Shown: positions 1 to 57,281 of the stretch, piece by piece | Layout: each line of letters opens with the position of its first letter | Position numbering within the stretch: the stretch's first letter is position 1 | Assembly: GCA_011390635.1 (NCBI GenBank) | Contig: JAABSA010000008.1 | Span: 1 to 57,281 of the forward strand | Length of the DNA: 57,281 nucleotides | Reading direction: 5' to 3' | From: Desulfotignum sp. | GTDB taxonomy: Bacteria; Desulfobacterota; Desulfobacteria; Desulfobacterales; Desulfobacteraceae | Translations under genes and position numbers: made by a program | Notes under the pieces: generated by a model | What the model was told of the DNA's origin: nothing | Database searches by the model: none | What the model saw: the letters and a program-made list of their open reading frames with translations, nothing else

Positions 1-1433
1 GGTTTGAGTTGAATTTTCAACGTATTTTCCCCGTGGTTGATAGCCCGGACAAGGCTTTTTCCCACCTGGTGTGTCACATAGGTGGGCAGGTTTTTAAAAT
101 TGGATTTTGCTTTTAAAACGTCCAGTCCGGCCAGCGTATCTCTGCCCTTCACATCTGCGCCGGCAACCTGGTTCTGATCAGTTGTCCCGGATGAGTTCGG
201 TTTTATCATCCTGTTGTATTTTTGCTGAAATGCCGGGTTGTTTTCTTTTTCACCACCGGATTTTCCCGATAACAATGCTTGTATTTCCTTTAACACCTGT
301 TCCGGTTTCATATTAATACCGTTTTTCATCAATGCCCGGGGAATGTCTGCCTGAAGTTGTTTCTGATCCAACTGACCTTTGGACATATCCTGTTCACTAT
401 TAATACCGTTTTTCATCAATGCCCGGGGAAAGTCTGTCAGGGAATCTTGTGTCTTTCCGCCCTCAATTTTCAGGTGCTTGAACAAGGTTGCCAAAAGATC
501 CCGGGAACCGGTCTGTGGCCATTGTGCAGGAGCCGCTGTCTGCTTTTTATTGCCCTCACCCATGGACTGGATGTTTTTTTCCATCTGCCCGCGTTTGAAC
601 GCCTGAAAAGCAGCTGTCAGATCTGCCAGAAAGATGGTAGAAGTATCCGCCGCATTGGGTTTGGGCAGCTTCATTCCCAGAGCATCCAGCGCAGAAGCAA
701 TGGTGTTTTGTTCCGCCTTGATCTGAAACGGGGTCTGGTTCTGAAGTGATTTTTGCTCCATTGCCTTGAGTTTTTCAATGATACTATCCAGGCTTATCCC
801 GTTCCCGGGTCGGTCTGCTTCTGACATGATAGTGTTGATGGTGTCTTCGGGTATGGCAAAGGACTGGAGCAGGGAAATGACAAAGGGTTGTGCAGAAGAT
901 GCAAGCAGGGTCTCTTCATTGCTGTCTTCCAGGGAATCTGCAGGCAGGGTGAGCAGGTGGTTCATTATTTCGTCCATGGAAAGTGTCCTGGATTCTGTCT
1001 CGGACAGATCAGCCATGAGATCTGCTATATCCTGTTTTGCAAAACCCGCTTTTTCCAGCATTTTGGCCAGAACGCCCAGCCCTTCCTGATCCATGGAAAT
1101 GTTTTTCAAATCTCCGTTTGCCAGTTTCAAAAGCATTTGTTTTAACTGCAGGATAAACCCCTGTCCGGTTTCTCCGGCCAGGTGATCGGAAAAAATCTTT
1201 TCCAGTTTATCCAGATCCACGCCCAGGGCAGCAGTATTTTCCAGGCCTCCGGATTCCTGGTTTCCGGTCACATTTTTGGACAATTTGGCATGTTGAAGAA
1301 AAGTAGAAAATGCGGGATGTTCCTGTGTATTCTGCCCTGACATGATGTTTGATAAACCATTTGTCTTTTTGACTCCAGAAGGCTGCACCATATTCAAAAA
1401 CAGCTGGTTTATATCGGCAAAATGCATGTTCAC
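1..1433 (-). CDS. fliK: Flagellar hook-length control protein FliK (3' end beyond window)
   Basis: Reading the minus strand from about 1433 gives one uninterrupted frame of about 478 codons to the window edge. The last visible residues (THQVGKSLVRAINHGENTLK) match the start of the conserved FliK C-terminal (Flg_hook) domain; the rest of that domain lies outside. The long N-terminal part is low in conserved motifs, as is usual for FliK, which measures hook length and switches export specificity. Start choice: an AGGAGA at 1443-1438 is 5 bases before a GTG at 1433 and about 11 before an ATG at 1427; the upstream ATG at 1448 has no ribosome site. It is the last visible gene of the flagellar operon, after a 383-base gap that may hold its own promoter. 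Confidence 0.85.
   Translation of the reverse strand, partial: MNMHFADINQLFLNMVQPSGVKKTNGLSNIMSGQNTQEHPAFSTFLQHAKLSKNVTGNQESGGLENTAALGVDLDKLEKIFSDHLAGETGQGFILQLKQMLLKLANGDLKNISMDQEGLGVLAKMLEKAGFAKQDIADLMADLSETESRTLSMDEIMNHLLTLPADSLEDSNEETLLASSAQPFVISLLQSFAIPEDTINTIMSEADRPGNGISLDSIIEKLKAMEQKSLQNQTPFQIKAEQNTIASALDALGMKLPKPNAADTSTIFLADLTAAFQAFKRGQMEKNIQSMGEGNKKQTAAPAQWPQTGSRDLLATLFKHLKIEGGKTQDSLTDFPRALMKNGINSEQDMSKGQLDQKQLQADIPRALMKNGINMKPEQVLKEIQALLSGKSGGEKENNPAFQQKYNRMIKPNSSGTTDQNQVAGADVKGRDTLAGLDVLKAKSNFKNLPTYVTHQVGKSLVRAINHGENTLKIQLK
311..430. repeat. In-frame 33-bp direct repeat inside fliK
   Basis: Bases 311-343 and 398-430 are identical over 33 bp. The offset is 87 bp, exactly 29 codons, so the repeat keeps the fliK frame and encodes the peptide PRALMKNGIN twice. 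This looks like a recent internal duplication in the variable region of the hook-length ruler. Confidence 0.85.
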
Positions 1434-1816
1434 AAGGTCTCCTGTCATAAAAATGTATGTAAAAGACCATTGAGCAATGTTCATGCCAGCTTGGGGATAT
1501 ATAAAAAAAACGATACGATATCAGTGTGTTATAATTTTTTTACGCATTGTTACTGTCACTGGTACAGCCCTGTTCCGGCATTTCTTTCCCCACCTGTTTT
1601 CCAGGCATGGGAAAATATTACCTACAGGATCAACCGGCACGGCATGCAAAAACAGCATCTCTGCCTTGATATCAGACAACTTCATGAAATTTGGCTCTTG
1701 TGGTTAGCGGCCTTGGTATGCTTCATGCCTTTGGTGTGATGGGTGGCCCTGGTGTGATGGGTGGTACCATTCAGCGAAAACGAGATCTCCCGCAAGACCG
1801 GGAGGCAGGGAGGGAT
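1434..1816. other. Intergenic gap between the MotE-like gene and fliK
   Basis: No convincing coding frame is seen in these 383 bases. They hold an 18-bp tandem duplication (ggtgtgatgggtgg at 1733-1746 and 1751-1764) and a small hairpin (CTCCCG at 1787-1792 with CGGGAG at 1799-1804) just after the upstream stop codon. On the minus strand a short T stretch lies after the hairpin, so it could be a weak terminator. I found no sigma-54 motif with correct spacing here. Confidence 0.5.
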
Positions 1817-2455
1817 TTACTTGCGTTTAAAGGCGAGGCGTTCACTTATTTTGGCAGCCTTCTGGGAATCCACAAAGGCCAGGATCTGGGAAGCGGATGT
1901 TTCCCGCATCCGCAAAAATATTTCCTGGGCCACCTCCAGTGTCATTTCATCCACAATCTGGGCAGCATCTTTGGGTTTCATGCCTGCGTACATTTTTACC
2001 AGCCGGTTCATTTTGGCCTCATACGCAGCTTCTTTTTCCAGTTCCTGCTGGGTCTTTTTTTTATCCAGCAGGGCCAGATCTTTTTCAATCTGTTCTTTCA
2101 TGGCTTCCAGGGAAGCCAGTTTTTCATCGATCTGTTCTTCATATCTTTGCAGTTCTTTTTTTTCCTGGTCCAGGATGTTCTGCATCTCTTCAATGGCCTG
2201 TTTTTTTTCTTCAAGGCCACGGAGTACTACCTTGGCCGGGTCCGGGCAGGGGGTTTCGCTGTTGGCAGTTTCATCATCATTTTTTGGTTCAGGGGGATCT
2301 GCAGCATCTTCATCCTGGGAAAACACCGCTGAAACACCGCCTATGTCAGACACATCACCCATAAAAAACGGGACTATCTTCTGGGGCATTCCTGCTATAA
2401 CGGAAAACAGGACCATCAGCCCGGTAAACCAGACGATTTTTTTATTCTGTGTCAT
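1817..2455 (-). CDS. MotE/YlxF-like flagellar protein with MgtE-N-type C-terminal domain
   Basis: This 212-residue protein has an N-terminal membrane segment (about 8-30), a charged coiled coil (about 78-145, rich in E, K and Q) and a C-terminal helical domain (about 150-205) of the MgtE N-terminal/FliG-like type (KMYAGMKPKDAAQIVDEM). That architecture is typical of MotE/YlxF proteins next to fliJ in many flagellar operons, where the family is linked to motor or stator assembly. It overlaps the end of fliJ by 14 bases, which suggests translational coupling. The general family call is fairly secure; the precise role is inferred from relatives and position. Confidence 0.75.
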   Translation of the reverse strand: MTQNKKIVWFTGLMVLFSVIAGMPQKIVPFFMGDVSDIGGVSAVFSQDEDAADPPEPKNDDETANSETPCPDPAKVVLRGLEEKKQAIEEMQNILDQEKKELQRYEEQIDEKLASLEAMKEQIEKDLALLDKKKTQQELEKEAAYEAKMNRLVKMYAGMKPKDAAQIVDEMTLEVAQEIFLRMRETSASQILAFVDSQKAAKISERLAFKRK

Positions 2456-2900
2456 GGCTGTTCCCCCTTGCGGTTTTCAATGTACTGATTTCATCCAGTT
2501 CTTTTTGTTCACTTTTCAACATCTTTTCCGCATATACCCGGGCCTGTTTTTCACGCAGGTGGTCCATGGATTTTTTTTCAGTACTCCTTTTTTGTAAAAC
2601 CACCTGTTTTTCTTCCCAGATTTTTTCCAGGTTTTTTTTGCGGTTTTTTTCATTTTCCATGTCTGTTTCCACAGCCCCGAGAAAATTCTGGTGCTGTTTG
2701 AATTCTCTTGCGCAGATGCCGTCTTTCACCTTGCTGTCCATCTGTTTTGCAGCCACAATCACCTGCTGTTTCAGCGCAGCTATCTGTTTGTCACAATCAA
2801 CAATATCCAGGCGGGCTTTTGCGGTATCCTGCCGGGCAAGACGTTCAAGATATCCCTTGTAGTTGAGCAGATGCTGCAGTTTGAATGCAAACCGTTTCAT
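2442..2900 (-). CDS. fliJ: Flagellar export protein FliJ
   Basis: The 152-residue protein is almost entirely charged coiled coil, with the usual FliJ opening (FAFKLQHLLNYKGYLERLARQ). FliJ is the stalk-like cytoplasmic component that contacts the FliI ATPase ring and the FlhA export gate. Identity rests on length, helical composition and its position directly after fliI (9-base gap). Its end overlaps the next gene. Confidence 0.85.
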   Translation of the reverse strand: MKRFAFKLQHLLNYKGYLERLARQDTAKARLDIVDCDKQIAALKQQVIVAAKQMDSKVKDGICAREFKQHQNFLGAVETDMENEKNRKKNLEKIWEEKQVVLQKRSTEKKSMDHLREKQARVYAEKMLKSEQKELDEISTLKTARGNSHDTE

Positions 2901-2909
2901 ATAACGCCT

Positions 2910-4250
2910 TTATGGTTTTTTGTGTTCCAATGCATGTTTCAATGCCGCCACACTGGAAGGCAGATCTTTTTTAACAACCATGTCCTGGCGCAGTACATGG
3001 TTGATTTTGGGCATCAGTACTATGGCCTGGTCCACATCAGGATCCGATCCTTTCACATAGGCACCGATGGTAATCATATCTTCTGCATTTTTATAGGATG
3101 CCATAAGGTTCACCGCCTGTCTGGAGATTGCCAGGTGCTCTTTTCCACACACATCCTGCATTACCCTGGACACGCTGGCCATGACATCAATGGCAGGATA
3201 ATGACCCTTGTTGGCAAGATCTCTGGACAACACAATATGTCCGTCCACAATGGACCGGACCGTATCGCCCACAGGATCATTCAGGTCATCTCCTTCCACC
3301 AGGACCGTGTAGATGCCGGTGATGGAGCCGCTGTTTTCCACATTGCCGGCCCGTTCCAGCAGCACCGGGATCTTCACGAAAAAAGAAGGGGTATATCCCC
3401 TGGTGGTGGGGGGTTCGCCGGCTGCCAGCCCAACATCCCGGGAGGACATGGCAAACCGGGTAATGGAATCGACCATGAGCAGCACATTTTTGCCCTGGTC
3501 CCGGAAATATTCTGCAATGGTGGTGGCCAGGTACGCACCCCGCATTCTGATTAACGGCGGCATATCAGATGTGGCAGCCACCACAACAGAGCGTTTCAAC
3601 CCTTCTGCCTTCAGGGTTTCCTCCACAAAATCCTTTACCTCCCGTCCCCGTTCACCAATAAGACCGATCACCACCACATCAGCAGCCGTGTGTTTTGTCA
3701 TCATGCCCATGAGCACGCTTTTTCCCACCCCGGACCCGGCCATGATCGCCACCCGCTGTCCTTTGCCAAGGGTGATCATGCTGTTGATGGCAGCCACCCC
3801 CACATCAAGCGGTTCTTTGATGGATTCACGTTCCAGAGGACCGATGGGCTTTCCATACAGATAATACTGGGCAGACGGTTCAATACTGCCTTTGCCGTCC
3901 AACGGATTTCCCATGCCGTCAATGACCCGCCCCAGCATCTGGTCGGACACCCCCACCATGGGAGAGGTTGACACCGGTATAATCCGGGAGCCCATGTGTA
4001 CCCCCCTGATATCCCCATAGGGCATGAGCAGGGCTTTTTGTTTTTTGAATCCCACCACCTCAGCCTTGATTTCCTCGCCCTGGTCCGTCAAAATGCTGCA
4101 CAAACTGCCGATACCCAGACCCAGGCTGTCTCCCTGGGCGATAAGCCCTACTACTTGTGATACCCGGCCTTCAGGACGGACAGTTGTCACCTGGTCCACC
4201 CTGGTGGTATACTTTGTAAAATCAATGCGGGATAAATGGTTCATGTTCAT
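2910..4250 (-). CDS. fliI: Flagellum-specific type III export ATPase FliI
   Basis: The 446-residue protein has the standard FliI length. It carries a Walker A loop GSGVGKS (about 168-174), a Walker B stretch (NVLLMVDSITRFA) and the F1-beta-like segment AGEPPTTRGYTPS. It powers or regulates export of flagellar axial proteins with FliH and FliJ at the base of the basal body. The start overlaps the fliH stop in an ATGA arrangement (4 bases), indicating tight coupling. No key residue appears to be missing. Confidence 0.97.
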   Translation of the reverse strand: MNMNHLSRIDFTKYTTRVDQVTTVRPEGRVSQVVGLIAQGDSLGLGIGSLCSILTDQGEEIKAEVVGFKKQKALLMPYGDIRGVHMGSRIIPVSTSPMVGVSDQMLGRVIDGMGNPLDGKGSIEPSAQYYLYGKPIGPLERESIKEPLDVGVAAINSMITLGKGQRVAIMAGSGVGKSVLMGMMTKHTAADVVVIGLIGERGREVKDFVEETLKAEGLKRSVVVAATSDMPPLIRMRGAYLATTIAEYFRDQGKNVLLMVDSITRFAMSSRDVGLAAGEPPTTRGYTPSFFVKIPVLLERAGNVENSGSITGIYTVLVEGDDLNDPVGDTVRSIVDGHIVLSRDLANKGHYPAIDVMASVSRVMQDVCGKEHLAISRQAVNLMASYKNAEDMITIGAYVKGSDPDVDQAIVLMPKINHVLRQDMVVKKDLPSSVAALKHALEHKKP

Positions 4251-5236
4251 TGCCTGGCAGCTGCTTTTACAGCTTCATAGACAGCCGCCAGTTTGGCTTC
4301 CGGATCTGTCGATACGGAAGCGGAATCGGTTTCGATACGGCATCCGCCCCGGTGAACCATGGGATCGGATTTCACCGCCACATGCTGCAAAGACCCCACT
4401 GCCTCAAAAAAACTGTCCTTGACCATTTCAATGTATTCATAATCTTCCGGAGAGATACTCAACTCAATGTCTCTGGGTTGGGCAAGGGTTTTCAGCGCAT
4501 CCACAACCGTCCGGCGCACGATATCATCTGTTGTATCCAGGCTGGCATGAACCGCTTTTTCGGCAATCTTGAACACCAGTTCCACAAGCTCCTGTTCATG
4601 GGCATCCACCACATCATTCAAGACTGTATCCACTGCCGACAGGGACTTTTGCAGGCTTTCCAGAATATGTGAAGCCTCTTTGCGGGACTCTTTTTCTCCT
4701 TTTTTTACACCGTCGGCTTCCCCTTTGGCAAACCCTTCTGCCTCACCTTTGGCAAGCCCCTCTTCCCGGCCCCGGGCAAGTCCCTCTTCCCGGCCCTTGT
4801 CAAATCCCTTTTCATATCCCTCAGAATGCCCTTTTTCACATCCGTCTTCATATCCTTTGGCAAATCCCTGCTCAGCGGCCTTGTCCTCCAGAGAAGAAGA
4901 AATAATGTCTTCCGGACCAGGCCCGGGACTCCCGGGTCCTTTGCTGTGTACATTTTCTTTGTCTGGCGCTGATGCCTGCACTGCCCCGGGTTTTTGCTTT
5001 ATGTCAAATAGAGGTTTGAACGGATCTGTTTTTTTTTCCTTTTCACCTGAATAAAGCGCTTTGAACCCCTCCTGCTTGCCGATTTCAAACTGTGAAGGGT
5101 CAAACAACAGGGTAAACCGGTCGTAATCCGGATCTGTTTTGTCATTTTTGCGGGATACTTCTGCTTCAAAATTATCAAGGGCCCCGATATCAATGGGAGT
5201 GAATGTATCGTCGTTTGCATCAGACAAGGACATCAT
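4247..5236 (-). CDS. fliH: Flagellar assembly protein FliH with long glycine-repeat linker
   Basis: At 329 residues this is longer than enterobacterial FliH (about 235). The C-terminal third (about 205-329) fits the FliH/HrpE/YscL family, which binds FliI and links it to the C-ring. The middle (about 118-185) is a run of short G-containing units such as GFAKG, GYEDG, GYEKG, GREEG and GEAEG: the glycine-repeat region known from FliH, here unusually long and highly charged. The first ~100 residues are hydrophilic and not recognisable. It overlaps fliG by 17 bases. Confidence 0.9.
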   Translation of the reverse strand: MMSLSDANDDTFTPIDIGALDNFEAEVSRKNDKTDPDYDRFTLLFDPSQFEIGKQEGFKALYSGEKEKKTDPFKPLFDIKQKPGAVQASAPDKENVHSKGPGSPGPGPEDIISSSLEDKAAEQGFAKGYEDGCEKGHSEGYEKGFDKGREEGLARGREEGLAKGEAEGFAKGEADGVKKGEKESRKEASHILESLQKSLSAVDTVLNDVVDAHEQELVELVFKIAEKAVHASLDTTDDIVRRTVVDALKTLAQPRDIELSISPEDYEYIEMVKDSFFEAVGSLQHVAVKSDPMVHRGGCRIETDSASVSTDPEAKLAAVYEAVKAAARQ

Positions 5237-6233
5237 CTTTTCCTTTACCCAGGGTTATGGTGCCGTCTGCCTCCAGCTCCTTGGCAGCACGGACAACTGC
5301 CTGCTGGGCTTCTTCCACCTCTGTCAACCGCACAGGCCCCATGGCTTCCAGATCATCTTTGAGCATCTCACCGGCCCGCTGGGACAGATTTGAAAATATC
5401 TTATCCTTCATTTCTTCTGTGGCGGTTTTCAGGGCATAGGTCAACTGCTGGCCTTCCACTTTCTTGAGGATCTCTCTCATGGCGGTGTCATCAATATTGG
5501 TGAGATCTTCAAATACGAACATCAGATTTCTGATTTCACTGGCCATTTCCGCATCATCTTCTTCCACATATTCCATTATGGTATCTTCCGTTGATTTGTC
5601 CACCCCGTTGATGATATCCACAAGGACCTGCAGTCCTCCGGCCTTTCCACCGGGGCCTACTGCACCGCTCAGTTCCATTTTCAATGCCCGGTCCACATCC
5701 CGGACCACATCTTCGGAAATCTGTCCCAGTCTGGCGATTCTCATGCAGATATCTCCTTTTTTCTCCTCGGGCAGACTCATGAGGATTTCAGAGGAAATCT
5801 CGGCAGGCATGTGTGCCAGAATCATGGCAACGGTCTGGGGATGCTCTCCTTCCACATATCCGGCAAGGGTTGCCACATTGACATTCCGGCTCCAGATAAA
5901 GGGCTTGTCCTGTTTCTTTTTTTCCAGATCATCCAGGATCGCCTTGGCCTGCTTATCTTTCATGGTGCGGGATACCACATTTTTGATAAAGGAGTCCCCC
6001 TCCACAATCATTTTTGTATCCCCTTCGAACCGTTCCACAAAATCAATGGAAACCGCCTTGAGCATTTCAGGGGAAATATGCTTGACTTTAGACATCTCAA
6101 AAACCACATTTGAAATCTGCTGGTCATTCATTTTTTCAAATACGCCGGAGGCAAAATCCTCCCCCATTGCCAACAGGAAAACCGCAGCTTTCTGACATCC
6201 TGATATATTTTCAGGATCTAATACATCTGCCAT
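5220..6233 (-). CDS. fliG: Flagellar motor switch protein FliG
   Basis: The 337-residue protein has normal FliG length. It shows the N-terminal start (SGCQKAAVFLLAMGED), the middle-domain EHPQ motif (GYVEGEHPQTVAMILAHM) and the C-terminal domain with charged residues for torque generation (MREILKKVEGQQL). FliG links the MS ring to the C-ring and contacts the stators. It starts 6 bases after the fliF stop. Confidence 0.97.
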   Translation of the reverse strand: MADVLDPENISGCQKAAVFLLAMGEDFASGVFEKMNDQQISNVVFEMSKVKHISPEMLKAVSIDFVERFEGDTKMIVEGDSFIKNVVSRTMKDKQAKAILDDLEKKKQDKPFIWSRNVNVATLAGYVEGEHPQTVAMILAHMPAEISSEILMSLPEEKKGDICMRIARLGQISEDVVRDVDRALKMELSGAVGPGGKAGGLQVLVDIINGVDKSTEDTIMEYVEEDDAEMASEIRNLMFVFEDLTNIDDTAMREILKKVEGQQLTYALKTATEEMKDKIFSNLSQRAGEMLKDDLEAMGPVRLTEVEEAQQAVVRAAKELEADGTITLGKGKDDVLV

Positions 6234-6239
6234 GGAAGC

Positions 6240-7952
6240 CTACTCCTCATCTGTGTCTGTTTCACTGATCCAGGCCTTGATAATATTGATGGTTTTGGCC
6301 GGATCTTTTTGTGCATAATATCTGGCCTTATCAACAACCGGCATGTTGGCAAGGTACGCAGCCCGCTCTGCAGGGGTCATTTTGCTGAAAAAATCCTGTT
6401 TCTGGTCATCGGTCATCAGCTGGAGAAATTCCTTTTGCTGGCTGCCGTCCATTTCCCGAAAATCAGGTTCTTTTTCCGTATCTTCTATCTGGTCCATATC
6501 TTCCGGCCCCGGCAGCATATCCTGTTCCACCGTATCTTTGATATCACGCACGGTTTTTATAATGGGACGGATCACAAACAAAAAAAGTACCAGTACCAGC
6601 AGCATATTGGCAATGAGCCGGCCATATTCTTCCTGGACCATGCGCCAGCCTTCGAGACCGGGCTTTTCCTGGTCAAGATCCGCAATGGAGGCAAAGGGAA
6701 ACGATTCCATGGAAACCTGGTCGTTTCGGTCTTCATTGTATCCCATGGCCCGGACCACGATATTTTCAAACTGCTGCATTTCCGTATCCGACCTGGGAAC
6801 ATACACCCGGTTCCGGTTACCCTGTTCATCGGTCTGGTATTCATAATTGCCGTCAATGACGGCTGCCACGGAAAGCCGGTTGAGCACTGCCATGGGTTTT
6901 TTTGTTTCCTGTATCCGCCGGCTGATCTCATAGTTAACGGTGTCATCACTTTTATTGATCCGTTCCATGATACCTTCTTCCGGCGGGTTTTCTTCCACAA
7001 TGGGATTGACACTGGAGGGGATTCCCATTTCCTCGGTGAGCTGCACCACCTGCTCCGCCTTGTTTTTTCTGCTTCTTATGAATTCTCCTCCCCGTTCAAA
7101 GGGATCATAAATTTCCTCATTGATACTGTTTCTGGAAAAATCCATTTCCGAAATCACCCGGACAATGGCCCTGTCTTTGCCCACAATCCGCTCCAGCATG
7201 GTCTGGATTCTGCGGGTCAGATTCTCCTCAAACCGCACTTTGTACTGGTACTGGGCATCTGCCAGATTTTCCGCATCAATTTTTGCCTGTTCTTCTTCCG
7301 ATTTGCCTTCAAACAAAATGCGGCCGGCAGTATCCACAATGGTCACAAGCTTGGGGGTGAGATCCTGGACCGAGCTGGCCACCAGGTGGGCAATTGCAGC
7401 GACCTCTTCTTTTCCAAGATCGGTGTTGAGTTCCAGCAGGATGGATGCAGAGGGCTGCTTGGTTTCTTCTACAAAAACAGACTCTTTTGGCAGAACAATC
7501 ATGACCCTGGCGGTTTTCACCTCATCAAAGGCAGCAATGGTTCTGGCAAGCTCTCCCTGCAGCGCCCTTTTTTGATTGATTTTCTGCACAAATTCCGTGG
7601 TACCGAACTCTGTTTTATCAAAAATCTCATACCCCACACCGCTGCCTTTGGGTATCCCGTCCTTTGCCATGGTCAGCCGTACATCATACACAAGGGCTTC
7701 CGGCACCATGATGGTGGTGCCGTCCCCGCTGAGCCGGTAGGGGGTATTGGTTTCCTTGAGTTTATCCACCACAAGCGCTGCATCTTCTTGCGTCAATCCG
7801 CTGTAGGCTGTCTTGAACTGGGTTTTGTTGGCCCAGATAAACATGGTGGTAAAACCGGCAACCACTGCAATGGCCAGGATACCCAGGGCAATTTTACGGG
7901 AAAGCTCCAGTTCCTTTAGCGTGGTGATGATTTTTTCGATAACAGGATTCAT
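6240..7952 (-). CDS. fliF: Flagellar MS-ring protein FliF
   Basis: The 570-residue protein has the two FliF membrane segments, one near residues 20-42 (KIALGILAIAVVAGFTTMF) and one near 445-465 (LIANMLLVLVLFLFVIRPI). Between them are the ring-building motifs, including GSGVGYEIFDKTEFGTTEFV and QGELARTIAAFDEVKTARV. The C-terminal tail, which binds FliG in relatives, ends with an acidic stretch. FliF forms the membrane-embedded MS ring on which the export apparatus and rotor assemble. Confidence 0.97.
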   Translation of the reverse strand: MNPVIEKIITTLKELELSRKIALGILAIAVVAGFTTMFIWANKTQFKTAYSGLTQEDAALVVDKLKETNTPYRLSGDGTTIMVPEALVYDVRLTMAKDGIPKGSGVGYEIFDKTEFGTTEFVQKINQKRALQGELARTIAAFDEVKTARVMIVLPKESVFVEETKQPSASILLELNTDLGKEEVAAIAHLVASSVQDLTPKLVTIVDTAGRILFEGKSEEEQAKIDAENLADAQYQYKVRFEENLTRRIQTMLERIVGKDRAIVRVISEMDFSRNSINEEIYDPFERGGEFIRSRKNKAEQVVQLTEEMGIPSSVNPIVEENPPEEGIMERINKSDDTVNYEISRRIQETKKPMAVLNRLSVAAVIDGNYEYQTDEQGNRNRVYVPRSDTEMQQFENIVVRAMGYNEDRNDQVSMESFPFASIADLDQEKPGLEGWRMVQEEYGRLIANMLLVLVLFLFVIRPIIKTVRDIKDTVEQDMLPGPEDMDQIEDTEKEPDFREMDGSQQKEFLQLMTDDQKQDFFSKMTPAERAAYLANMPVVDKARYYAQKDPAKTINIIKAWISETDTDEE

Positions 7953-7969
7953 ACCCCCTCTTTTCGCGC

Positions 7970-8263
7970 CTATACCTGCATGCGCATGATTTCATTGTAT
8001 GCGGTCATGGCCTTGTTGCGCACCTGGGCCAGCACTTTAAGGGAGGTACTGGCCCTGCCCAGGGCCAGCATCCCTTCATGAATTCCCATTTCCCCCTTGA
8101 TGACCGCCTGGACCGCATCATCGGCAATATGCTGCCTGTCATTCACATCTGATACCGCTGCCTTCAGCCGCTGGGCAAACTCCGGATCTCTTCTGTGAAC
8201 CCGGCTGCTGACAGGTTCGGGATGCAGACTGATCTTATTATCGATGCCATTGATATCTGCCAC
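7970..8263 (-). CDS. fliE: Flagellar hook-basal body complex protein FliE
   Basis: The 97-residue protein ends in the FliE signature (RNKAMTAYNEIMRMQV) and has the helical core GEMGIHEGMLALGRASTSLK. FliE is the adapter between the MS ring/export gate and the rod. It lies between flgC and fliF, as in many bacteria, with a 17-base gap to fliF. Confidence 0.95.
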   Translation of the reverse strand: MADINGIDNKISLHPEPVSSRVHRRDPEFAQRLKAAVSDVNDRQHIADDAVQAVIKGEMGIHEGMLALGRASTSLKVLAQVRNKAMTAYNEIMRMQV

Positions 8264-8298
8264 AATGCCTCCTTATGGTTATCTTTGAATATGCTGCA

Positions 8299-8796
8299 CT
8301 ATCTGCCTATTTCAAGGGCTTTTGTAATCATATCCTTGGTTGCCGACAAAGCGGTGACGCTTGCCTCATAACTTCTTTTGGCCACCAGCATGTCTGCGAT
8401 CTCCGTCAGATGATCCACATTGGGCATCTGCACATACCCTGTCAGGGGATCCGCATCGGGATGGGCGGGATTATAGACCAGCCTGAAATCCTCCTGGGAC
8501 CTGACGATCTCATCCACCCGGACCCCGCTGCCATTATCCTGTTTCACCTCATCATCAAAGGTGATGGGTTCCAGTTCAATGTCTCCCACTCTATTGCGGG
8601 CCTGTTTTTGTTCCAGAACGCTCTGGAAGGAATCAATATCATCTCCTTTGAATATCACCATTTTGCGCTGGTATGGGCCGCCTTCCGCTGTTCGCGTGGT
8701 ATCGACATTGGCCAGATTTTCCGCAATGACATTCAATTTGGTGCGGTGGGCAGCCAGGGCTGTGCCGCTGATCCGTGATGCATTCAACAGATCCAT
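8299..8796 (-). CDS. flgC: Flagellar basal-body rod protein FlgC
   Basis: The 165-residue protein carries the rod N-terminal motif (AENLANVDTTRTAEGGPYQR) and the conserved rod C-terminus (MLVAKRSYEASVTALSATKD). Both ends, which form the coiled D0 region of the rod, are intact, unlike in the neighbouring flgB. It is slightly longer than the common 135-150 residues. It begins 3 bases after the flgB stop, so the two are probably co-translated. Confidence 0.95.
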   Translation of the reverse strand: MDLLNASRISGTALAAHRTKLNVIAENLANVDTTRTAEGGPYQRKMVIFKGDDIDSFQSVLEQKQARNRVGDIELEPITFDDEVKQDNGSGVRVDEIVRSQEDFRLVYNPAHPDADPLTGYVQMPNVDHLTEIADMLVAKRSYEASVTALSATKDMITKALEIGR

Positions 8797-8799
8797 GGG

Positions 8800-9108
8800 T
8801 TATTTTCCTTTCCGGTCAATGGCATGGGTAAGGGTTGTCATTTTCTGCAGCAGCATCCGGGTGGTGCTGCGGTATGTGATATTGTTTTCCATCAGATGCA
8901 TCAATTGGGTATCAATGTCTATTGCATCTGAATAACTTCCATCTGTTGTTTCATTCTTTTTGCCTTTCATGACAAAAAAGGGGTCCTGGCAAAAATCGGT
9001 ATGGGTTTCACAACCTTCTTCCGTAAAAGTGCTGTCAGGTTTTCCAAGCGCCTGTTTCAGGGTTCTGGCGAAAGCGTTTGTCTCTGTCATTTTCTTTCCC
9101 CCATACAT
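8800..9108 (-). CDS. flgB: Flagellar basal-body rod protein FlgB, N-terminally shortened
   Basis: The C-terminal part aligns with FlgB, ending in NITYRSTTRMLLQKMTTLTHA, and the gene precedes flgC. Two starts have ribosome sites: ATG 9108 (GAGG five bases before, 102 residues) and ATG 9090 (GGGGGA six bases before, 96 residues). FlgB is usually about 130-140 residues and begins with a helix followed by an ANIAN..TPGY-type motif. Here that first ~40 residues is missing. The frame stays open upstream to 9306, but those residues do not resemble FlgB and overlap the preceding gene, and the sigma-54 promoter at 9164-9179 leaves too little transcript for them. Either this lineage has a short FlgB or the gene has lost its N-terminus. 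Confidence 0.8.
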   Translation of the reverse strand: MYGGKKMTETNAFARTLKQALGKPDSTFTEEGCETHTDFCQDPFFVMKGKKNETTDGSYSDAIDIDTQLMHLMENNITYRSTTRMLLQKMTTLTHAIDRKGK

Positions 9109-9163
9109 ATGCACCTCATAAAAAAGGGTTTCAGGGTTACACATGTTATGCAAACAGAAAGCA

Positions 9164-9179
9164 TGCAAATTAAATGCCG
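9164..9179 (-). promoter_or_regulatory. Sigma-54 (-24/-12) promoter of the flgB-fliK operon
   Basis: On the minus strand this reads CGGCATTTAATTTGCA. It matches TGGCAC-N5-TTGCA with the invariant GG and GC at the correct spacing. Transcription would start about 12 bases downstream, before the flgB ribosome site. The gene just upstream encodes a sigma-54 activator. Confidence 0.75.
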
Positions 9180-9205
9180 AAAATCTAAACAACCGGGATT
9201 TTTTA

Positions 9206-10570
9206 TTAATTGTCTTCTTTATATTCCTTGAGCTTGTTGCGCAGGGTGCGAACAGATACGCCCAGAATTTTGGCGGCATGGGTCCGATTACCCTCGGTCT
9301 GGTCAAGGGTATTAAAAATCATTTTCTGCTCCATCTCTTTTAAAGAACCGGACACCATATCTGATTGTGTTTCCTGTTGCGGCTGCGCCATGAAATTTTC
9401 ATTGGTGCCGGCATCATCCAGCAAAAGGTCTTCGGGGGTTATTCGATCTGAGGTGGTGAGCAATACAGCGCGGTGAATAATATTTTCAAGTTCTCTGACA
9501 TTCCCATAAAAAGGATGCCGGATTAATATGGACAGGGCATCTGCCGTCATTGCTTTGACATTGCGCCTGTCAAGTTTACAATATTTTTTCATCAAAAAAT
9601 CGCACAGCAGCTTCACGTCATCGATGCGGTCCCGCAGCGGGGGGATCACCAGGGGAATCGTATTGAGGCGGTAAAACAGATCCTGCCTGAAATCGTTTTT
9701 TTCCACGGCCTGTCTGGCACTGCGGTTGGTGGTGGCTATGACCCGGACATCCACTTCCACCGGCTGGGTCCCGCCGACCCGGTCCACGGTCCTTTCCTGC
9801 AGTACCCGGAGCAATTTTGACTGGAGATGAAACTGCATTTCCGTAATTTCATCCAGGAAAAGGGTGCCTTTGTGTGCCAGTTCAAATTTCCCTATTTTCC
9901 GGGCAATGGCACCGGTAAAAGCACCTTTTTCATGGCCGAACAATTCGCTTTCCAGAAGATTTTCCGGCAGGGCCGCGCAGTTGACAGCCACAAAAGGCTG
10001 AAAAGATCTGTTGCTTTTCTCATGAATATACCTGGCAAACAATTCCTTGCCGGTTCCGCTTTCACCCTGAATCAGAACCGATGCACTGGAATCCGCCACC
10101 CGTTCGGCCAGACGCAGCAGATCCTGCATGGCCCGGTTCCGGGTGATAATGGCCACTGCTTTTTTCGGGGGTTCTTGTTTCCTTGTTTTTGGTGATGCCG
10201 CTTTTTGCAGCAGCAATCCGCGCCGGACGCAAAGTTCCAGCTGCCGCATGTCCACAGGTTTAATGAGATAATCCAAAGCCCCGCTCTTCATCAGGTTCAC
10301 GGCATGGTCCACCACCGGCTCCGGGGTAATGATGATGGTTTTGCACAGGTTGTGAACAAGGATCTGTGTTTCTAAAAAGCCTTTGGCATCAAATCCCGGG
10401 GTGGATTCATCGGCAATGACAATATCCGGTTTTTTTTCAGTGAGATATGCCATTGCATCCGATCCTTCGGGAACGGCATCCACCAGGAATCCAAGCGCTT
10501 CAAAAAAGGCCGTATAGGCCATCCGTTCCTTTGGCTGCTCCACTATAATAAAGACACGATGACCCGGCAC
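9206..10570 (-). CDS. Sigma-54-dependent response regulator (FleR/FlgR type)
   Basis: This 454-residue protein has a receiver domain (1-118), an AAA+ sigma-54 interaction domain (about 140-370) and a C-terminal Fis-type helix-turn-helix (NRTHAAKILGVSVRTLRNKL). The AAA+ core shows Walker A GESGTGKE and the sigma-54 contact loop GAFTGA. The receiver keeps the phosphoacceptor Asp54 and the Lys of LIKPV, but the usual acidic pair near residues 11-12 is Glu-Gln instead of Asp-Asp, which could weaken Mg2+ binding and phosphorylation. It lies just upstream of the flgB sigma-54 promoter and 16 bases after the TPR gene, so it is probably the flagellar class activator. Confidence 0.85.
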   Translation of the reverse strand: MPGHRVFIIVEQPKERMAYTAFFEALGFLVDAVPEGSDAMAYLTEKKPDIVIADESTPGFDAKGFLETQILVHNLCKTIIITPEPVVDHAVNLMKSGALDYLIKPVDMRQLELCVRRGLLLQKAASPKTRKQEPPKKAVAIITRNRAMQDLLRLAERVADSSASVLIQGESGTGKELFARYIHEKSNRSFQPFVAVNCAALPENLLESELFGHEKGAFTGAIARKIGKFELAHKGTLFLDEITEMQFHLQSKLLRVLQERTVDRVGGTQPVEVDVRVIATTNRSARQAVEKNDFRQDLFYRLNTIPLVIPPLRDRIDDVKLLCDFLMKKYCKLDRRNVKAMTADALSILIRHPFYGNVRELENIIHRAVLLTTSDRITPEDLLLDDAGTNENFMAQPQQETQSDMVSGSLKEMEQKMIFNTLDQTEGNRTHAAKILGVSVRTLRNKLKEYKEDN

Positions 10571-10586
10571 TGTTGGCTTTTTTCCC

Positions 10587-13199
10587 TTATGAATTGCTGA
10601 CGGTCCGGGCCAGTTCCAGGGTAGTCAGACGTTGGCGGGCCAGGCGGGCCCATACGGAATCATAAGTATCTGCCACCTGTTCAAAAGCGGCCCGGGCCTT
10701 TGGCAGGATATTTCCCTTCTGGTAGGCATCTCCCAGCAAAAAACCCAGATTGGCCTTTAACCTTTCACCATCACTGAAATCCAGGGCTTTTGAAAAAGCG
10801 TCTGCCGCCTGAACATAGGATGTGAGACTGATATAGGTATTGCCCAGCTGCTTATAAGCCCGGGTGAGAATTTCATAATTTTTCCCGGGGGCTGCCGCAA
10901 AGTCTTTTACTGCTGCGGCCTGGAGCCGGGCAGCGGTTTTCAGATCATTCTGCTGCGCAAACACCGCAGCATGACGCAGCAGTATATGCCCTTTCACCAG
11001 ATGGTCCCCGGTGGCGGCATAGGCATCTTTAAAACCGGCATCCGCCCGGGTATACTGTTGTTTCTCAAGATAGATATCCCCTGTGCGCATCAATGCATCC
11101 ACCCGGTTTTCATGGTTTGCAAATTGTTTTGAAAATGCCTCCAGCAATTTTAGTGCATCCTCATCTCTGCCGGATTCATCCATTGCAACGCCTAATGCAA
11201 ACAGCAGTTCAGCAGATCTTTCAGCCCTTTTATACTGCTTATAGGCATTCAGCAGGTGGTTGAACGCCTCTTCAAAAAGTGCTGCCTGTAAATAGGCCGT
11301 GCCGACACTGAAGGCAATCTTTCGGCTGTCCATCCTGTCAATTTTGGAATATTCCGATTCATACCGGTTCAGCACCGCCGGATAATCATTTTCCTTCAAT
11401 TGTTTTTCAAACAAAGCTTCATAGGCTTCCTGCATAAGCTTGACCGCCTCGTACTGCAATCCCCGGGGATGGGTGGACAACAGATCTTCAATCTCCTTGA
11501 TACATTTGTCGTATTCACCGTTTTTTTGATAAATTTCCGCCAGCCGCATCATGGCAATGCGGGCATAGGTGTTTTCCGGAAACCGGTTTTTGATCATTTC
11601 ATAAATGTTTATTTTTTCAGCATCAGTATCAAGATACCGTGCAAGTCCCATGGATGCAGTGACATATCCCTGGGAATCGGGAAATCTTTCCCTGACCAGT
11701 TCATATATTTTTACCGCTTTTTTTTCACTGTTTTCCATGCCGTAGGTATCACCCACCCGGCTTAACAGAACATCCTTGTCCGCAATCTCTTCAAACAGAT
11801 TCATCAGCCGCATATAGTTGTCTCTGGCAGGCTTGCTCAATGACAGTTCAAAATTGGCATCCCCCATATACCGCAACAGATCCGGGGCCTCATATATTTT
11901 TTTTTCCTGCTGTGCAACCACATGGTTAAACACGGACAATGCGGTGTAATACTGGTGTTTTTTAAACAATGCCCTGCCATATCCGATGCCGGCATCCACC
12001 AGATAGGCATTCTCAGCAAAAACTTCAAACACCTGCTGGTATAATTCAAGGGCTTTATCCACGTATCCTTTTTCATCAAAAATTTCGGCCAGATGAAACA
12101 GCACCTCCGGCCTGCCCGGATAATCTTCATACCCCTGCATGACAATATTGAAATACCCTTCTGCTGCGGATAAATTATTCAAATCCATATGAATCATGCC
12201 GATGGCTGTGTAGGCAAACGGCACATATGCTGATTGATGATACAGCACCAGGGCATCCTGGAACATGCGCTCAGCCTTTATCAGCAACGCAAAATCATCT
12301 TTTGCAATGCTTTTATAAAACGCATATGCCCGCAGATAATACACCTGTTCCAGGCAGGTGGTGTTCTGGTGAGCAAGATACTGGTCCAGCAGGTCAAACG
12401 CCTGCTGGTACAAGGTGTTTTCAATCAGCCCGAGGGCGTTGTTAATCGGACCGACAGAGCCGCATTCACTGGATGCCATGACCTGGCCCAGGTCAGATAT
12501 GTCCCCTTGAAACACGCTTTTTTCTCTTTGGGGCGGGACATACAAAGGGGGTGTCGGTATTTTGACGGTTTTTGAAACATCAGGAGGTGTTCGCACATCA
12601 TCTGCCGGTGCCGCCGGTAAGGTGCCGTCAGGTGCCAGAGAGATATATCCTTGATCGGACAATGGTGATGTGCCTTGCAAAACCGGTTCCCGGTCCGGGA
12701 CAGTCCCTGTACTGTCTGTTGTCTGGGCGGGTTTTTCCCGGGTTTTTTCAGGTGCCGCCGCCTGTTTGTTTTTTTTTACCATTGCTGATTTATGGGGTGA
12801 CATGGATACGACAAACTGTGAGCCTGCTGCGTTAAAGCCTGATGTAACAGGGCCCTGGGAAGACCGGGTGATGATCACCACCGCCACGACATCCCCCTGA
12901 AGCGATTCGATATTGACCTCTTTTATGCCGGGCAGGTCCCGTCCGGTTACTTTTATATTCCGGGCCAGGGAAACATTCTGCAGGGCGATCAACACCTCTT
13001 TGCTTTCGATTTGAATCACCTTGACCGGTACTTTTTTTGTCATATCAAACCGGACCGACAAGGGATTGTCCTGAATGGTGATATGTTGAATAACCGCATT
13101 CCGGGCCATGCCGGTTCCGGAGAAAAAAACCAGAAACAGCCATGGCAGAAGCATTATCTGAATCCGTCCCATGGGACTGTTACCTAATTTTCTCATCAT
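10587..13199 (-). CDS. Large secreted or periplasmic TPR protein with AMIN-like N-terminus
   Basis: The 870-residue protein has a signal-like hydrophobic stretch (about 14-31), then a beta-rich region (about 35-135) resembling an AMIN-type domain, a proline-rich linker (about 140-235) and many tetratricopeptide-like repeats to the end (examples: SAAEGYFNIVMQGYEDYP, YVDKALELYQQVFEVF). TPR arrays are protein-binding scaffolds, and AMIN domains in other proteins localise to the cell envelope. It is co-transcribed with the downstream sigma-54 regulator from its own -24/-12 promoter, so a role in flagellum assembly or placement is likely. I cannot give it an established name. Confidence 0.7.
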   Translation of the reverse strand: MMRKLGNSPMGRIQIMLLPWLFLVFFSGTGMARNAVIQHITIQDNPLSVRFDMTKKVPVKVIQIESKEVLIALQNVSLARNIKVTGRDLPGIKEVNIESLQGDVVAVVIITRSSQGPVTSGFNAAGSQFVVSMSPHKSAMVKKNKQAAAPEKTREKPAQTTDSTGTVPDREPVLQGTSPLSDQGYISLAPDGTLPAAPADDVRTPPDVSKTVKIPTPPLYVPPQREKSVFQGDISDLGQVMASSECGSVGPINNALGLIENTLYQQAFDLLDQYLAHQNTTCLEQVYYLRAYAFYKSIAKDDFALLIKAERMFQDALVLYHQSAYVPFAYTAIGMIHMDLNNLSAAEGYFNIVMQGYEDYPGRPEVLFHLAEIFDEKGYVDKALELYQQVFEVFAENAYLVDAGIGYGRALFKKHQYYTALSVFNHVVAQQEKKIYEAPDLLRYMGDANFELSLSKPARDNYMRLMNLFEEIADKDVLLSRVGDTYGMENSEKKAVKIYELVRERFPDSQGYVTASMGLARYLDTDAEKINIYEMIKNRFPENTYARIAMMRLAEIYQKNGEYDKCIKEIEDLLSTHPRGLQYEAVKLMQEAYEALFEKQLKENDYPAVLNRYESEYSKIDRMDSRKIAFSVGTAYLQAALFEEAFNHLLNAYKQYKRAERSAELLFALGVAMDESGRDEDALKLLEAFSKQFANHENRVDALMRTGDIYLEKQQYTRADAGFKDAYAATGDHLVKGHILLRHAAVFAQQNDLKTAARLQAAAVKDFAAAPGKNYEILTRAYKQLGNTYISLTSYVQAADAFSKALDFSDGERLKANLGFLLGDAYQKGNILPKARAAFEQVADTYDSVWARLARQRLTTLELARTVSNS

Positions 13200-13268
13200 G
13201 TGTCATGTATCCCAAGAATTAATACCATTCGGAAAACCAATCAGAATTTAATCTTGACAAGATAACAA

Positions 13269-13284
13269 AGCAATTTATGTACCA
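13269..13284 (-). promoter_or_regulatory. Sigma-54 (-24/-12) promoter of the TPR/regulator operon
   Basis: The minus strand reads TGGTACATAAATTGCT, with GG and GC 10 bases apart as in the sigma-54 consensus. It lies about 70 bases upstream of the TPR gene start at 13199 and just after the stop of the preceding activator gene. Confidence 0.7.
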
Positions 13285-13297
13285 CACTGAAATGATA

Positions 13298-14359
13298 TCA
13301 GAATTCAGGCATTTCCGATTCAGGTGCAATGTCCATTTTTTTGATTTTCTCCACCAGGGTGGTGCGGTTCATCTTCAAAAGCTCCGCAGCCCTGGCCTTA
13401 ATCCAGCCGGTTTCCGCAAGGGCGTGGGTAATCAATGCCCGCTGGTACATATCAACCGCTTCGGTAAACCCGATGCCATTGTTGAAAACAGAAGACACAC
13501 CCGGAGACTGGTGGCAGGAACCTGTCCGGGTAATACACCCTGGCAGATCATGGCGCTGCACATCGACATCTTCCACCAGAACGGCAATCCGCTCGATCAT
13601 ATTTTCCAGCTCCCGGATGTTGCCGGGCCAGTCATAATCCAAAAGAGCCCGGGCTGCCTCGGGTGAAAATTTTTTGGGCACAAAATCTGGGCAGCGTTTT
13701 AAAAGATTGTGTTGAAAATGGTCCACAAGGGGCATCACATCTTCCCTGCGTTCTCGCAGCGGCAGTATGTGAATAGGAATCACATTCAACCGGTAAAACA
13801 GATCTTCCCGAAAGCGGCCTCTCTCCATGGCCAGGGCAAGGTCCTTGTTGGTTGCCGATATCACCCGGATATCCACTGCAATGGTCTGGGTGCCGCCCAC
13901 CCGTTCAAATCTGCGCTCCTGCAGTGCCCGCAGCAGTTTCACCTGGAGTTCGGCACTCATGTCTCCGATTTCATCCAAAAATATCGTGCCCTGATCAGCG
14001 ATTTCAAATCGTCCGGTTCTGGCACGATGGGCACCTGTGAATGCCCCTTTTTCATGGCCGAACAACTCGCTTTCCAGCAGTTCGCCTGGAATGGCACCAC
14101 AATTGATAACCACCATGGGGCCGTTTCGCCGGACACTGTTCTGATGAATGGCCCGGGCAATCAGTTCCTTTCCGGTTCCGCTCTCTCCGGTTATCAGAAC
14201 CGAGGCATCGGATTTTGCCACTTTCCGGGCTGTTTCCAGAACCTTTTCCAGTCCCTTGCTGACACCGGCGATACCGCCTCTGTCAAAGATCCGGGGCGTA
14301 TCATCCAATTTTCGGATGGGGTTGAGCGTCTGGCTGGTTTCAATCATGGGAGAACCCAT
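13298..14359 (-). CDS. Sigma-54 activator without receiver domain (FleQ-like)
   Basis: The 353-residue protein consists of an AAA+ sigma-54 interaction domain (about 28-265, Walker A GESGTGKE, GAFTGA loop, WPGNIRELENMIER) and a Fis-type helix-turn-helix at the C-terminus (AAELLKMNRTTLVEKIKKM). There is no phosphorylation domain; the ~28-residue N-terminus is too short for one. Activators of this form are controlled by partner proteins or ligands. It overlaps cheY by one base and lies directly upstream of a sigma-54 promoter, so it is a candidate master activator at the top of the flagellar hierarchy. Confidence 0.8.
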   Translation of the reverse strand: MGSPMIETSQTLNPIRKLDDTPRIFDRGGIAGVSKGLEKVLETARKVAKSDASVLITGESGTGKELIARAIHQNSVRRNGPMVVINCGAIPGELLESELFGHEKGAFTGAHRARTGRFEIADQGTIFLDEIGDMSAELQVKLLRALQERRFERVGGTQTIAVDIRVISATNKDLALAMERGRFREDLFYRLNVIPIHILPLRERREDVMPLVDHFQHNLLKRCPDFVPKKFSPEAARALLDYDWPGNIRELENMIERIAVLVEDVDVQRHDLPGCITRTGSCHQSPGVSSVFNNGIGFTEAVDMYQRALITHALAETGWIKARAAELLKMNRTTLVEKIKKMDIAPESEMPEF

Positions 14360-14739
14360 TATTTTAAAATCTTTTCAAGCTTGTCGGAGATTGCTTCGGC
14401 TGTGAAGGGTTTCACCACATAATTGGAAACACCGGCCTGGACCGCTTCAATGACATTCTGTTTCTGGGCTTCTGCTGTTACCATTAAAAAAGGGGTTTTT
14501 GCATACCGGGAATCTGCGCGCACTTTTTTTAACAATTCCAACCCGGTCATTTTGGGCATATTCCAGTCGGAGATGATCAGATCTATGGTCTGGTTTTCCA
14601 GAATTTCCATGGCGGTTGTTCCATCATCAGCTTCCACCAGATTCCGAAACCCCAGCTGCTTCAAAATATTTTTCAAAATACGGCGCATGGTTGCAAAATC
14701 GTCAATAATCAGAACCTTGATGGATGTGTCCATTGCCAC
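14359..14739 (-). CDS. cheY: Chemotaxis response regulator CheY
   Basis: The 126-residue single receiver domain has all key residues: the acidic pair in VLIIDDFATMRR, the phosphoacceptor Asp in DLIISDWNMPKMTG, the Thr in MVTAEA and the Lys in VVKPF. These sequences are typical of motor-binding CheY. The start is probably the GTG at 14739, five bases after a GGAGG; an ATG two codons later is possible. It is coupled to the following sigma-54 activator gene. Confidence 0.9.
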   Translation of the reverse strand: MAMDTSIKVLIIDDFATMRRILKNILKQLGFRNLVEADDGTTAMEILENQTIDLIISDWNMPKMTGLELLKKVRADSRYAKTPFLMVTAEAQKQNVIEAVQAGVSNYVVKPFTAEAISDKLEKILK

Positions 14740-14848
14740 ATTTCCCTCCTTGTATGGATTAAAACCCCTTTGCTGTCTCTAAAAACAGATGCCAACTAAA
14801 TTTTCCACCTCTGGTTTCAAAAAAACCATTGCGATTCTGGGTTCCCTT

Positions 14849-15202
14849 TCAGCCGATATCTTCAACCTGATTGTATTGCACAATATTTTTCAAATGGGAA
14901 TAGGTTTCTACATCCATGGAATCAAAAACAATCCCGATACCATTGCGGGCCTGCCGGACCACCGTGGCCTTCATGACCAGTTCAATTTTCTCGCTGGTGC
15001 CGGTAAGCCGTATTTTTACAACACACCGGGTGCCCGGGGCAAACGGTGTGTCTGTGGTAACAAAAATCCCTTTCAGGCTCAGGTCTTTTGAACTGCCTTC
15101 CAATGGTACCTGTTTATCATCAATGTCCAGTATTACCTGAATATCAGTGGCAAAACCTACCCTGGTATGCCTTCGCCTGTCATCATGATGTGAAACGGTC
15201 AT
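14849..15202 (-). CDS. PilZ-domain protein (probable c-di-GMP receptor)
   Basis: The 117-residue protein shows the PilZ binding signature: an RRRHTR motif near residue 10 and the DLSLKGIFV segment near 42-50, close to the canonical D/NxSxxG. PilZ domains bind cyclic di-GMP and modulate motility or envelope functions. Its position beside cheY and an HD-GYP protein, a likely c-di-GMP phosphodiesterase, fits motility control by this messenger. Downstream of its stop the minus strand has a weak stem followed by a T run near 14830-14815 that could terminate transcription. Confidence 0.85.
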   Translation of the reverse strand: MTVSHHDDRRRHTRVGFATDIQVILDIDDKQVPLEGSSKDLSLKGIFVTTDTPFAPGTRCVVKIRLTGTSEKIELVMKATVVRQARNGIGIVFDSMDVETYSHLKNIVQYNQVEDIG

Positions 15203-15285
15203 GGCAGCATCACTTCCTTGTATCCGTGTATTAGGGTTATGCCTGTCCTGTCAAATTACCATATTTTGTATCGGTGCTCAACCCA

Positions 15286-16818
15286 TTAAAAATCATCTGG
15301 AAACTCCTGCTCGGAAACCCGCAGAAAAGCTTCCACCACCTGTGGATCAAACTGGGTACCCGAATTTTTGCGTATGATTTTCAGCACAAGACCTTTTTCC
15401 ATCTTCTTGCGGTATGCACGGTCAGAGGCCATGGCATCATAGCAATCAGCCACAGACATTATTCTGGCCAGCATGGGGATGGCCTCGCCTTTGAGTCCGT
15501 CAGGATATCCTTTGCCGTCGAACCGTTCGTGGTGATGTCGAATGATCTCCATTTCCCGGTCCCATAACCCCAGTTTGCTGATGATATCAGCCCCGATAAC
15601 CGGGTGCTCTTTTATTTTTTCATATTCTTCATCTGTAAGCCGTCCGGGTTTGAGCAAAATATCGTCTCTGATACCGATCTTGCCGATATCATGGAGACTG
15701 CCGGCAAAATTTATCACGTCCAGTTCTTCGTCAGAACAGCCCATTTCCTCTGCAATCATATGGGCATACCTGGCCACCCGTGTGGAATGCTTGCGCGTGT
15801 AAAGATCCCGGACCTCAAGGGCCGTAACAAATGCAAACAGGGTGGAAAACAAATTATCATAAATATTTTCATACAGGGCAATATTCTCTATGGCGGAAGC
15901 AGCCTTCTGGGTGATAAAATGCATGTAATAAATATCTTTTTCACTGAAAAACCGGTCTTCTTGAAAAATAAAAGCAGAGGCCACCCCGAAAATTTTATCC
16001 CGGATTTTCAAGGGAACCACCATAAAAGAGTTCACAGGTTCATCCAGCTGACTGATCTCTTTTGATTCCGACACCAGACAGGGATTTTCATCGGTCATAA
16101 TACATTCTGTGATATAGGCTTTGGTTTTTTCAGGGATATCTTTTCCAAACCGGCTGACAATGGTATCACTGGTATAGTGTGAAGAAGATTCAGCCACCAG
16201 TACCAATGAAAGGTCCTGTTCTGAAAAAATATGGAAAAAGGCCCTGTCTGCCTTGAGCTCTTCCACCCCCAGATCCGCCACCTTGTTGAAAATACCATAA
16301 CTTGAATCTATGGCTGAAAAATCTTCCATCACCCGATTCAACGTATTGACTTCTTCCACGCGTTTGATCAACTGATCATTTAATTCCTGGAGCCTGGCCT
16401 TTCGGGCCACTTCTTCCTTGAGGATCAAATTTTCCACAAACAGTTCACGTTCGCGCAAAATCCGCTTTAACGTTAACTCCATCTGTTCCAGATTCACCGG
16501 TTTTATGAGATAATCCACAACCCCGTTTTTCAGGGTCTGAATGGAATTTTCCAAAGAGGGATACCCGGTCATCACCACCACGGGAAGGGTGTTTTCAATC
16601 AGTCGTATTCTTTCAGCCAGCTCAAGACCATCCATCACCGGCATATTGATATCTGTGAAAATACAGGAGATATTGATTCGGTTGATAATCTCAAGGGCTT
16701 TTTCTCCGTTTTCAGCGGTATATACCTCATATCCCTTTTTTTGAAAATATCCTTCAGTGACCTCCCGGATGCCTTCTTCATCATCCACCACCAGGATCTT
16801 AATGGTATCGTCAATCAT
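15286..16818 (-). CDS. Response regulator with GAF-like and HD-GYP phosphodiesterase domains
   Basis: This 510-residue protein has a receiver (1-125; acidic pair DDEE, phosphoacceptor in FTDINMPVMDG, Lys in LIKPV), a coiled linker, a GAF-like sensor region (about 165-320) and an HD-GYP domain (about 325-510). The HD-GYP signature is complete: HDIGKIG and HHERFDGKGYPDG. Such RpfG-like proteins hydrolyse cyclic di-GMP under control of a partner kinase; none is visible nearby. It is transcribed away from lrp. Confidence 0.9.
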   Translation of the reverse strand: MIDDTIKILVVDDEEGIREVTEGYFQKKGYEVYTAENGEKALEIINRINISCIFTDINMPVMDGLELAERIRLIENTLPVVVMTGYPSLENSIQTLKNGVVDYLIKPVNLEQMELTLKRILRERELFVENLILKEEVARKARLQELNDQLIKRVEEVNTLNRVMEDFSAIDSSYGIFNKVADLGVEELKADRAFFHIFSEQDLSLVLVAESSSHYTSDTIVSRFGKDIPEKTKAYITECIMTDENPCLVSESKEISQLDEPVNSFMVVPLKIRDKIFGVASAFIFQEDRFFSEKDIYYMHFITQKAASAIENIALYENIYDNLFSTLFAFVTALEVRDLYTRKHSTRVARYAHMIAEEMGCSDEELDVINFAGSLHDIGKIGIRDDILLKPGRLTDEEYEKIKEHPVIGADIISKLGLWDREMEIIRHHHERFDGKGYPDGLKGEAIPMLARIMSVADCYDAMASDRAYRKKMEKGLVLKIIRKNSGTQFDPQVVEAFLRVSEQEFPDDF

Positions 16819-16931
16819 TGTATTGTATTATCAACCTGTTTATGGCTATCTGTTAATTTTTCCATAAATGTATATGAAAGCAATGGTTTTATCAATAAAA
16901 ATTAAAATACCATACCCATCCAGTGAATAAA

Positions 16932-17002
16932 GAATATAATTCGAAAAATATAGAATAATTATTATAATTATTCTTGACACAGATAATAAATAAGAATATT
17001 TT
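16932..17002 (+). promoter_or_regulatory. lrp promoter with palindromic operators
   Basis: A TTGACA (16974-16979), a 17-base spacer and TATTTT (16997-17002) form a good sigma-70 promoter about 45 bases before lrp. The 23-base perfect palindrome 16952-16974 (11-base arms, single central base) touches the -35 box, and a smaller GAATATAATTC palindrome lies at 16932-16942. This is the arrangement expected for autorepression by a dimeric Lrp/AsnC protein. The palindromes also lie in the upstream region of the divergent HD-GYP gene. Confidence 0.7.
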
Positions 17003-17046
17003 ACAGAAAATGTCCCCATAAACCCATATGAACGGATTCAGACTCC

Positions 17047-17505
17047 ATGGACAAAACAGACTTGCAAATTCTGCAGATCCTTCAAAAAAAGGCACGCATT
17101 CCCAATGTTGAAGTGGCCAGAGCTGTTGGCATGGCACCGTCAGCTGTTCTGGAACGTATAAAGAAACTGGAGGCATCGGGTGTGATACAGGGGTATGAAG
17201 TCCGGCTCAACCCGGAAATGTTCGGGTGTGCCATGGTGGCATTTGTGCACATACAGGTTTCCGATCCTGCCTGTTTTTCCCGGACCGGCAGCACCCTGTC
17301 TGCCATTGACCAGGTCCAGGAGGTCCATTATCTGGCAGGCGGAGACTGTCTTGTGGCCAAACTCAGGGTGGCGGACATCACAGAGCTTGAAAATCTTTTA
17401 CTCACCAGGATCAACAGTATAGAGGCTGTTGTGTCCACCCGGACACACATCGTGCTTTCAACCTTCAAAGAAAGTGCCAAAATCATGCTTGCACAGAGCC
17501 TCTGA
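17047..17505 (+). CDS. Lrp/AsnC-family transcriptional regulator
   Basis: The 152-residue protein has an N-terminal winged helix-turn-helix (LQILQILQKKARIPNVEVAR, then MAPSAVLERIKKLEASGVIQ) and a C-terminal RAM/AsnC ligand domain (about 70-150; VQEVHYLAGGDCLVAKLRV). These proteins sense amino acids or related metabolites. The next gene, a lysine-type decarboxylase, is on the same strand 65 bases downstream and is the obvious candidate target. There is no strong ribosome site before the ATG. Strong palindromes upstream suggest autoregulation. Confidence 0.9.
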   Translation: MDKTDLQILQILQKKARIPNVEVARAVGMAPSAVLERIKKLEASGVIQGYEVRLNPEMFGCAMVAFVHIQVSDPACFSRTGSTLSAIDQVQEVHYLAGGDCLVAKLRVADITELENLLLTRINSIEAVVSTRTHIVLSTFKESAKIMLAQSL

Positions 17506-17570
17506 TACCCCGGCCATTTTTTCGTATCACGCAATATTAATCATATTTAAAGGTATAAGGAACATTTTTC

Positions 17571-18839
17571 ATGCCCATGTCAGATTCCTTTTCAAAAAGA
17601 CTCTCCCCGATTTTACCCGATATTGTCGACACCTTTGGCACCCCGTTTCATATCTATGATGAAACAGGCATCTGTGACACCTGCGATACCCTCAACACAG
17701 TTTTTGCGCCCATCGGGGGATTCAAGGAATACTTTGCAGTGAAAGCCCTGCCCAATCCACACATCATGAAAATTCTTTTCGAAAAAGGATTCGGATTCGA
17801 CTGCAGTTCTGTTCCCGAGCTGGCCCTGTCCCGGAAAATCGGGGCAAAGGGAGACGATATCATGTTCACATCCAACAATACCAGCGCGGCCCAGTTTACA
17901 GAAGCCATGGACCATGGCGGATGCATCCTCAATCTCGATGACATCTCATTGATTTCAAAACTGCCGGCGGTCCCTGATGTGATCTGCTTCAGATACAATC
18001 CCGGCCCCAGGCGGTCGGGCAACCATATTATAGGCAATCCAGTGGAAGCCAAATACGGGGTCAGTCACGACCAGATCAAAAAAGCCTATGAAGCAGCCAT
18101 ACACATGGGGGTCAAACGGTTCGGCATCCACACCATGCTGGCCTCCAATGAACGCAATTTTGCCTACATGGTGGAAACCGCCGACATGCTGCTGGATATC
18201 GTCACAGAACTTTTTCAACACCTGGACATCCGTTTTGAATTCATCAACATCGGCGGCGGATTGGGCATCCCCTATTCCCCGAATGACCAGCTTTTTGATC
18301 TGGCTGCCATGGCCCGGGGCATCATGCAGTCCCTGGAAAAATTCAGGAAAAAAAACGGTTTCGTCCCCAGGCTGTACATGGAAAGCGGCCGCTATATCAC
18401 CGGTCCCCATGGTGTTCTGATCACCAGCGTCATCAACCACAAGCATATTTACAGAGACTATGTGGGGGTGGATGCTTCCATGGCAGCCCTGATGCGGCCG
18501 GGAATGTATGGTGCCTACCACCATATCCATATCCATGGCAAAGAACACCTGCCGCCATCCAAAACGGTGGATGTGGTGGGGGCATTATGCGAGAACAATG
18601 ACAAATTTGCCATCCAGCGGCAGCTGCCAGAAACCCGTGAAGGCGATATCCTGGTAATACACGATACAGGCGCCCACGGTCATTCCATGGGATTCAACTA
18701 CAACGGCCATTTACGCCCCAAAGAACTTATGTTACAAAAGGATGGCAGTGTTGTTCTCATCCGGCGGGCCGAAACCATGGCAGATTATTTTGCCACCCTG
18801 GATTTTGTCCCGCAGGTCATGCCGGCAAATGCATCCTGA
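17571..18839 (+). CDS. lysA: Diaminopimelate decarboxylase family (fold-III PLP decarboxylase)
   Basis: The 422-residue protein belongs to the alanine-racemase-fold PLP decarboxylases. The PLP lysine is in FAVKALPNP (about residue 61), the glycine-rich phosphate-binding loop is INIGGGLGIPY, and the substrate motif near CENNDK matches the usual CESxD region. The segment VGVDASMAALMRPGMYGAYH is very LysA-like. It would decarboxylate meso-diaminopimelate to lysine; other amino-acid specificities cannot be excluded. AAGGAAC about 8 bases before the first ATG supports the start; a second ATG lies two codons on. Confidence 0.85.
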   Translation: MPMSDSFSKRLSPILPDIVDTFGTPFHIYDETGICDTCDTLNTVFAPIGGFKEYFAVKALPNPHIMKILFEKGFGFDCSSVPELALSRKIGAKGDDIMFTSNNTSAAQFTEAMDHGGCILNLDDISLISKLPAVPDVICFRYNPGPRRSGNHIIGNPVEAKYGVSHDQIKKAYEAAIHMGVKRFGIHTMLASNERNFAYMVETADMLLDIVTELFQHLDIRFEFINIGGGLGIPYSPNDQLFDLAAMARGIMQSLEKFRKKNGFVPRLYMESGRYITGPHGVLITSVINHKHIYRDYVGVDASMAALMRPGMYGAYHHIHIHGKEHLPPSKTVDVVGALCENNDKFAIQRQLPETREGDILVIHDTGAHGHSMGFNYNGHLRPKELMLQKDGSVVLIRRAETMADYFATLDFVPQVMPANAS

Positions 18840-18870
18840 GACCCTGCCCTGTCTTTGAAACTGTTGTCCT

Positions 18871-18907
18871 GCGGCTGCCGGAAATTGAGCCATTTTCCGG
18901 CAGCCGC
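18871..18907 (+). terminator. Perfect 14-bp stem-loop between lysA and cutA
   Basis: Bases 18871-18884 (GCGGCTGCCGGAAA) pair perfectly with 18894-18907 around a 9-base loop. It is GC-rich and sits about 30 bases after the lysA stop. No T run follows on the plus strand, so it may act as an mRNA-stabilising or processing hairpin rather than a classical terminator. Confidence 0.55.
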
Positions 18908-18940
18908 CCATTACCACAAAATCCCTTAAAAGGAGGCAGC

Positions 18941-19255
18941 ATGTCTTATTGTATGGTCCTTGTCACCTGCGGCAATGAAACAGATGCCAGATCCCTGGCA
19001 TCCCAGATAGTGCACAAAAAACTGGCTGCCTGTGTGCAGCTCAGTCCCGTGGTCAGTATCTTTACCTGGGACGGCCAGGTGCAGACGGAAAACGAAACCC
19101 GGCTGGTCATCAAAACCCGGACAGCGCTGTATCCGGATCTGGAGGCATTCATCCTGGAACACCACGACTATGCGGTTCCCCAGATCCTCCAGGTACCCAT
19201 TGCAAAAGGCCTTCCCGCCTTTCTTGACTGGATTGATCAGACCACATGCCCATAA
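18941..19255 (+). CDS. cutA: CutA1 divalent-cation tolerance protein
   Basis: The 104-residue protein matches CutA1 in length and motifs (ARSLASQIVHKKLAACVQLS, SIFTWDGQVQTENETRLVIK and the final VPQILQVPIAKGLPAFLDW). CutA1 is a very stable trimeric ferredoxin-like protein linked to metal tolerance, though its biochemical role is unsettled. AAAAGGAGG seven bases before the ATG gives a strong ribosome site. Confidence 0.95.
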   Translation: MSYCMVLVTCGNETDARSLASQIVHKKLAACVQLSPVVSIFTWDGQVQTENETRLVIKTRTALYPDLEAFILEHHDYAVPQILQVPIAKGLPAFLDWIDQTTCP

Positions 19256-19367
19256 ATTTACCCTGTACTTTGCATAAAAAGTATTTCATAATGGATTAAA
19301 ATTCATGTGAAAGAAGGGCCTGCGGATCTGTTCTTTCATGTTTTGTTGTGCCCGGCAGGGCAGGAAA

Positions 19368-19445
19368 GCTGTTAGCTTTTAGCTGTTAGCTGTTAGCTTT
19401 TAGCTTTTAGCTGTTAGCTGGTAGCTGTTGGCTGTTGGCCGGCAG
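19368..19445. repeat. Heptamer tandem repeat (GTTAGCT-type, about 11 copies)
   Basis: A run of 7-base units, mostly GTTAGCT or TTTAGCT and decaying to GTTGGCT and GTTGGCC, fills this stretch. It lies about 110-185 bases upstream of the CoA-transferase gene. Repeat arrays of this kind can change copy number by slippage. I see no gene in 19256-19552. Confidence 0.85.
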
Positions 19446-19503
19446 CCGGTAGTAACCAGCAGGGAAAAATTTGTAATTGTTTACTGCAGCTGATAACTGA
19501 GTA

Positions 19504-19538
19504 CTGACGGCTTTCATATAGCTGACGGCTTTCATATA
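19504..19538. repeat. Tandem 17-bp repeat before the CoA-transferase gene
   Basis: CTGACGGCTTTCATATA occurs at 19504-19520 and again at 19522-19538, directly in front of the AAAGGAG ribosome site. A near copy (ctgccggctttcatataaaa) lies at about 46511-46530 after the amidohydrolase gene, so this is a short dispersed element. Confidence 0.75.
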
Positions 19539-19552
19539 AAAGGAGACCGACA

Positions 19553-21412
19553 TTGATGCATCTCAGGGACGTATGCCCGGAAAAACTATTGACCCCGGAA
19601 GAAAGCGTCAAAAAGATTAAAAACGGCAGCCGGGTGTTCATCGGCACCGGATGCGGTGAACCCCAGCGTCTGATAAAGGCCATGGTGGAAAACATCAGCA
19701 CCCAGGATATCGTCATTTATCAGATGCTTTCTTCTTCTTTATCCAGATATATTCATGATGAAAAATTTTTGTCCCGGTTTTCCATCAAACTGTTCTTTAT
19801 TTCGGTTCTCATGCGCCAGTCTGCCTTTGAAGGAAAAATTGACTATATCCCGGTCTACCTGTCCCAGATTCCCAAAATTTTCGAACACCGTGAAATAGGG
19901 CTGGATGTGGCCCTGATTCAGGTCTGCCCCCCGGACAAGCACGGGTATTGTTCCCTTGGTATCTCTGTGGACATCACCCTGTCAGGCATGAAGAACGCCG
20001 ATATGGTCATCGCCCAGGTCAATCCCCAGATGCCCAGAACCTGGGGGGACTCAGTGGTGCATATCGACGAAATCGACTATCTGGTGGAATATGAAGAACC
20101 TTTGCTGGAGTCCTTGCCCAGCCAGAAGAACCAGCAGGTCATCGAACGTATCGGGCATTATGTGAACATGCTGGTGGATGACGGCGCCACCCTCCAGATC
20201 GGATTCGGTCACCTGCCCGATGCGGTGATGCCCTATCTTGCCGACAAAAAAGATCTGGGCATCCACACCCAGGTCATCACCGACGGCCTGCTTCCCCTGT
20301 TTAAAAAAAAAGTAATCACCAACCGCAGGAAAAACTATCTGCCTGACCGGGTGGTGGCTTCCTTGTGCATGGGCTCCAAAGCCCTGTATGAATACGTGGA
20401 CAACAATCCCATGTTCTATTTCAAGTCATCGGAATTTGTCAACGACCCCAATGTCATTGCCAAAAATGACCGGCTGATATCCATCAGTTCCGCTCTGGAA
20501 GTGGATCTCACCGGCCAGGTGTGCACAGACTCCAAAGGCTATCTGTTTTACAGCGGCATTGGAGACCAGGTTGATTTCATCCGGGGATCCGCCATGTCCG
20601 AAGGGGGGTTTTCGATTATTATCATTCCCTCAACCGCCCAGAACGATGAAGTGTCGCGTATTGTTCCCCATTTGAGTGAAGGGGCCGGCGTAGCCACCAC
20701 AAGAGGAGACATCGATATTATTGTCACCGAATACGGCATTGCGGAAATGCGGCGCAAAAGCATTTATCAGCGGGTCATGGAGCTGGCCCAGATCGCCCAT
20801 CCCAAGTTCCGGAAAGAATTGATCGAAGAAGCCAAAAAACGCCATTATATTTTTCCGGACCAGGTGCCCCCCACCAGCCAGGACCTGATGTTTTTAGATT
20901 CCTACCACTATTCAATAAAACTTGCCAACGGCAAGGACATCAATTTTCGGCCCCTGCTGCCTTCGGATGAATTTGAATCCCGGCATTTTTACTATTCCCT
21001 TCAGGACGATTCCATTTACTACCGGTTTTTCAACAAACGCAAAGTGTTTTCACGGGAAATGCTCCAGCAGCAGTGGGCTGAAGTGGACTACCGCAGGAAC
21101 ATGACCTTGATCGGCCTGATGCAGGTGGGACAACGCAAACAGATCGTGGCCATCGGCTCCTATGCCGAAGCCACCGAAGATGCAGCAGAAGTAGCCTTTC
21201 TTGTAAAAGAGGAACTCCACGGCAAGGGCATCGGCTCTTTTTTACTGCAAGCTCTGGAAGGTATTGCAAAAGAAAACAATTACACCCGTTTCATTGCCAC
21301 GGTGCTGGCGGAAAACCGCAAAATGCTCAAGGTTTTCCAGAAGCGGTATCCAGATGCCAAATTCATCCGCACCGGCAGCGGGGAAATTGAAGTGGAAATG
21401 CCCTTTGCCTGA
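19553..21412 (+). CDS. Acetyl-CoA hydrolase/transferase fused to GNAT acetyltransferase
   Basis: Residues 1-430 form a class I CoA-transferase of the acetyl-CoA hydrolase/transferase type (FIGTGCGEPQRLIKAM, VNPQMPRTWGDSVVHIDEID, and IIVTEYGIAEMR with the likely catalytic Glu). Residues about 460-619 form a GNAT domain (VAFLVKEELHGKGIGSFLLQ is the acetyl-CoA-binding motif). The transferase half would exchange or hydrolyse acyl-CoA. The GNAT half may acetylate a protein, perhaps a metabolic enzyme such as an acyl-CoA synthetase. AAAGGAG lies 7 bases before a TTG (19553) and 10 before an ATG (19556). The convergent acyl-CoA synthetase ends 18 bases later. Confidence 0.88.
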   Translation: MMHLRDVCPEKLLTPEESVKKIKNGSRVFIGTGCGEPQRLIKAMVENISTQDIVIYQMLSSSLSRYIHDEKFLSRFSIKLFFISVLMRQSAFEGKIDYIPVYLSQIPKIFEHREIGLDVALIQVCPPDKHGYCSLGISVDITLSGMKNADMVIAQVNPQMPRTWGDSVVHIDEIDYLVEYEEPLLESLPSQKNQQVIERIGHYVNMLVDDGATLQIGFGHLPDAVMPYLADKKDLGIHTQVITDGLLPLFKKKVITNRRKNYLPDRVVASLCMGSKALYEYVDNNPMFYFKSSEFVNDPNVIAKNDRLISISSALEVDLTGQVCTDSKGYLFYSGIGDQVDFIRGSAMSEGGFSIIIIPSTAQNDEVSRIVPHLSEGAGVATTRGDIDIIVTEYGIAEMRRKSIYQRVMELAQIAHPKFRKELIEEAKKRHYIFPDQVPPTSQDLMFLDSYHYSIKLANGKDINFRPLLPSDEFESRHFYYSLQDDSIYYRFFNKRKVFSREMLQQQWAEVDYRRNMTLIGLMQVGQRKQIVAIGSYAEATEDAAEVAFLVKEELHGKGIGSFLLQALEGIAKENNYTRFIATVLAENRKMLKVFQKRYPDAKFIRTGSGEIEVEMPFA

Positions 21413-21430
21413 CACAGTTTTACGGGCTTC

Positions 21431-23212
21431 CTATCCCTTGTTTCTGGAGCTCAGCTCGGGAAAATCCCAGTAAAAATATTCCGTGATCTTTCCATGGTCA
21501 AAGGGTTCATGATCTGTTGTTCTGTCGGATTTGGAAACTTCCATTGCCCGCAGTTCAATGCGCCGGATCTTTCCGGAGATGGTCTTGGGAACTTCTGTGA
21601 CAAACTCGATAATTCTGGGGATCTTGAATTTTGCCAGAATATTGGTGGTGTGCCTGAACAAATCCAGGGCCAGGTCCCGGTTCGGTTCAACCCCCTGGTT
21701 CAGGATAACATAGGCCTTGACCAGCTGATACCGATGTGGATCAGGGGCTCCGACAACAGCAGCTTCCGCCACGGCCGGATGTTCCACCAGGGCGCTTTCC
21801 ACCTCAAAGGGGCCGATGCGGAAATCCGATGATTTGATCACATCATCGGCCCTGCCCACAAACCACCAGTAGCCGTCGGCATCAAAAGAAGCCCGGTCTC
21901 CGGTGTAGTAAAAATTATCCACAAACACGGCACTCATTTTTTCCGGATTGCCGATGTATTCATAAAACAACCCGATACCCCGCCAATTATCCAGCTTTAC
22001 CACAATATGTCCCACGGTGTCCGGCATGGTAATTTCATTGCCTTCATCATCTGCCAGGGCCAGATCATACATAAAAATGGGTTTGCCGAATGACCCTGAC
22101 CGCATGGTTTCCGCCATCCAGGGGGGATTGCCGATCATGGCGGTGGATTCTGTCTGCCCGTAAAAATCTCTGATCCGGGTACCGGTATGTTTTTTCCACC
22201 GGGTGATGACATCCGGGTTCAACGGTTCACCAGCTGATATGGACTGCCGCAGGCAGGAAAGGTCAATCCCCGACAGATCCGTATTCACAAACATCCGCCA
22301 GGCGGTGGGCGGTGCGCAAAAGGTGGTGACCCGGTTCTGCTCAAGGGTCTTGAGATAGAGCGCAGGCTCCAGGGTTTTGTAGGAAAAGGCGGTAACCGCG
22401 GCACCCACATTAAAGGGAACGAAAAAAGATGACCAGGACCATTTTGCCCAGCCCGGTGCACTCAGGTTATGGTGGATATCATCAGGCTGGGTGCCGATGA
22501 TGACGGTGGTGGACAGATGGCCCACCGGATAGGACACTGCCGTGTGCCCCACCCGCTTGGGAAGGCCGGTGGTACCGGAGGTGAAAAAACAGAACAGAAC
22601 ATCCTCGGACCGGGTGTCGGCAGCCCGGGCATCAGTACGCTGGCTGCTGATGTCATCAAATCCGGTCCAGCCCGTTTTTTTACCCAGCACCAGTTTTATT
22701 TTTGGATGAATGCCGGTCTGTTCGGCTGCCTGGTCAATCAATTCTGCACTGGCTTCATCAGCCAGCACCACATCCGGCTTATAGGTTTCAAACCGGTATT
22801 CCAGTTCCCTGGGGGTCATGGTGGTAGCGGTGGGAACGGCAACGATACCGGCTTTGATACAGGCAAGGGATGCAAACCACATTTCCGGCACAACAGGTGC
22901 CATCATATACATGTTCTGTTTGTGGTTCACACCGTTTTCTGCAAGGAAATTCACCAGCTGATTGGCTTTCTGGATCATCTGCTGATAGGAAAACACTTTT
23001 TTGTCACCCGTATGGATATCCTGCCATATCAAAGCAGCCTTATCAGGGGTGTTTTTCACATGCAGATCTTCAAAAATCTGGCTGACCCAGTTAAAATGGG
23101 TGGGCATTGCCATGTTGTTCAACTTTGCAAAAAACGATCCGGCCCTGTCCTCTTTCTCCGTGTTGTCCGCCATCTGGTTGATCTGAATAACCTCTTGATA
23201 AAGCGCTTTCAT
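21431..23212 (-). CDS. Acyl-CoA synthetase (AMP-forming, medium-chain/ACSM-like)
   Basis: The protein of about 593 residues is an ANL-superfamily adenylate-forming enzyme. It has the ATP loop FTSGTTGLPKRVGH, the acyl-adenylate motif DFYGQTEST, the YTGDRASFDADGYWWFVGR hinge region and the C-terminal catalytic Lys in KTISGKIRR. Sequence style and length resemble medium-chain acyl-CoA or acetyl-CoA-type ligases; substrate cannot be fixed. The ATG at 23212 is preceded by AAGGAG 11 bases upstream; a longer reading would need a TTG at 23233. With the convergent CoA-transferase/GNAT gene it suggests an acyl-CoA activation and recycling pair. Confidence 0.9.
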   Translation of the reverse strand: MKALYQEVIQINQMADNTEKEDRAGSFFAKLNNMAMPTHFNWVSQIFEDLHVKNTPDKAALIWQDIHTGDKKVFSYQQMIQKANQLVNFLAENGVNHKQNMYMMAPVVPEMWFASLACIKAGIVAVPTATTMTPRELEYRFETYKPDVVLADEASAELIDQAAEQTGIHPKIKLVLGKKTGWTGFDDISSQRTDARAADTRSEDVLFCFFTSGTTGLPKRVGHTAVSYPVGHLSTTVIIGTQPDDIHHNLSAPGWAKWSWSSFFVPFNVGAAVTAFSYKTLEPALYLKTLEQNRVTTFCAPPTAWRMFVNTDLSGIDLSCLRQSISAGEPLNPDVITRWKKHTGTRIRDFYGQTESTAMIGNPPWMAETMRSGSFGKPIFMYDLALADDEGNEITMPDTVGHIVVKLDNWRGIGLFYEYIGNPEKMSAVFVDNFYYTGDRASFDADGYWWFVGRADDVIKSSDFRIGPFEVESALVEHPAVAEAAVVGAPDPHRYQLVKAYVILNQGVEPNRDLALDLFRHTTNILAKFKIPRIIEFVTEVPKTISGKIRRIELRAMEVSKSDRTTDHEPFDHGKITEYFYWDFPELSSRNKG

Positions 23213-23338
23213 CCGTTCAAACACTCCTTGCAATCTGATGTAATGTTCTGTATAGCATCACAACCTGGTCCATCCCGTAAGGTTGTGACAGATGTCATGG
23301 CTGCGGCGCAAAATAAACCCCGGCAAAACAGGCAGCCC

Positions 23339-24304
23339 ATGGAAAAAAAAGGTCCCATCCTGGTACTGGCCCCTTTACAGGGATTTACTGATGTAACATT
23401 TAGAAATGTTTATGCCAAGCATTTTTCCGGCCTTGATGCATCCCTGGCCCCCTTTATTTCCACCATGGGACAGCAGCGGCTCAAACCATCACGGCTCCGG
23501 GATGTGGATCCGTGTCTCAACCAGCTTCTGCCGGTGACCCCCCAGATCCTGGGAAATGCGGCAGAAGACTTTGTCTTTCTGGCCAGGCGCCTGGCAGATA
23601 TGGGGCATAATCTTGTCAACTGGAACCTGGGATGCCCCCACTCCAAGATCGCCAAAAAAAAACGTGGTTCCGGCCTGCTTTTGTTTCCGGAAAAGATTGA
23701 TGCCCTGCTGGAACGGATAATCCCCGACATCCCCATGGCATTGTCCGTCAAAATCCGCCTGGGCCGCAAAAGCAGGGAGGAGATCCATGACCTCATAAAA
23801 ATGTTCGACCGCCATGATCTGGACCATATCATCCTGCATCCCCGCACCGGCATTCAGATGTACCAGGGCACGGCCGATCATGATGCGTTCGAGGCCGCCA
23901 TGGAAAAAAGCCGCCATACCTTTGTATATAACGGGGATATTACGGATACACATTCTTTTTTGACGGTGAAAAAACGGTTTGCCGGTATCAACCGGTTCAT
24001 GATCGGCAGGGGCATCCTTGCCAACCCGTTTCTGCCCGAAGAGATCAAGGCTGTCCCTGCGGACCCGGACGAACGACTGGCAAGGCTGCAGGCTTTTCAT
24101 GATGATCTTCTGGCTGCCTATAGCAGCATAATCTCAGGACCCGGGCATGTAACCGACCGCATGAAAGGATTCTGGAATTATCTGGGCACTTCCTTCAAAA
24201 ACCACAAAAAACCGGTGAAAGCCATATTAAAATCCACGTCCATGTCCGCCTATACCGACAATGTGTCACAATTTTTTGCTGCGCAGCCTGTATTTGCTCC
24301 CTGA
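23339..24304 (+). CDS. tRNA-dihydrouridine synthase family protein
   Basis: The 321-residue reading from ATG 23339 begins with the Dus hallmark APLQGFTDVTFRNVY. It contains WNLGCPHSKIAKKKRGSG with the catalytic Cys, followed by the FMN-binding segments (LHPRTG, YNGDIT, GRGILANP). Dus enzymes reduce uridines in tRNA with NADPH and FMN. An upstream in-frame ATG at 23297 is possible. This is one of two Dus genes in the window (the other at 30590) and is divergent from the acyl-CoA synthetase. Confidence 0.9.
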   Translation: MEKKGPILVLAPLQGFTDVTFRNVYAKHFSGLDASLAPFISTMGQQRLKPSRLRDVDPCLNQLLPVTPQILGNAAEDFVFLARRLADMGHNLVNWNLGCPHSKIAKKKRGSGLLLFPEKIDALLERIIPDIPMALSVKIRLGRKSREEIHDLIKMFDRHDLDHIILHPRTGIQMYQGTADHDAFEAAMEKSRHTFVYNGDITDTHSFLTVKKRFAGINRFMIGRGILANPFLPEEIKAVPADPDERLARLQAFHDDLLAAYSSIISGPGHVTDRMKGFWNYLGTSFKNHKKPVKAILKSTSMSAYTDNVSQFFAAQPVFAP

Positions 24305-24376
24305 CCCTGCAGTATGTGACACCGGCGCTGCATGCAGCGATCACTGCCTGGATTTCGGGGTTTTGTACCGCCGGAC

Positions 24377-26377
24377 TCAGATACGGTTTGCCGCGGCAAA
24401 TCCCTGGTGAACTGCATCAAAAGCAGTGCCCACCCTTGCGGCATCCCCTGCTGTTTCACAGGCGATACCCATGCTGCGTACGAGATCCTCAAGGGGATTG
24501 TGGGAGACGGATCCAGCCGCCACCACCACGGTATCCACAGCCAGTGCCTCAGATTTTCCGCCCCGGTCAAAGGTTACGCCCGTATCGGAAATGCCGGTCA
24601 CCGTTGCCGATGTCATGGTTTCAATGCCGCACCTGCCCAGGTCCTGCAGCATTCCCCATTTGGTGGATTTGCCGATATCCTTTCCAATTTTGTCCATCAT
24701 CTCAAAAACAAAGATACGGGTATTGCCAGCCACCGCCATTGTATAAAGGGTCTCGGGGTCTTCCGCCTGGTTGACCAGCAGAAACTTCACCACATCTGCG
24801 GGCATCGACCCTTTTTCAGCCAGAAACAGCGCGGTTTCCACCCCCACGGCATTACCCCCGATGACGGCCACCCGGTTTCCGACAGCCACCCGGTTTTCCA
24901 GCACATCCCATGCCTGTACCACGTGGGGCAGGTCTATGCCGGGAACAGGTGGTTTCACCGGTACGGCACCAGTGGCCAGGATCACGGCATCGGGTGCATT
25001 TTCCCGGATCACTGTCTGGTCCACCTTGGAATTGAGAACCACCGGTATTTTTTCCAGGGTCAGCTGGTTTGCCAGGTCTCCGGCAAACCCGGCGAACTCT
25101 TCTCTGCCCGGCGGGGCTGCAGCCAGATGCAGCTGTCCTCCCAGGCGGCCGCTTTTTTCATGCAGCACCACCCGGTGCCCCCGGCGGTGTGCTGTCAAGG
25201 CCGCCGTCATGCCGGCAGGCCCGCCGCCAACCACCAGTATGTTTTTTGGAGAAGATGTCTTTTTCACAACCCGGGTGCTTTCATGCCCGGCCAGGGGGTT
25301 GCACAGACATTCCACCTGCTTGAGCTTGAACAGATTGTCAAAACATCCCTGGGCACAGGCTATGCAGTGCACAATTTCATTTTCCCGGCCCTGTTTTGCC
25401 TTTCGGGGCAGCATGGGGTCGGCAATCAGGCTTCTGCCCATGGCCACCATGTCGCAATGACCTTTTGCCAGAAGGTTTCTTGCGGTGTCAGGATCATTGA
25501 TGCGGTGAGAAGCGATCACCGGTATATCCACCTGTTCTTTGATGCCGGCAGCCAGATAGGAAAAGGCACCCCTGGGCACCTGGGCCACGATTTGGGGAAC
25601 CCGGGCCTCATGCCAGCCCACATTGATACACAGGGCATCCACAGGTCCTTGTGCCAGCGCTTTGGCATAGGTTTTCAGCTCTTCTCTGGTATTGCCGCCC
25701 GGCATGAAATCATTGCCGTTCATGCGCACGATCAAGGGAAACTCTATTCCCACAGCCTCTCTGACCGCGTCCATCACCTGGAGGCCGAACCGCATCCTGT
25801 TTTCCAAACTGCCACCGTATGCATCCGTCCTGTGATTGGTCAACGGTGATAAAAACTCACTGATGAGATACCCGGTACCGCTGAGGATTTCCACGGCATC
25901 AAACCCGGCCTGCTTCACCCGCAGGGCTGCCCTGGCAAACCGTTCAATGGTCTGTTCAATTTCCTGGATGCTCATTTCCTTAGGCACTTCTTTGGTCAGG
26001 CGGGAGGCGATGGCGGACGGTGCCACCGGCTGTTTTCCCTCCAGAAAAAAGGAAAAATTATACCGGCCTGCATGGTTGAGCTGCACCGCCCCTTTGGAGC
26101 CGTTATCTTTGATGGCGGATGCAAGACGGGACAGGCCCGGTATGAACCGGTCATCGTGGGCACCGATATTCTGGGTGTTTCCGGAAAGTTCATCCACTGT
26201 GGCAAATCCCACACAGATCAAACCGGCGCCGCCTCTGGCCCGCAATGCATAAAAGTCTACGATCGGGTCGGTGACCTCATAATCCACCCCCATACCCAGG
26301 TGCATGGCAGGCAGATATATTCTGTTATCCAGGGTCAGCGTATTTATGGCAATGGGTTCAAACAGGGGATCTTTCAT
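24377..26377 (-). CDS. NADH:flavin oxidoreductase/2,4-dienoyl-CoA reductase-type ene-reductase
   Basis: This protein of about 666 residues has an FMN TIM barrel of the old-yellow-enzyme family (1-340), a [4Fe-4S] cluster motif C-x2-C-x3-C-x11-C (CIACAQGC and the following Cys) and a C-terminal FAD/NAD(P)H domain (VVGGGPAGMTAAL, then a second dinucleotide loop VIGGNAVGVETAL). That is the layout of 2,4-dienoyl-CoA reductase and trimethylamine dehydrogenase relatives. It would reduce an activated C=C bond; the substrate is unknown. GGAGAG five bases before ATG 26377 favours this start over ATG 26401. It lies 76 bases downstream of the candidate selenoprotein gene on the same strand. Confidence 0.9.
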   Translation of the reverse strand: MKDPLFEPIAINTLTLDNRIYLPAMHLGMGVDYEVTDPIVDFYALRARGGAGLICVGFATVDELSGNTQNIGAHDDRFIPGLSRLASAIKDNGSKGAVQLNHAGRYNFSFFLEGKQPVAPSAIASRLTKEVPKEMSIQEIEQTIERFARAALRVKQAGFDAVEILSGTGYLISEFLSPLTNHRTDAYGGSLENRMRFGLQVMDAVREAVGIEFPLIVRMNGNDFMPGGNTREELKTYAKALAQGPVDALCINVGWHEARVPQIVAQVPRGAFSYLAAGIKEQVDIPVIASHRINDPDTARNLLAKGHCDMVAMGRSLIADPMLPRKAKQGRENEIVHCIACAQGCFDNLFKLKQVECLCNPLAGHESTRVVKKTSSPKNILVVGGGPAGMTAALTAHRRGHRVVLHEKSGRLGGQLHLAAAPPGREEFAGFAGDLANQLTLEKIPVVLNSKVDQTVIRENAPDAVILATGAVPVKPPVPGIDLPHVVQAWDVLENRVAVGNRVAVIGGNAVGVETALFLAEKGSMPADVVKFLLVNQAEDPETLYTMAVAGNTRIFVFEMMDKIGKDIGKSTKWGMLQDLGRCGIETMTSATVTGISDTGVTFDRGGKSEALAVDTVVVAAGSVSHNPLEDLVRSMGIACETAGDAARVGTAFDAVHQGFAAANRI

Positions 26378-26453
26378 CTTCTCTCCATTCATTGGGTTCA
26401 TCAGTATCAGGATTCACAAAATCATCCCATTTAAACACCCTTCTCCCGGGTTG

Positions 26454-26651
26454 TCACTCTTTTTTGTCCAAAAATGACGGCGGCGTGGTGTGTATTTCAG
26501 ATGAGGAACTCTTTTCAGTCTCTGTATTTTTTTTGTCTGTCACCTGACAGGCATTGCGCATTCAGGTGGAAATTCCCATTTTCGGCAGCACATAGATCTG
26601 CAGCAGCAGATAAATTCCGATAAATCCTATAATCAAAAGCATCTCTTTCAT
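26454..26651 (-). CDS. Candidate membrane-anchored selenoprotein (UGA read as Sec)
   Basis: An ATG at 26651 follows a near-ideal AAGGAG with a 7-base spacer. It opens 29 codons encoding one hydrophobic helix (MKEMLLIIGFIGIYLLL...) that ends in VLPKMGIST. The next codon is TGA (26564-26562). The same frame then continues 35 codons to a second TGA at 26456-26454: MRNACQVTDKK and a hydrophilic tail. The TGA is followed 16 bases later by a hairpin with an AGGU loop, as in bacterial SECIS elements (see next entry). Read through, it would be a 65-residue single-pass protein with a U-x4-C pair just beyond the membrane. If TGA is a stop, this is a 29-residue membrane peptide. I do not recognise a named family. 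Confidence 0.6.
26535..26552 (-). promoter_or_regulatory. SECIS-like hairpin after the in-frame UGA
   Basis: On the minus strand CTGTC-AGGT-GACAG (26550-26537) forms a perfect 5-bp stem with an AGGU loop, extended by a G-C pair beyond one mismatch. The loop begins 17 bases after the UGA. In E. coli fdhF the equivalent AGGU begins 18 bases after UGA. A G within the first two loop bases is a general requirement of bacterial SECIS elements. Confidence 0.6.
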
Positions 26652-26823
26652 GTGGCATCTCCTTGAAAAGTGTTTCCATGATAATAAGCACAAAACCCTG
26701 TTGATTCAACCCCGCGGATAAAATGCGCTGCACACCTCCAGGGAGGTCTCAGGACAGAGTGCTGCAGAGCAGGGACGGAAATCTGGTATGCCTGTGGCAA
26801 ATATCCAGGGGTATCAGTAAGGG

Positions 26824-26852
26824 TTGTGCTGGAAAGAACAAATTGATATAAT
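26824..26852 (+). promoter_or_regulatory. Sigma-70-type promoter of fmdB
   Basis: TTGTGC at 26824-26829, a 17-base spacer and TATAAT at 26847-26852 precede fmdB by about 50 bases. The interval 26652-26903 otherwise holds only the divergent upstream regions of fmdB and the candidate selenoprotein gene. Confidence 0.6.
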
Positions 26853-26903
26853 AGATACATTACCAATATCTGCCCCGCATATACATTCACAAGGAGACGT
26901 ACC

Positions 26904-27095
26904 GTGCCGATTTTTGAATACCAGTGTGACACCTGCAAACATGTGTTTGAAAAACTTGTGTTTGCAGGAGATACACCTGACATCACCTGTCCTGCATGCC
27001 ACAGCCATGACATCACCAAAAAAATGAGTGCTGTAAGCTTTATGGGCAAAAGTATGGGCACCTGTGCTGCAGATGCCCCAAAAGGTTTTTCATGA
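26904..27095 (+). CDS. FmdB-family zinc-ribbon protein
   Basis: The 63-residue protein starts at a GTG with AAGGAG eight bases upstream. It has the family opening (PIFEYQC), two CxxC pairs (CDTC and CPAC) forming a zinc ribbon, and the common end (SFMGKSMGTCAADAPKGFS). FmdB-type proteins are widespread small putative regulators; the name comes from amidase regulation in methylotrophs, and no general function is established. It is divergent from the candidate selenoprotein gene. Confidence 0.9.
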   Translation: MPIFEYQCDTCKHVFEKLVFAGDTPDITCPACHSHDITKKMSAVSFMGKSMGTCAADAPKGFS

Positions 27096-27109
27096 GCAAG
27101 TTAATGCAA

Positions 27110-27128
27110 GGACGGCCGTGTGCCGTCC
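27110..27128 (+). terminator. Hairpin after fmdB
   Basis: GGACGGC (27110-27116) pairs with GCCGTCC (27122-27128) around a 5-base loop, 15 bases after the fmdB stop. There is no T run afterwards, so termination is only likely by position. Confidence 0.5.
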
Positions 27129-27277
27129 AGGCTGTATCTTCCAGGCCTTGCTGTGGTACACTTCAAAATAAGCTTGCATAACATGGATATGTGTTTACAA
27201 TAAACACATATTTGCAGCTTTGATGCGTTTTGATAAACCATTTTTTGATAATTACTACTATGATTGGAGACACCCCC

Positions 27278-27802
27278 ATGATTAAAAAACCCCAGAACAT
27301 TTTGTTTGCCTCAGACCTTTCAGTGGATATGAAACAGGTTTTTGAACATGCCGTTGCCATGGCCACCTATTGCGATGCCGATCTGATCGTCCTTCATGTC
27401 ATGGAAGAAGCCAGCCCTTCAGCAGAAAAACAGGTAAAAATGGCATTCGGCGAAAGCCTGTACAGGGATATCAAAGCCAAACACAAATCCGGTGCCAGGG
27501 ACCTGCTCATCGGTAAAAATGTGGATGCCCTGCGGATCCGCCAGGCCATTGCCGGATTTTTCGAAGACAAAGAAAATGCCCCGTCCCATGCCGACTCCCC
27601 CATCAAAAAAATCCTGGTGGCCGAAGGCCGCTCCATTGCAGATGAGATTGTATCCGCAGCTGTTGAAGAAGACTGCTCTTTCATCGTCATGGGTTGCAGA
27701 CAGCAGGGTCTGCTGGCGCAGACCATGGGTGACAAACTGGTACGCAAGGTATTGAAGCGGACCTCTGTTCCTGTATTTGTGGTGCCCCGGGCCAACGCAT
27801 AA
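27278..27802 (+). CDS. Universal stress protein (UspA family)
   Basis: Starting at ATG 27278 (GGAG eight bases upstream) the product is 174 residues. It has the Usp beta-alpha fold: KNILFASDLSVDMKQVFEHA at the start, LIVLHVMEE, and the C-terminal FIVMGCRQQGLLAQTMGDKL, which resembles the G-x2-G-x9-G(S/T) ATP loop. The terminal RTSVPVFVVP is typical. Longer than the common 140-150 residues because of a 30-residue insertion in the middle. It ends 2 bases from the convergent MFS gene. Confidence 0.88.
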   Translation: MIKKPQNILFASDLSVDMKQVFEHAVAMATYCDADLIVLHVMEEASPSAEKQVKMAFGESLYRDIKAKHKSGARDLLIGKNVDALRIRQAIAGFFEDKENAPSHADSPIKKILVAEGRSIADEIVSAAVEEDCSFIVMGCRQQGLLAQTMGDKLVRKVLKRTSVPVFVVPRANA

Positions 27803-27804
27803 GA

Positions 27805-29226
27805 TCAGGATGAGCTGTCATTTTTCATATCTTCCCGGCCCCTGAAAAACGTAACCGGTATGCCAATGGCGGCCATACCGGTGCCTGCGGCCATGACATG
27901 CTTGAATCCTGCCATGAATGCAGGTGCCATGGCAGGAGCATATCCATCCGCCCCGTGTCCCTGAAGGCTGATGAAGCTGGAAAAGATGGCACCTGCCACC
28001 GCCACACCGAAAACCATGCCAAGGTTCCGGGCCGTGGCTGTGGCACCGGAGGCAATACCCCGCTGGTGGGCCGGCACAGCACCCATAATGGCGGTGTTGT
28101 TCGGGGAAACAAACAAAGCCGTGCCGATACCGGCCAGGGCAATGCGCCAGACAACGGCAAAAATCCCCATATCAGGGTGTGAGAACATCAGAAAAAACAA
28201 AGACAGGGCCATGAGAAACATGCCCATGGTGCACAAAATCCTCGATCCCAGCCGGTCCGCCAGGATGCCGGATATGGGGGAAATCACCAGTAAAAACAAA
28301 AACGGCACGATCATCAGGGTTCCTGTTCTGGAAGCGGAAAACCCACAGGGATATGTCAGAAAAAAAGGCATCATGAATACCAGCACAAAAAGGCAGGCAA
28401 AAAGAATGCCTGAAGAAATCAACGGCAGTGTAAACAACCGGATCTTCAAAAGCGCCAGATCAAAGAGAGGATACGCAACGCGTTTTTCATTGTGCACAAA
28501 TGCCAGAGCACACACCGCACCCGCCATCAGAAACAGACCTGATGGCATGGACATAAATCCCCAGTCCGGGGAGCGCACCAGGGCCACAATCAGACAGGTG
28601 AGCATGATCACCAGCAGCAGACTGCCGGTTTTGTCCAGAGGCTCTCTGCTTCCTTTACCGCCGGGCAGCCCCCTGAGCACAACCATCCCTGCCAGCATTG
28701 CCGATATCCCGATGGGTACATTGATATAAAAAATCAGGCGCCAGGAAAAATATTCCAGGATCATCCCCCCTGCCAAAGGCCCCAGCGTTAGTCCTGCAGC
28801 CACCACCGCACCCAGCATGCCCAAGGCCCTGCCCCTTTGCTCTGGCACAAATGCATCCACCACCAGGGCCGGGGAGCAGGCCATGAGCATGGATGCACCA
28901 ATCCCCTGGACCGCCCTGGCAGCAACCAAGCCCTGTGGTGTCATGGCATTGCCGCATAAAAAAGACCCCAGGGTAAATACCAGAAATCCTGCCACATATA
29001 CCATCCGGCGGCCTTTGATATCCGACAGCCTGCCGAATGTGAGAAGCAGAGAAGACACGGTGAGCAGGTAGATCACCACCACCCATTGCACGGTTTTTAC
29101 ATCCGATGCCAAATCTTCCATAATGTAGGGCAATGCCACATTGACAATGCTCGAATCCAAAGTGGACATGAAAATCGACACCCCCACCAGGAAAAACACC
29201 CGCCATTTTTTATCACCCATGACCAT
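27805..29226 (-). CDS. MFS multidrug efflux transporter (DHA2/EmrB-QacA type)
   Basis: The 473-residue protein is strongly hydrophobic, with about 14 membrane segments. The first contains the DHA2 motif LDSSIVNVALPYI; loop 2-3 carries GRLSDIKGRRMVY, and motif C is seen around GPLAGGMILEYFSW. These are hallmarks of 14-helix drug:H+ antiporters. No membrane-fusion partner or regulator lies beside it. Neither possible start (29226 or 29220) has a clear ribosome site. Confidence 0.9.
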   Translation of the reverse strand: MVMGDKKWRVFFLVGVSIFMSTLDSSIVNVALPYIMEDLASDVKTVQWVVVIYLLTVSSLLLTFGRLSDIKGRRMVYVAGFLVFTLGSFLCGNAMTPQGLVAARAVQGIGASMLMACSPALVVDAFVPEQRGRALGMLGAVVAAGLTLGPLAGGMILEYFSWRLIFYINVPIGISAMLAGMVVLRGLPGGKGSREPLDKTGSLLLVIMLTCLIVALVRSPDWGFMSMPSGLFLMAGAVCALAFVHNEKRVAYPLFDLALLKIRLFTLPLISSGILFACLFVLVFMMPFFLTYPCGFSASRTGTLMIVPFLFLLVISPISGILADRLGSRILCTMGMFLMALSLFFLMFSHPDMGIFAVVWRIALAGIGTALFVSPNNTAIMGAVPAHQRGIASGATATARNLGMVFGVAVAGAIFSSFISLQGHGADGYAPAMAPAFMAGFKHVMAAGTGMAAIGIPVTFFRGREDMKNDSSS

Positions 29227-29308
29227 ATGCTTTGTATTCCATTCTTTTTATACCGCCAAGAATATGGTATAACTGACCGGTAAACAAGAAAAATTACAAA
29301 GGAGTTTC

Positions 29309-29692
29309 ATGGCAGCCATTAATGATGTGGTATTGATTTACCTGGAAGACAGCCCTGTATCTTTTGCCAGGGTTGAAAATATTTTGCCCGACCATAAAAA
29401 AGACTGGTTTCAGATCAAGCTTCTGATGCTCCAGATCCCGTTGCAGGTCGTCACCTGGATTCTCAAAGATATTTATATCAATGGCGAAGAATTTCAGATG
29501 AACGGCAAGAAAATGCGGCTGGAACCCATAAAAGCCCCGGCAGAAGAACCAGCCGTTTTTAATGGCGGCAAAAAGAATACCCAAGAACACCCTTTACCCG
29601 ATGCAGACACCCCGAAACAAAACCGGGAGAAGGGCAAAATCATTTCCTTTGCTGATCTGAAGAAAAAAAACCATGGACAAGATCCGGGCTGA
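29309..29692 (+). CDS. Conserved-looking hypothetical protein, 127 residues
   Basis: AAGGAG four bases before the ATG supports a real gene. The N-terminal ~75 residues look like a compact beta domain (VVLIYLEDSPVSFARVENIL, DWFQIKLLMLQIPLQVVTWI); the rest is a charged, proline-containing tail ending in FADLKKKNHGQDPG. No family is recognised. It overlaps the next gene by 20 bases, so the two are probably co-expressed. Confidence 0.7.
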   Translation: MAAINDVVLIYLEDSPVSFARVENILPDHKKDWFQIKLLMLQIPLQVVTWILKDIYINGEEFQMNGKKMRLEPIKAPAEEPAVFNGGKKNTQEHPLPDADTPKQNREKGKIISFADLKKKNHGQDPG

Positions 29693-30593
29693 CATTATTT
29701 CCGCATCCAGGCGGACGGATATCCCGGCGTGGTATACCCCCTGGTTCATGGAGCATATCCGGCAGAAAAATTTTGTGGTCACCAACCCGTTCAACCGCAA
29801 GGCCAGGCAGGTGGCGGTTCATGCTGAAAACACCCACAGCATTGTTTTCTGGTCCAAGAATTTCGGTCCGTTCCTGGATTATGGCGCCCACACCATCCTG
29901 GCAGATATGGGGTTCAACCTGTTTTTCAATTTTACCATCAACTCCCGTTCAGATCTGCTGGAACCGGGCCTGCCTGATTTGGGCACCCGGCTTGACCAGG
30001 CAAAATTTCTTGCACACCGTTTTGGTCCGCAAACGGTTGCCTGGCGGTTTGATCCGGTTTGCTTCTACACGAAAGATGACCTTCCCATTGAAAACAATCT
30101 GGATGATTTTATGTACATCGCCCATGCCATGGCAGGTTTTGGCATCACAACCTGTGTGACCAGTTTTTATGATGCCTACCGCAAAGTTACTACACGCACA
30201 CGTCATCTGGCTAAGACCGGCAAACCTTTCATCCGTTTCATTGAACCCGGGTTTGAAGATAAAAAGCATCTGATCCGAAAAATGGCAGCCCGGCTGGCAG
30301 AAAAACAGATTCAATTGCACCTGTGCTGTGAGGCCGATCTGTATCAAGCCCTTGCACCAGCCTGCACGAATCTCTTTGAAAATGCCTGTATCAACGGGCC
30401 GCTGCTGAAAAAAATCTTCGGGGGAGATCCTGAAATGCGGCGCGATTTCGGACAGCGCACAAAAAAAGGATGCAGATGCACCATTGCCACTGATATCGGA
30501 TCATACCAGGACCATCCCTGTCATCACAACTGTCTGTTCTGCTATGCAAACACAGGCCGGGATACCCGAATCAGACACGGTGATTTTCAATGA
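29673..30593 (+). CDS. DUF1848 family protein with C-terminal cysteine cluster
   Basis: The 306-residue protein has the DUF1848 opening (IISASRRTDIPAWYTPWFM) and the central FWSKNFGPFL. Its C-terminus is rich in Cys (GCRCTIATDIGSY, then HPCHHNCLFCYAN), which could bind an iron-sulfur cluster as in radical SAM-like proteins, although the cluster is at the C-terminal end. The biochemical activity of the family is not established. It is sandwiched with overlaps between a 127-residue hypothetical gene and a Dus gene (ATGA overlap), suggesting a link to RNA modification. Confidence 0.8.
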   Translation: MDKIRADIISASRRTDIPAWYTPWFMEHIRQKNFVVTNPFNRKARQVAVHAENTHSIVFWSKNFGPFLDYGAHTILADMGFNLFFNFTINSRSDLLEPGLPDLGTRLDQAKFLAHRFGPQTVAWRFDPVCFYTKDDLPIENNLDDFMYIAHAMAGFGITTCVTSFYDAYRKVTTRTRHLAKTGKPFIRFIEPGFEDKKHLIRKMAARLAEKQIQLHLCCEADLYQALAPACTNLFENACINGPLLKKIFGGDPEMRRDFGQRTKKGCRCTIATDIGSYQDHPCHHNCLFCYANTGRDTRIRHGDFQ

Positions 30594-31564
30594 AAATAGG
30601 CCCTGTTACCATTCCGGGAAGAACCTTTCTGGCACCCCTTGCCGGTATTACCAACCTGCCGTTCAGACAGCTTGTAAAAGAATGCGGATGTGCCGTGGTC
30701 TGCACTGAAATGGTCAGTGCCAAAGGCCTTTTTTACAATTCTGAAAAAACCGGTACCCTGCTGCGGTCAAACCAGGCAGAAAAACCTTTGTCTGTCCAGA
30801 TTTTTGGAACGGAACCCGATATAATGGCCAGGGCCGCAGCCACCATTGAAGCCATGGGAGTGGCAGATATTCTTGATATCAACTTTGGGTGCAGTGTCAA
30901 AAAAATTGTCAAACAGGGTGCCGGCGCTGCATTGATGCAGGATATGGCAAACAGCCGGGCTATTTTACAGGCGGTGCGAAAAGCCACCACCCTTGCGTTT
31001 ACCATCAAAATCAGATCCGGATGGGACCGATCGGGTGCCCAGGCCATACACCTGGCCCAAATCGCCCAGCAGGAAGGCGTAGATGCCGTTACCCTGCATC
31101 CGCGTACTGCGTCCCAGGGGTTTACAGGGGCTGCAGACTGGGATCTCATCAGGCAGCTCAAGGAAAAAATATCCATCCCGGTTATCGGCAACGGAGATAT
31201 TCAGTCAGTTGCGGATGCCGTGGATATGATGGATCAGACCGGCTGCGACGCCGTCATGATCGGACGGGCCGCCATGACCAACCCCTTTATCCTGCACCAG
31301 GTGGAATCGTTTCTGGACCATGGAAGCTTTCAGGCAGTCGGCATAACCGACATCTTCCGTAAAATGGAGCAGCTCATCTGCCTGTATGCAGCGCATTTTG
31401 GAGAAGAACCCGCCTGCAGAATGCTCCGGGGAAGACTTCCCTGGTTTGTCAAAGGCATGCCCGGATGTGCGACTTTCAGAAGGGATTTATCACAGATCCC
31501 TGCAACAGCAGCGGCCCTGGCATTGATCCAGGATTATGAATATCGCCTCACCAGGTACGTCTGA
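30590..31564 (+). CDS. tRNA-dihydrouridine synthase (DusB-like)
   Basis: The 324-residue protein starts MKIGPVTIPGRTFLAPLAGI, as in DusB/NifR3 proteins. The catalytic Cys region is INFGCSVKKIVKQGAGAAL: the Cys is present but the usual following Pro is Ser. FMN-binding motifs are present (LHPRTASQGFTGAADW, VIGNGDIQS, MIGRAAMTNP). Its start overlaps the DUF1848 stop by 4 bases. It is distinct from the Dus gene at 23339, so this genome encodes at least two Dus enzymes. Confidence 0.93.
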   Translation: MKIGPVTIPGRTFLAPLAGITNLPFRQLVKECGCAVVCTEMVSAKGLFYNSEKTGTLLRSNQAEKPLSVQIFGTEPDIMARAAATIEAMGVADILDINFGCSVKKIVKQGAGAALMQDMANSRAILQAVRKATTLAFTIKIRSGWDRSGAQAIHLAQIAQQEGVDAVTLHPRTASQGFTGAADWDLIRQLKEKISIPVIGNGDIQSVADAVDMMDQTGCDAVMIGRAAMTNPFILHQVESFLDHGSFQAVGITDIFRKMEQLICLYAAHFGEEPACRMLRGRLPWFVKGMPGCATFRRDLSQIPATAAALALIQDYEYRLTRYV

Positions 31565-31595
31565 GTTGCATCAGCGAAAAACAACCCGAAAAGGC

Positions 31596-31624
31596 TTGAC
31601 AAAGGCGGAAAAAAACAGGATATA
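31596..31624 (+). promoter_or_regulatory. Strong sigma-70 promoter of the 31770 gene
   Basis: TTGACA at 31596-31601, a 17-base spacer and GATATA at 31619-31624 give one of the best promoters in the window. The start point would be near 31631, leaving a leader of about 140 bases. Confidence 0.65.
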
Positions 31625-31631
31625 TACGGTG

Positions 31632-31769
31632 AACTTTGAAAAGTTGCCAGTATTCGGAATTTTTCCGAAGCCGAAACAGTATAAAAAAATATAAAAAATC
31701 GAAATCTTACGAATATCAGACCATCGCCATGGTCAAAACAACGACAATACTAAGGAGAGTATGACTTAA
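31632..31769 (+). promoter_or_regulatory. Structured 5' leader with three hairpins and a two-codon upstream ORF
   Basis: Three hairpins follow the start point: AACTT/AAGTT around 31633-31646, TTCGGAA/TTCCGAA at 31653-31669 (7-bp stem, 3-base loop), and GACCAT/ATGGTC near 31719-31734. The AAGGAG at 31753-31758 is best placed for ATG ACT TAA at 31761-31769, a Met-Thr-stop mini-ORF. The real ATG follows immediately at 31770. This could couple or dampen translation. Confidence 0.5.
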
Positions 31770-32597
31770 ATGAATGATTTTTTACAAAGCCTTCGCAACG
31801 GACAGGCGGACAAACCACGGACCCCTAAAACACGCAAGAACTATGACAATTCCTATCAATACAGCAACAATCCCAGATTTCCTTCCTATGGCAACGGCTA
31901 TCAGAACACCAGAAATCCGAACATGAAGCGGCAGCCCATGCCGGCGGGTCCCATGGGGAACCAGATGCCACAGGAAGATCCCGGCATGACCATGCTGGCA
32001 GATGCCATTGAAAACCTGACCAACCATGTTGAAATCCTGGTGAAAAACCAGGAATATCTTACAACAATCCAGGAACGGACAGCAGATATGATGGAACGTC
32101 AGGCGTTTGCCATTGAACGCATCGTGACCCATCTGAGTCTGGATTCTGCAGCACAGACCGATACCCCTGCAGCATATGAAAATTTTGACGAGACCTCACA
32201 GGAATCACAAAAATTTGTGGATACTGTCCAGGCTGATCCATACCGGTCAGCAGATGCCATGGATCAGCCCGCACCCCGAAAAGACAGACAAAAGGCTGAC
32301 GCTGATTTTTTTCCGGAAAATATCCTGACACCCGCTGATCCGGAACAAACAACCAAACGCCGGGTCATCAGAAAACGCAAAAAAGCGGCACCAGCCACCA
32401 AAACAACGTCTGCCGCCTCAACCAATACTGCCCTGCTTCCCAGAGAAGAAGTGATGAATATCATCCAGACCATGCGAAAACAGAATGCCACCTATGACCA
32501 GATTGCCAAACATCTGGTGGGACTTGGACAGCCGACATTCTCCGGTCGCGGGGAATGGCATGCACAGACTATCCATAGACTGTGCAGCAAAAAATAA
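31770..32597 (+). CDS. Hypothetical protein with disordered N-terminus and recombinase-like C-terminal motif
   Basis: The first ~70 of 275 residues are rich in Asn, Tyr, Pro, Gly and Met and probably disordered. Residues about 73-120 form an amphipathic helix (MLADAIENLTNHVEILVKNQ). A basic stretch (TKRRVIRKRKKA) precedes the C-terminal ~50 residues (EEVMNIIQTMRKQNATYDQI, then GQPTFSGRGEWHAQTIHRLC), which resemble the 'find a gap, repeat the helix' element of serine-recombinase-type domains and similar DNA-binding helices. No catalytic recombinase domain is present. A regulatory or nucleoid-associated role is possible. It has a strong promoter and a perfect downstream terminator, so it is a monocistronic, probably well-expressed gene. 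Confidence 0.75.
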   Translation: MNDFLQSLRNGQADKPRTPKTRKNYDNSYQYSNNPRFPSYGNGYQNTRNPNMKRQPMPAGPMGNQMPQEDPGMTMLADAIENLTNHVEILVKNQEYLTTIQERTADMMERQAFAIERIVTHLSLDSAAQTDTPAAYENFDETSQESQKFVDTVQADPYRSADAMDQPAPRKDRQKADADFFPENILTPADPEQTTKRRVIRKRKKAAPATKTTSAASTNTALLPREEVMNIIQTMRKQNATYDQIAKHLVGLGQPTFSGRGEWHAQTIHRLCSKK

Positions 32598-32630
32598 ATA
32601 TCGGTCAGACAGGATCAGGTTACAATGACA

Positions 32631-32664
32631 GGCATCGAAAAAAGCGCTGTCTTTTTTCGATGCC
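32631..32664. terminator. Bidirectional terminator between convergent genes
   Basis: GGCATCGAAAAAA (32631-32643) pairs perfectly with TTTTTTCGATGCC (32652-32664) around an 8-base loop. The A and T runs within the stem serve both directions. It lies between the 31770 gene and the stop of the HNH gene. Confidence 0.85.
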
Positions 32665-32976
32665 TTACGGCTTGTGCCTTTCCATATAGGCATTCCACTC
32701 CCAAGGCAGAAGCTGCTGTTTTTTGGTATTACAGGCTTTGCAGCAGGGAACCAGATTGAATCTTTCAGACCTGCCCCCCCGGGAAAGCGGAATAACATGG
32801 TCCATTGTCAGTTCTCCGGGTAAAAAAGGCTTTGCGCAATAATGGCAGACACCTCTGGCCAGCCTGCGTTTCCACCACTGGCTGTTGCGCAGGTTCCTGG
32901 CTTTGGCCCTTTCTTTTTTCAGAACGGCATCATCCACCAATAAAATCGGGGGGTCTGTATCGGGTGGTTCCATCAT
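32665..32976 (-). CDS. Small HNH endonuclease-type protein
   Basis: The 103-residue protein has the HNH fold: CHYC, then MDHVIPLSRGGRSERFNLVP (Asp-His and the Asn helix) and CCKACNTKKQ. The two Cys pairs would bind structural zinc. It ends the era operon 3 bases after the era stop. Such stand-alone HNH proteins are common in bacterial chromosomes and their targets are mostly unknown; nothing nearby suggests a phage or restriction system. Confidence 0.85.
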   Translation of the reverse strand: MMEPPDTDPPILLVDDAVLKKERAKARNLRNSQWWKRRLARGVCHYCAKPFLPGELTMDHVIPLSRGGRSERFNLVPCCKACNTKKQQLLPWEWNAYMERHKP

Positions 32977-32979
32977 CCC

Positions 32980-33888
32980 TTAATATCCGAATTCGTTCAG
33001 CATACGCTGGTTGCTCACCCAGTCTTTGGTCACCTTGACAAAGAGCTTCAGCAGCACCCGGGTTCCCAGCATTTTTTCCATATCGATTCTGGCCTGGTAA
33101 CCGATACGCGACAGCATGGCCCCTTTTTTACCAATGATAATCCCTTTTTGTGAACTGCGTACCACATGGATGCTGGCATGAATGACGATCAGTTTTTTTT
33201 CCACATCAAAGGCATCCACAGTCACGGCGGAAGAATAGGGAATTTCCATTCCGGTGAGGCGAAACACCTTTTCCCGGATAATCTCTTTCACCAGAAATTT
33301 TTCCGATACATCAGTAAAAACGTCTTCAGGATACAGCCTGGGACCTGACGGGAGATTTTTCTCCACCTCTTCAACGAGCTGTGTCACCTGGATGTTCTGT
33401 GCGGCCGATATTGGTATCACTGCCGTAAAGTCAAACACAGGAGAAAAGGTTTCCACAAGCGTGAACACATCCTGTTTTTTGGCGATATCAATTTTATTCA
33501 ATACCAGGAGGACAGGTTTCTTTGCCTGGTGCAATTGTGCGATAATCTGTTTTTCGGCTGAAAAATTGCGGGAAGACGCATCCACCATGAACACAACCAG
33601 GTCCACATCCGCCACTGCCTGAAGGGCCTGGTCCACGATACGCTTGTTGAGCAGGCTGGTGCTCCTGTGTATTCCGGGTGTATCCACGAAAATTATCTGG
33701 GACCCGGGTCTGTTCACTATTCCCAGAATCCGGTCCCGGGTGGTCTGGGGTTTTTTGGAGGTGATGGAAATCTTCTGGCCCAGTATCCGGTTCAACAGGG
33801 TTGACTTGCCGGCATTGGGTGCGCCGATGATGGCGACAAACCCGGATCGCATATCTTCTTTCATGGTCATCCTTTCTGGTCGTACCAT
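32980..33888 (-). CDS. era: GTPase Era
   Basis: The 302-residue protein has G1 GAPNAGKSTLLN, G3 DTPGIH, G4 NKID and the C-terminal KH domain (GKKGAMLSRIGYQARIDMEK). Era binds the 3' end of 16S rRNA and acts in 30S assembly. It overlaps engB by 22 bases. rnc, its neighbour in many bacteria, lies 7 kb away here and is fused to another domain. Confidence 0.97.
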   Translation of the reverse strand: MVRPERMTMKEDMRSGFVAIIGAPNAGKSTLLNRILGQKISITSKKPQTTRDRILGIVNRPGSQIIFVDTPGIHRSTSLLNKRIVDQALQAVADVDLVVFMVDASSRNFSAEKQIIAQLHQAKKPVLLVLNKIDIAKKQDVFTLVETFSPVFDFTAVIPISAAQNIQVTQLVEEVEKNLPSGPRLYPEDVFTDVSEKFLVKEIIREKVFRLTGMEIPYSSAVTVDAFDVEKKLIVIHASIHVVRSSQKGIIIGKKGAMLSRIGYQARIDMEKMLGTRVLLKLFVKVTKDWVSNQRMLNEFGY

Positions 33889-34466
33889 TCCATCAGGCTG
33901 GTTATTTCCGCCAACACCGTTTCCCGTCCCAGCCGGGTTTTGGCTGAGAAAAGAATCACCGCGTTTCTGTCACGGTTCAATTGCGAACAGATGGCTGCAA
34001 CCCGCTTTTGCTGCTGTGTTTTGGACAACTTATCCGCTTTGGTCAGCACCACCAGATAGGGCACCCTGTGGGATTCCAGCCAGTCAGCCAGTGCAGACTC
34101 CTCCTGCCCGGGATCCCGGCGGATATCTATAATCAACACCAGGCCCAGAAGATTGCTACGGCCGGCCAGGTATGTTTCCACCATGGGCTGCCATGTGGCC
34201 CGGATCTTTTTGGATACCTTGGCGTAGCCGTACCCGGGCAGATCCACAAAAGACAGATTCCCGTTCACCAGAAAAAAATTGATCAGCTGTGTGCATCCCG
34301 GCTTTGAACTGGTCTTGACCATATCCCTTCTCTGGATCAACGTGTTGATCAAGGAACTTTTCCCCACATTGGACCGGCCGGCAAAGGCGATTTCAGCAGC
34401 ATCATACGCCGGATACTGATCCGGTTTCACTGCGCTTTTGACAAACTGGACATCCAGGATCTTCAT
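33867..34466 (-). CDS. engB: Ribosome biogenesis GTP-binding protein EngB (YihA/YsxC)
   Basis: The 199-residue protein has the typical EngB length and signature: AFAGRSNVGKSSLINTLI, then LPGYGYAKVSK, and LTKADKLSK. It acts in 50S subunit assembly. It overlaps both the upstream aminotransferase gene (4 bases, ATGA) and era, giving a compact ribosome-assembly pair. Confidence 0.96.
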   Translation of the reverse strand: MKILDVQFVKSAVKPDQYPAYDAAEIAFAGRSNVGKSSLINTLIQRRDMVKTSSKPGCTQLINFFLVNGNLSFVDLPGYGYAKVSKKIRATWQPMVETYLAGRSNLLGLVLIIDIRRDPGQEESALADWLESHRVPYLVVLTKADKLSKTQQQKRVAAICSQLNRDRNAVILFSAKTRLGRETVLAEITSLMEWYDQKG

Positions 34467-35620
34467 GATCTTTTCTGCAAATAGGCTGCCATGCGGTCCA
34501 TGCCCCGGGTCAGATTTTCCATGGAATTGGCATAGGAAAACCGCAGATACCCTTCCCCGTTGGCACCGAAATCAATGCCCGGTGTCACCCCGATGTGCGC
34601 TTTTTCCAGAATATCAAAGGCCAGGGCATAGGAATCTGTGGAGATATGTTTCACATTGGCAAATATGTAAAATGCTCCGGTGGGAGGCACTGCGACCCCA
34701 AGTCCCATGTCCGTAAGCCGATCCAGCATATACAGCCGGCGCTTGTTATAGACCTCTCGCATGTGCTGTGTTTCCCTGTGGGCCTCCTTGAGGGCGGCAA
34801 CCCCTGCCAGCTGGACCACGGAATTGGCACAGATGAAAAAATTCTGCTGGAGCACCTGCAATGCCCTGACAAAGGCAGGGGGGGAAATCAGATATCCCAG
34901 GCGCAGGCCGGTCATGGCAAAAAGTTTGGAAAACCCGTTGAGCACAAAAGCGTTGGATGTGAACTCCAGGATGGAATGTTCCTGTCCTTCGTACACAAGA
35001 CCATGGTAAATCTCATCGGAAATAATACACAGGCCATGCTTTTTTGCAATTGCCACAATCTGCTGCATCCGTTCCTTCGGGATTACATTACCGGTGGGGT
35101 TGGATGGCGAATTAATAAAGATGGCCTTTGTTCTGGGCGTGATCTTTGCCGCAATGGCATCCGGGGTAAAAACAAACCCCTGATCTTCAAACACAGGCAC
35201 GGTGACTGGTACACCCTGGACATAATGGATAAAATTGGCATAACAGGCATAATGGGGATCGGAAATAATGATTTCATCTCCTGGATTCACCAGGACGGAA
35301 AACATGAGCAGCATGGCAGGAGATGTGCCTGAAGTCACCAGGATCCGGCCCGGATCCACAGTGGTGCCATAGGTATCTTTATGGTATCTGGCAATGGCTT
35401 CCCGCAGCCGGATATCCCCAAGGCTGTGGGTATAGGAGGTGGCATGACAGTCCAGGGCTGCCCTGGCAGCCTGGTTCACACATTCGGGCACATCAAAGTC
35501 AGGCTCTCCGATTTCCATATGAATGACATCAATGCCGGCCGCTTCCATCTGGTGGATCTTTTCCAGTACATCCATCACAATAAAAGGGGTGATATTTTCA
35601 CATCTGCGGGCTGGTTTCAT
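34463..35620 (-). CDS. Class I/II pyridoxal-phosphate aminotransferase (AspC-like)
   Basis: The 385-residue protein is a fold-I aminotransferase of the aspartate/aromatic aminotransferase group. It has the SPSNPTGN loop, DEIYHGLVYEG with the ring-binding Asp, and the PLP lysine in NGFSKLFAMTGLRLGY; the substrate Arg is in YLRFSYA. It lies one base after hisG. Position could suggest a histidinol-phosphate role, but the sequence style is AspC-like, so specificity is left open. Confidence 0.88.
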   Translation of the reverse strand: MKPARRCENITPFIVMDVLEKIHQMEAAGIDVIHMEIGEPDFDVPECVNQAARAALDCHATSYTHSLGDIRLREAIARYHKDTYGTTVDPGRILVTSGTSPAMLLMFSVLVNPGDEIIISDPHYACYANFIHYVQGVPVTVPVFEDQGFVFTPDAIAAKITPRTKAIFINSPSNPTGNVIPKERMQQIVAIAKKHGLCIISDEIYHGLVYEGQEHSILEFTSNAFVLNGFSKLFAMTGLRLGYLISPPAFVRALQVLQQNFFICANSVVQLAGVAALKEAHRETQHMREVYNKRRLYMLDRLTDMGLGVAVPPTGAFYIFANVKHISTDSYALAFDILEKAHIGVTPGIDFGANGEGYLRFSYANSMENLTRGMDRMAAYLQKRS

Positions 35621-35621
35621 A

Positions 35622-36497
35622 CTACAACACCTTGTTTAGGGGATATTCAATGATGCCTTCCGCCCCTTCTTTGAGCAGCTGGGGAATCAGGTCCCGGACA
35701 TATTTTGTATCAATAATGCTTTCCACCGAAAACCAGTCAGACTGATACAAAGAGGCAATGGTGGGGGCATTGAGGCTGGGCAGAAGAGAAACAATCTTTG
35801 CAATCTTGTTTTCAGGCACATTCATTTTAATGCCCACCATTGTGTTTGCCACAAGCGCCCCCTGGAGCAGCTGGGCGATCTGCTGGATCTTTTCTCTTTT
35901 GCGGGTATCCTGCCAGGCGGTTTTATTGGCAATGAGCTGGGTGTTGGTTGCCATGATTTCATGGATCACCCTGAGGTTATGGGCCCGGATGGTGCTTTCG
36001 GTTTCGGTGATCTCCACAATGGCATCAGCCAAACCGGATACAATTTTGGCTTCAGTGGCACCCCAGGAAAATTTCACCGTCACATTGATATTGTGCTCCT
36101 TGAAAAACCGTTTGGTGAATTTGACCAGCTCCGTTGAAATGGTCATTCCCTCGAGGTCTTTAATTTCCTGTACCGGGGAATCACCGGCCACGGCAATAAC
36201 CCACCTGGCCGGCCGGGCACTCACTTTGGAATACACAAGATCCGTTACCACATGCACATCGGATTCATGTTCCGCCACCCAGTCAAGGCCGGTGAGTCCG
36301 GCATCAATAACACCGCTTTCCACATTGATGGACATCTCCTGGGCCCGGCACAGGGCGCATTCGATACTGTCATCATCAATATCGGGAAAATAGCTTCGGC
36401 CCTCCACATTTATCTTCCATCCCGACCTTCTGAACAGTTCAATTGTGGCATTCTGCAGGCTTCCTTTGGGGATGCCCAGTTTAATTATCTTTTGCAT
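35622..36497 (-). CDS. hisG: ATP phosphoribosyltransferase HisG (long form)
   Basis: The 291-residue length and the extra C-terminal domain (about 215-291) mark the long, HisZ-independent HisG with a histidine-binding regulatory domain. Core motifs include LGIPKGSLQNATIELFRRSG, DAGLTGLDWVAE and the phosphoribosyl-binding loop region near GLADAIVEITETEST. It catalyses the first step of histidine synthesis. It shares one base with hisI, which performs a later step. Confidence 0.95.
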   Translation of the reverse strand: MQKIIKLGIPKGSLQNATIELFRRSGWKINVEGRSYFPDIDDDSIECALCRAQEMSINVESGVIDAGLTGLDWVAEHESDVHVVTDLVYSKVSARPARWVIAVAGDSPVQEIKDLEGMTISTELVKFTKRFFKEHNINVTVKFSWGATEAKIVSGLADAIVEITETESTIRAHNLRVIHEIMATNTQLIANKTAWQDTRKREKIQQIAQLLQGALVANTMVGIKMNVPENKIAKIVSLLPSLNAPTIASLYQSDWFSVESIIDTKYVRDLIPQLLKEGAEGIIEYPLNKVL

Positions 36498-36871
36498 TAT
36501 CTGTATACCTTTTCGGGATCAAACACCTTTTGGTCAATTGTTTTCAGTTCACCGCCCTGCACTGCTCTGAAAAAACAGCTTTTATACCCCTTGTGACAGG
36601 CAGCACCACCCACCTGTTCCACCTTGAGTACCAGGGTGTCCAGATCGCAGTCCACCAGGATCTCGTGCACATGCTGGACATGGCCGGAAGTTTCCCCCTT
36701 TACCCACAACGTCCTGCGTGAGCGGCTGTAGTAGGTGGCCTTTTTTGTCTGCACCGTCCGTTCAAACGCTTCCTGGTTCATATAGGCCAGCATCAGAACT
36801 TCTGCGGTTTTCATATCCTGGACAATGGCGGGAATCAATCCCCCGGTCTTTTCAAAATCAAGCTGGATCAT
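36497..36871 (-). CDS. hisI: Phosphoribosyl-AMP cyclohydrolase HisI
   Basis: The 124-residue protein is a stand-alone cyclohydrolase without the HisE domain. It shows [15 protein letters not shown], the [16 protein letters not shown] motif, and the metal-binding DCDLDTL with the downstream Cys residues ([11 protein letters not shown]). It opens ring A of phosphoribosyl-AMP, the third step of histidine synthesis. It heads an operon hisI-hisG-aminotransferase-engB-era-HNH. Confidence 0.96.
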
Positions 36872-37011
36872 GGCAACTCTTTTATGTATTATTTTTCAAT
36901 CCGGGCTTTAAAACCCTTATATGTAACCGCAACTGATCAAAAAGTCAATTTGTAAAAAAATGCACTGGATATTTGCCATAATGAATTGTGTATGAGGAAG
37001 CCCCTGGCAAG

Positions 37012-37184
37012 GAGCCTCTGGAGATGTGCTGTGACCGGACCGTCAGAGCCGGAGGGGGACTGGTCGCATATGTTGGGATGGCACCCTGATAATGCAGGAG
37101 CGGTGCGCGAACCGCCCCTTCTGCGCTCATGTAAACAGGCCCACGGAGGATCTCGGGCCGGGCGCAGCGCACCTCCAGAGGCGG
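37012..37184 (+). ncRNA. Candidate structured RNA, possibly 6S RNA
   Basis: The 467-base gap 36872-37338 has no convincing gene but contains a GC-rich core. GCCTCTGGAG (37014-37023) pairs perfectly with CTCCAGAGGC (37173-37182), closing a ~170-base element; GTGC/GCAC extends it inward. Inside, GCAGGAG-CGGT (37094-37104) pairs with ACCG-CTTCTGC (37111-37124, with a bulge) as an apical hairpin. The 5' part (CTCTGGAGATGTG, then CAGAGCCGGAG) resembles the start of E. coli 6S RNA, and total length and rod-like shape fit. A CATAAT box lies at 36977-36982. A leader element of the downstream penicillin-binding-protein gene is the main alternative. Confidence 0.42.
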
Positions 37185-37338
37185 CCTGGAACCAGGACAC
37201 TGCATGGGACGATGCAAAAACTGATGCACCTGCGGCAAATATACAGAGGATGCTTTAATCTATTGCCTTATGGGGGTCAATCTGATAATAAGCACCTGAT
37301 AATAAACCAATATAAACCCTTGTTTTCAACTTACCACC

Positions 37339-39741
37339 ATGACAACTAAAAAATCCCGATCCGATATTTTAAAAAAACGCGGCACAAAAGAAAGAAATCT
37401 GGCTTTTTCCCTGCTCAAATGGGGAATTTTTTCGGTTTTTATATTGTTTCTGCTGGGCTGTGGCGGACTGTTCGGACTCTATGTGTATCTGAGCCAGGAT
37501 CTGCCCAAAATCAACTCCTTGGAGGATTACAGGCCTGCCACCGTTACCAGCGTATTTTCCGATGACGGTCGGAAAATTGGAGAGTTCTACAAGGAACGCA
37601 GGATTGTCATTGCTTTGTCCGAGATGCCCCAAAACCTGATCAATGCCTTTTTGGCGGCTGAAGATTCCCGGTTCCGTGAACATCCCGGGATTGATATCCA
37701 ATCCATTTTCAGGGCTTTTATCAAAAACTTCCAGGCCGGTGCCATTACCCAGGGAGGAAGCACCATCACCCAGCAGGTGACCAAATCCTTTCTGCTGACT
37801 CCGGAGCGAACCTATGAGCGCAAACTCAAGGAAGCCATCCTGGCATACCGCATAGAAAAAAAATTCTCCAAGGATGAAATTTTATTTCTCTATATGAATC
37901 AGATTTACCTGGGCCATGGTGCACACGGGGTGGAAGCCGCTGCAGAAAATTATTTCGGCAAGCATGCAAAGGATTTAAACCTGGCTGAATGTGCCATGCT
38001 GGCAGGACTTCCCCAGGCCCCCAGCCGGTATTCTCCATTCCATTTCCCGGACCGGGCAAAGCAGCGCCAGATTTATACGCTGAACCGGATGAAAGAAGAG
38101 GGCATGATATCCAACATGGCGGTTACAGAAGCCATTGATAGGGAACTGGACATCAAGCCGCGGAAAAACTGGTTTATTGAAAGGGTACCCTATTATACCG
38201 AACATGTCAGGCGGTATGTGGAAAAACAATATGGAGAAGATGCCCTGTATAACCAGGGGCTTCAGATACACACCGCCGTCAATATCGAGCTTCAGAAAAT
38301 AGGCCGGGAAGCCGTCAGAAAAGGCCTTATGGATCTGGACCGGCGCATGGGATACCGGGGCCCGTTGAAAAACATAACCGCCCTGCAGGTGGAAAGTTTC
38401 TGCAGCGATGAAGCAAAAAAAATATCCGGCAGTATGCTTGAAAAAGAAGTTATTTATACCGGTGTGGTGCTGGATGTGGATGATGAAAACAAAGTGACCA
38501 GGGTCCGGGTAGGGGATTTTCTGGGCATCATCCCCCTCAAAACAATGACCTGGGCGCGCCGTCCCGACCCGGATGTGGCGTATTATGAATCCGGTATTAG
38601 AAACCCCTCCCAGGTGTTCACACCCGGGGATGTGATTCAGGTGCAGGTCGTCAATGACATAGAACAGGAAAAAGAATATGAATTCATCCTGTTCCAGGAA
38701 CCCATTGCCCAGGCAGCACTTTTGAGCATTGAAGCGGAAACCGGCCATGTAAAAGCCATGATCGGCGGACGGGATTACAAAAACAGCCAGTTCAACAGGG
38801 CCTACCAGTCCCGAAGGCAGCCGGGTTCCGCATTCAAGCCCATCATATATGCCGCGGCCCTTGACAAAGGATATACCCCTGCGACGGTCATCATAGATTC
38901 TCCAGTGGTGTACGAAGATTTGTCGCGGGACTTTGTCTGGAAGCCCCAGAACTACAAGGAACAATTCTACGGACCCACCCTTTTCAGGGAAGCCCTTGTC
39001 CACTCCCGGAATGTGGTCACCATTAAAATCCTCCAGGACATCGGTATCACCTATGCCATTGACTACGCCCGGAAACTGGGCATCACCTCGGACATCAGCC
39101 AGGATTTGTCCATTGCCCTGGGGTCATCCGGTGTATCCTTGCTGGAACTTGTCAATGCCTATGCCGTATTTTCCAATCTCGGTTATCTCATTGAACCGGT
39201 TTTTATCACCAAAATTTATGACAGAAGCGGCAACCTGCTGGAAACCTCCAAACTGATCCGAAAAAAAGTCATTGACATGAATACCGCCTATATCATGACC
39301 AATATCATGGAAAGCGTGGTGCAATCGGGTACCGGACAGCGGATCAAGGCTTTGAAACGGCCTGTGGCAGGAAAAACCGGCACCACCAACAACCTTTTTG
39401 ACGCCTGGTTTCTGGGATATACCCCCAGATATACCACTGGTGTCTGGGTGGGAATGGACCAGGAAGCATCCCTGGGCAAGGGAGAAACCGGTTCCAGAAC
39501 GGCCAGTCCCATCTGGCTGGATTTCATGCAGCAGGCACTGGAAGGAAAACCCGCCAGAACCTTCACCGTTCCGGAAGGAATCGTATTTGCCAAAATTGAT
39601 GCCAAAACCGGGTTACTGCCCATCAGAGAATCAGAAAAAACCATTTTCGAATGTTTTAAAGAAGGCACCCTCCCTACGGAACATACCCCTAAACCAGATG
39701 CCGCGTCAGGGACAGACGATCTTTTCAAGCAGGGGATTTAA
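37339..39741 (+). CDS. mrcA: Penicillin-binding protein 1A (class A, bifunctional)
   Basis: The 800-residue protein has a membrane anchor (about 27-52) and a GT51 glycosyltransferase domain (about 70-245; catalytic Glu in AAEDSRFREHPGID, then GGSTITQQVTKSF). An OB-like insert follows (about 320-440), then a transpeptidase domain (about 460-760) with SxxK in GSAFKPIIY, SRN in HSRNVVTIK and KTG in GKTGTTNN. It polymerises and crosslinks peptidoglycan in the periplasm. No clear ribosome site precedes the ATG. Its end overlaps the convergent radical SAM gene by 17 bases. Confidence 0.96.
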   Translation: MTTKKSRSDILKKRGTKERNLAFSLLKWGIFSVFILFLLGCGGLFGLYVYLSQDLPKINSLEDYRPATVTSVFSDDGRKIGEFYKERRIVIALSEMPQNLINAFLAAEDSRFREHPGIDIQSIFRAFIKNFQAGAITQGGSTITQQVTKSFLLTPERTYERKLKEAILAYRIEKKFSKDEILFLYMNQIYLGHGAHGVEAAAENYFGKHAKDLNLAECAMLAGLPQAPSRYSPFHFPDRAKQRQIYTLNRMKEEGMISNMAVTEAIDRELDIKPRKNWFIERVPYYTEHVRRYVEKQYGEDALYNQGLQIHTAVNIELQKIGREAVRKGLMDLDRRMGYRGPLKNITALQVESFCSDEAKKISGSMLEKEVIYTGVVLDVDDENKVTRVRVGDFLGIIPLKTMTWARRPDPDVAYYESGIRNPSQVFTPGDVIQVQVVNDIEQEKEYEFILFQEPIAQAALLSIEAETGHVKAMIGGRDYKNSQFNRAYQSRRQPGSAFKPIIYAAALDKGYTPATVIIDSPVVYEDLSRDFVWKPQNYKEQFYGPTLFREALVHSRNVVTIKILQDIGITYAIDYARKLGITSDISQDLSIALGSSGVSLLELVNAYAVFSNLGYLIEPVFITKIYDRSGNLLETSKLIRKKVIDMNTAYIMTNIMESVVQSGTGQRIKALKRPVAGKTGTTNNLFDAWFLGYTPRYTTGVWVGMDQEASLGKGETGSRTASPIWLDFMQQALEGKPARTFTVPEGIVFAKIDAKTGLLPIRESEKTIFECFKEGTLPTEHTPKPDAASGTDDLFKQGI

Positions 39742-40750
39742 AGATATCCACCTGGTCCGGTCCCATGGCCGGATCAGGTGCAATATCAAAATCACACCAG
39801 GGAAATGCTGCCTTCAGGCGATATAGATTTTTGTTTTTATCCCCCCTGAGACGGGATTCAACATGCGGATGAACCGATAATGTCATCCGCACCGGTGTCC
39901 TGTCATCCCCCAGTGCCTGGATTTTTTTTATGACCGTGTAATACATGTTACGGGAAAAAACCAGGTGGCCAAAGGCCGGGTGCCGGGGACCGGCAATCAC
40001 ATCAGGGTCATGGATGCCCGATGTCTGAAGCCCCATGCGGATTACAGCAACCCCTGCCCGGGTAAACTCATGATACATCCCGCAGGTTATTTCCACTGCC
40101 CGCTCCAGGGTCAACGGCTGGTATTCTCCTTTTTCATACCATCTGGCCAACGGGGTGTTTTTGAAGACAAGTACCGGATAAATTCGTGCCGTAAGCGGCT
40201 TTACACCTGCCAGAATACGTGCTGTGCGCATCATGCTGTCCTGTGTTTCACCGGGAAGCCCCACCATGACCTGGACCCCTGTTCCCAATCCCCTGTTTTT
40301 GAGCAGGCTGACTGCCTGGCAGGTATCATGGCTGGTATGTCCTCGGTTCACCCGGGTCAGGACATGGTCATTCATGGTCTGTACCCCCAGTTCCACCAGG
40401 CAGACCGGATAAGACCGGAGCAGGTCCAGGCGGTCCCTGGTCACTGTATCAGGCCTGGTGGAAAATCGGATACCCTGGATATCGCCGCTGTCCACAAAGG
40501 GTTTTACCGCTTCCATAAGACGTATAATCCGGCAAGGAGAAAGGCCCAGAAAATTACCACCAAAAAATGCCAGCTCCACCCGTGATCTTGTGCCTTTCCA
40601 TGCCAGATATTGCCGGATAACAGCAGCCACCCTGCCGGTATCCGGCACGGGCGATGTTTCTTTGGTAATGGCTGTCTGGTTACAGAAGGCACACTGGTGG
40701 GGACATCCTGAATGGGGAATGAAAACGGGGATAACCAGGAGAGAACCCAT
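39725..40750 (-). CDS. Radical SAM protein (Elp3-like)
   Basis: The 341-residue protein has the radical SAM motif CPHQCAFC near residue 16, then ELAFFGGNFLGL and the GVQTMNDHVLTRVNRGHT segment typical of the Elp3/MiaB-like radical SAM core. The C-terminal half is not assigned and lacks the acetyltransferase domain of true Elp3. It lies 4 bases after the PHP-RNase III gene, which hints at RNA-related chemistry, but substrate is unknown. Confidence 0.85.
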   Translation of the reverse strand: MGSLLVIPVFIPHSGCPHQCAFCNQTAITKETSPVPDTGRVAAVIRQYLAWKGTRSRVELAFFGGNFLGLSPCRIIRLMEAVKPFVDSGDIQGIRFSTRPDTVTRDRLDLLRSYPVCLVELGVQTMNDHVLTRVNRGHTSHDTCQAVSLLKNRGLGTGVQVMVGLPGETQDSMMRTARILAGVKPLTARIYPVLVFKNTPLARWYEKGEYQPLTLERAVEITCGMYHEFTRAGVAVIRMGLQTSGIHDPDVIAGPRHPAFGHLVFSRNMYYTVIKKIQALGDDRTPVRMTLSVHPHVESRLRGDKNKNLYRLKAAFPWCDFDIAPDPAMGPDQVDIFKSPA

Positions 40751-40754
40751 GTGC

Positions 40755-42311
40755 TTACTTTTTTTTCAGCAGCGTGAGGGCTTTTCTGGCAGCATCCTGT
40801 TCTGCCGCTTTTTTGGTTTTCCCGAAACCCTCTGCTGAAACATGGGCCAGCTGCAGACTGATTTCAAAGGTTTTATCATGATCCGGACCGATTTCCCGGG
40901 TAACCGTATAGACGGGAGTGGTGCCGAATATCTCCTGGGCATCTTCCTGAAGACTGCTTTTATAATCAAAGGTCACATCACAGGACAATACCGTATCAAC
41001 TTCTTTCTGGAACAAGGATTGCACCAGATCGCAGGTCATGTCAAATCCTGCATCCAGAAATACCGCTGCCACTACCGCTTCAAACGCATCAGAAAGAATG
41101 GAATTTTTCTCCCTGCCCCCTGAAATCGTCTCTCCCTTGCCCAGCCTGATGAATCTTCCCAGATCAATGGACCGGGCCATTTGTGCCAGGGTCGGCTCAC
41201 TCACAAGGGTGGACCGCAGTTTGGACAATTCCCCTTCTTGTCTGGAAGGGCTTTGCTGCATGAGGATATGCCCCACACAAAGCCCCAGCACCGCATCACC
41301 TAAAAACTCCAGACGTTCGTTGTCTGTCTCGCAGATGCGCTGGTTTTCATTCAAAAAAGAACGGTGGCACAGGGCGGTGTTGAGCAAAGACCGGTCAATG
41401 AATTGATGGCCCAGATTGGCTTCCAGGATATCGAGCCGGTCATGGAGATTGTGCATGGCGCCAAGGCGGTTGGTCAATGCTGTAAAAAGAGCATATGGCA
41501 CCTGGATATTGTCTCTGCCCCGGCCCAGTTTGACCCCGGCATTGAAACTGCCGTGAAAATCCGATCCACCGGTGGCCAGCAATTTTTTTTTTCGGACCAG
41601 TTCGGCATAATAGGCTGTCTGGCCGGGGTCATGATCTGTATAAAAAACTTCCATGCCCTGGAGGCCGCTGGTGATCAAGTTATCCAGAAAAACTTCCAGC
41701 TCCCTGGTGCGATTGAATTCCAGCAGTCCCGGGTGGGCCAGAACAGGGATGCCTCCGGCATCCAGAAGAGTCTGGATGGCTTTTTTACAGGACACCTTGA
41801 ATTTATCCACATAGGCTGGTTTCCCCTTGCCAAGCCAGGTGTCAAAGGCCTGGGCAAAAGAGGCAGCAAACCCTTTTTCCACCATCAACTGTGCAATATG
41901 GGGACGGCCGATCTGTTCTGTTCCAAAATGCTGCTGTATTTCTGCCAGGCTGATATCCAGCCCCATCCGGTGCAATTTGTCTATAATTTTTGGATTGCGC
42001 TGCTCCCTTGCGCGTTTTGCCTGTCCAAGCAGGTGATTCAGGTTCCGGTCATACAGAGAAAATCCATATCCCAGCAGGTGAACACTGCCAAGGGTTTCAA
42101 AACCCGGGGGCGGTTCGCAGGATATTTCCACCCCGGTCATAAATTCTACAGGAAAGGTGTTCAGATGATCCAGGATCTCTTTGATGCCGTCTATGGAATC
42201 ATGGTCGGTGATGGAAATGGCTTTTATGCCTGTGTCCCTGGCCAGGGCCAAAATTTCCAGAGGAGACAGGGATCCATCCGAGGCAGTGGAATGCAGGTGA
42301 AGGTCAATCAC
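40755..42311 (-). CDS. rnc: PHP phosphoesterase fused to ribonuclease III
   Basis: One uninterrupted frame of 518 codons joins two enzymes. Residues 1-273 form a PHP domain of the TrpH/YciV (RNase AM) type: DLHLHSTASDG, SITDHDSIDG, AHPGLLEF and GGSDFHGS supply the metal ligands. Residues 294-443 form an RNase III catalytic domain (NERLEFLGDAV at about 331, SDAFEAVVAAVFLDAG at about 407), and 449-518 a double-stranded RNA-binding domain. Both halves look intact. E. coli RNase AM trims rRNA 5' ends and RNase III cuts rRNA precursors, so a coupled rRNA maturation enzyme is inferred. It lies 12 bases after dksA. Confidence 0.93.
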   Translation of the reverse strand: MIDLHLHSTASDGSLSPLEILALARDTGIKAISITDHDSIDGIKEILDHLNTFPVEFMTGVEISCEPPPGFETLGSVHLLGYGFSLYDRNLNHLLGQAKRAREQRNPKIIDKLHRMGLDISLAEIQQHFGTEQIGRPHIAQLMVEKGFAASFAQAFDTWLGKGKPAYVDKFKVSCKKAIQTLLDAGGIPVLAHPGLLEFNRTRELEVFLDNLITSGLQGMEVFYTDHDPGQTAYYAELVRKKKLLATGGSDFHGSFNAGVKLGRGRDNIQVPYALFTALTNRLGAMHNLHDRLDILEANLGHQFIDRSLLNTALCHRSFLNENQRICETDNERLEFLGDAVLGLCVGHILMQQSPSRQEGELSKLRSTLVSEPTLAQMARSIDLGRFIRLGKGETISGGREKNSILSDAFEAVVAAVFLDAGFDMTCDLVQSLFQKEVDTVLSCDVTFDYKSSLQEDAQEIFGTTPVYTVTREIGPDHDKTFEISLQLAHVSAEGFGKTKKAAEQDAARKALTLLKKK

Positions 42312-42323
42312 TATATAATCCGG

Positions 42324-42686
42324 TCAGATTCCCAGGGCATTCTCCATATCCTCTTCCCGGGTTTTACAATCAATACACTGGGTGGTCACCGGCCTGGCTT
42401 TAAGCCGGTCGATGGAAATTTCTTCCTCACATGTCTCACACCGGCCGAATGTACCGTTTTCTATACGTTCCAGCGCTTTTTTAATCTTTTTAATCAATTT
42501 ATGTTCCCTGTCACGAATGCGCAGTTCAAAGCTTCTTTCCGCTTCGTGGGAGGCCCGGTCAGTGGGGTCTGCAAAATTCTCTTTGGGTTTTGTCATCCCG
42601 GTCACCGTGCTGTCTGCATGCTTGAGCAGCTCACTGAGTCTTTCTGTCAACAGGGTATGAAAATATTCCAGATCTTCTTTCTTCAT
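42324..42686 (-). CDS. dksA: DksA/TraR-family RNA polymerase-binding protein
   Basis: The 120-residue protein has an N-terminal coiled coil and a four-cysteine zinc finger (CETC and CIDC, about residues 82-105). DASHEAERSF-type residues lie at the coil tip (DRASHEAERSFELRIRDREH). DksA proteins enter the RNA polymerase secondary channel and act with ppGpp, notably on rRNA promoters. It lies just upstream of the PHP-RNase III gene on the same strand, a plausible link to rRNA control. It has its own promoter downstream of hemA. Confidence 0.92.
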   Translation of the reverse strand: MKKEDLEYFHTLLTERLSELLKHADSTVTGMTKPKENFADPTDRASHEAERSFELRIRDREHKLIKKIKKALERIENGTFGRCETCEEEISIDRLKARPVTTQCIDCKTREEDMENALGI

Positions 42687-42731
42687 TGCTTTTATCCTTC
42701 TTTTAAAGGTCCGGGAACATTAAAAAAAGGT

Positions 42732-42759
42732 ATTATAACAAAATGTGCTGCTTTGTAAA
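42732..42759 (-). promoter_or_regulatory. Sigma-70 promoter of dksA
   Basis: On the minus strand TTTACA (42759-42754), a 16-base spacer and TATAAT (42737-42732) precede dksA by about 45 bases. It overlaps the end of the hemA transcript region. Confidence 0.6.
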
Positions 42760-42763
42760 GACA

Positions 42764-44041
42764 TTATTGATCGTCTGAAACATCCAGATGAAAGAGCTGA
42801 CGGGTAACATTGAGGTAGAGGGAATCATCCCGGTGGTCTCCGGTATTTCTTAAAAACAAAATCGGATCATGAATGGCCCGTGACGCGATGGCCCGGGTCA
42901 TACGGCGGATGGCATCCCTGTCTGATTCCGACAGGTGGGGCAGATGGGACAGGGTTTTATCACACTCCATTTCCACGATGGCCGTCATTTTGTCGTTGAT
43001 GGCCTTGATGGTGGGTACGATGGCCAGGCTGTCCAGCCATTTTCTGAATTTGACTACCGCTTCGGCCACAAAGCGCTCCGCTTTGACGGTTTCGTGCTCC
43101 CGCTGCTGGATATTGGATGCCACAATGGTTTTCAGATCATCGATATCATAGACATAGGCATTGGACAATGTATTGATTTTCGGATCGATATCCCGGGGCA
43201 CGGCAATATCGATGAAAAAGAGGGTCTTATACTGCCGTTTTTTCATGGCTTTTTTCACCTGGGCTGCCGTCAGCACATATTCAGTGGCACCGGTGGAAGA
43301 GATGATGATATCCACATCCGCCAGAGCGGATTCCCGCTCTTCAAATCCCAGGGCCTGCCCATTGAATTTTTGCGCCAGGACCACGGCATTTTCAAAGGTC
43401 CGGTTGGCCACCAGGATCTGTTTGACATTGTGGGAAAGCAGATGTTCCACAGCCAGTTCCGCCATCTCTCCCGCCCCCAGCAGCATCACGCTTTTGGTGG
43501 ACAGATCACTGAAAATTTTATTGGCCAGTTCAATGGCAGCATAGCTGATGGAAACGGCATTATCACCGATACCGGTTTCCTTGCGGATCTGTTTGGCAAC
43601 GGAAAAAGCTTTGTGCATCATACGGTTGAGCAGCACCCCTGAAGCCCTGGCTTCCACGGCAGTCCGGTACGCCTGCTTGACCTGGCCCAGTATCTGGGGT
43701 TCTCCCACCATCATGGAATCCAGACTGGAAGCCACACGAAAAATATGACGGACAGCCTCGTCTTTGCGAAAAACGTACAAGGCAGATGCAAATTCAGACA
43801 CCGCAATATTTTTGTGCCTGGAAATAAAGGCGGTCATGGTATCCACTGCATTATTTTTTTCACAGACATACACAATTTCAGTTCTGTTGCAGGTGGAAAA
43901 CACCAGTGCCTCTGTGATATCCGGATGCTGTTTGAGATCCCGGAGGGCTGCAAGGGTTTCTTCGGTGGAAAAAGACAGTCTTTCCCGAAGTTCCACAGGA
44001 GCGGTTTTATGGTTTACACCGATGAGTATGATATGTGGCAT
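42764..44041 (-). CDS. hemA: Glutamyl-tRNA reductase HemA
   Basis: From ATG 44041 the product is 425 residues. It begins IILIGVNHKTAPVELRERLS and has the catalytic Cys in STCNRTEIV, the NADPH domain (VMLLGAGEMAELA) and the C-terminal dimerisation helices. A longer open frame to 44134 is not HemA-like. It reduces glutamyl-tRNA to glutamate semialdehyde, the first committed step of tetrapyrrole synthesis by the C5 route. It is the third gene of the precorrin-2 dehydrogenase-CcsA-hemA operon. Confidence 0.97.
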   Translation of the reverse strand: MPHIILIGVNHKTAPVELRERLSFSTEETLAALRDLKQHPDITEALVFSTCNRTEIVYVCEKNNAVDTMTAFISRHKNIAVSEFASALYVFRKDEAVRHIFRVASSLDSMMVGEPQILGQVKQAYRTAVEARASGVLLNRMMHKAFSVAKQIRKETGIGDNAVSISYAAIELANKIFSDLSTKSVMLLGAGEMAELAVEHLLSHNVKQILVANRTFENAVVLAQKFNGQALGFEERESALADVDIIISSTGATEYVLTAAQVKKAMKKRQYKTLFFIDIAVPRDIDPKINTLSNAYVYDIDDLKTIVASNIQQREHETVKAERFVAEAVVKFRKWLDSLAIVPTIKAINDKMTAIVEMECDKTLSHLPHLSESDRDAIRRMTRAIASRAIHDPILFLRNTGDHRDDSLYLNVTRQLFHLDVSDDQ

Positions 44042-44051
44042 GATGTTCCCG

Positions 44052-44888
44052 TTATTTGGTGAACTCCTGGTGATGCCCGCCCAAAAAGAGATTAACCCCC
44101 AGAAAGGTGAAAATAATGACGGCAAATCCAACAATGGTCATGACAGCTGATTTTTTTCCCCGCCAGCCTGAATAGAGCCGCAGATGAAGCAGGACAGCAT
44201 ATACCAGCCAGGCACCCATGGAAAAAACCTCCTTGAAATCCCAGCTCCAGAACCGTCCCCAGACCAGTTTGGCATAGACAAATCCTGTGACCAGTCCAAG
44301 GGTCAGCAGAAAGAATCCCGTGATAATGCAGGCATGGCTGACAAAATCCAGAAAATCAAGGGATGGCAGGCGCTTGAAAAAAAATCCCCGGGTTTTGGCT
44401 TTGATCCCTTTCTCCTGGAGCAGGTACAATATTCCGGCACCGCATGCAAGGCCTAACGCTGCATCACCAGTGAACACCAGAAAGATATGGCAATAGAACC
44501 AGAATCCCTTGAGAATCTCATTGGGCACAACCCGGGTATCCGGCAGCAGCAGCACTGCCAGCATGGTACCGGACAAAAGCATTGCGGCAAACAGTCCCAG
44601 CATTTTGAGATTGAATTTATACTGCACATATAAAAACATGACCCCGAATGCCAGGGCGGCCATGGAAAGGCTCTGGACAAGGTTATGGACAGGCAGGTTT
44701 CCCAATGCCGTACCCAGAACCGCAGTGCCTGCAAGATGCACCAGCACGCCTGCGGTGATCAGGTACGCAGAGATTTTCTGGATGCGTTCCTGTTGATTCA
44801 CCAGGAAAAAAACGTATCCCGCCAGGCTCAAAACATACAGCAAAAAGGCAAATTCCAGCATAGTACCAGCTGTTTGTACTCCCATCAT
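44052..44888 (-). CDS. CcsA/HemX-family cytochrome c assembly-type membrane protein
   Basis: The 278-residue protein has about eight membrane segments and the heme-handling signature WGRFWSWDFKE near residue 210, close to the WGxxWxWDxxE of CcsA/CcmC. Conserved His residues lie in FYCHIFLVFTG and VSHACII. Located between hemA and precorrin-2 dehydrogenase, it matches the HemX position in other bacteria, where it affects HemA levels or heme trafficking. Start and stop overlap or nearly touch its neighbours. Confidence 0.85.
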   Translation of the reverse strand: MMGVQTAGTMLEFAFLLYVLSLAGYVFFLVNQQERIQKISAYLITAGVLVHLAGTAVLGTALGNLPVHNLVQSLSMAALAFGVMFLYVQYKFNLKMLGLFAAMLLSGTMLAVLLLPDTRVVPNEILKGFWFYCHIFLVFTGDAALGLACGAGILYLLQEKGIKAKTRGFFFKRLPSLDFLDFVSHACIITGFFLLTLGLVTGFVYAKLVWGRFWSWDFKEVFSMGAWLVYAVLLHLRLYSGWRGKKSAVMTIVGFAVIIFTFLGVNLFLGGHHQEFTK

Positions 44889-45556
44889 GGCTCCTGTATT
44901 TCCAACTTTTGTAATGTCAGATCCGTAAAAACAAACCCGTTTCCCAGCAGTTCAAACAGGACCGTATCAATGGCGGCGATCTCTTTGCCTGCAATGAGGG
45001 CCGGCAGATTCTTTTCCATCAGAGCCCGAAAAATCAGTTTATGGCCTTCAGGATCATGGCCTGCTGCCAGCAGCTTTTTTCGGATGGCTTTCATCAGCAA
45101 AAGAAACATGGCATATTCAGGACCATACGCCTGTGCCAGATCATCTCTGATCTTTTTGGCCAGAACCGGGCTCGCCCCGCAGGTGGAAACGGCACAGATC
45201 AAATCCCCCTGGTCCATGACCGCCGGCAGGATAAAATCTCCCTGGCCCGGTGCATCCGCACTATTGCACAGCACATGGGCGGCCCGGGCATCTGTCAGCA
45301 CCTGTTGATTCTGACGGGCATCGTTGGTAGCGGCAAATACCAGAAACATCCCCTCAAGATCCACGGGGAGAAATGCACGTCTTTTCAGCACGATACCCGG
45401 CATTTTTTCCAGTTCCTCACACACGACTTTGGAAACAACTGTAACCTGAGCACCTGACCGGACAAGGGTTTTCGCTTTTCTGGTTCCCACACGGCCCCCT
45501 CCCACCACCAGGCAGTTTCGGTCTCTGGCATTAAGAAAAACAGGATAATATTTCAT
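44885..45556 (-). CDS. Precorrin-2 dehydrogenase/sirohydrochlorin ferrochelatase (SirC/Met8 type)
   Basis: The 223-residue protein has an N-terminal NAD(P)-binding motif (LVVGGGRVGTRKAKTLV) and the family segment DFILPAVMDQGDLICAVSTC with the catalytic Asp region. The SAM-dependent methyltransferase domain of CysG is absent. It oxidises precorrin-2 to sirohydrochlorin and may insert iron. In sulfate reducers siroheme serves sulfite reductase and is also a precursor of heme b, which fits co-location with hemA. Confidence 0.92.
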   Translation of the reverse strand: MKYYPVFLNARDRNCLVVGGGRVGTRKAKTLVRSGAQVTVVSKVVCEELEKMPGIVLKRRAFLPVDLEGMFLVFAATNDARQNQQVLTDARAAHVLCNSADAPGQGDFILPAVMDQGDLICAVSTCGASPVLAKKIRDDLAQAYGPEYAMFLLLMKAIRKKLLAAGHDPEGHKLIFRALMEKNLPALIAGKEIAAIDTVLFELLGNGFVFTDLTLQKLEIQEP

Positions 45557-45604
45557 TTGGCAGCCTTGTGTTCACCCTTGTTTGTGTAAAACAATTACTA
45601 TATA

Positions 45605-45632
45605 TTGACAGCATGGTTTTTTCAATAATAAT
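45605..45632 (+). promoter_or_regulatory. Sigma-70 promoter of the amidohydrolase gene
   Basis: TTGACA (45605-45610), a 16-base spacer and AATAAT (45627-45632) lie just before the gene at 45651. The predicted start point is only a few bases from the ATG, so the leader would be very short. Confidence 0.5.
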
Positions 45633-45650
45633 TCAGAAAGATGATACAAG

Positions 45651-46490
45651 ATGATCATTGACACCCATACCCATTTGTTTCCACAAACCATTGCACAGGA
45701 CCGATCCCGGTTTTTTGCCAATGAACCGGAGTTCGCCCTGCTGTACAAAAATCCCAAGGCAAAGATGGCCACCATTGATCAACTGATCCAGACCATGGAC
45801 CACCACAGGGTGGACATTGCCTGTGCCAGCGGATTTCCCTGGCGCAACCCGGACCATGCCAGGGCAAACAACGATTATATCATTGCATGTGTCAACCAAT
45901 ATCCGGACCGGATCAGGGGATTGGCCTGTTTTGACCTGGAATGGACAGGAGCGGCTGAAGAAGCGGCCCGTTGTATTGATGCCGGTCTGTCCGGGGTGGG
46001 AGAACTGGCCTTTTACCTGTCCGGCATTGACGGCAGGGCACTGGATCTTATGACCGATGTGATGGCGGTCTTACGGGAAAAGGGCAACCTGCCGTGCATG
46101 ATCCACACCAACGAGCCTGTGGGGCACCCTTATCCCGGCAAAACCCCGGTGACCCTGGAACAGATCCAGACACTTGCAGAAACATTTGCCGACAACCGGA
46201 TCATTCTGGCCCATTGGGGCGGTGGTATTTTCTTTTACAACATCATGAAAAAACAATTAAAACAGACGTTGAAAAACATCTGGTATGACACGGCAGCATC
46301 CCCGTTTCTCTACGAACCTGCCATTTATGACATGGCCGCCCGGGCCGGTGTTCTGGAAAAAATCCTGCTGGGCACGGATTTTCCGTTGCTCCCGCCGGAG
46401 CGATATTACCGGGATCTGGATGCATCCGGACTGGATGAAGAACAGAAACAGGCGATCCTGGGCAACAATGCAGCCCTGTTCTATGCCTGA
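45651..46490 (+). CDS. Amidohydrolase-2 family metal-dependent hydrolase
   Basis: The 279-residue TIM-barrel protein has the N-terminal metal motif IDTHTHLF, a His in CMIHTNEPVGH, and LAHWGGG and LGTDFPL further on, which supply the remaining ligands. These are features of the ACMSD/aminocarboxymuconate-type amidohydrolase-2 family. Substrate cannot be told from sequence. It is monocistronic between divergent heme and convergent phoR genes. In the 153-base gap to phoR I see a GATGTC/GACATC inverted repeat at 46576-46603 and one copy of the dispersed ctttcatata element. Confidence 0.85.
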   Translation: MIIDTHTHLFPQTIAQDRSRFFANEPEFALLYKNPKAKMATIDQLIQTMDHHRVDIACASGFPWRNPDHARANNDYIIACVNQYPDRIRGLACFDLEWTGAAEEAARCIDAGLSGVGELAFYLSGIDGRALDLMTDVMAVLREKGNLPCMIHTNEPVGHPYPGKTPVTLEQIQTLAETFADNRIILAHWGGGIFFYNIMKKQLKQTLKNIWYDTAASPFLYEPAIYDMAARAGVLEKILLGTDFPLLPPERYYRDLDASGLDEEQKQAILGNNAALFYA

Positions 46491-46643
46491 CACCTATAGT
46501 TCTTCCCAACTGCCGGCTTTCATATAAAAAGGGTATCCGCGTATCTATTCACCTGCTATGATCGACAATCCCTCTGATGTCTTGCAATGCAGATACCGAC
46601 ATCTTATCTCATTCGGGTTTTGCAGCAGTTGGTAAAATCGGTT

Positions 46644-48416
46644 TCAGGCCCGGGAGGGTATACAGACATGAAAGGTGGTGCCGTGGCCCTTGACAGAGGA
46701 AACCGTGATACGGCCGTTGTGGTACTGGACAATGTGCTTGACGATGGCAAGCCCTAAACCGGTACCTCCTTGCTGGCGGCTTCTCCCCTTGTCCACCCGG
46801 TAGAATCGGTTGAAAATTTTTGGCAGATGTTCCTTGGCGATCCCGTTTCCGGAATCTGTGATGGTAATGTCCACCCATCCGCCGGTATTCCGGACCGTGA
46901 TAACCACCGGTTTGTTCTCCGGGCTGTATTTCACTGCATTTTCCACCAGATTCACAATGGCCTGTTCCATGAGAATCGGATCCACCATGGCGGTCAGGTC
47001 ATTGGGACAATCCACCCGGATCTGGATCTGTTTTTTCTCGGCCATGACACTGCAGGTGCTGACTGCACCCTGGATCAGGGTGGACAAATGATTTTCCGCA
47101 AACTGTATTCCGGTCCCCTCCAGCCGCTCCAGTCTTGCCAGGGCCAGCAGATCATCGATCAGTTCTATCATTCGGTTGACATTTTTTTCAATGATCTGTA
47201 AAAAACCGACGGCATCATCCCGGGTATCTGAGCGCATTTGCAGAAGGGTCTCGATAAATCCCTTGATGGTGGTCAGCGGGGTCTTAAGTTCATGGGAGAC
47301 ATTGGCGGCAAAATCCTTGTGCATCCTCTCCAAACGGCGCGTGCGTGTGATATCATGAAAAATAATCAACGTACCCATCCGCTGTTCTCTGGCATCCCAC
47401 AAGGCACTGGAGTGAATGTTGAAAATATGGTCCCCATCTCGCTGAATGGAGATATCCTCTTCCACGGGCTCATGTGTGGATAAAGCTTTCTGGATAAAGT
47501 TCTGGAGCGCAAAGTTCCGGGCCACCTCCAGAATATTCCGGTTTTTAAGCGCAGAAGGGGAAAAATTAAAGATAGCCGCAGCCGCATCATTAATGGTGAT
47601 GATCTGTTCTTGGTTACCGACGGCTATCACCCCTTCCTGCATGCTGGAATGAACGGCTTCAAGCTCTTTTTGCCGGTTCAAAGAATCCTGAATCCGGTCA
47701 TCCAGATTTTGTGCCATCTGGTTCATGGCCCGGGCAAGATCTGACAATTCCCGGGTATCGGGCAATGCCAGGTGATTGGTCAAATTTCCCCTGGCAAATG
47801 CCTGGGCGCCACGGGTGATGGTTTCCAAAGGCTGGATAATTCTGCGGGAAACATACAAGGAAGCTGCTCCTGCCGCAATAACCGTGAACGCCAGAAATAT
47901 AAAAATATTATTGCGCATTTCCCGGATGTCTTTCTCAATGGCGGAAACAGAAACCGCAGACCTGATCACGGCCGTCACCCCCCCGGGCCCTGACACAGGC
48001 AATGCAATGTACATCATGTTTTCATCCAGGGTGCTGCTGTAGCGCACGGACATGCCTTTTTCACCCTTGAGGGCCGCCTGGATTTCAGGCCTGTTTTTGT
48101 GATTTTCCATGGGTTTGAGCCGGGCAAAGGAATCTCCCACCACCTCTCCTGACGGCATCACAATGGTGATCCGCGTCTGAATGGATTCTCCCAGCTGCTT
48201 GCACAGGGTATCCAGTTCCCGGACCTGGCCTTTGGCCAAAACCTCGGCAAGATTGAGCTGGATGAGCCGGGCCCGTATGGTCAGCTCTTTTTCAGCGTTT
48301 CCCAGATAAAATTGTCTGGAATGATTGATAAAATACCAGGCTTCCAGGGAGAGCGAAACAATAGTGATAAGTAAAAAAAAAGAAAATATCCGCCAGATCA
48401 GTTTTGGTTTTTTCAT
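46644..48416 (-). CDS. phoR: Phosphate-regulon sensor histidine kinase PhoR
   Basis: The 590-residue protein has two membrane segments (about 9-30 and 165-188) flanking a periplasmic sensor domain of about 135 residues. HAMP (about 190-240), PAS (about 250-350), HisKA (FAANVSHELKTPLTTIKGF with the phosphorylated His) and HATPase (VENAVKYSPENKP, DSGNGIAKE, QQGGTGLGLA) domains follow. Its large sensor differs from the small E. coli PhoR but is normal outside enterobacteria. It follows phoB by 58 bases. Confidence 0.9.
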   Translation of the reverse strand: MKKPKLIWRIFSFFLLITIVSLSLEAWYFINHSRQFYLGNAEKELTIRARLIQLNLAEVLAKGQVRELDTLCKQLGESIQTRITIVMPSGEVVGDSFARLKPMENHKNRPEIQAALKGEKGMSVRYSSTLDENMMYIALPVSGPGGVTAVIRSAVSVSAIEKDIREMRNNIFIFLAFTVIAAGAASLYVSRRIIQPLETITRGAQAFARGNLTNHLALPDTRELSDLARAMNQMAQNLDDRIQDSLNRQKELEAVHSSMQEGVIAVGNQEQIITINDAAAAIFNFSPSALKNRNILEVARNFALQNFIQKALSTHEPVEEDISIQRDGDHIFNIHSSALWDAREQRMGTLIIFHDITRTRRLERMHKDFAANVSHELKTPLTTIKGFIETLLQMRSDTRDDAVGFLQIIEKNVNRMIELIDDLLALARLERLEGTGIQFAENHLSTLIQGAVSTCSVMAEKKQIQIRVDCPNDLTAMVDPILMEQAIVNLVENAVKYSPENKPVVITVRNTGGWVDITITDSGNGIAKEHLPKIFNRFYRVDKGRSRQQGGTGLGLAIVKHIVQYHNGRITVSSVKGHGTTFHVCIPSRA

Positions 48417-48474
48417 ATAAAATCTGCTTCTTTGATTACAGCGTTTTTTTCATGCCGCAATTTCCGTTTTTCCA

Positions 48475-49167
48475 TTACTCTTTAAACCGGTACCCCACAC
48501 CCCTTACGGTTTCAATGCAGGCTGCATGGGTTTTCAGTTTTTTGCGCAGTCCCACGATGATCACATCAACACTTCTTTCAGTCACAGCATAGTTTTCCCC
48601 GTGAATGGCATCCATGATCTGGCCTCTTGTGAACACCCAGCCTTTTTTATCTGCCAGAAAGGACAACAGTTCAAATTCAGACAAGGTCAGATCCACCATT
48701 TCCCCCTGGATGGTCACCGTATGCCTGGCACGGTCAATGGTCATCTCTCCCACCTGCCGGACGGCGGCGGAAGAATCATCCAGCGCATTTTTCCTGCGGC
48801 GCCGTAAAATGGCCCGGATCCTTGCCAGCAGTTCTTTGGGGCTGAATGGTTTGGAAATATAGTCATTGGCCCCAAGTTCCAGTCCGGTGACAATGTCTGA
48901 TTCCTCACCCTTGGCTGTGAGCATGACAATGGGCAGATCCTTTGTCTGGTCGGTATTTTTCAGATATCTGGTCACTTCCAGACCGTCGATACCCGGCAGC
49001 ATAAGATCCAGCACGATGAGGTCCGGCCGGGATTGTCTGGCAATTTTAATGGCCTGTTCCCCGGTGAATGCCGTGAGTATATCATACCCCTCGTTTTTAA
49101 GGTTATACCTGATCAACTCGATGATATCTTCTTCATCATCTACAATCAATATGGTTTCTCTGGGCAT
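48475..49167 (-). CDS. phoB: Phosphate-regulon response regulator PhoB
   Basis: An OmpR-type regulator of about 230 residues: receiver (ILIVDDEEDIIELI, phosphoacceptor in IVLDLMLPGIDG, Lys in YISKPF) and winged helix (LTLSEFELLSFLADKKGWVF, ERSVDVIIVGLRKKL). AGGA seven bases before ATG 49167 favours this start over ATG 49185. It is paired with phoR and phoU in one operon, which supports the Pho assignment. Confidence 0.9.
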   Translation of the reverse strand: MPRETILIVDDEEDIIELIRYNLKNEGYDILTAFTGEQAIKIARQSRPDLIVLDLMLPGIDGLEVTRYLKNTDQTKDLPIVMLTAKGEESDIVTGLELGANDYISKPFSPKELLARIRAILRRRRKNALDDSSAAVRQVGEMTIDRARHTVTIQGEMVDLTLSEFELLSFLADKKGWVFTRGQIMDAIHGENYAVTERSVDVIIVGLRKKLKTHAACIETVRGVGYRFKE

Positions 49168-49241
49168 TTTTTTATCCTGTTTCATGTTTTAATAATTTGT
49201 GCAGGATGCCGGCAACCGTATACACTGACGCCGGCCGGGCA

Positions 49242-49889
49242 TCAGGTGTGTCGGATGATATCTCCTTCAATGAGATAAATCACTTCTTCGGCAATATTGG
49301 TGGTATGGTCTCCGATCCGTTCAATATGCCGGGAAATCAGATACATATTGATAATCTCCGCCACCATTTCCGGATGCGCACGAATATCTGCTTTCATGGT
49401 ACGGTATGCATCATCTCTCATTGTATTGACCGCTTCATCCATTTCCAGAACCGTATAGGCCATGCCCACATCCATGCCCACCAGGGCATCCAGACTCAAT
49501 TTGAGCATATTGCCGGCCTGTTCCGCCATGGCGGTATAGTCATACCCGAACCTATTGGGATCCTCGGCAGAGGTTATGAACCGCCTTGCAATATTGACCG
49601 CATAATCTGCGATCCTTTCCAGATCGTTGTTGATCTTTATCACCGCCACAATCAACCGCAGGTCCGTTGCCACAGGCTGATACAATGCCAGAATCTTGAG
49701 ACATTCTTCTTCCACTTCAATTTCACGTTCATCCACTTCAAAATCGGTGTCAATGATAAACTGGGCCAATTGCAGGTTTTCCGTGCGGACCGCTTCAATG
49801 GATTTTTTCACCCGGTCCTCCACCAGGGCGCCCAGGGATAGAATCTCTTTTTTTATCTTATCCATTGCCCGGTGCAAATGGTTTGTCAT
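49242..49889 (-). CDS. phoU: Phosphate signalling protein PhoU
   Basis: The 215-residue all-helical protein carries the repeated PhoU signatures, including DTDFEVDEREIEVEEECLKI and LISRHIERIGDHTTNIAEEV. PhoU links the Pst transporter to PhoR and dampens the Pho response. CAGGAGG ahead of the ATG is a strong ribosome site. No pstSCAB genes are in the window, so the regulatory trio stands apart from its transporter. Confidence 0.95.
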   Translation of the reverse strand: MTNHLHRAMDKIKKEILSLGALVEDRVKKSIEAVRTENLQLAQFIIDTDFEVDEREIEVEEECLKILALYQPVATDLRLIVAVIKINNDLERIADYAVNIARRFITSAEDPNRFGYDYTAMAEQAGNMLKLSLDALVGMDVGMAYTVLEMDEAVNTMRDDAYRTMKADIRAHPEMVAEIINMYLISRHIERIGDHTTNIAEEVIYLIEGDIIRHT

Positions 49890-50000
49890 GGTTCCTCCTG
49901 ATAAATTGTAAAAACAGCATATAAATGAATATACAGCCGCTGCCGGTCTCTGTCGTCGTGGGGCATATCTTATCCAAACTGTTCTTTTACCTGTTTTGTG

Positions 50001-50026
50001 CTAGCATCATATTAGCAACATGTTAC
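50001..50026 (-). promoter_or_regulatory. Palindromic sites upstream of phoU
   Basis: The 211-base gap between the RsbW-like gene and phoU contains GCTAGCATCATATTAGC (50000-50016) and GCAACATGTTAC (50015-50026, centre AACATGTT). They overlap each other about 125 bases before phoU and may be regulator sites. I do not see a clean tandem Pho box. Confidence 0.35.
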
Positions 50027-50101
50027 ACTACCATTAAATTCAAAAACGCTCCCCCGGGCTGAATTTCGGTACCAAACCAACCAGCGGCTCCGGCGCGTTA
50101 C

Positions 50102-50551
50102 CTAAAAGGTGAAATCCTTTTGCAAAAACAGGATGTTTCCTTTTTCGTTAAAGGCATACCGGGTAAAATAGGTTTGCATGATAGGGATTCCCCTTCCATG
50201 ATCCGCCGCCAGGGGAAATTGGCAATACCTGTATTTTCGCCAGTCAAATCCGCTGCCCTGGTCTTCAATTTCCACGTGAATGGACAGATCATCAACAATC
50301 TTCAACCTGAACCTGACATCTTTTGTATCATCATTTTTATTGCCGTGGAGCACTGCGTTTGTCAATCCTTCCCGCATCACGAGATTGACGGCAAACAGAT
50401 GATCCGGCCTTTGGACTGCAGCCAGTCTGAATAATAGATACCGGGTAACCGCCTGGCATACCGCATCAATATTTTCCATACAGGAAGAGAACCGGATATC
50501 AATGGTATCTTCGGTCTGTATCATTTCAAACTTCCGGGTTCTCTTTGGCAT
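50102..50551 (-). CDS. RsbW-like serine-protein kinase/anti-sigma factor (HATPase)
   Basis: From ATG 50551 (GAGG about ten bases upstream) the product is 149 residues. It is a single GHKL ATPase domain with the N box LVMREGLTNAVLHGNKND, G1 EIEDQGSGFDW and G2 DHGRGIPIM. Such proteins bind and phosphorylate anti-anti-sigma factors or inhibit a sigma factor. It follows the PP2C gene by 5 bases. No STAS-domain partner is visible in the window, so the switch target is elsewhere. Confidence 0.85.
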   Translation of the reverse strand: MPKRTRKFEMIQTEDTIDIRFSSCMENIDAVCQAVTRYLLFRLAAVQRPDHLFAVNLVMREGLTNAVLHGNKNDDTKDVRFRLKIVDDLSIHVEIEDQGSGFDWRKYRYCQFPLAADHGRGIPIMQTYFTRYAFNEKGNILFLQKDFTF

Positions 50552-50556
50552 GAGAT

Positions 50557-51678
50557 TCACACCTCTATGCAAATTACGACAATATCATCTTCCGGAATCC
50601 TATGTGCGCCGGATAAATGCCGGATCAACTGTCCGGGGGCATCTGCACAGGAAAATTCCCGCAGATTCTGGAACACAGGCAGCAGTTTACGGGCACCTGC
50701 GACCCAGTTGATTTTTTTATCCACAGACTCCACCAGCCCGTCGGAATAAACCAAAAACCTGTCTCCTCTGGTTACCTTCATGCGCAAGACGCCAAAATGT
50801 GCGTCAGAAAACATACCCAGGACATCCCCCCGGGACTTGACCAGGAACGCATCGCCATGGACCGGCAGACATGCCGCAGGGGGATGCCCTGCATTGACAA
50901 GTGTCATGACCATGGTGGAACGGTTCAGGTGCAGATAACAGGCAGTCAGATATTTTTCAGGGGGCAGAATTTTCTGGAGTACCGCATTGACTATTTTCAT
51001 GCTTTCTCTGGGTGAATACAATGGTGTGCAATTCTGGGTCAGCAGGGCTTTCACCGATGCCGTCAGATAACTGGTTCTGATGTCGTGACCGGAAAAATCC
51101 GCCACAAAATATCCTGTGATATAATCACTGATATTCAAAATATCATAAAAATCCCCGCCAGCCTCTTCGAGGGCTTTATAATATACACCAAACCTTGCAT
51201 CGGGAAAATTTTTTGGTGCGGGAAGCATCGCGTTCTGGGCTTCGGCCACCTGCAGGAGTTTTGCTGCCTGATCCTGAATCAAAGAATTGGTGGCAATGGA
51301 AAGCTTCAGGTGAATGCGGACCCTTGCCAGAACCTCCAAAGGATGAAACGGCTTGGTGATATAGTCCACCGCCCCGAGATCAAAGCCTTTTAATTTGGCG
51401 TTTACATCACTGACACCGGTGAGAAAAATCACTGGAATCTGGTTGGTGGCGGCATCCTGTTTTAATTTTTCGATCACATCAAACCCGTTTTCCCCGGGCA
51501 TTTCAATATCCAGCAAAATCAGGTCTGGTTGTTTTTCTCTGGCAATGGCACGGCCTTCGGACCCGTTACCCGCAATAAACACCTGATACCCTTCCCTGGA
51601 CAGAGACTTTTCGATCATCGTCAGGTTCAAAAGGTTGTCATCCACGGCAAGCACGGTATAGGGCTGTATTTTCTGCAT
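50557..51678 (-). CDS. Response regulator with PP2C (SpoIIE/RsbU-type) phosphatase domain
   Basis: The 373-residue protein has a receiver (1-125; VLAVDDNLLN, phosphoacceptor in LILLDIEMPGENG, Lys in YITKPFHP), a short coiled linker, and a SpoIIE-type phosphatase (about 160-373). The phosphatase metal ligands are seen in EEAGGDFYD, VADFSGHD, YSDGLVE and EDDIVVI. It would dephosphorylate an anti-anti-sigma protein when its receiver is phosphorylated, opposing the RsbW-like kinase encoded next to it. Confidence 0.92.
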   Translation of the reverse strand: MQKIQPYTVLAVDDNLLNLTMIEKSLSREGYQVFIAGNGSEGRAIAREKQPDLILLDIEMPGENGFDVIEKLKQDAATNQIPVIFLTGVSDVNAKLKGFDLGAVDYITKPFHPLEVLARVRIHLKLSIATNSLIQDQAAKLLQVAEAQNAMLPAPKNFPDARFGVYYKALEEAGGDFYDILNISDYITGYFVADFSGHDIRTSYLTASVKALLTQNCTPLYSPRESMKIVNAVLQKILPPEKYLTACYLHLNRSTMVMTLVNAGHPPAACLPVHGDAFLVKSRGDVLGMFSDAHFGVLRMKVTRGDRFLVYSDGLVESVDKKINWVAGARKLLPVFQNLREFSCADAPGQLIRHLSGAHRIPEDDIVVICIEV

Positions 51679-51708
51679 TATCCCCAGTTCTCTGTGATTT
51701 GGGTGGTA

Positions 51709-52017
51709 TCAGGTGACGGCCAGGGCTTCCAGCCGGGTCTCAATCTCCAGAATATAGGCATCAAAATTATCAAGACTGCCTGCATTGGCCAACGCTTCCA
51801 TTTTTTTTGCCAGGGCGGCCATCTGGGTAAATCCCAGATTTGCGGCTGCCCCTTTTATGGAATGTGCTGCAGCAGCAGCCTGGGACGAATTATCATTGGA
51901 CACTCCCTGGCGGATCTTTTTCAGATCTGCCCGGGTGATGGTCACAAACAGTGCAACCAGTTCTGAAAATTCTTCTTCATTAATGTCCAGCTGGTCAGCC
52001 AGGTGTTTATAATCCAT
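51709..52017 (-). CDS. Histidine phosphotransfer (HPt) domain protein
   Basis: The 102-residue four-helix protein contains the HPt motif AAAHSIKGAAANLGF with the phosphorylatable His. GAGG five bases before the ATG supports the start. It lies 30 bases before the receiver-PP2C gene, so it is the probable phosphodonor between a hybrid kinase elsewhere and that regulator. Confidence 0.9.
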   Translation of the reverse strand: MDYKHLADQLDINEEEFSELVALFVTITRADLKKIRQGVSNDNSSQAAAAAHSIKGAAANLGFTQMAALAKKMEALANAGSLDNFDAYILEIETRLEALAVT

Positions 52018-52144
52018 TGGGACCTCTTCTGTTGATCATCCACTGATATCTTAGATCCTCACACCGGTTCTGTAAAATAATTACAACGGTTTGCAGCAAT
52101 TGTACACAAATACTTGCCCAAGGAGACATATCAGTATAAAACAG

Positions 52145-52468
52145 ATGGAAATGATGCCTCAAGGGACGGTATCAGACCAACCGGAGCATGCCCCTGGAAA
52201 AGGAGAACAAACAGTTGATATGAAAAAAGACACCCACCGGTTTATCCACAACTACAAAGGACACGGCGCCTTTGGCATGGACAGAAAGACAGATGAGCAG
52301 ACCGTCATGTTCTACCTGCAGAAATTTTGTGAAGATACCTTCATGGAAACCTTTATACCAAGATTGTCTGATGAACAACTGGAAGAAATCTATCTGTTCA
52401 TCAATGACCGTTTGAAACGCCATATCACAGAAGATGAATACCATGAACTGTTTTTAAAGGATCGGTAA
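52145..52468 (+). CDS. Hypothetical protein, about 107 residues, before the tungstate transporter
   Basis: The frame stays open to 52091, but ATG 52145 is the first good start near an AAGGAG (52120-52125, rather distant). The last ~80 residues are compact and probably folded: FIHNYKGHGAFGMDRKTDEQ, then QKFCEDTFMETFIPRLSDEQ, and a helical end. No family is recognised. It is 12 bases before the permease gene, where the tungstate-binding protein gene is often found, but it has no signal peptide and is too small to be that protein. Confidence 0.7.
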   Translation: MEMMPQGTVSDQPEHAPGKGEQTVDMKKDTHRFIHNYKGHGAFGMDRKTDEQTVMFYLQKFCEDTFMETFIPRLSDEQLEEIYLFINDRLKRHITEDEYHELFLKDR

Positions 52469-52480
52469 AAACTACAAGAT

Positions 52481-53167
52481 ATGGATTATATAGTTGACGG
52501 GTTTGTCAAGGCGGTTTTTCTGCTGATCCACCTTGATCCAGCCACCTTTTCAGCCATAACCGCCACCCTCAAGGTTTCCAGCGTTGCCATGGCAGTAAGC
52601 CTTGTGGCCGGGCTGCCTTTAGGGTTTATATTGGGATATTTTGATTTCCGGGGCAAACGCCACCTGAAAACCCTGGTGGACACCCTCCTGGCCCTGCCCA
52701 CGGTTTCGGTTGGCCTGATTGTTTATGCCCTTATTTCCAGTCAGGGTCCTTTGGGTGAATGGGGCCTGCTGTTCACCCTCACAGGTATCGCAATGGGCCA
52801 GACTATCCTGGCATTGCCCATCATTATAGCCATAACGGCCGCCACTGTGGAAAATATTGATGCCGACCTGAAACTGACCCTGGTTTCTCTGGGGGCGGCA
52901 AAGCACCACATCCTTCGCACCTGCCTGTGGGAAGTACGGTATGGCATCCTGGCCGGGGCGGTCGCTGCATATGGCCGGGTCCTCACCGAGGTGGGCATTT
53001 CCATGATGGTGGGAGGCAATATCAAATACCACACCCGAACCATCACCACGGCGATTGCCCTTGAAACCAACAAAGGCCTGTTTGCCGACGGCATGGCATT
53101 AGGTATAGTGCTTATTGCCATTGCATTATGCGTAAATATCTGTCTGTCGTTTTTGAGAAAACAATGA
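52481..53167 (+). CDS. tupB: ABC transporter permease, tungstate (TupB) type
   Basis: The 228-residue protein has five or six membrane segments and the permease EAA-type loop (TLVSLGAAKHHILRTCLWEV). LLALPTVSVGLIVYALISSQ and GISMMVGGNIKYHTRTITTA closely fit TupB/WtpB-like permeases for tungstate. Sulfate reducers use tungsten and molybdenum enzymes, which suits the context with moaC nearby. Assignment to tungstate rather than molybdate is by sequence style only. Confidence 0.82.
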   Translation: MDYIVDGFVKAVFLLIHLDPATFSAITATLKVSSVAMAVSLVAGLPLGFILGYFDFRGKRHLKTLVDTLLALPTVSVGLIVYALISSQGPLGEWGLLFTLTGIAMGQTILALPIIIAITAATVENIDADLKLTLVSLGAAKHHILRTCLWEVRYGILAGAVAAYGRVLTEVGISMMVGGNIKYHTRTITTAIALETNKGLFADGMALGIVLIAIALCVNICLSFLRKQ

Positions 53168-54192
53168 CCCGAAACCCGCCGATATACCTTCTGGAAGATG
53201 TCACCCATTTTTATGGAGACAAAAAAGTGCTGGACATTGATCATCTGGAAATTCCCAGAGGCTCCATCACCGGTTTGATGGGTCCCAACGGGTCGGGCAA
53301 AACCACCCTGCTCAAGATTCTTGCCTTTGCCATGCGCCCTGCCGCCGGCAGCATCTATTTTAACGGCCGGCCGGAATATCCTTTTTCTCCGGGGATCCGG
53401 TCCAGGGTCACCATGGTCACCCAGAAACCCTATCTGCTCAAACGGTCTGTGTTTGAAAATATCGCCTATGGCCTTACAATCCGGCGGGATTCAAAAGATA
53501 TGATAAAACGCATCCAGATCGCAATGAACAGCGTAGGACTTGATTATGAAGGATTTGGTTTCCGTCAGTGGCATGAATTGTCCGGCGGCGAAGCCCAGCG
53601 GGTGGCCCTGGCTGCCCGGCTCGTCCTCAAACCGGAAGTGCTTTTGCTGGATGAACCGGTTGCCAGTGTGGATGCACAAAGCGCTGCCCTGATCCGGAAG
53701 GCCTCCCTGGCAGCCCGGAAAAACTGGGGCACCACCCTGGTCATTGCCAGCCATGATCTGGCCTGGCTGTTTGACTGCAGTGACACCCAGATATCCATCA
53801 GCAACGGCACCCTTTTTTCCACGGGCATGGAAATCATCATTCCCGGCCCCTGCACCAGTGCACAGGGGCAGAAAATGACAAAATCTTTGGATGACGGCCA
53901 GAGCATTGTATTGCCCCCCATGACCGGATCCGGTAAAACCGCAGTGATCCAGACAGATAACATCCACCTGGCCACACGCTTCGAAAAAGACAATGGGTAT
54001 GACAACCAGATAAAAGGACAGATTTTGTCCATGCAGATGACCGGCCGGAACCAGCGGATCATGACCACCATCGCTGTTTCACAAATGGCTTTCATGCTGG
54101 CTCTTGGCCCGCAATATTCCAGCAGGTTGCACCTGCAGCCGGGCAAAGTGGTATTTTTGATGTTCAAATCAGAGGACATCCTCTGGCGCTGA
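53164..54192 (+). CDS. tupC: ABC transporter ATPase, tungstate/molybdate (TupC) type
   Basis: Starting at the ATG that overlaps the permease stop (ATGA), the product is 342 residues. The ATPase domain (1-225) has Walker A GPNGSGKTTL, signature LSGGEAQRVALAARL, Walker B VLLLDEPVAS and the switch His. A C-terminal domain (about 230-342) resembles a TOBE/MOP-type regulatory domain. No substrate-binding protein gene is adjacent, so a partner TupA must be encoded elsewhere or the system uses another receptor. A TCCCC/GGGGA hairpin at 54219-54231 lies after the stop. Confidence 0.85.
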   Translation: MTRNPPIYLLEDVTHFYGDKKVLDIDHLEIPRGSITGLMGPNGSGKTTLLKILAFAMRPAAGSIYFNGRPEYPFSPGIRSRVTMVTQKPYLLKRSVFENIAYGLTIRRDSKDMIKRIQIAMNSVGLDYEGFGFRQWHELSGGEAQRVALAARLVLKPEVLLLDEPVASVDAQSAALIRKASLAARKNWGTTLVIASHDLAWLFDCSDTQISISNGTLFSTGMEIIIPGPCTSAQGQKMTKSLDDGQSIVLPPMTGSGKTAVIQTDNIHLATRFEKDNGYDNQIKGQILSMQMTGRNQRIMTTIAVSQMAFMLALGPQYSSRLHLQPGKVVFLMFKSEDILWR

Positions 54193-54248
54193 CCTTCCGG
54201 CAGCAAAACATCGACGGGGGCTCCCCACAGGGGACTTGTTCAATATAC

Positions 54249-55496
54249 TTACGGTTTCATCACCAGAAAGTACAGCTGTCCCCGGATATTCATATGACCG
54301 GCTGCAAACTTTGCATATCCGTCACTGCCGCAGAACAGGTCCGCCCGGGCCGGTCCCCGGATGGCACCTCCTGTGTCCTGGTTCATCACAAACAAAGACA
54401 CTTTATCCCATCGGTCCAGGTCTGTTGATACGCCAACATCCTCTATGACATCAGGACCCGGCAGTGCGGTTTTTATAAAACAAAGCGCACCCCTGGGAAA
54501 CAGCCTGTAATCCGTGGCTATGGACCGCAAAGGTGTCAATTGCACCCCGATACTGCCAAAGGGGCCGCCTGTTTCTGTTTGAAAAAACACAAAACTCTCA
54601 TTGTGATGAAGCACTTCATCCATGCGATGGGGATTGTCCTCCAGCCATTGCCGGATGGCCTGCATGGACATGTTTTCTTTGGCAATTTCCCGGTTTTCAA
54701 TGAGATACCGGCCAATGGACCGGTATTGGTTGCCGTTGCTGCCGGCATAATGCACCCGGATAATCTCTTTGTCCGGGGTCTGAATCCGGCCGGACCCCTG
54801 AATTTCCAAAAAAAACCGGTCCACCCGGCTTTCCAGCCAGGCCACCGGAACCGCCCGCTGGTGAAAATCGGTCATCGCGTTTATATGCTGCCGGGAAAAA
54901 TAGGGCACCACCCGATTTTCCGCCACCCGGCCCCGCAACCGGTCATGTCCCTTGTATTTATCGGAAAACATGGCCAGATCAATTTCCACAAGATCGCCGG
55001 GCACTGAATAGAGTGGGTACAAAAAGCGGTCATCCGGATACAGGCTCCCATTGTAAGTGGGTTCAAAATACCCGGTAAAAAGCACCTGTCCCCGGTCATT
55101 TGCAGCACTGGCATACACATGGTACTGGTCACGGATAAAGCGGTTCAGGTCGGAAGGGGACGGGTTGCCTGCCAGAAATGCCTGCAGGGTTTCAAGGGAA
55201 CGAATCATATGGGAGGCAGGATAGTGATCCGGTCCAAAAAAAAACTGCCGGGATGCCGGCACCTTATGAAAATAGACCAGGCTCTGGGCCAGGGCCTGGT
55301 CCAGGGCCAGAAAACCCCGACTGTCCACAAATTGTGGAAACTGTGCAACCGACAGCTTTTTTACAGAATGCTCCCGTGTGTCCGGAAGCTCTCTGGTTTC
55401 AAAAACCCCGCAACCCAGCAAAGAGCACAGGACAATGATGATCGCTGATCTGCCAAACCAGTTGGCAAAAATAAAATATGTGGGTTCACACCTCAT
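54249..55496 (-). CDS. mltA: Membrane-bound lytic transglycosylase MltA
   Basis: The 415-residue protein has a lipoprotein-type signal (IIIVLCSLLGCGVF; Cys near residue 29). The MltA domain follows (TGYFEPTYNGSL, RFFLEIQGSGRI), then the 3D domain (IGVQLTPLRSIATD, FVMNQDTGGAIRGPARADLF) with the catalytic Asp. It cleaves peptidoglycan with anhydro-muropeptide formation at the outer membrane. Its start overlaps the rmuC stop by 11 bases. Confidence 0.92.
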   Translation of the reverse strand: MRCEPTYFIFANWFGRSAIIIVLCSLLGCGVFETRELPDTREHSVKKLSVAQFPQFVDSRGFLALDQALAQSLVYFHKVPASRQFFFGPDHYPASHMIRSLETLQAFLAGNPSPSDLNRFIRDQYHVYASAANDRGQVLFTGYFEPTYNGSLYPDDRFLYPLYSVPGDLVEIDLAMFSDKYKGHDRLRGRVAENRVVPYFSRQHINAMTDFHQRAVPVAWLESRVDRFFLEIQGSGRIQTPDKEIIRVHYAGSNGNQYRSIGRYLIENREIAKENMSMQAIRQWLEDNPHRMDEVLHHNESFVFFQTETGGPFGSIGVQLTPLRSIATDYRLFPRGALCFIKTALPGPDVIEDVGVSTDLDRWDKVSLFVMNQDTGGAIRGPARADLFCGSDGYAKFAAGHMNIRGQLYFLVMKP

Positions 55497-56664
55497 GGTC
55501 CGACCTCTTGTAAAAGGGTTTCACACTGGCATCAGACGGGTCTATGGCCTCCAGATCAGGCATCTCCCGGTTGGCAACCCCCAGGGCATCAAGTTTTCGT
55601 GCCGGTGGCATGACCTGTTTTTCCATGATTTTCACAGTGCGGTTAAAGCTTGCGGCACATTTTTCAATATCCTTTCCCAGGTGGTTCATGCCCTCAGCCA
55701 TGGCACACAGCCGACGGTATAACTGCACCCCCAGGTTCCGGATCTCTTCGGCATTTTCATAACTGTGTTTCTGCTGCCATGAATAGGCCACTGATTTTAA
55801 CAGCGCAATCAAGGTGGTAGGGGTGGCCAGGACCACGCCGTTTTGAATGCCTTGTTCAATAAGATCCGGCTGGTGGCATAAAGCAGCAGAGAAAAAATTT
55901 TCTCCCGGAATAAACAATACCACAAACTCCGGGGTGGGGGAAAAGGCTGCGGTATAATTTTTGGATGACAGCCGGGTGATATGGGTGGCAACCTGACGGG
56001 CATGGTCTGCCATTCGGGCTTCTTTTTGCTTTTCATCAGGGGCTTCCAAGGCATCCAGATAGGCCATGAGCGGCACCTTGGCATCCACCACAATCTGGCG
56101 GTTGGACGGCAAAGTCACCACCATATCCGGCCGCAAAGATCCTTTTCCCGATCCTTTGGCAGGCTGCTCATGAAAATCGCAATACTGGGCCATACCAGCC
56201 AGCTCCGCCACTTTTTTCAGGGTAATTTCCCCCCACCTGCCCCGGACATGGGGAAGACGCAATGCCTTGACCAGGTTGCCTGTCTCCAGATGGAGCTGGT
56301 GCTGGACACGGCCCATCTGGGCCAGTTTTTCAGAAATTGCCCCGTTGGCGCGCTCCCGGGCCGCCTCCATGGCCTGGAGCCGGGTTTCATACTGGTCCAG
56401 GGTCTGGCGCACCGGATCCATGGACTGGCGGAGTTCCTGTCCCTGAGCGGAAAAATCTTTGCGCGCCTCTCTGACATAACCCTTAAAATAATTGTCCGCC
56501 ATCTCCATGAACCGGGTGGCATGCTGATAAAGAGTCTGATCCGACATCTGTTTGATGCGGCTGGAAAAAAACAGCACCCCGGTGCGGGCCAGGACCAGAC
56601 AGACCAGGATCCCCATGCCGAACCCGGCCCCGAGATACCCCAGGTTCTCTATGGAAATCACCAT
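55486..56664 (-). CDS. rmuC: RmuC-family DNA recombination protein
   Basis: The 392-residue protein has an N-terminal membrane segment (about 8-30), a long coiled coil (about 35-125) and the RmuC domain (about 130-360; VRGRWGEITLKKVAELAGM, RPDMVVTLPSNRQIVVDAKV, SPEFVVLFIPGE-like FSPTPEFVVLFIPGENFFSA). RmuC limits inversion at short repeats and is thought to be a nuclease of the PD-(D/E)xK type: the Asp and Lys of VVDAKV fit this. Confidence 0.93.
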   Translation of the reverse strand: MVISIENLGYLGAGFGMGILVCLVLARTGVLFFSSRIKQMSDQTLYQHATRFMEMADNYFKGYVREARKDFSAQGQELRQSMDPVRQTLDQYETRLQAMEAARERANGAISEKLAQMGRVQHQLHLETGNLVKALRLPHVRGRWGEITLKKVAELAGMAQYCDFHEQPAKGSGKGSLRPDMVVTLPSNRQIVVDAKVPLMAYLDALEAPDEKQKEARMADHARQVATHITRLSSKNYTAAFSPTPEFVVLFIPGENFFSAALCHQPDLIEQGIQNGVVLATPTTLIALLKSVAYSWQQKHSYENAEEIRNLGVQLYRRLCAMAEGMNHLGKDIEKCAASFNRTVKIMEKQVMPPARKLDALGVANREMPDLEAIDPSDASVKPFYKRSDHEV

Positions 56665-56668
56665 TCAC

Positions 56669-57175
56669 TCACACCGGTGTGCTCTTGTTTTCAGAGATAT
56701 TGCCTGCCTGCCAGGTCCCGCTTTTTCCCCCGGATTTGGACAGAAGACGGATACCAGACAATACCATGGCCCTGTCATATGATTTGCACATGTCATAGAT
56801 GGTCAACCCTGCCACAGATACCGCTGTCAGGGCCTCCATTTCCACCCCGGTCCGGCCGGTAAGAGAGACCGTGGCCTGGATGCGGATACAGTTTGTGTCT
56901 GGTTCCGGAAAAAAATCAATGCCCGCATGGGTAATGTTCAACGGATGACACATGGGAATAAGCTCCGCGGTTTTCTTGGCTGCCATAATGGCCGCAATTC
57001 TGGCGGTTTCCAGAACATTGCCTTTTTTCACCTTTTCATCCAGGATTCTTGCAAGGGTATCGGGATGCATGGCAATGGTTGCCGTTGCAACAGCTGTGCG
57101 GGCGGTTTCAGGCTTTTTGCCAACATCCACCATGCGCACATGGCCCTGGTCGTCCAAATGGGTAAATTCAGTCAT
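56669..57175 (-). CDS. moaC: Cyclic pyranopterin monophosphate synthase MoaC
   Basis: The 168-residue protein matches MoaC in length and motifs: HVRMVDVGKKPETARTAVA at the start, AAKKTAELIPMCHPLNIT with the catalytic His/Lys region, and GVEMEALTAVSVAGLTIYDM near the end. With MoaA it makes the pterin precursor of molybdenum/tungsten cofactor. It is 4 bases upstream of rmuC. Confidence 0.97.
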   Translation of the reverse strand: MTEFTHLDDQGHVRMVDVGKKPETARTAVATATIAMHPDTLARILDEKVKKGNVLETARIAAIMAAKKTAELIPMCHPLNITHAGIDFFPEPDTNCIRIQATVSLTGRTGVEMEALTAVSVAGLTIYDMCKSYDRAMVLSGIRLLSKSGGKSGTWQAGNISENKSTPV

Positions 57176-57205
57176 TATTTTTTCCTTATCTTACTTTTTC
57201 CTGAT

Positions 57206-57281
57206 CTAATTCAGGCTGCTTGCAATCGTTCTGTGCAATACGCTGTCCCGGTCCCCGCCCCTGGTGGTGTCCTGTGCCCGG
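57206..57281 (-). CDS. Possible 3' end of an unidentified gene at the window edge
   Basis: The minus strand has an open frame of 24 codons (AQDTTRGGDRDSVLHRTIAS) ending in TAG at 57208-57206, about 30 bases before moaC. A second overlapping frame is also open, so this may not be coding. Too little is visible to name a product. Confidence 0.25.
   Translation of the reverse strand, partial: RAQDTTRGGDRDSVLHRTIASSLN

Follow-up and report, generated by a model that had tools for sequence, protein, structure and literature searches.

A predicted family of single-helix membrane selenoproteins in Desulfobacterota and Acidobacteriota

The window, a 57,281-nucleotide stretch of a Desulfotignum sp. 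draft genome (contig JAABSA010000008.1), carries on its minus strand a short coding region that is interrupted by a TGA codon (26454..26651). Read directly, the frame opens with ATG at 26651, runs for 29 codons to an in-frame TGA (26562..26564, minus), continues for 35 codons, and stops at a second TGA (26456-26454). A Shine-Dalgarno-like AAGGAG (26659..26664, minus) lies 7 bases 5' of the ATG, and purine-rich sites precede most of the first 30 homologues, as judged by eye. With the first TGA read as selenocysteine (Sec, residue 30), the product is a 65-residue protein with a single helix and a U-x4-C pair completed by Cys35 (26547..26549, minus), the codon for which falls within the 5' arm of a hairpin. 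The original prediction proposed a membrane-anchored selenoprotein here, and the elements it described (ribosome site, 29 codons, in-frame TGA, 35 further codons with a nearby Cys, second stop) are all present. It also foresaw that ORF callers would miss the gene, and mechanical ORF calling does end at the TGA.

On the same strand downstream lies an OYE/BaiCD-like FMN/FAD oxidoreductase (24377..26401, minus), which matches the BaiCD model with an E-value of 9e-155 but scores under its cut-off. The 76-base gap originally given between the two genes applies if the oxidoreductase starts with the ATG at 26377; with its longest ORF, which opens at 26401, the gap from the selenoprotein stop is 52 bases. 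The divergent neighbour is an FmdB-type zinc-ribbon ORF with a GTG start (26904..27095, plus), and FmdB-like genes recur near the family in two phyla.

Directly after the TGA, the transcript could form a SECIS-like hairpin, CUGUC-AGGU-GACAG (26537..26550, minus), with arms at 26550-26546 and 26541-26537 and the loop at 26545-26542. The hairpin had been said to begin 17 bases after the TGA; this holds for the loop, which starts at the 17th base, but the stem starts at the 12th. With 16 nt between TGA and loop, the element satisfies the SECIS geometry used here (G in the first two loop bases, a loop of 3-9 nt, a stem of 4 or more base pairs, and 16-37 nt from TGA to loop). The 46-nt stretch folds with -6.6 kcal/mol (z -0.68), and 38 of 200 shuffled sequences equal or exceed this stability. 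This misses the energy limit of -7.5 kcal/mol that the 2026 review PMC13188914 gives for a bacterial SECIS model, a limit that some homologues pass on the bare stem. Because the window hairpin alone is unremarkable, the case for a selenoprotein needed comparison with relatives.

A read-through search with the window product yielded matches at E<=1 in 198 of 395 genomes of the same phylum (Desulfobacterota). The 30 best loci, all featuring LPxxGxxTU and a Cys five residues later, were built into a profile (A1) that matches 180 of the 395 genomes at E<=0.1 and 158 at E<=1e-6, the window's genome included. All loci of the latter set were inspected. The in-frame TGA occupies the Sec site in 158/158 genomes and is never TAA or TAG, although in L269 it is shifted by one extra residue before the site. 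Among the matches weaker than E<=1e-6, several are genuine TGA forms (e.g. L053-L055 and L056-L060) and others are chance. The TGA is flanked on both sides by conserved coding sequence, as seen in the 158 genomes and in the A1 alignment, which is one mark of bacterial selenoproteins. Cys35 is invariant across the 30 A1 rows, and past the TGA, substitutions are most frequent at third codon positions (125:115:215 over 40 non-independent pairs). The frame beyond the TGA, the loss of which had been named beforehand as grounds for rejection, is kept in relatives. In contrast to the window hairpin taken singly, this conservation across genomes far exceeds chance.

The family extends to a second phylum. 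A mixed profile (A4) run over 366 Acidobacteriota genomes, the phylum of the Bryobacterales locus L121, gives 88 places in 87 genomes, with the family matched in about 86/366. Inspection of 44 of the 88 places identified 41 TGA forms, two Cys forms (L131, L137), and one chance match (L174); the other 44 are known solely from a table count of in-frame TGA. Two subgroup motifs, GVPTU(A/G/S)xP and KTULxPxNRQ, appear in Acidobacteriota (L161-L173) and in the window's phylum (L221, L232, L253, L271). Several members of these subgroups have no Cys after Sec, and others have a distant one.

Counterparts in which Cys replaces Sec were sought with a DNA pattern across a collection of 84,980 species. 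The pattern returned 16 stretches, 14 of which are family members, and the remaining two (L118, L129) were judged to be chance. Since the pattern itself fixes both Cys residues, the independent evidence is the helix upstream: a start codon and hydrophobic helix are found 20-21 residues upstream in 13 of the 14 Cys forms, and the last (L124) is cut by a contig end. One Cys form, L137, was also recovered without the Cys pattern. The Cys forms come from Verrucomicrobiota, Deltaproteobacteria, Chloroflexi, Gimesia, Planctomycetales, Acidobacteria, and one Cyanobacteriota MAG. Thus Cys-containing homologues align at the Sec column, a second mark of bacterial selenoproteins, and the absence of any Cys aligned to the TGA had been another stated ground for rejection. 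The Cys forms of three Deltaproteobacteria MAGs (L127, L128, L130) adjoin a DsbD-thioredoxin-type gene and a small thioredoxin-like gene; the former is Pfam-confirmed for L127, and all three genomes are without a SelB match.

SelB (PF09106) is found in 338 of the 395 genomes searched in the window's phylum; among the 158 carrying the TGA form, 151 have it (Fisher p 1.6e-6, uncorrected for relatedness). The seven TGA genomes that give no SelB hit (G009, G012, G039, G060, G087, G108, G332) range in completeness from 76 to 98%. SelB was found in none of the 13 Cys-form genomes tested, out of 14, for which genome completeness was not given. The original prediction had asked for selA, selB, and selC to be confirmed in the window's genome, a lack of selB/selC being a further ground for rejection. 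The first two are present, together with selD, so that SelA, SelB, and SelD are all encoded; selC was not found. For tRNA-Sec, this 96% complete draft gave only sub-threshold Rfam matches among the 150 candidates scored out of 544, and ARAGORN, run on six of the eight Rfam-returned loci, identified all six as other tRNAs. ARAGORN likewise reported no tRNA-Sec in 19 kb round selB or in some 4 kb surrounding selA and selD, and a search by motif was negative. The selD gene of this genome (L042, G000:C26:12486-13409) contains an in-frame TGA of its own and probably encodes a selenoprotein itself.

Across the family the hairpin is recurrent. An uninterrupted hairpin of model geometry with E<=-4 kcal/mol is present in 56 of 69 distinct Sec forms, which were picked by motif pattern, versus 8.3% of codon-shuffled copies. 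Of the 13 forms that lack one, seven (L011-L014, L016, L019, L025) have one or more stem mismatches, and six of these retain the AGGU loop. The same threshold (E<=-4) is reached by 22 of 24 Acidobacteriota Sec loci versus 21.5% of codon-shuffled copies. By comparison, a hairpin passes in four of 13 Cys forms (L124, at the contig edge, omitted) and in 20% of their shuffled copies. Two Cys forms, L119 from Chloroflexi and L125 from Planctomycetales, still show a SECIS-like hairpin after the Cys codon, perhaps a relic or chance.

The stem also covaries. A set of 28 members was selected by sequence (TG in the Cys codon, then CAG), independently of pairing; across it, the combination of the codon's third base with its stem partner is T-A in 14, C-G in 11, T-G in two, and T-C in one. 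This base is silent in the protein, yet it tracks its partner. A second register, with the loop 23 nt past the TGA, is seen in 14 members, whose pair types are diverse; because a minimum of 5 pairs was required for inclusion, their inner pairing reflects selection of the sample, and the unselected sixth pair is formed in 14/14. One stem control is less favorable: sliding the partner by -3 scores 121/140 against 120/140 for the true register, which counts against that control. We discount this result because the slid pairing requires a one-base loop. Taken together, these comparisons support a model in which the hairpin directly after the TGA would help SelB to read the codon as Sec.

AlphaFold2, given the window protein and 13 Cys-form relatives, predicts a transmembrane helix at residues 2-24 (26580..26648, minus), a region that is hydrophobic in aligned homologues. 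The block over residues 1-20 has a pLDDT of 88. The tail is of low confidence and the whole-model mean is 62.6, so the helix alone is confidently modeled. A search of solved structures returned 0 matches. The 69 motif-trimmed Sec forms are 45-69 residues long (median 54; a residue ahead of the start is counted in some). Over fixed flanks, the mean net charge is -0.2 on the N-terminal side of the helix and +2.4 on the C-terminal side, and by the positive-inside rule this suggests that the tail lies on the cytoplasmic side of the membrane. The tail is lysine-rich and probably disordered.

A Cys follows Sec at five residues in 52 of the 69 forms and further away in 12; none is seen in five, of which four are two-Sec forms truncated at their second TGA. 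Among another 98 sequences from the window's phylum, 74 have the Cys at distance five, 19 have it further on, and five lack it (L221, L232, L253, L262, L271); it is also missing from L073, a weak match, and from L161, L164, L167, and L171 of Acidobacteriota. The Sec/Cys pair originally proposed for the membrane surface is therefore usual, not obligatory, with the Cys distant or absent in some members. In the two-Sec form, found in genomes of one genus (L056, L057, L058, L060), the second TGA occurs some 20-30 codons on in a PTUDGxxC motif, and a hairpin, paired by eye, follows each TGA.

Gene neighbourhoods are heterogeneous. No gene always adjoins the selenoprotein, and the top family is common to at most seven of 40 neighbourhoods. 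Pfam annotation of the 34 adjacent same-strand genes from these 40 neighbourhoods finds no family in more than three. Our early view that there is no conserved neighbour proved too strong, as shorter ORFs and the second phylum revealed recurring ones. The larger survey covered 109 distinct loci (95 Sec, 14 Cys) within 1.5 kb, and nine loci of family f52 were omitted as redundant from a neighbour set. In raw counts from single-linkage blast clusters and patterns, uncorrected for background, a thioredoxin-type cluster is near 19/109 loci (13 of these same-strand and starting no more than 800 bases away), a rhodanese/YgaP-like cluster near 18/109, and FmdB-type zinc ribbons, by pattern, near 15/109 (14 of them same-strand and one, in the window, divergent). 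At least one redox neighbour is present at 35/109 loci and none at 74/109, in a union that admits same-strand thioredoxins only. A near/far control with the FmdB pattern on forty 12-kb loci places four genes within 600 bases and one at 5.4 kb; genes that start with GTG, the window's FmdB gene among them, escape this pattern.

Pfam annotation of all 78 chained neighbours from Acidobacteriota and Cys loci yields Rhodanese 8, Thioredoxin 6, YgaP-like_TM 6, DsbD_TM 3, and Zn_ribbon_8 3. For the window's phylum, 92 of 111 chained neighbours give Cytochrome_C7 5, Cytochrom_CIII 5, tRNA-synt_1c 4, and Thioredoxin 4. From these counts, the redox-neighbour signal is clearer in Acidobacteriota and the Cys loci. 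Individual neighbours that score above curated cut-offs include a thioredoxin (L151), an FmdB protein (L134, TIGR02605), a YgaP-like protein (L134), rhodaneses (L120, L122, L149, L157, L147), and the DsbD-thioredoxin protein of L127. In L151, L158, and L159 the order is selenoprotein, thioredoxin, FmdB. A link to sulfate reduction was considered and found to be weak: family and DsrA co-occur in 91 genomes, with 67 having the family only, 99 DsrA only, and 138 neither (odds ratio 1.9, p 0.003, uncorrected for relatedness).

The TGA at 26564-26562 almost certainly encodes selenocysteine, judging from the sequence comparisons. The membrane-anchored selenoprotein of the original prediction is borne out by the TGA in 158/158 genomes, the Cys counterparts, the SelB distribution, and the recurring, covarying hairpin; Sec decoding, the predicted membrane helix, and the usual Sec/Cys pair are all supported. 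That the protein is a selenoprotein and has a general redox role, taken jointly, we regard as highly probable. The family would comprise bacterial selenoproteins of roughly 45-70 residues with one membrane helix followed by a cytoplasmic lysine-rich tail. SelB would read the TGA as Sec, aided by the hairpin, placing Sec just past the helix in LP(K/R)xGxxTU, with a Cys five residues later in most members. At the cytoplasmic face, Sec may react with a persulfide, disulfide, or peroxide as its oxidised substrate and, where the Cys is present, form a selenenylsulfide with it; a thioredoxin or DsbD-type carrier could then reset it. The recurrence of thioredoxin, rhodanese/YgaP-like, DsbD-like, and FmdB genes near a minority of loci suggests a thiol/selenol relay on the cytoplasmic side of the membrane. 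A thioredoxin-linked sulfur/thiol relay specifically is a tentative assignment. Equally provisional is the fuller reading of widespread, uncatalogued membrane micro-selenoproteins that present a cytoplasmic-face selenol in a dedicated sulfane-sulfur/thiol relay with thioredoxin, rhodanese/YgaP, DsbD, and FmdB, with a two-Sec form and with Cys where Sec decoding is absent.

The FmdB-like zinc ribbons near 15/109 loci, a cluster near five loci that looks ArsR-like by eye, and the capacity that a U-x4-C pair could have for holding soft metals would also fit a selenol/thiol peptide that binds a metal or metalloid (arsenic, mercury, zinc) at the membrane and takes part in no redox relay. This appears unlikely, given that there is no further conserved ligand, that the Cys is variable in distance and sometimes absent, and that three of the neighbour types, thioredoxin, rhodanese, and DsbD-like, serve redox chemistry or sulfur transfer. 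Membrane complexes commonly include single-helix subunits, and multihaem Cytochrome_C7 tops the chained neighbours of the window's phylum (5/92, versus 4/92 for Thioredoxin), so the protein might instead be a small accessory subunit whose Sec serves such an enzyme complex. We find this doubtful, as the top family occurs in at most 7/40 neighbourhoods and the DsrA association is weak. The original prediction had favored joint function with the downstream ene-reductase, which shares the strand and follows the stop by 52 bases when its longest ORF is taken. This pairing is not conserved: Oxidored_FMN accounts for one of the 34 adjacent same-strand genes, the window's own, and lies outside the 25 most frequent families of the larger set and so in at most 2/92, making a working partnership very improbable. 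Finally, that the TGA is an ordinary stop closing a 29-residue membrane peptide, with incidental similarity downstream, agrees with where mechanical ORF calling ends and with the unexceptional window hairpin, but is hardly credible when the codon is TGA in 158/158 and never TAA or TAG, Cys35 is invariant in 30 A1 rows, the Cys-site relatives read on past the Sec column, and third-position bias persists after the TGA.

Proteins of comparable layout occur elsewhere. SELENOK and SELENOS of animals have one membrane helix and a charged tail bearing Sec, a likeness to the present family that is an analogy of architecture only. FeoB-associated Cys-rich membrane proteins have a similar layout, one helix and then a Cys motif; the family has no Pfam match above noise. 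Against Pfam and NCBIfam release 20, the window product, the 30 A1 rows, and the 14 A2 rows give no match at curated cut-offs (best E 0.03). Like the bacterial selenoproteins treated in PMC13188914, the family has an in-frame TGA, a SECIS-like hairpin, Cys counterparts, and genomes with SelB. Table 1 of that source, which gives names and motifs without sequences for 119 selenoprotein families, shows no name or motif assignable to a short, single-helix U-x4-C protein; its nearest motif is the UxxxxU of TsoB. TsoB, which resembles a rhodanese/DsbD fusion (NF045694), unites Sec with rhodanese and DsbD, the latter two being neighbours of our family. The family has no match to its 572-position model, and the DsbD-thioredoxin neighbour of L127 scores 88 bits against a cut-off of 805. 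A literature search of titles and abstract openings, with subscription papers and preprints outside its scope, returned no such protein. We could match the family to no entry of the catalogues searched here.

Several features are likely to have caused it to be overlooked: the proteins are short, gene callers end at the TGA, and Cys counterparts are seemingly rare. Deep-Sep, as described in PMC12013277, works on the 300 nt that follow the TGA and requires either a known Sec homologue or a pair of Cys homologues. If our reading is right, a selenoprotein of 158/395 and about 86/366 sampled genomes in two phyla is missing from the catalogues searched. The family would offer a testable handle on the role of selenium at the bacterial membrane, and its case suggests that there may be other recoded microproteins concealed in a similar manner.
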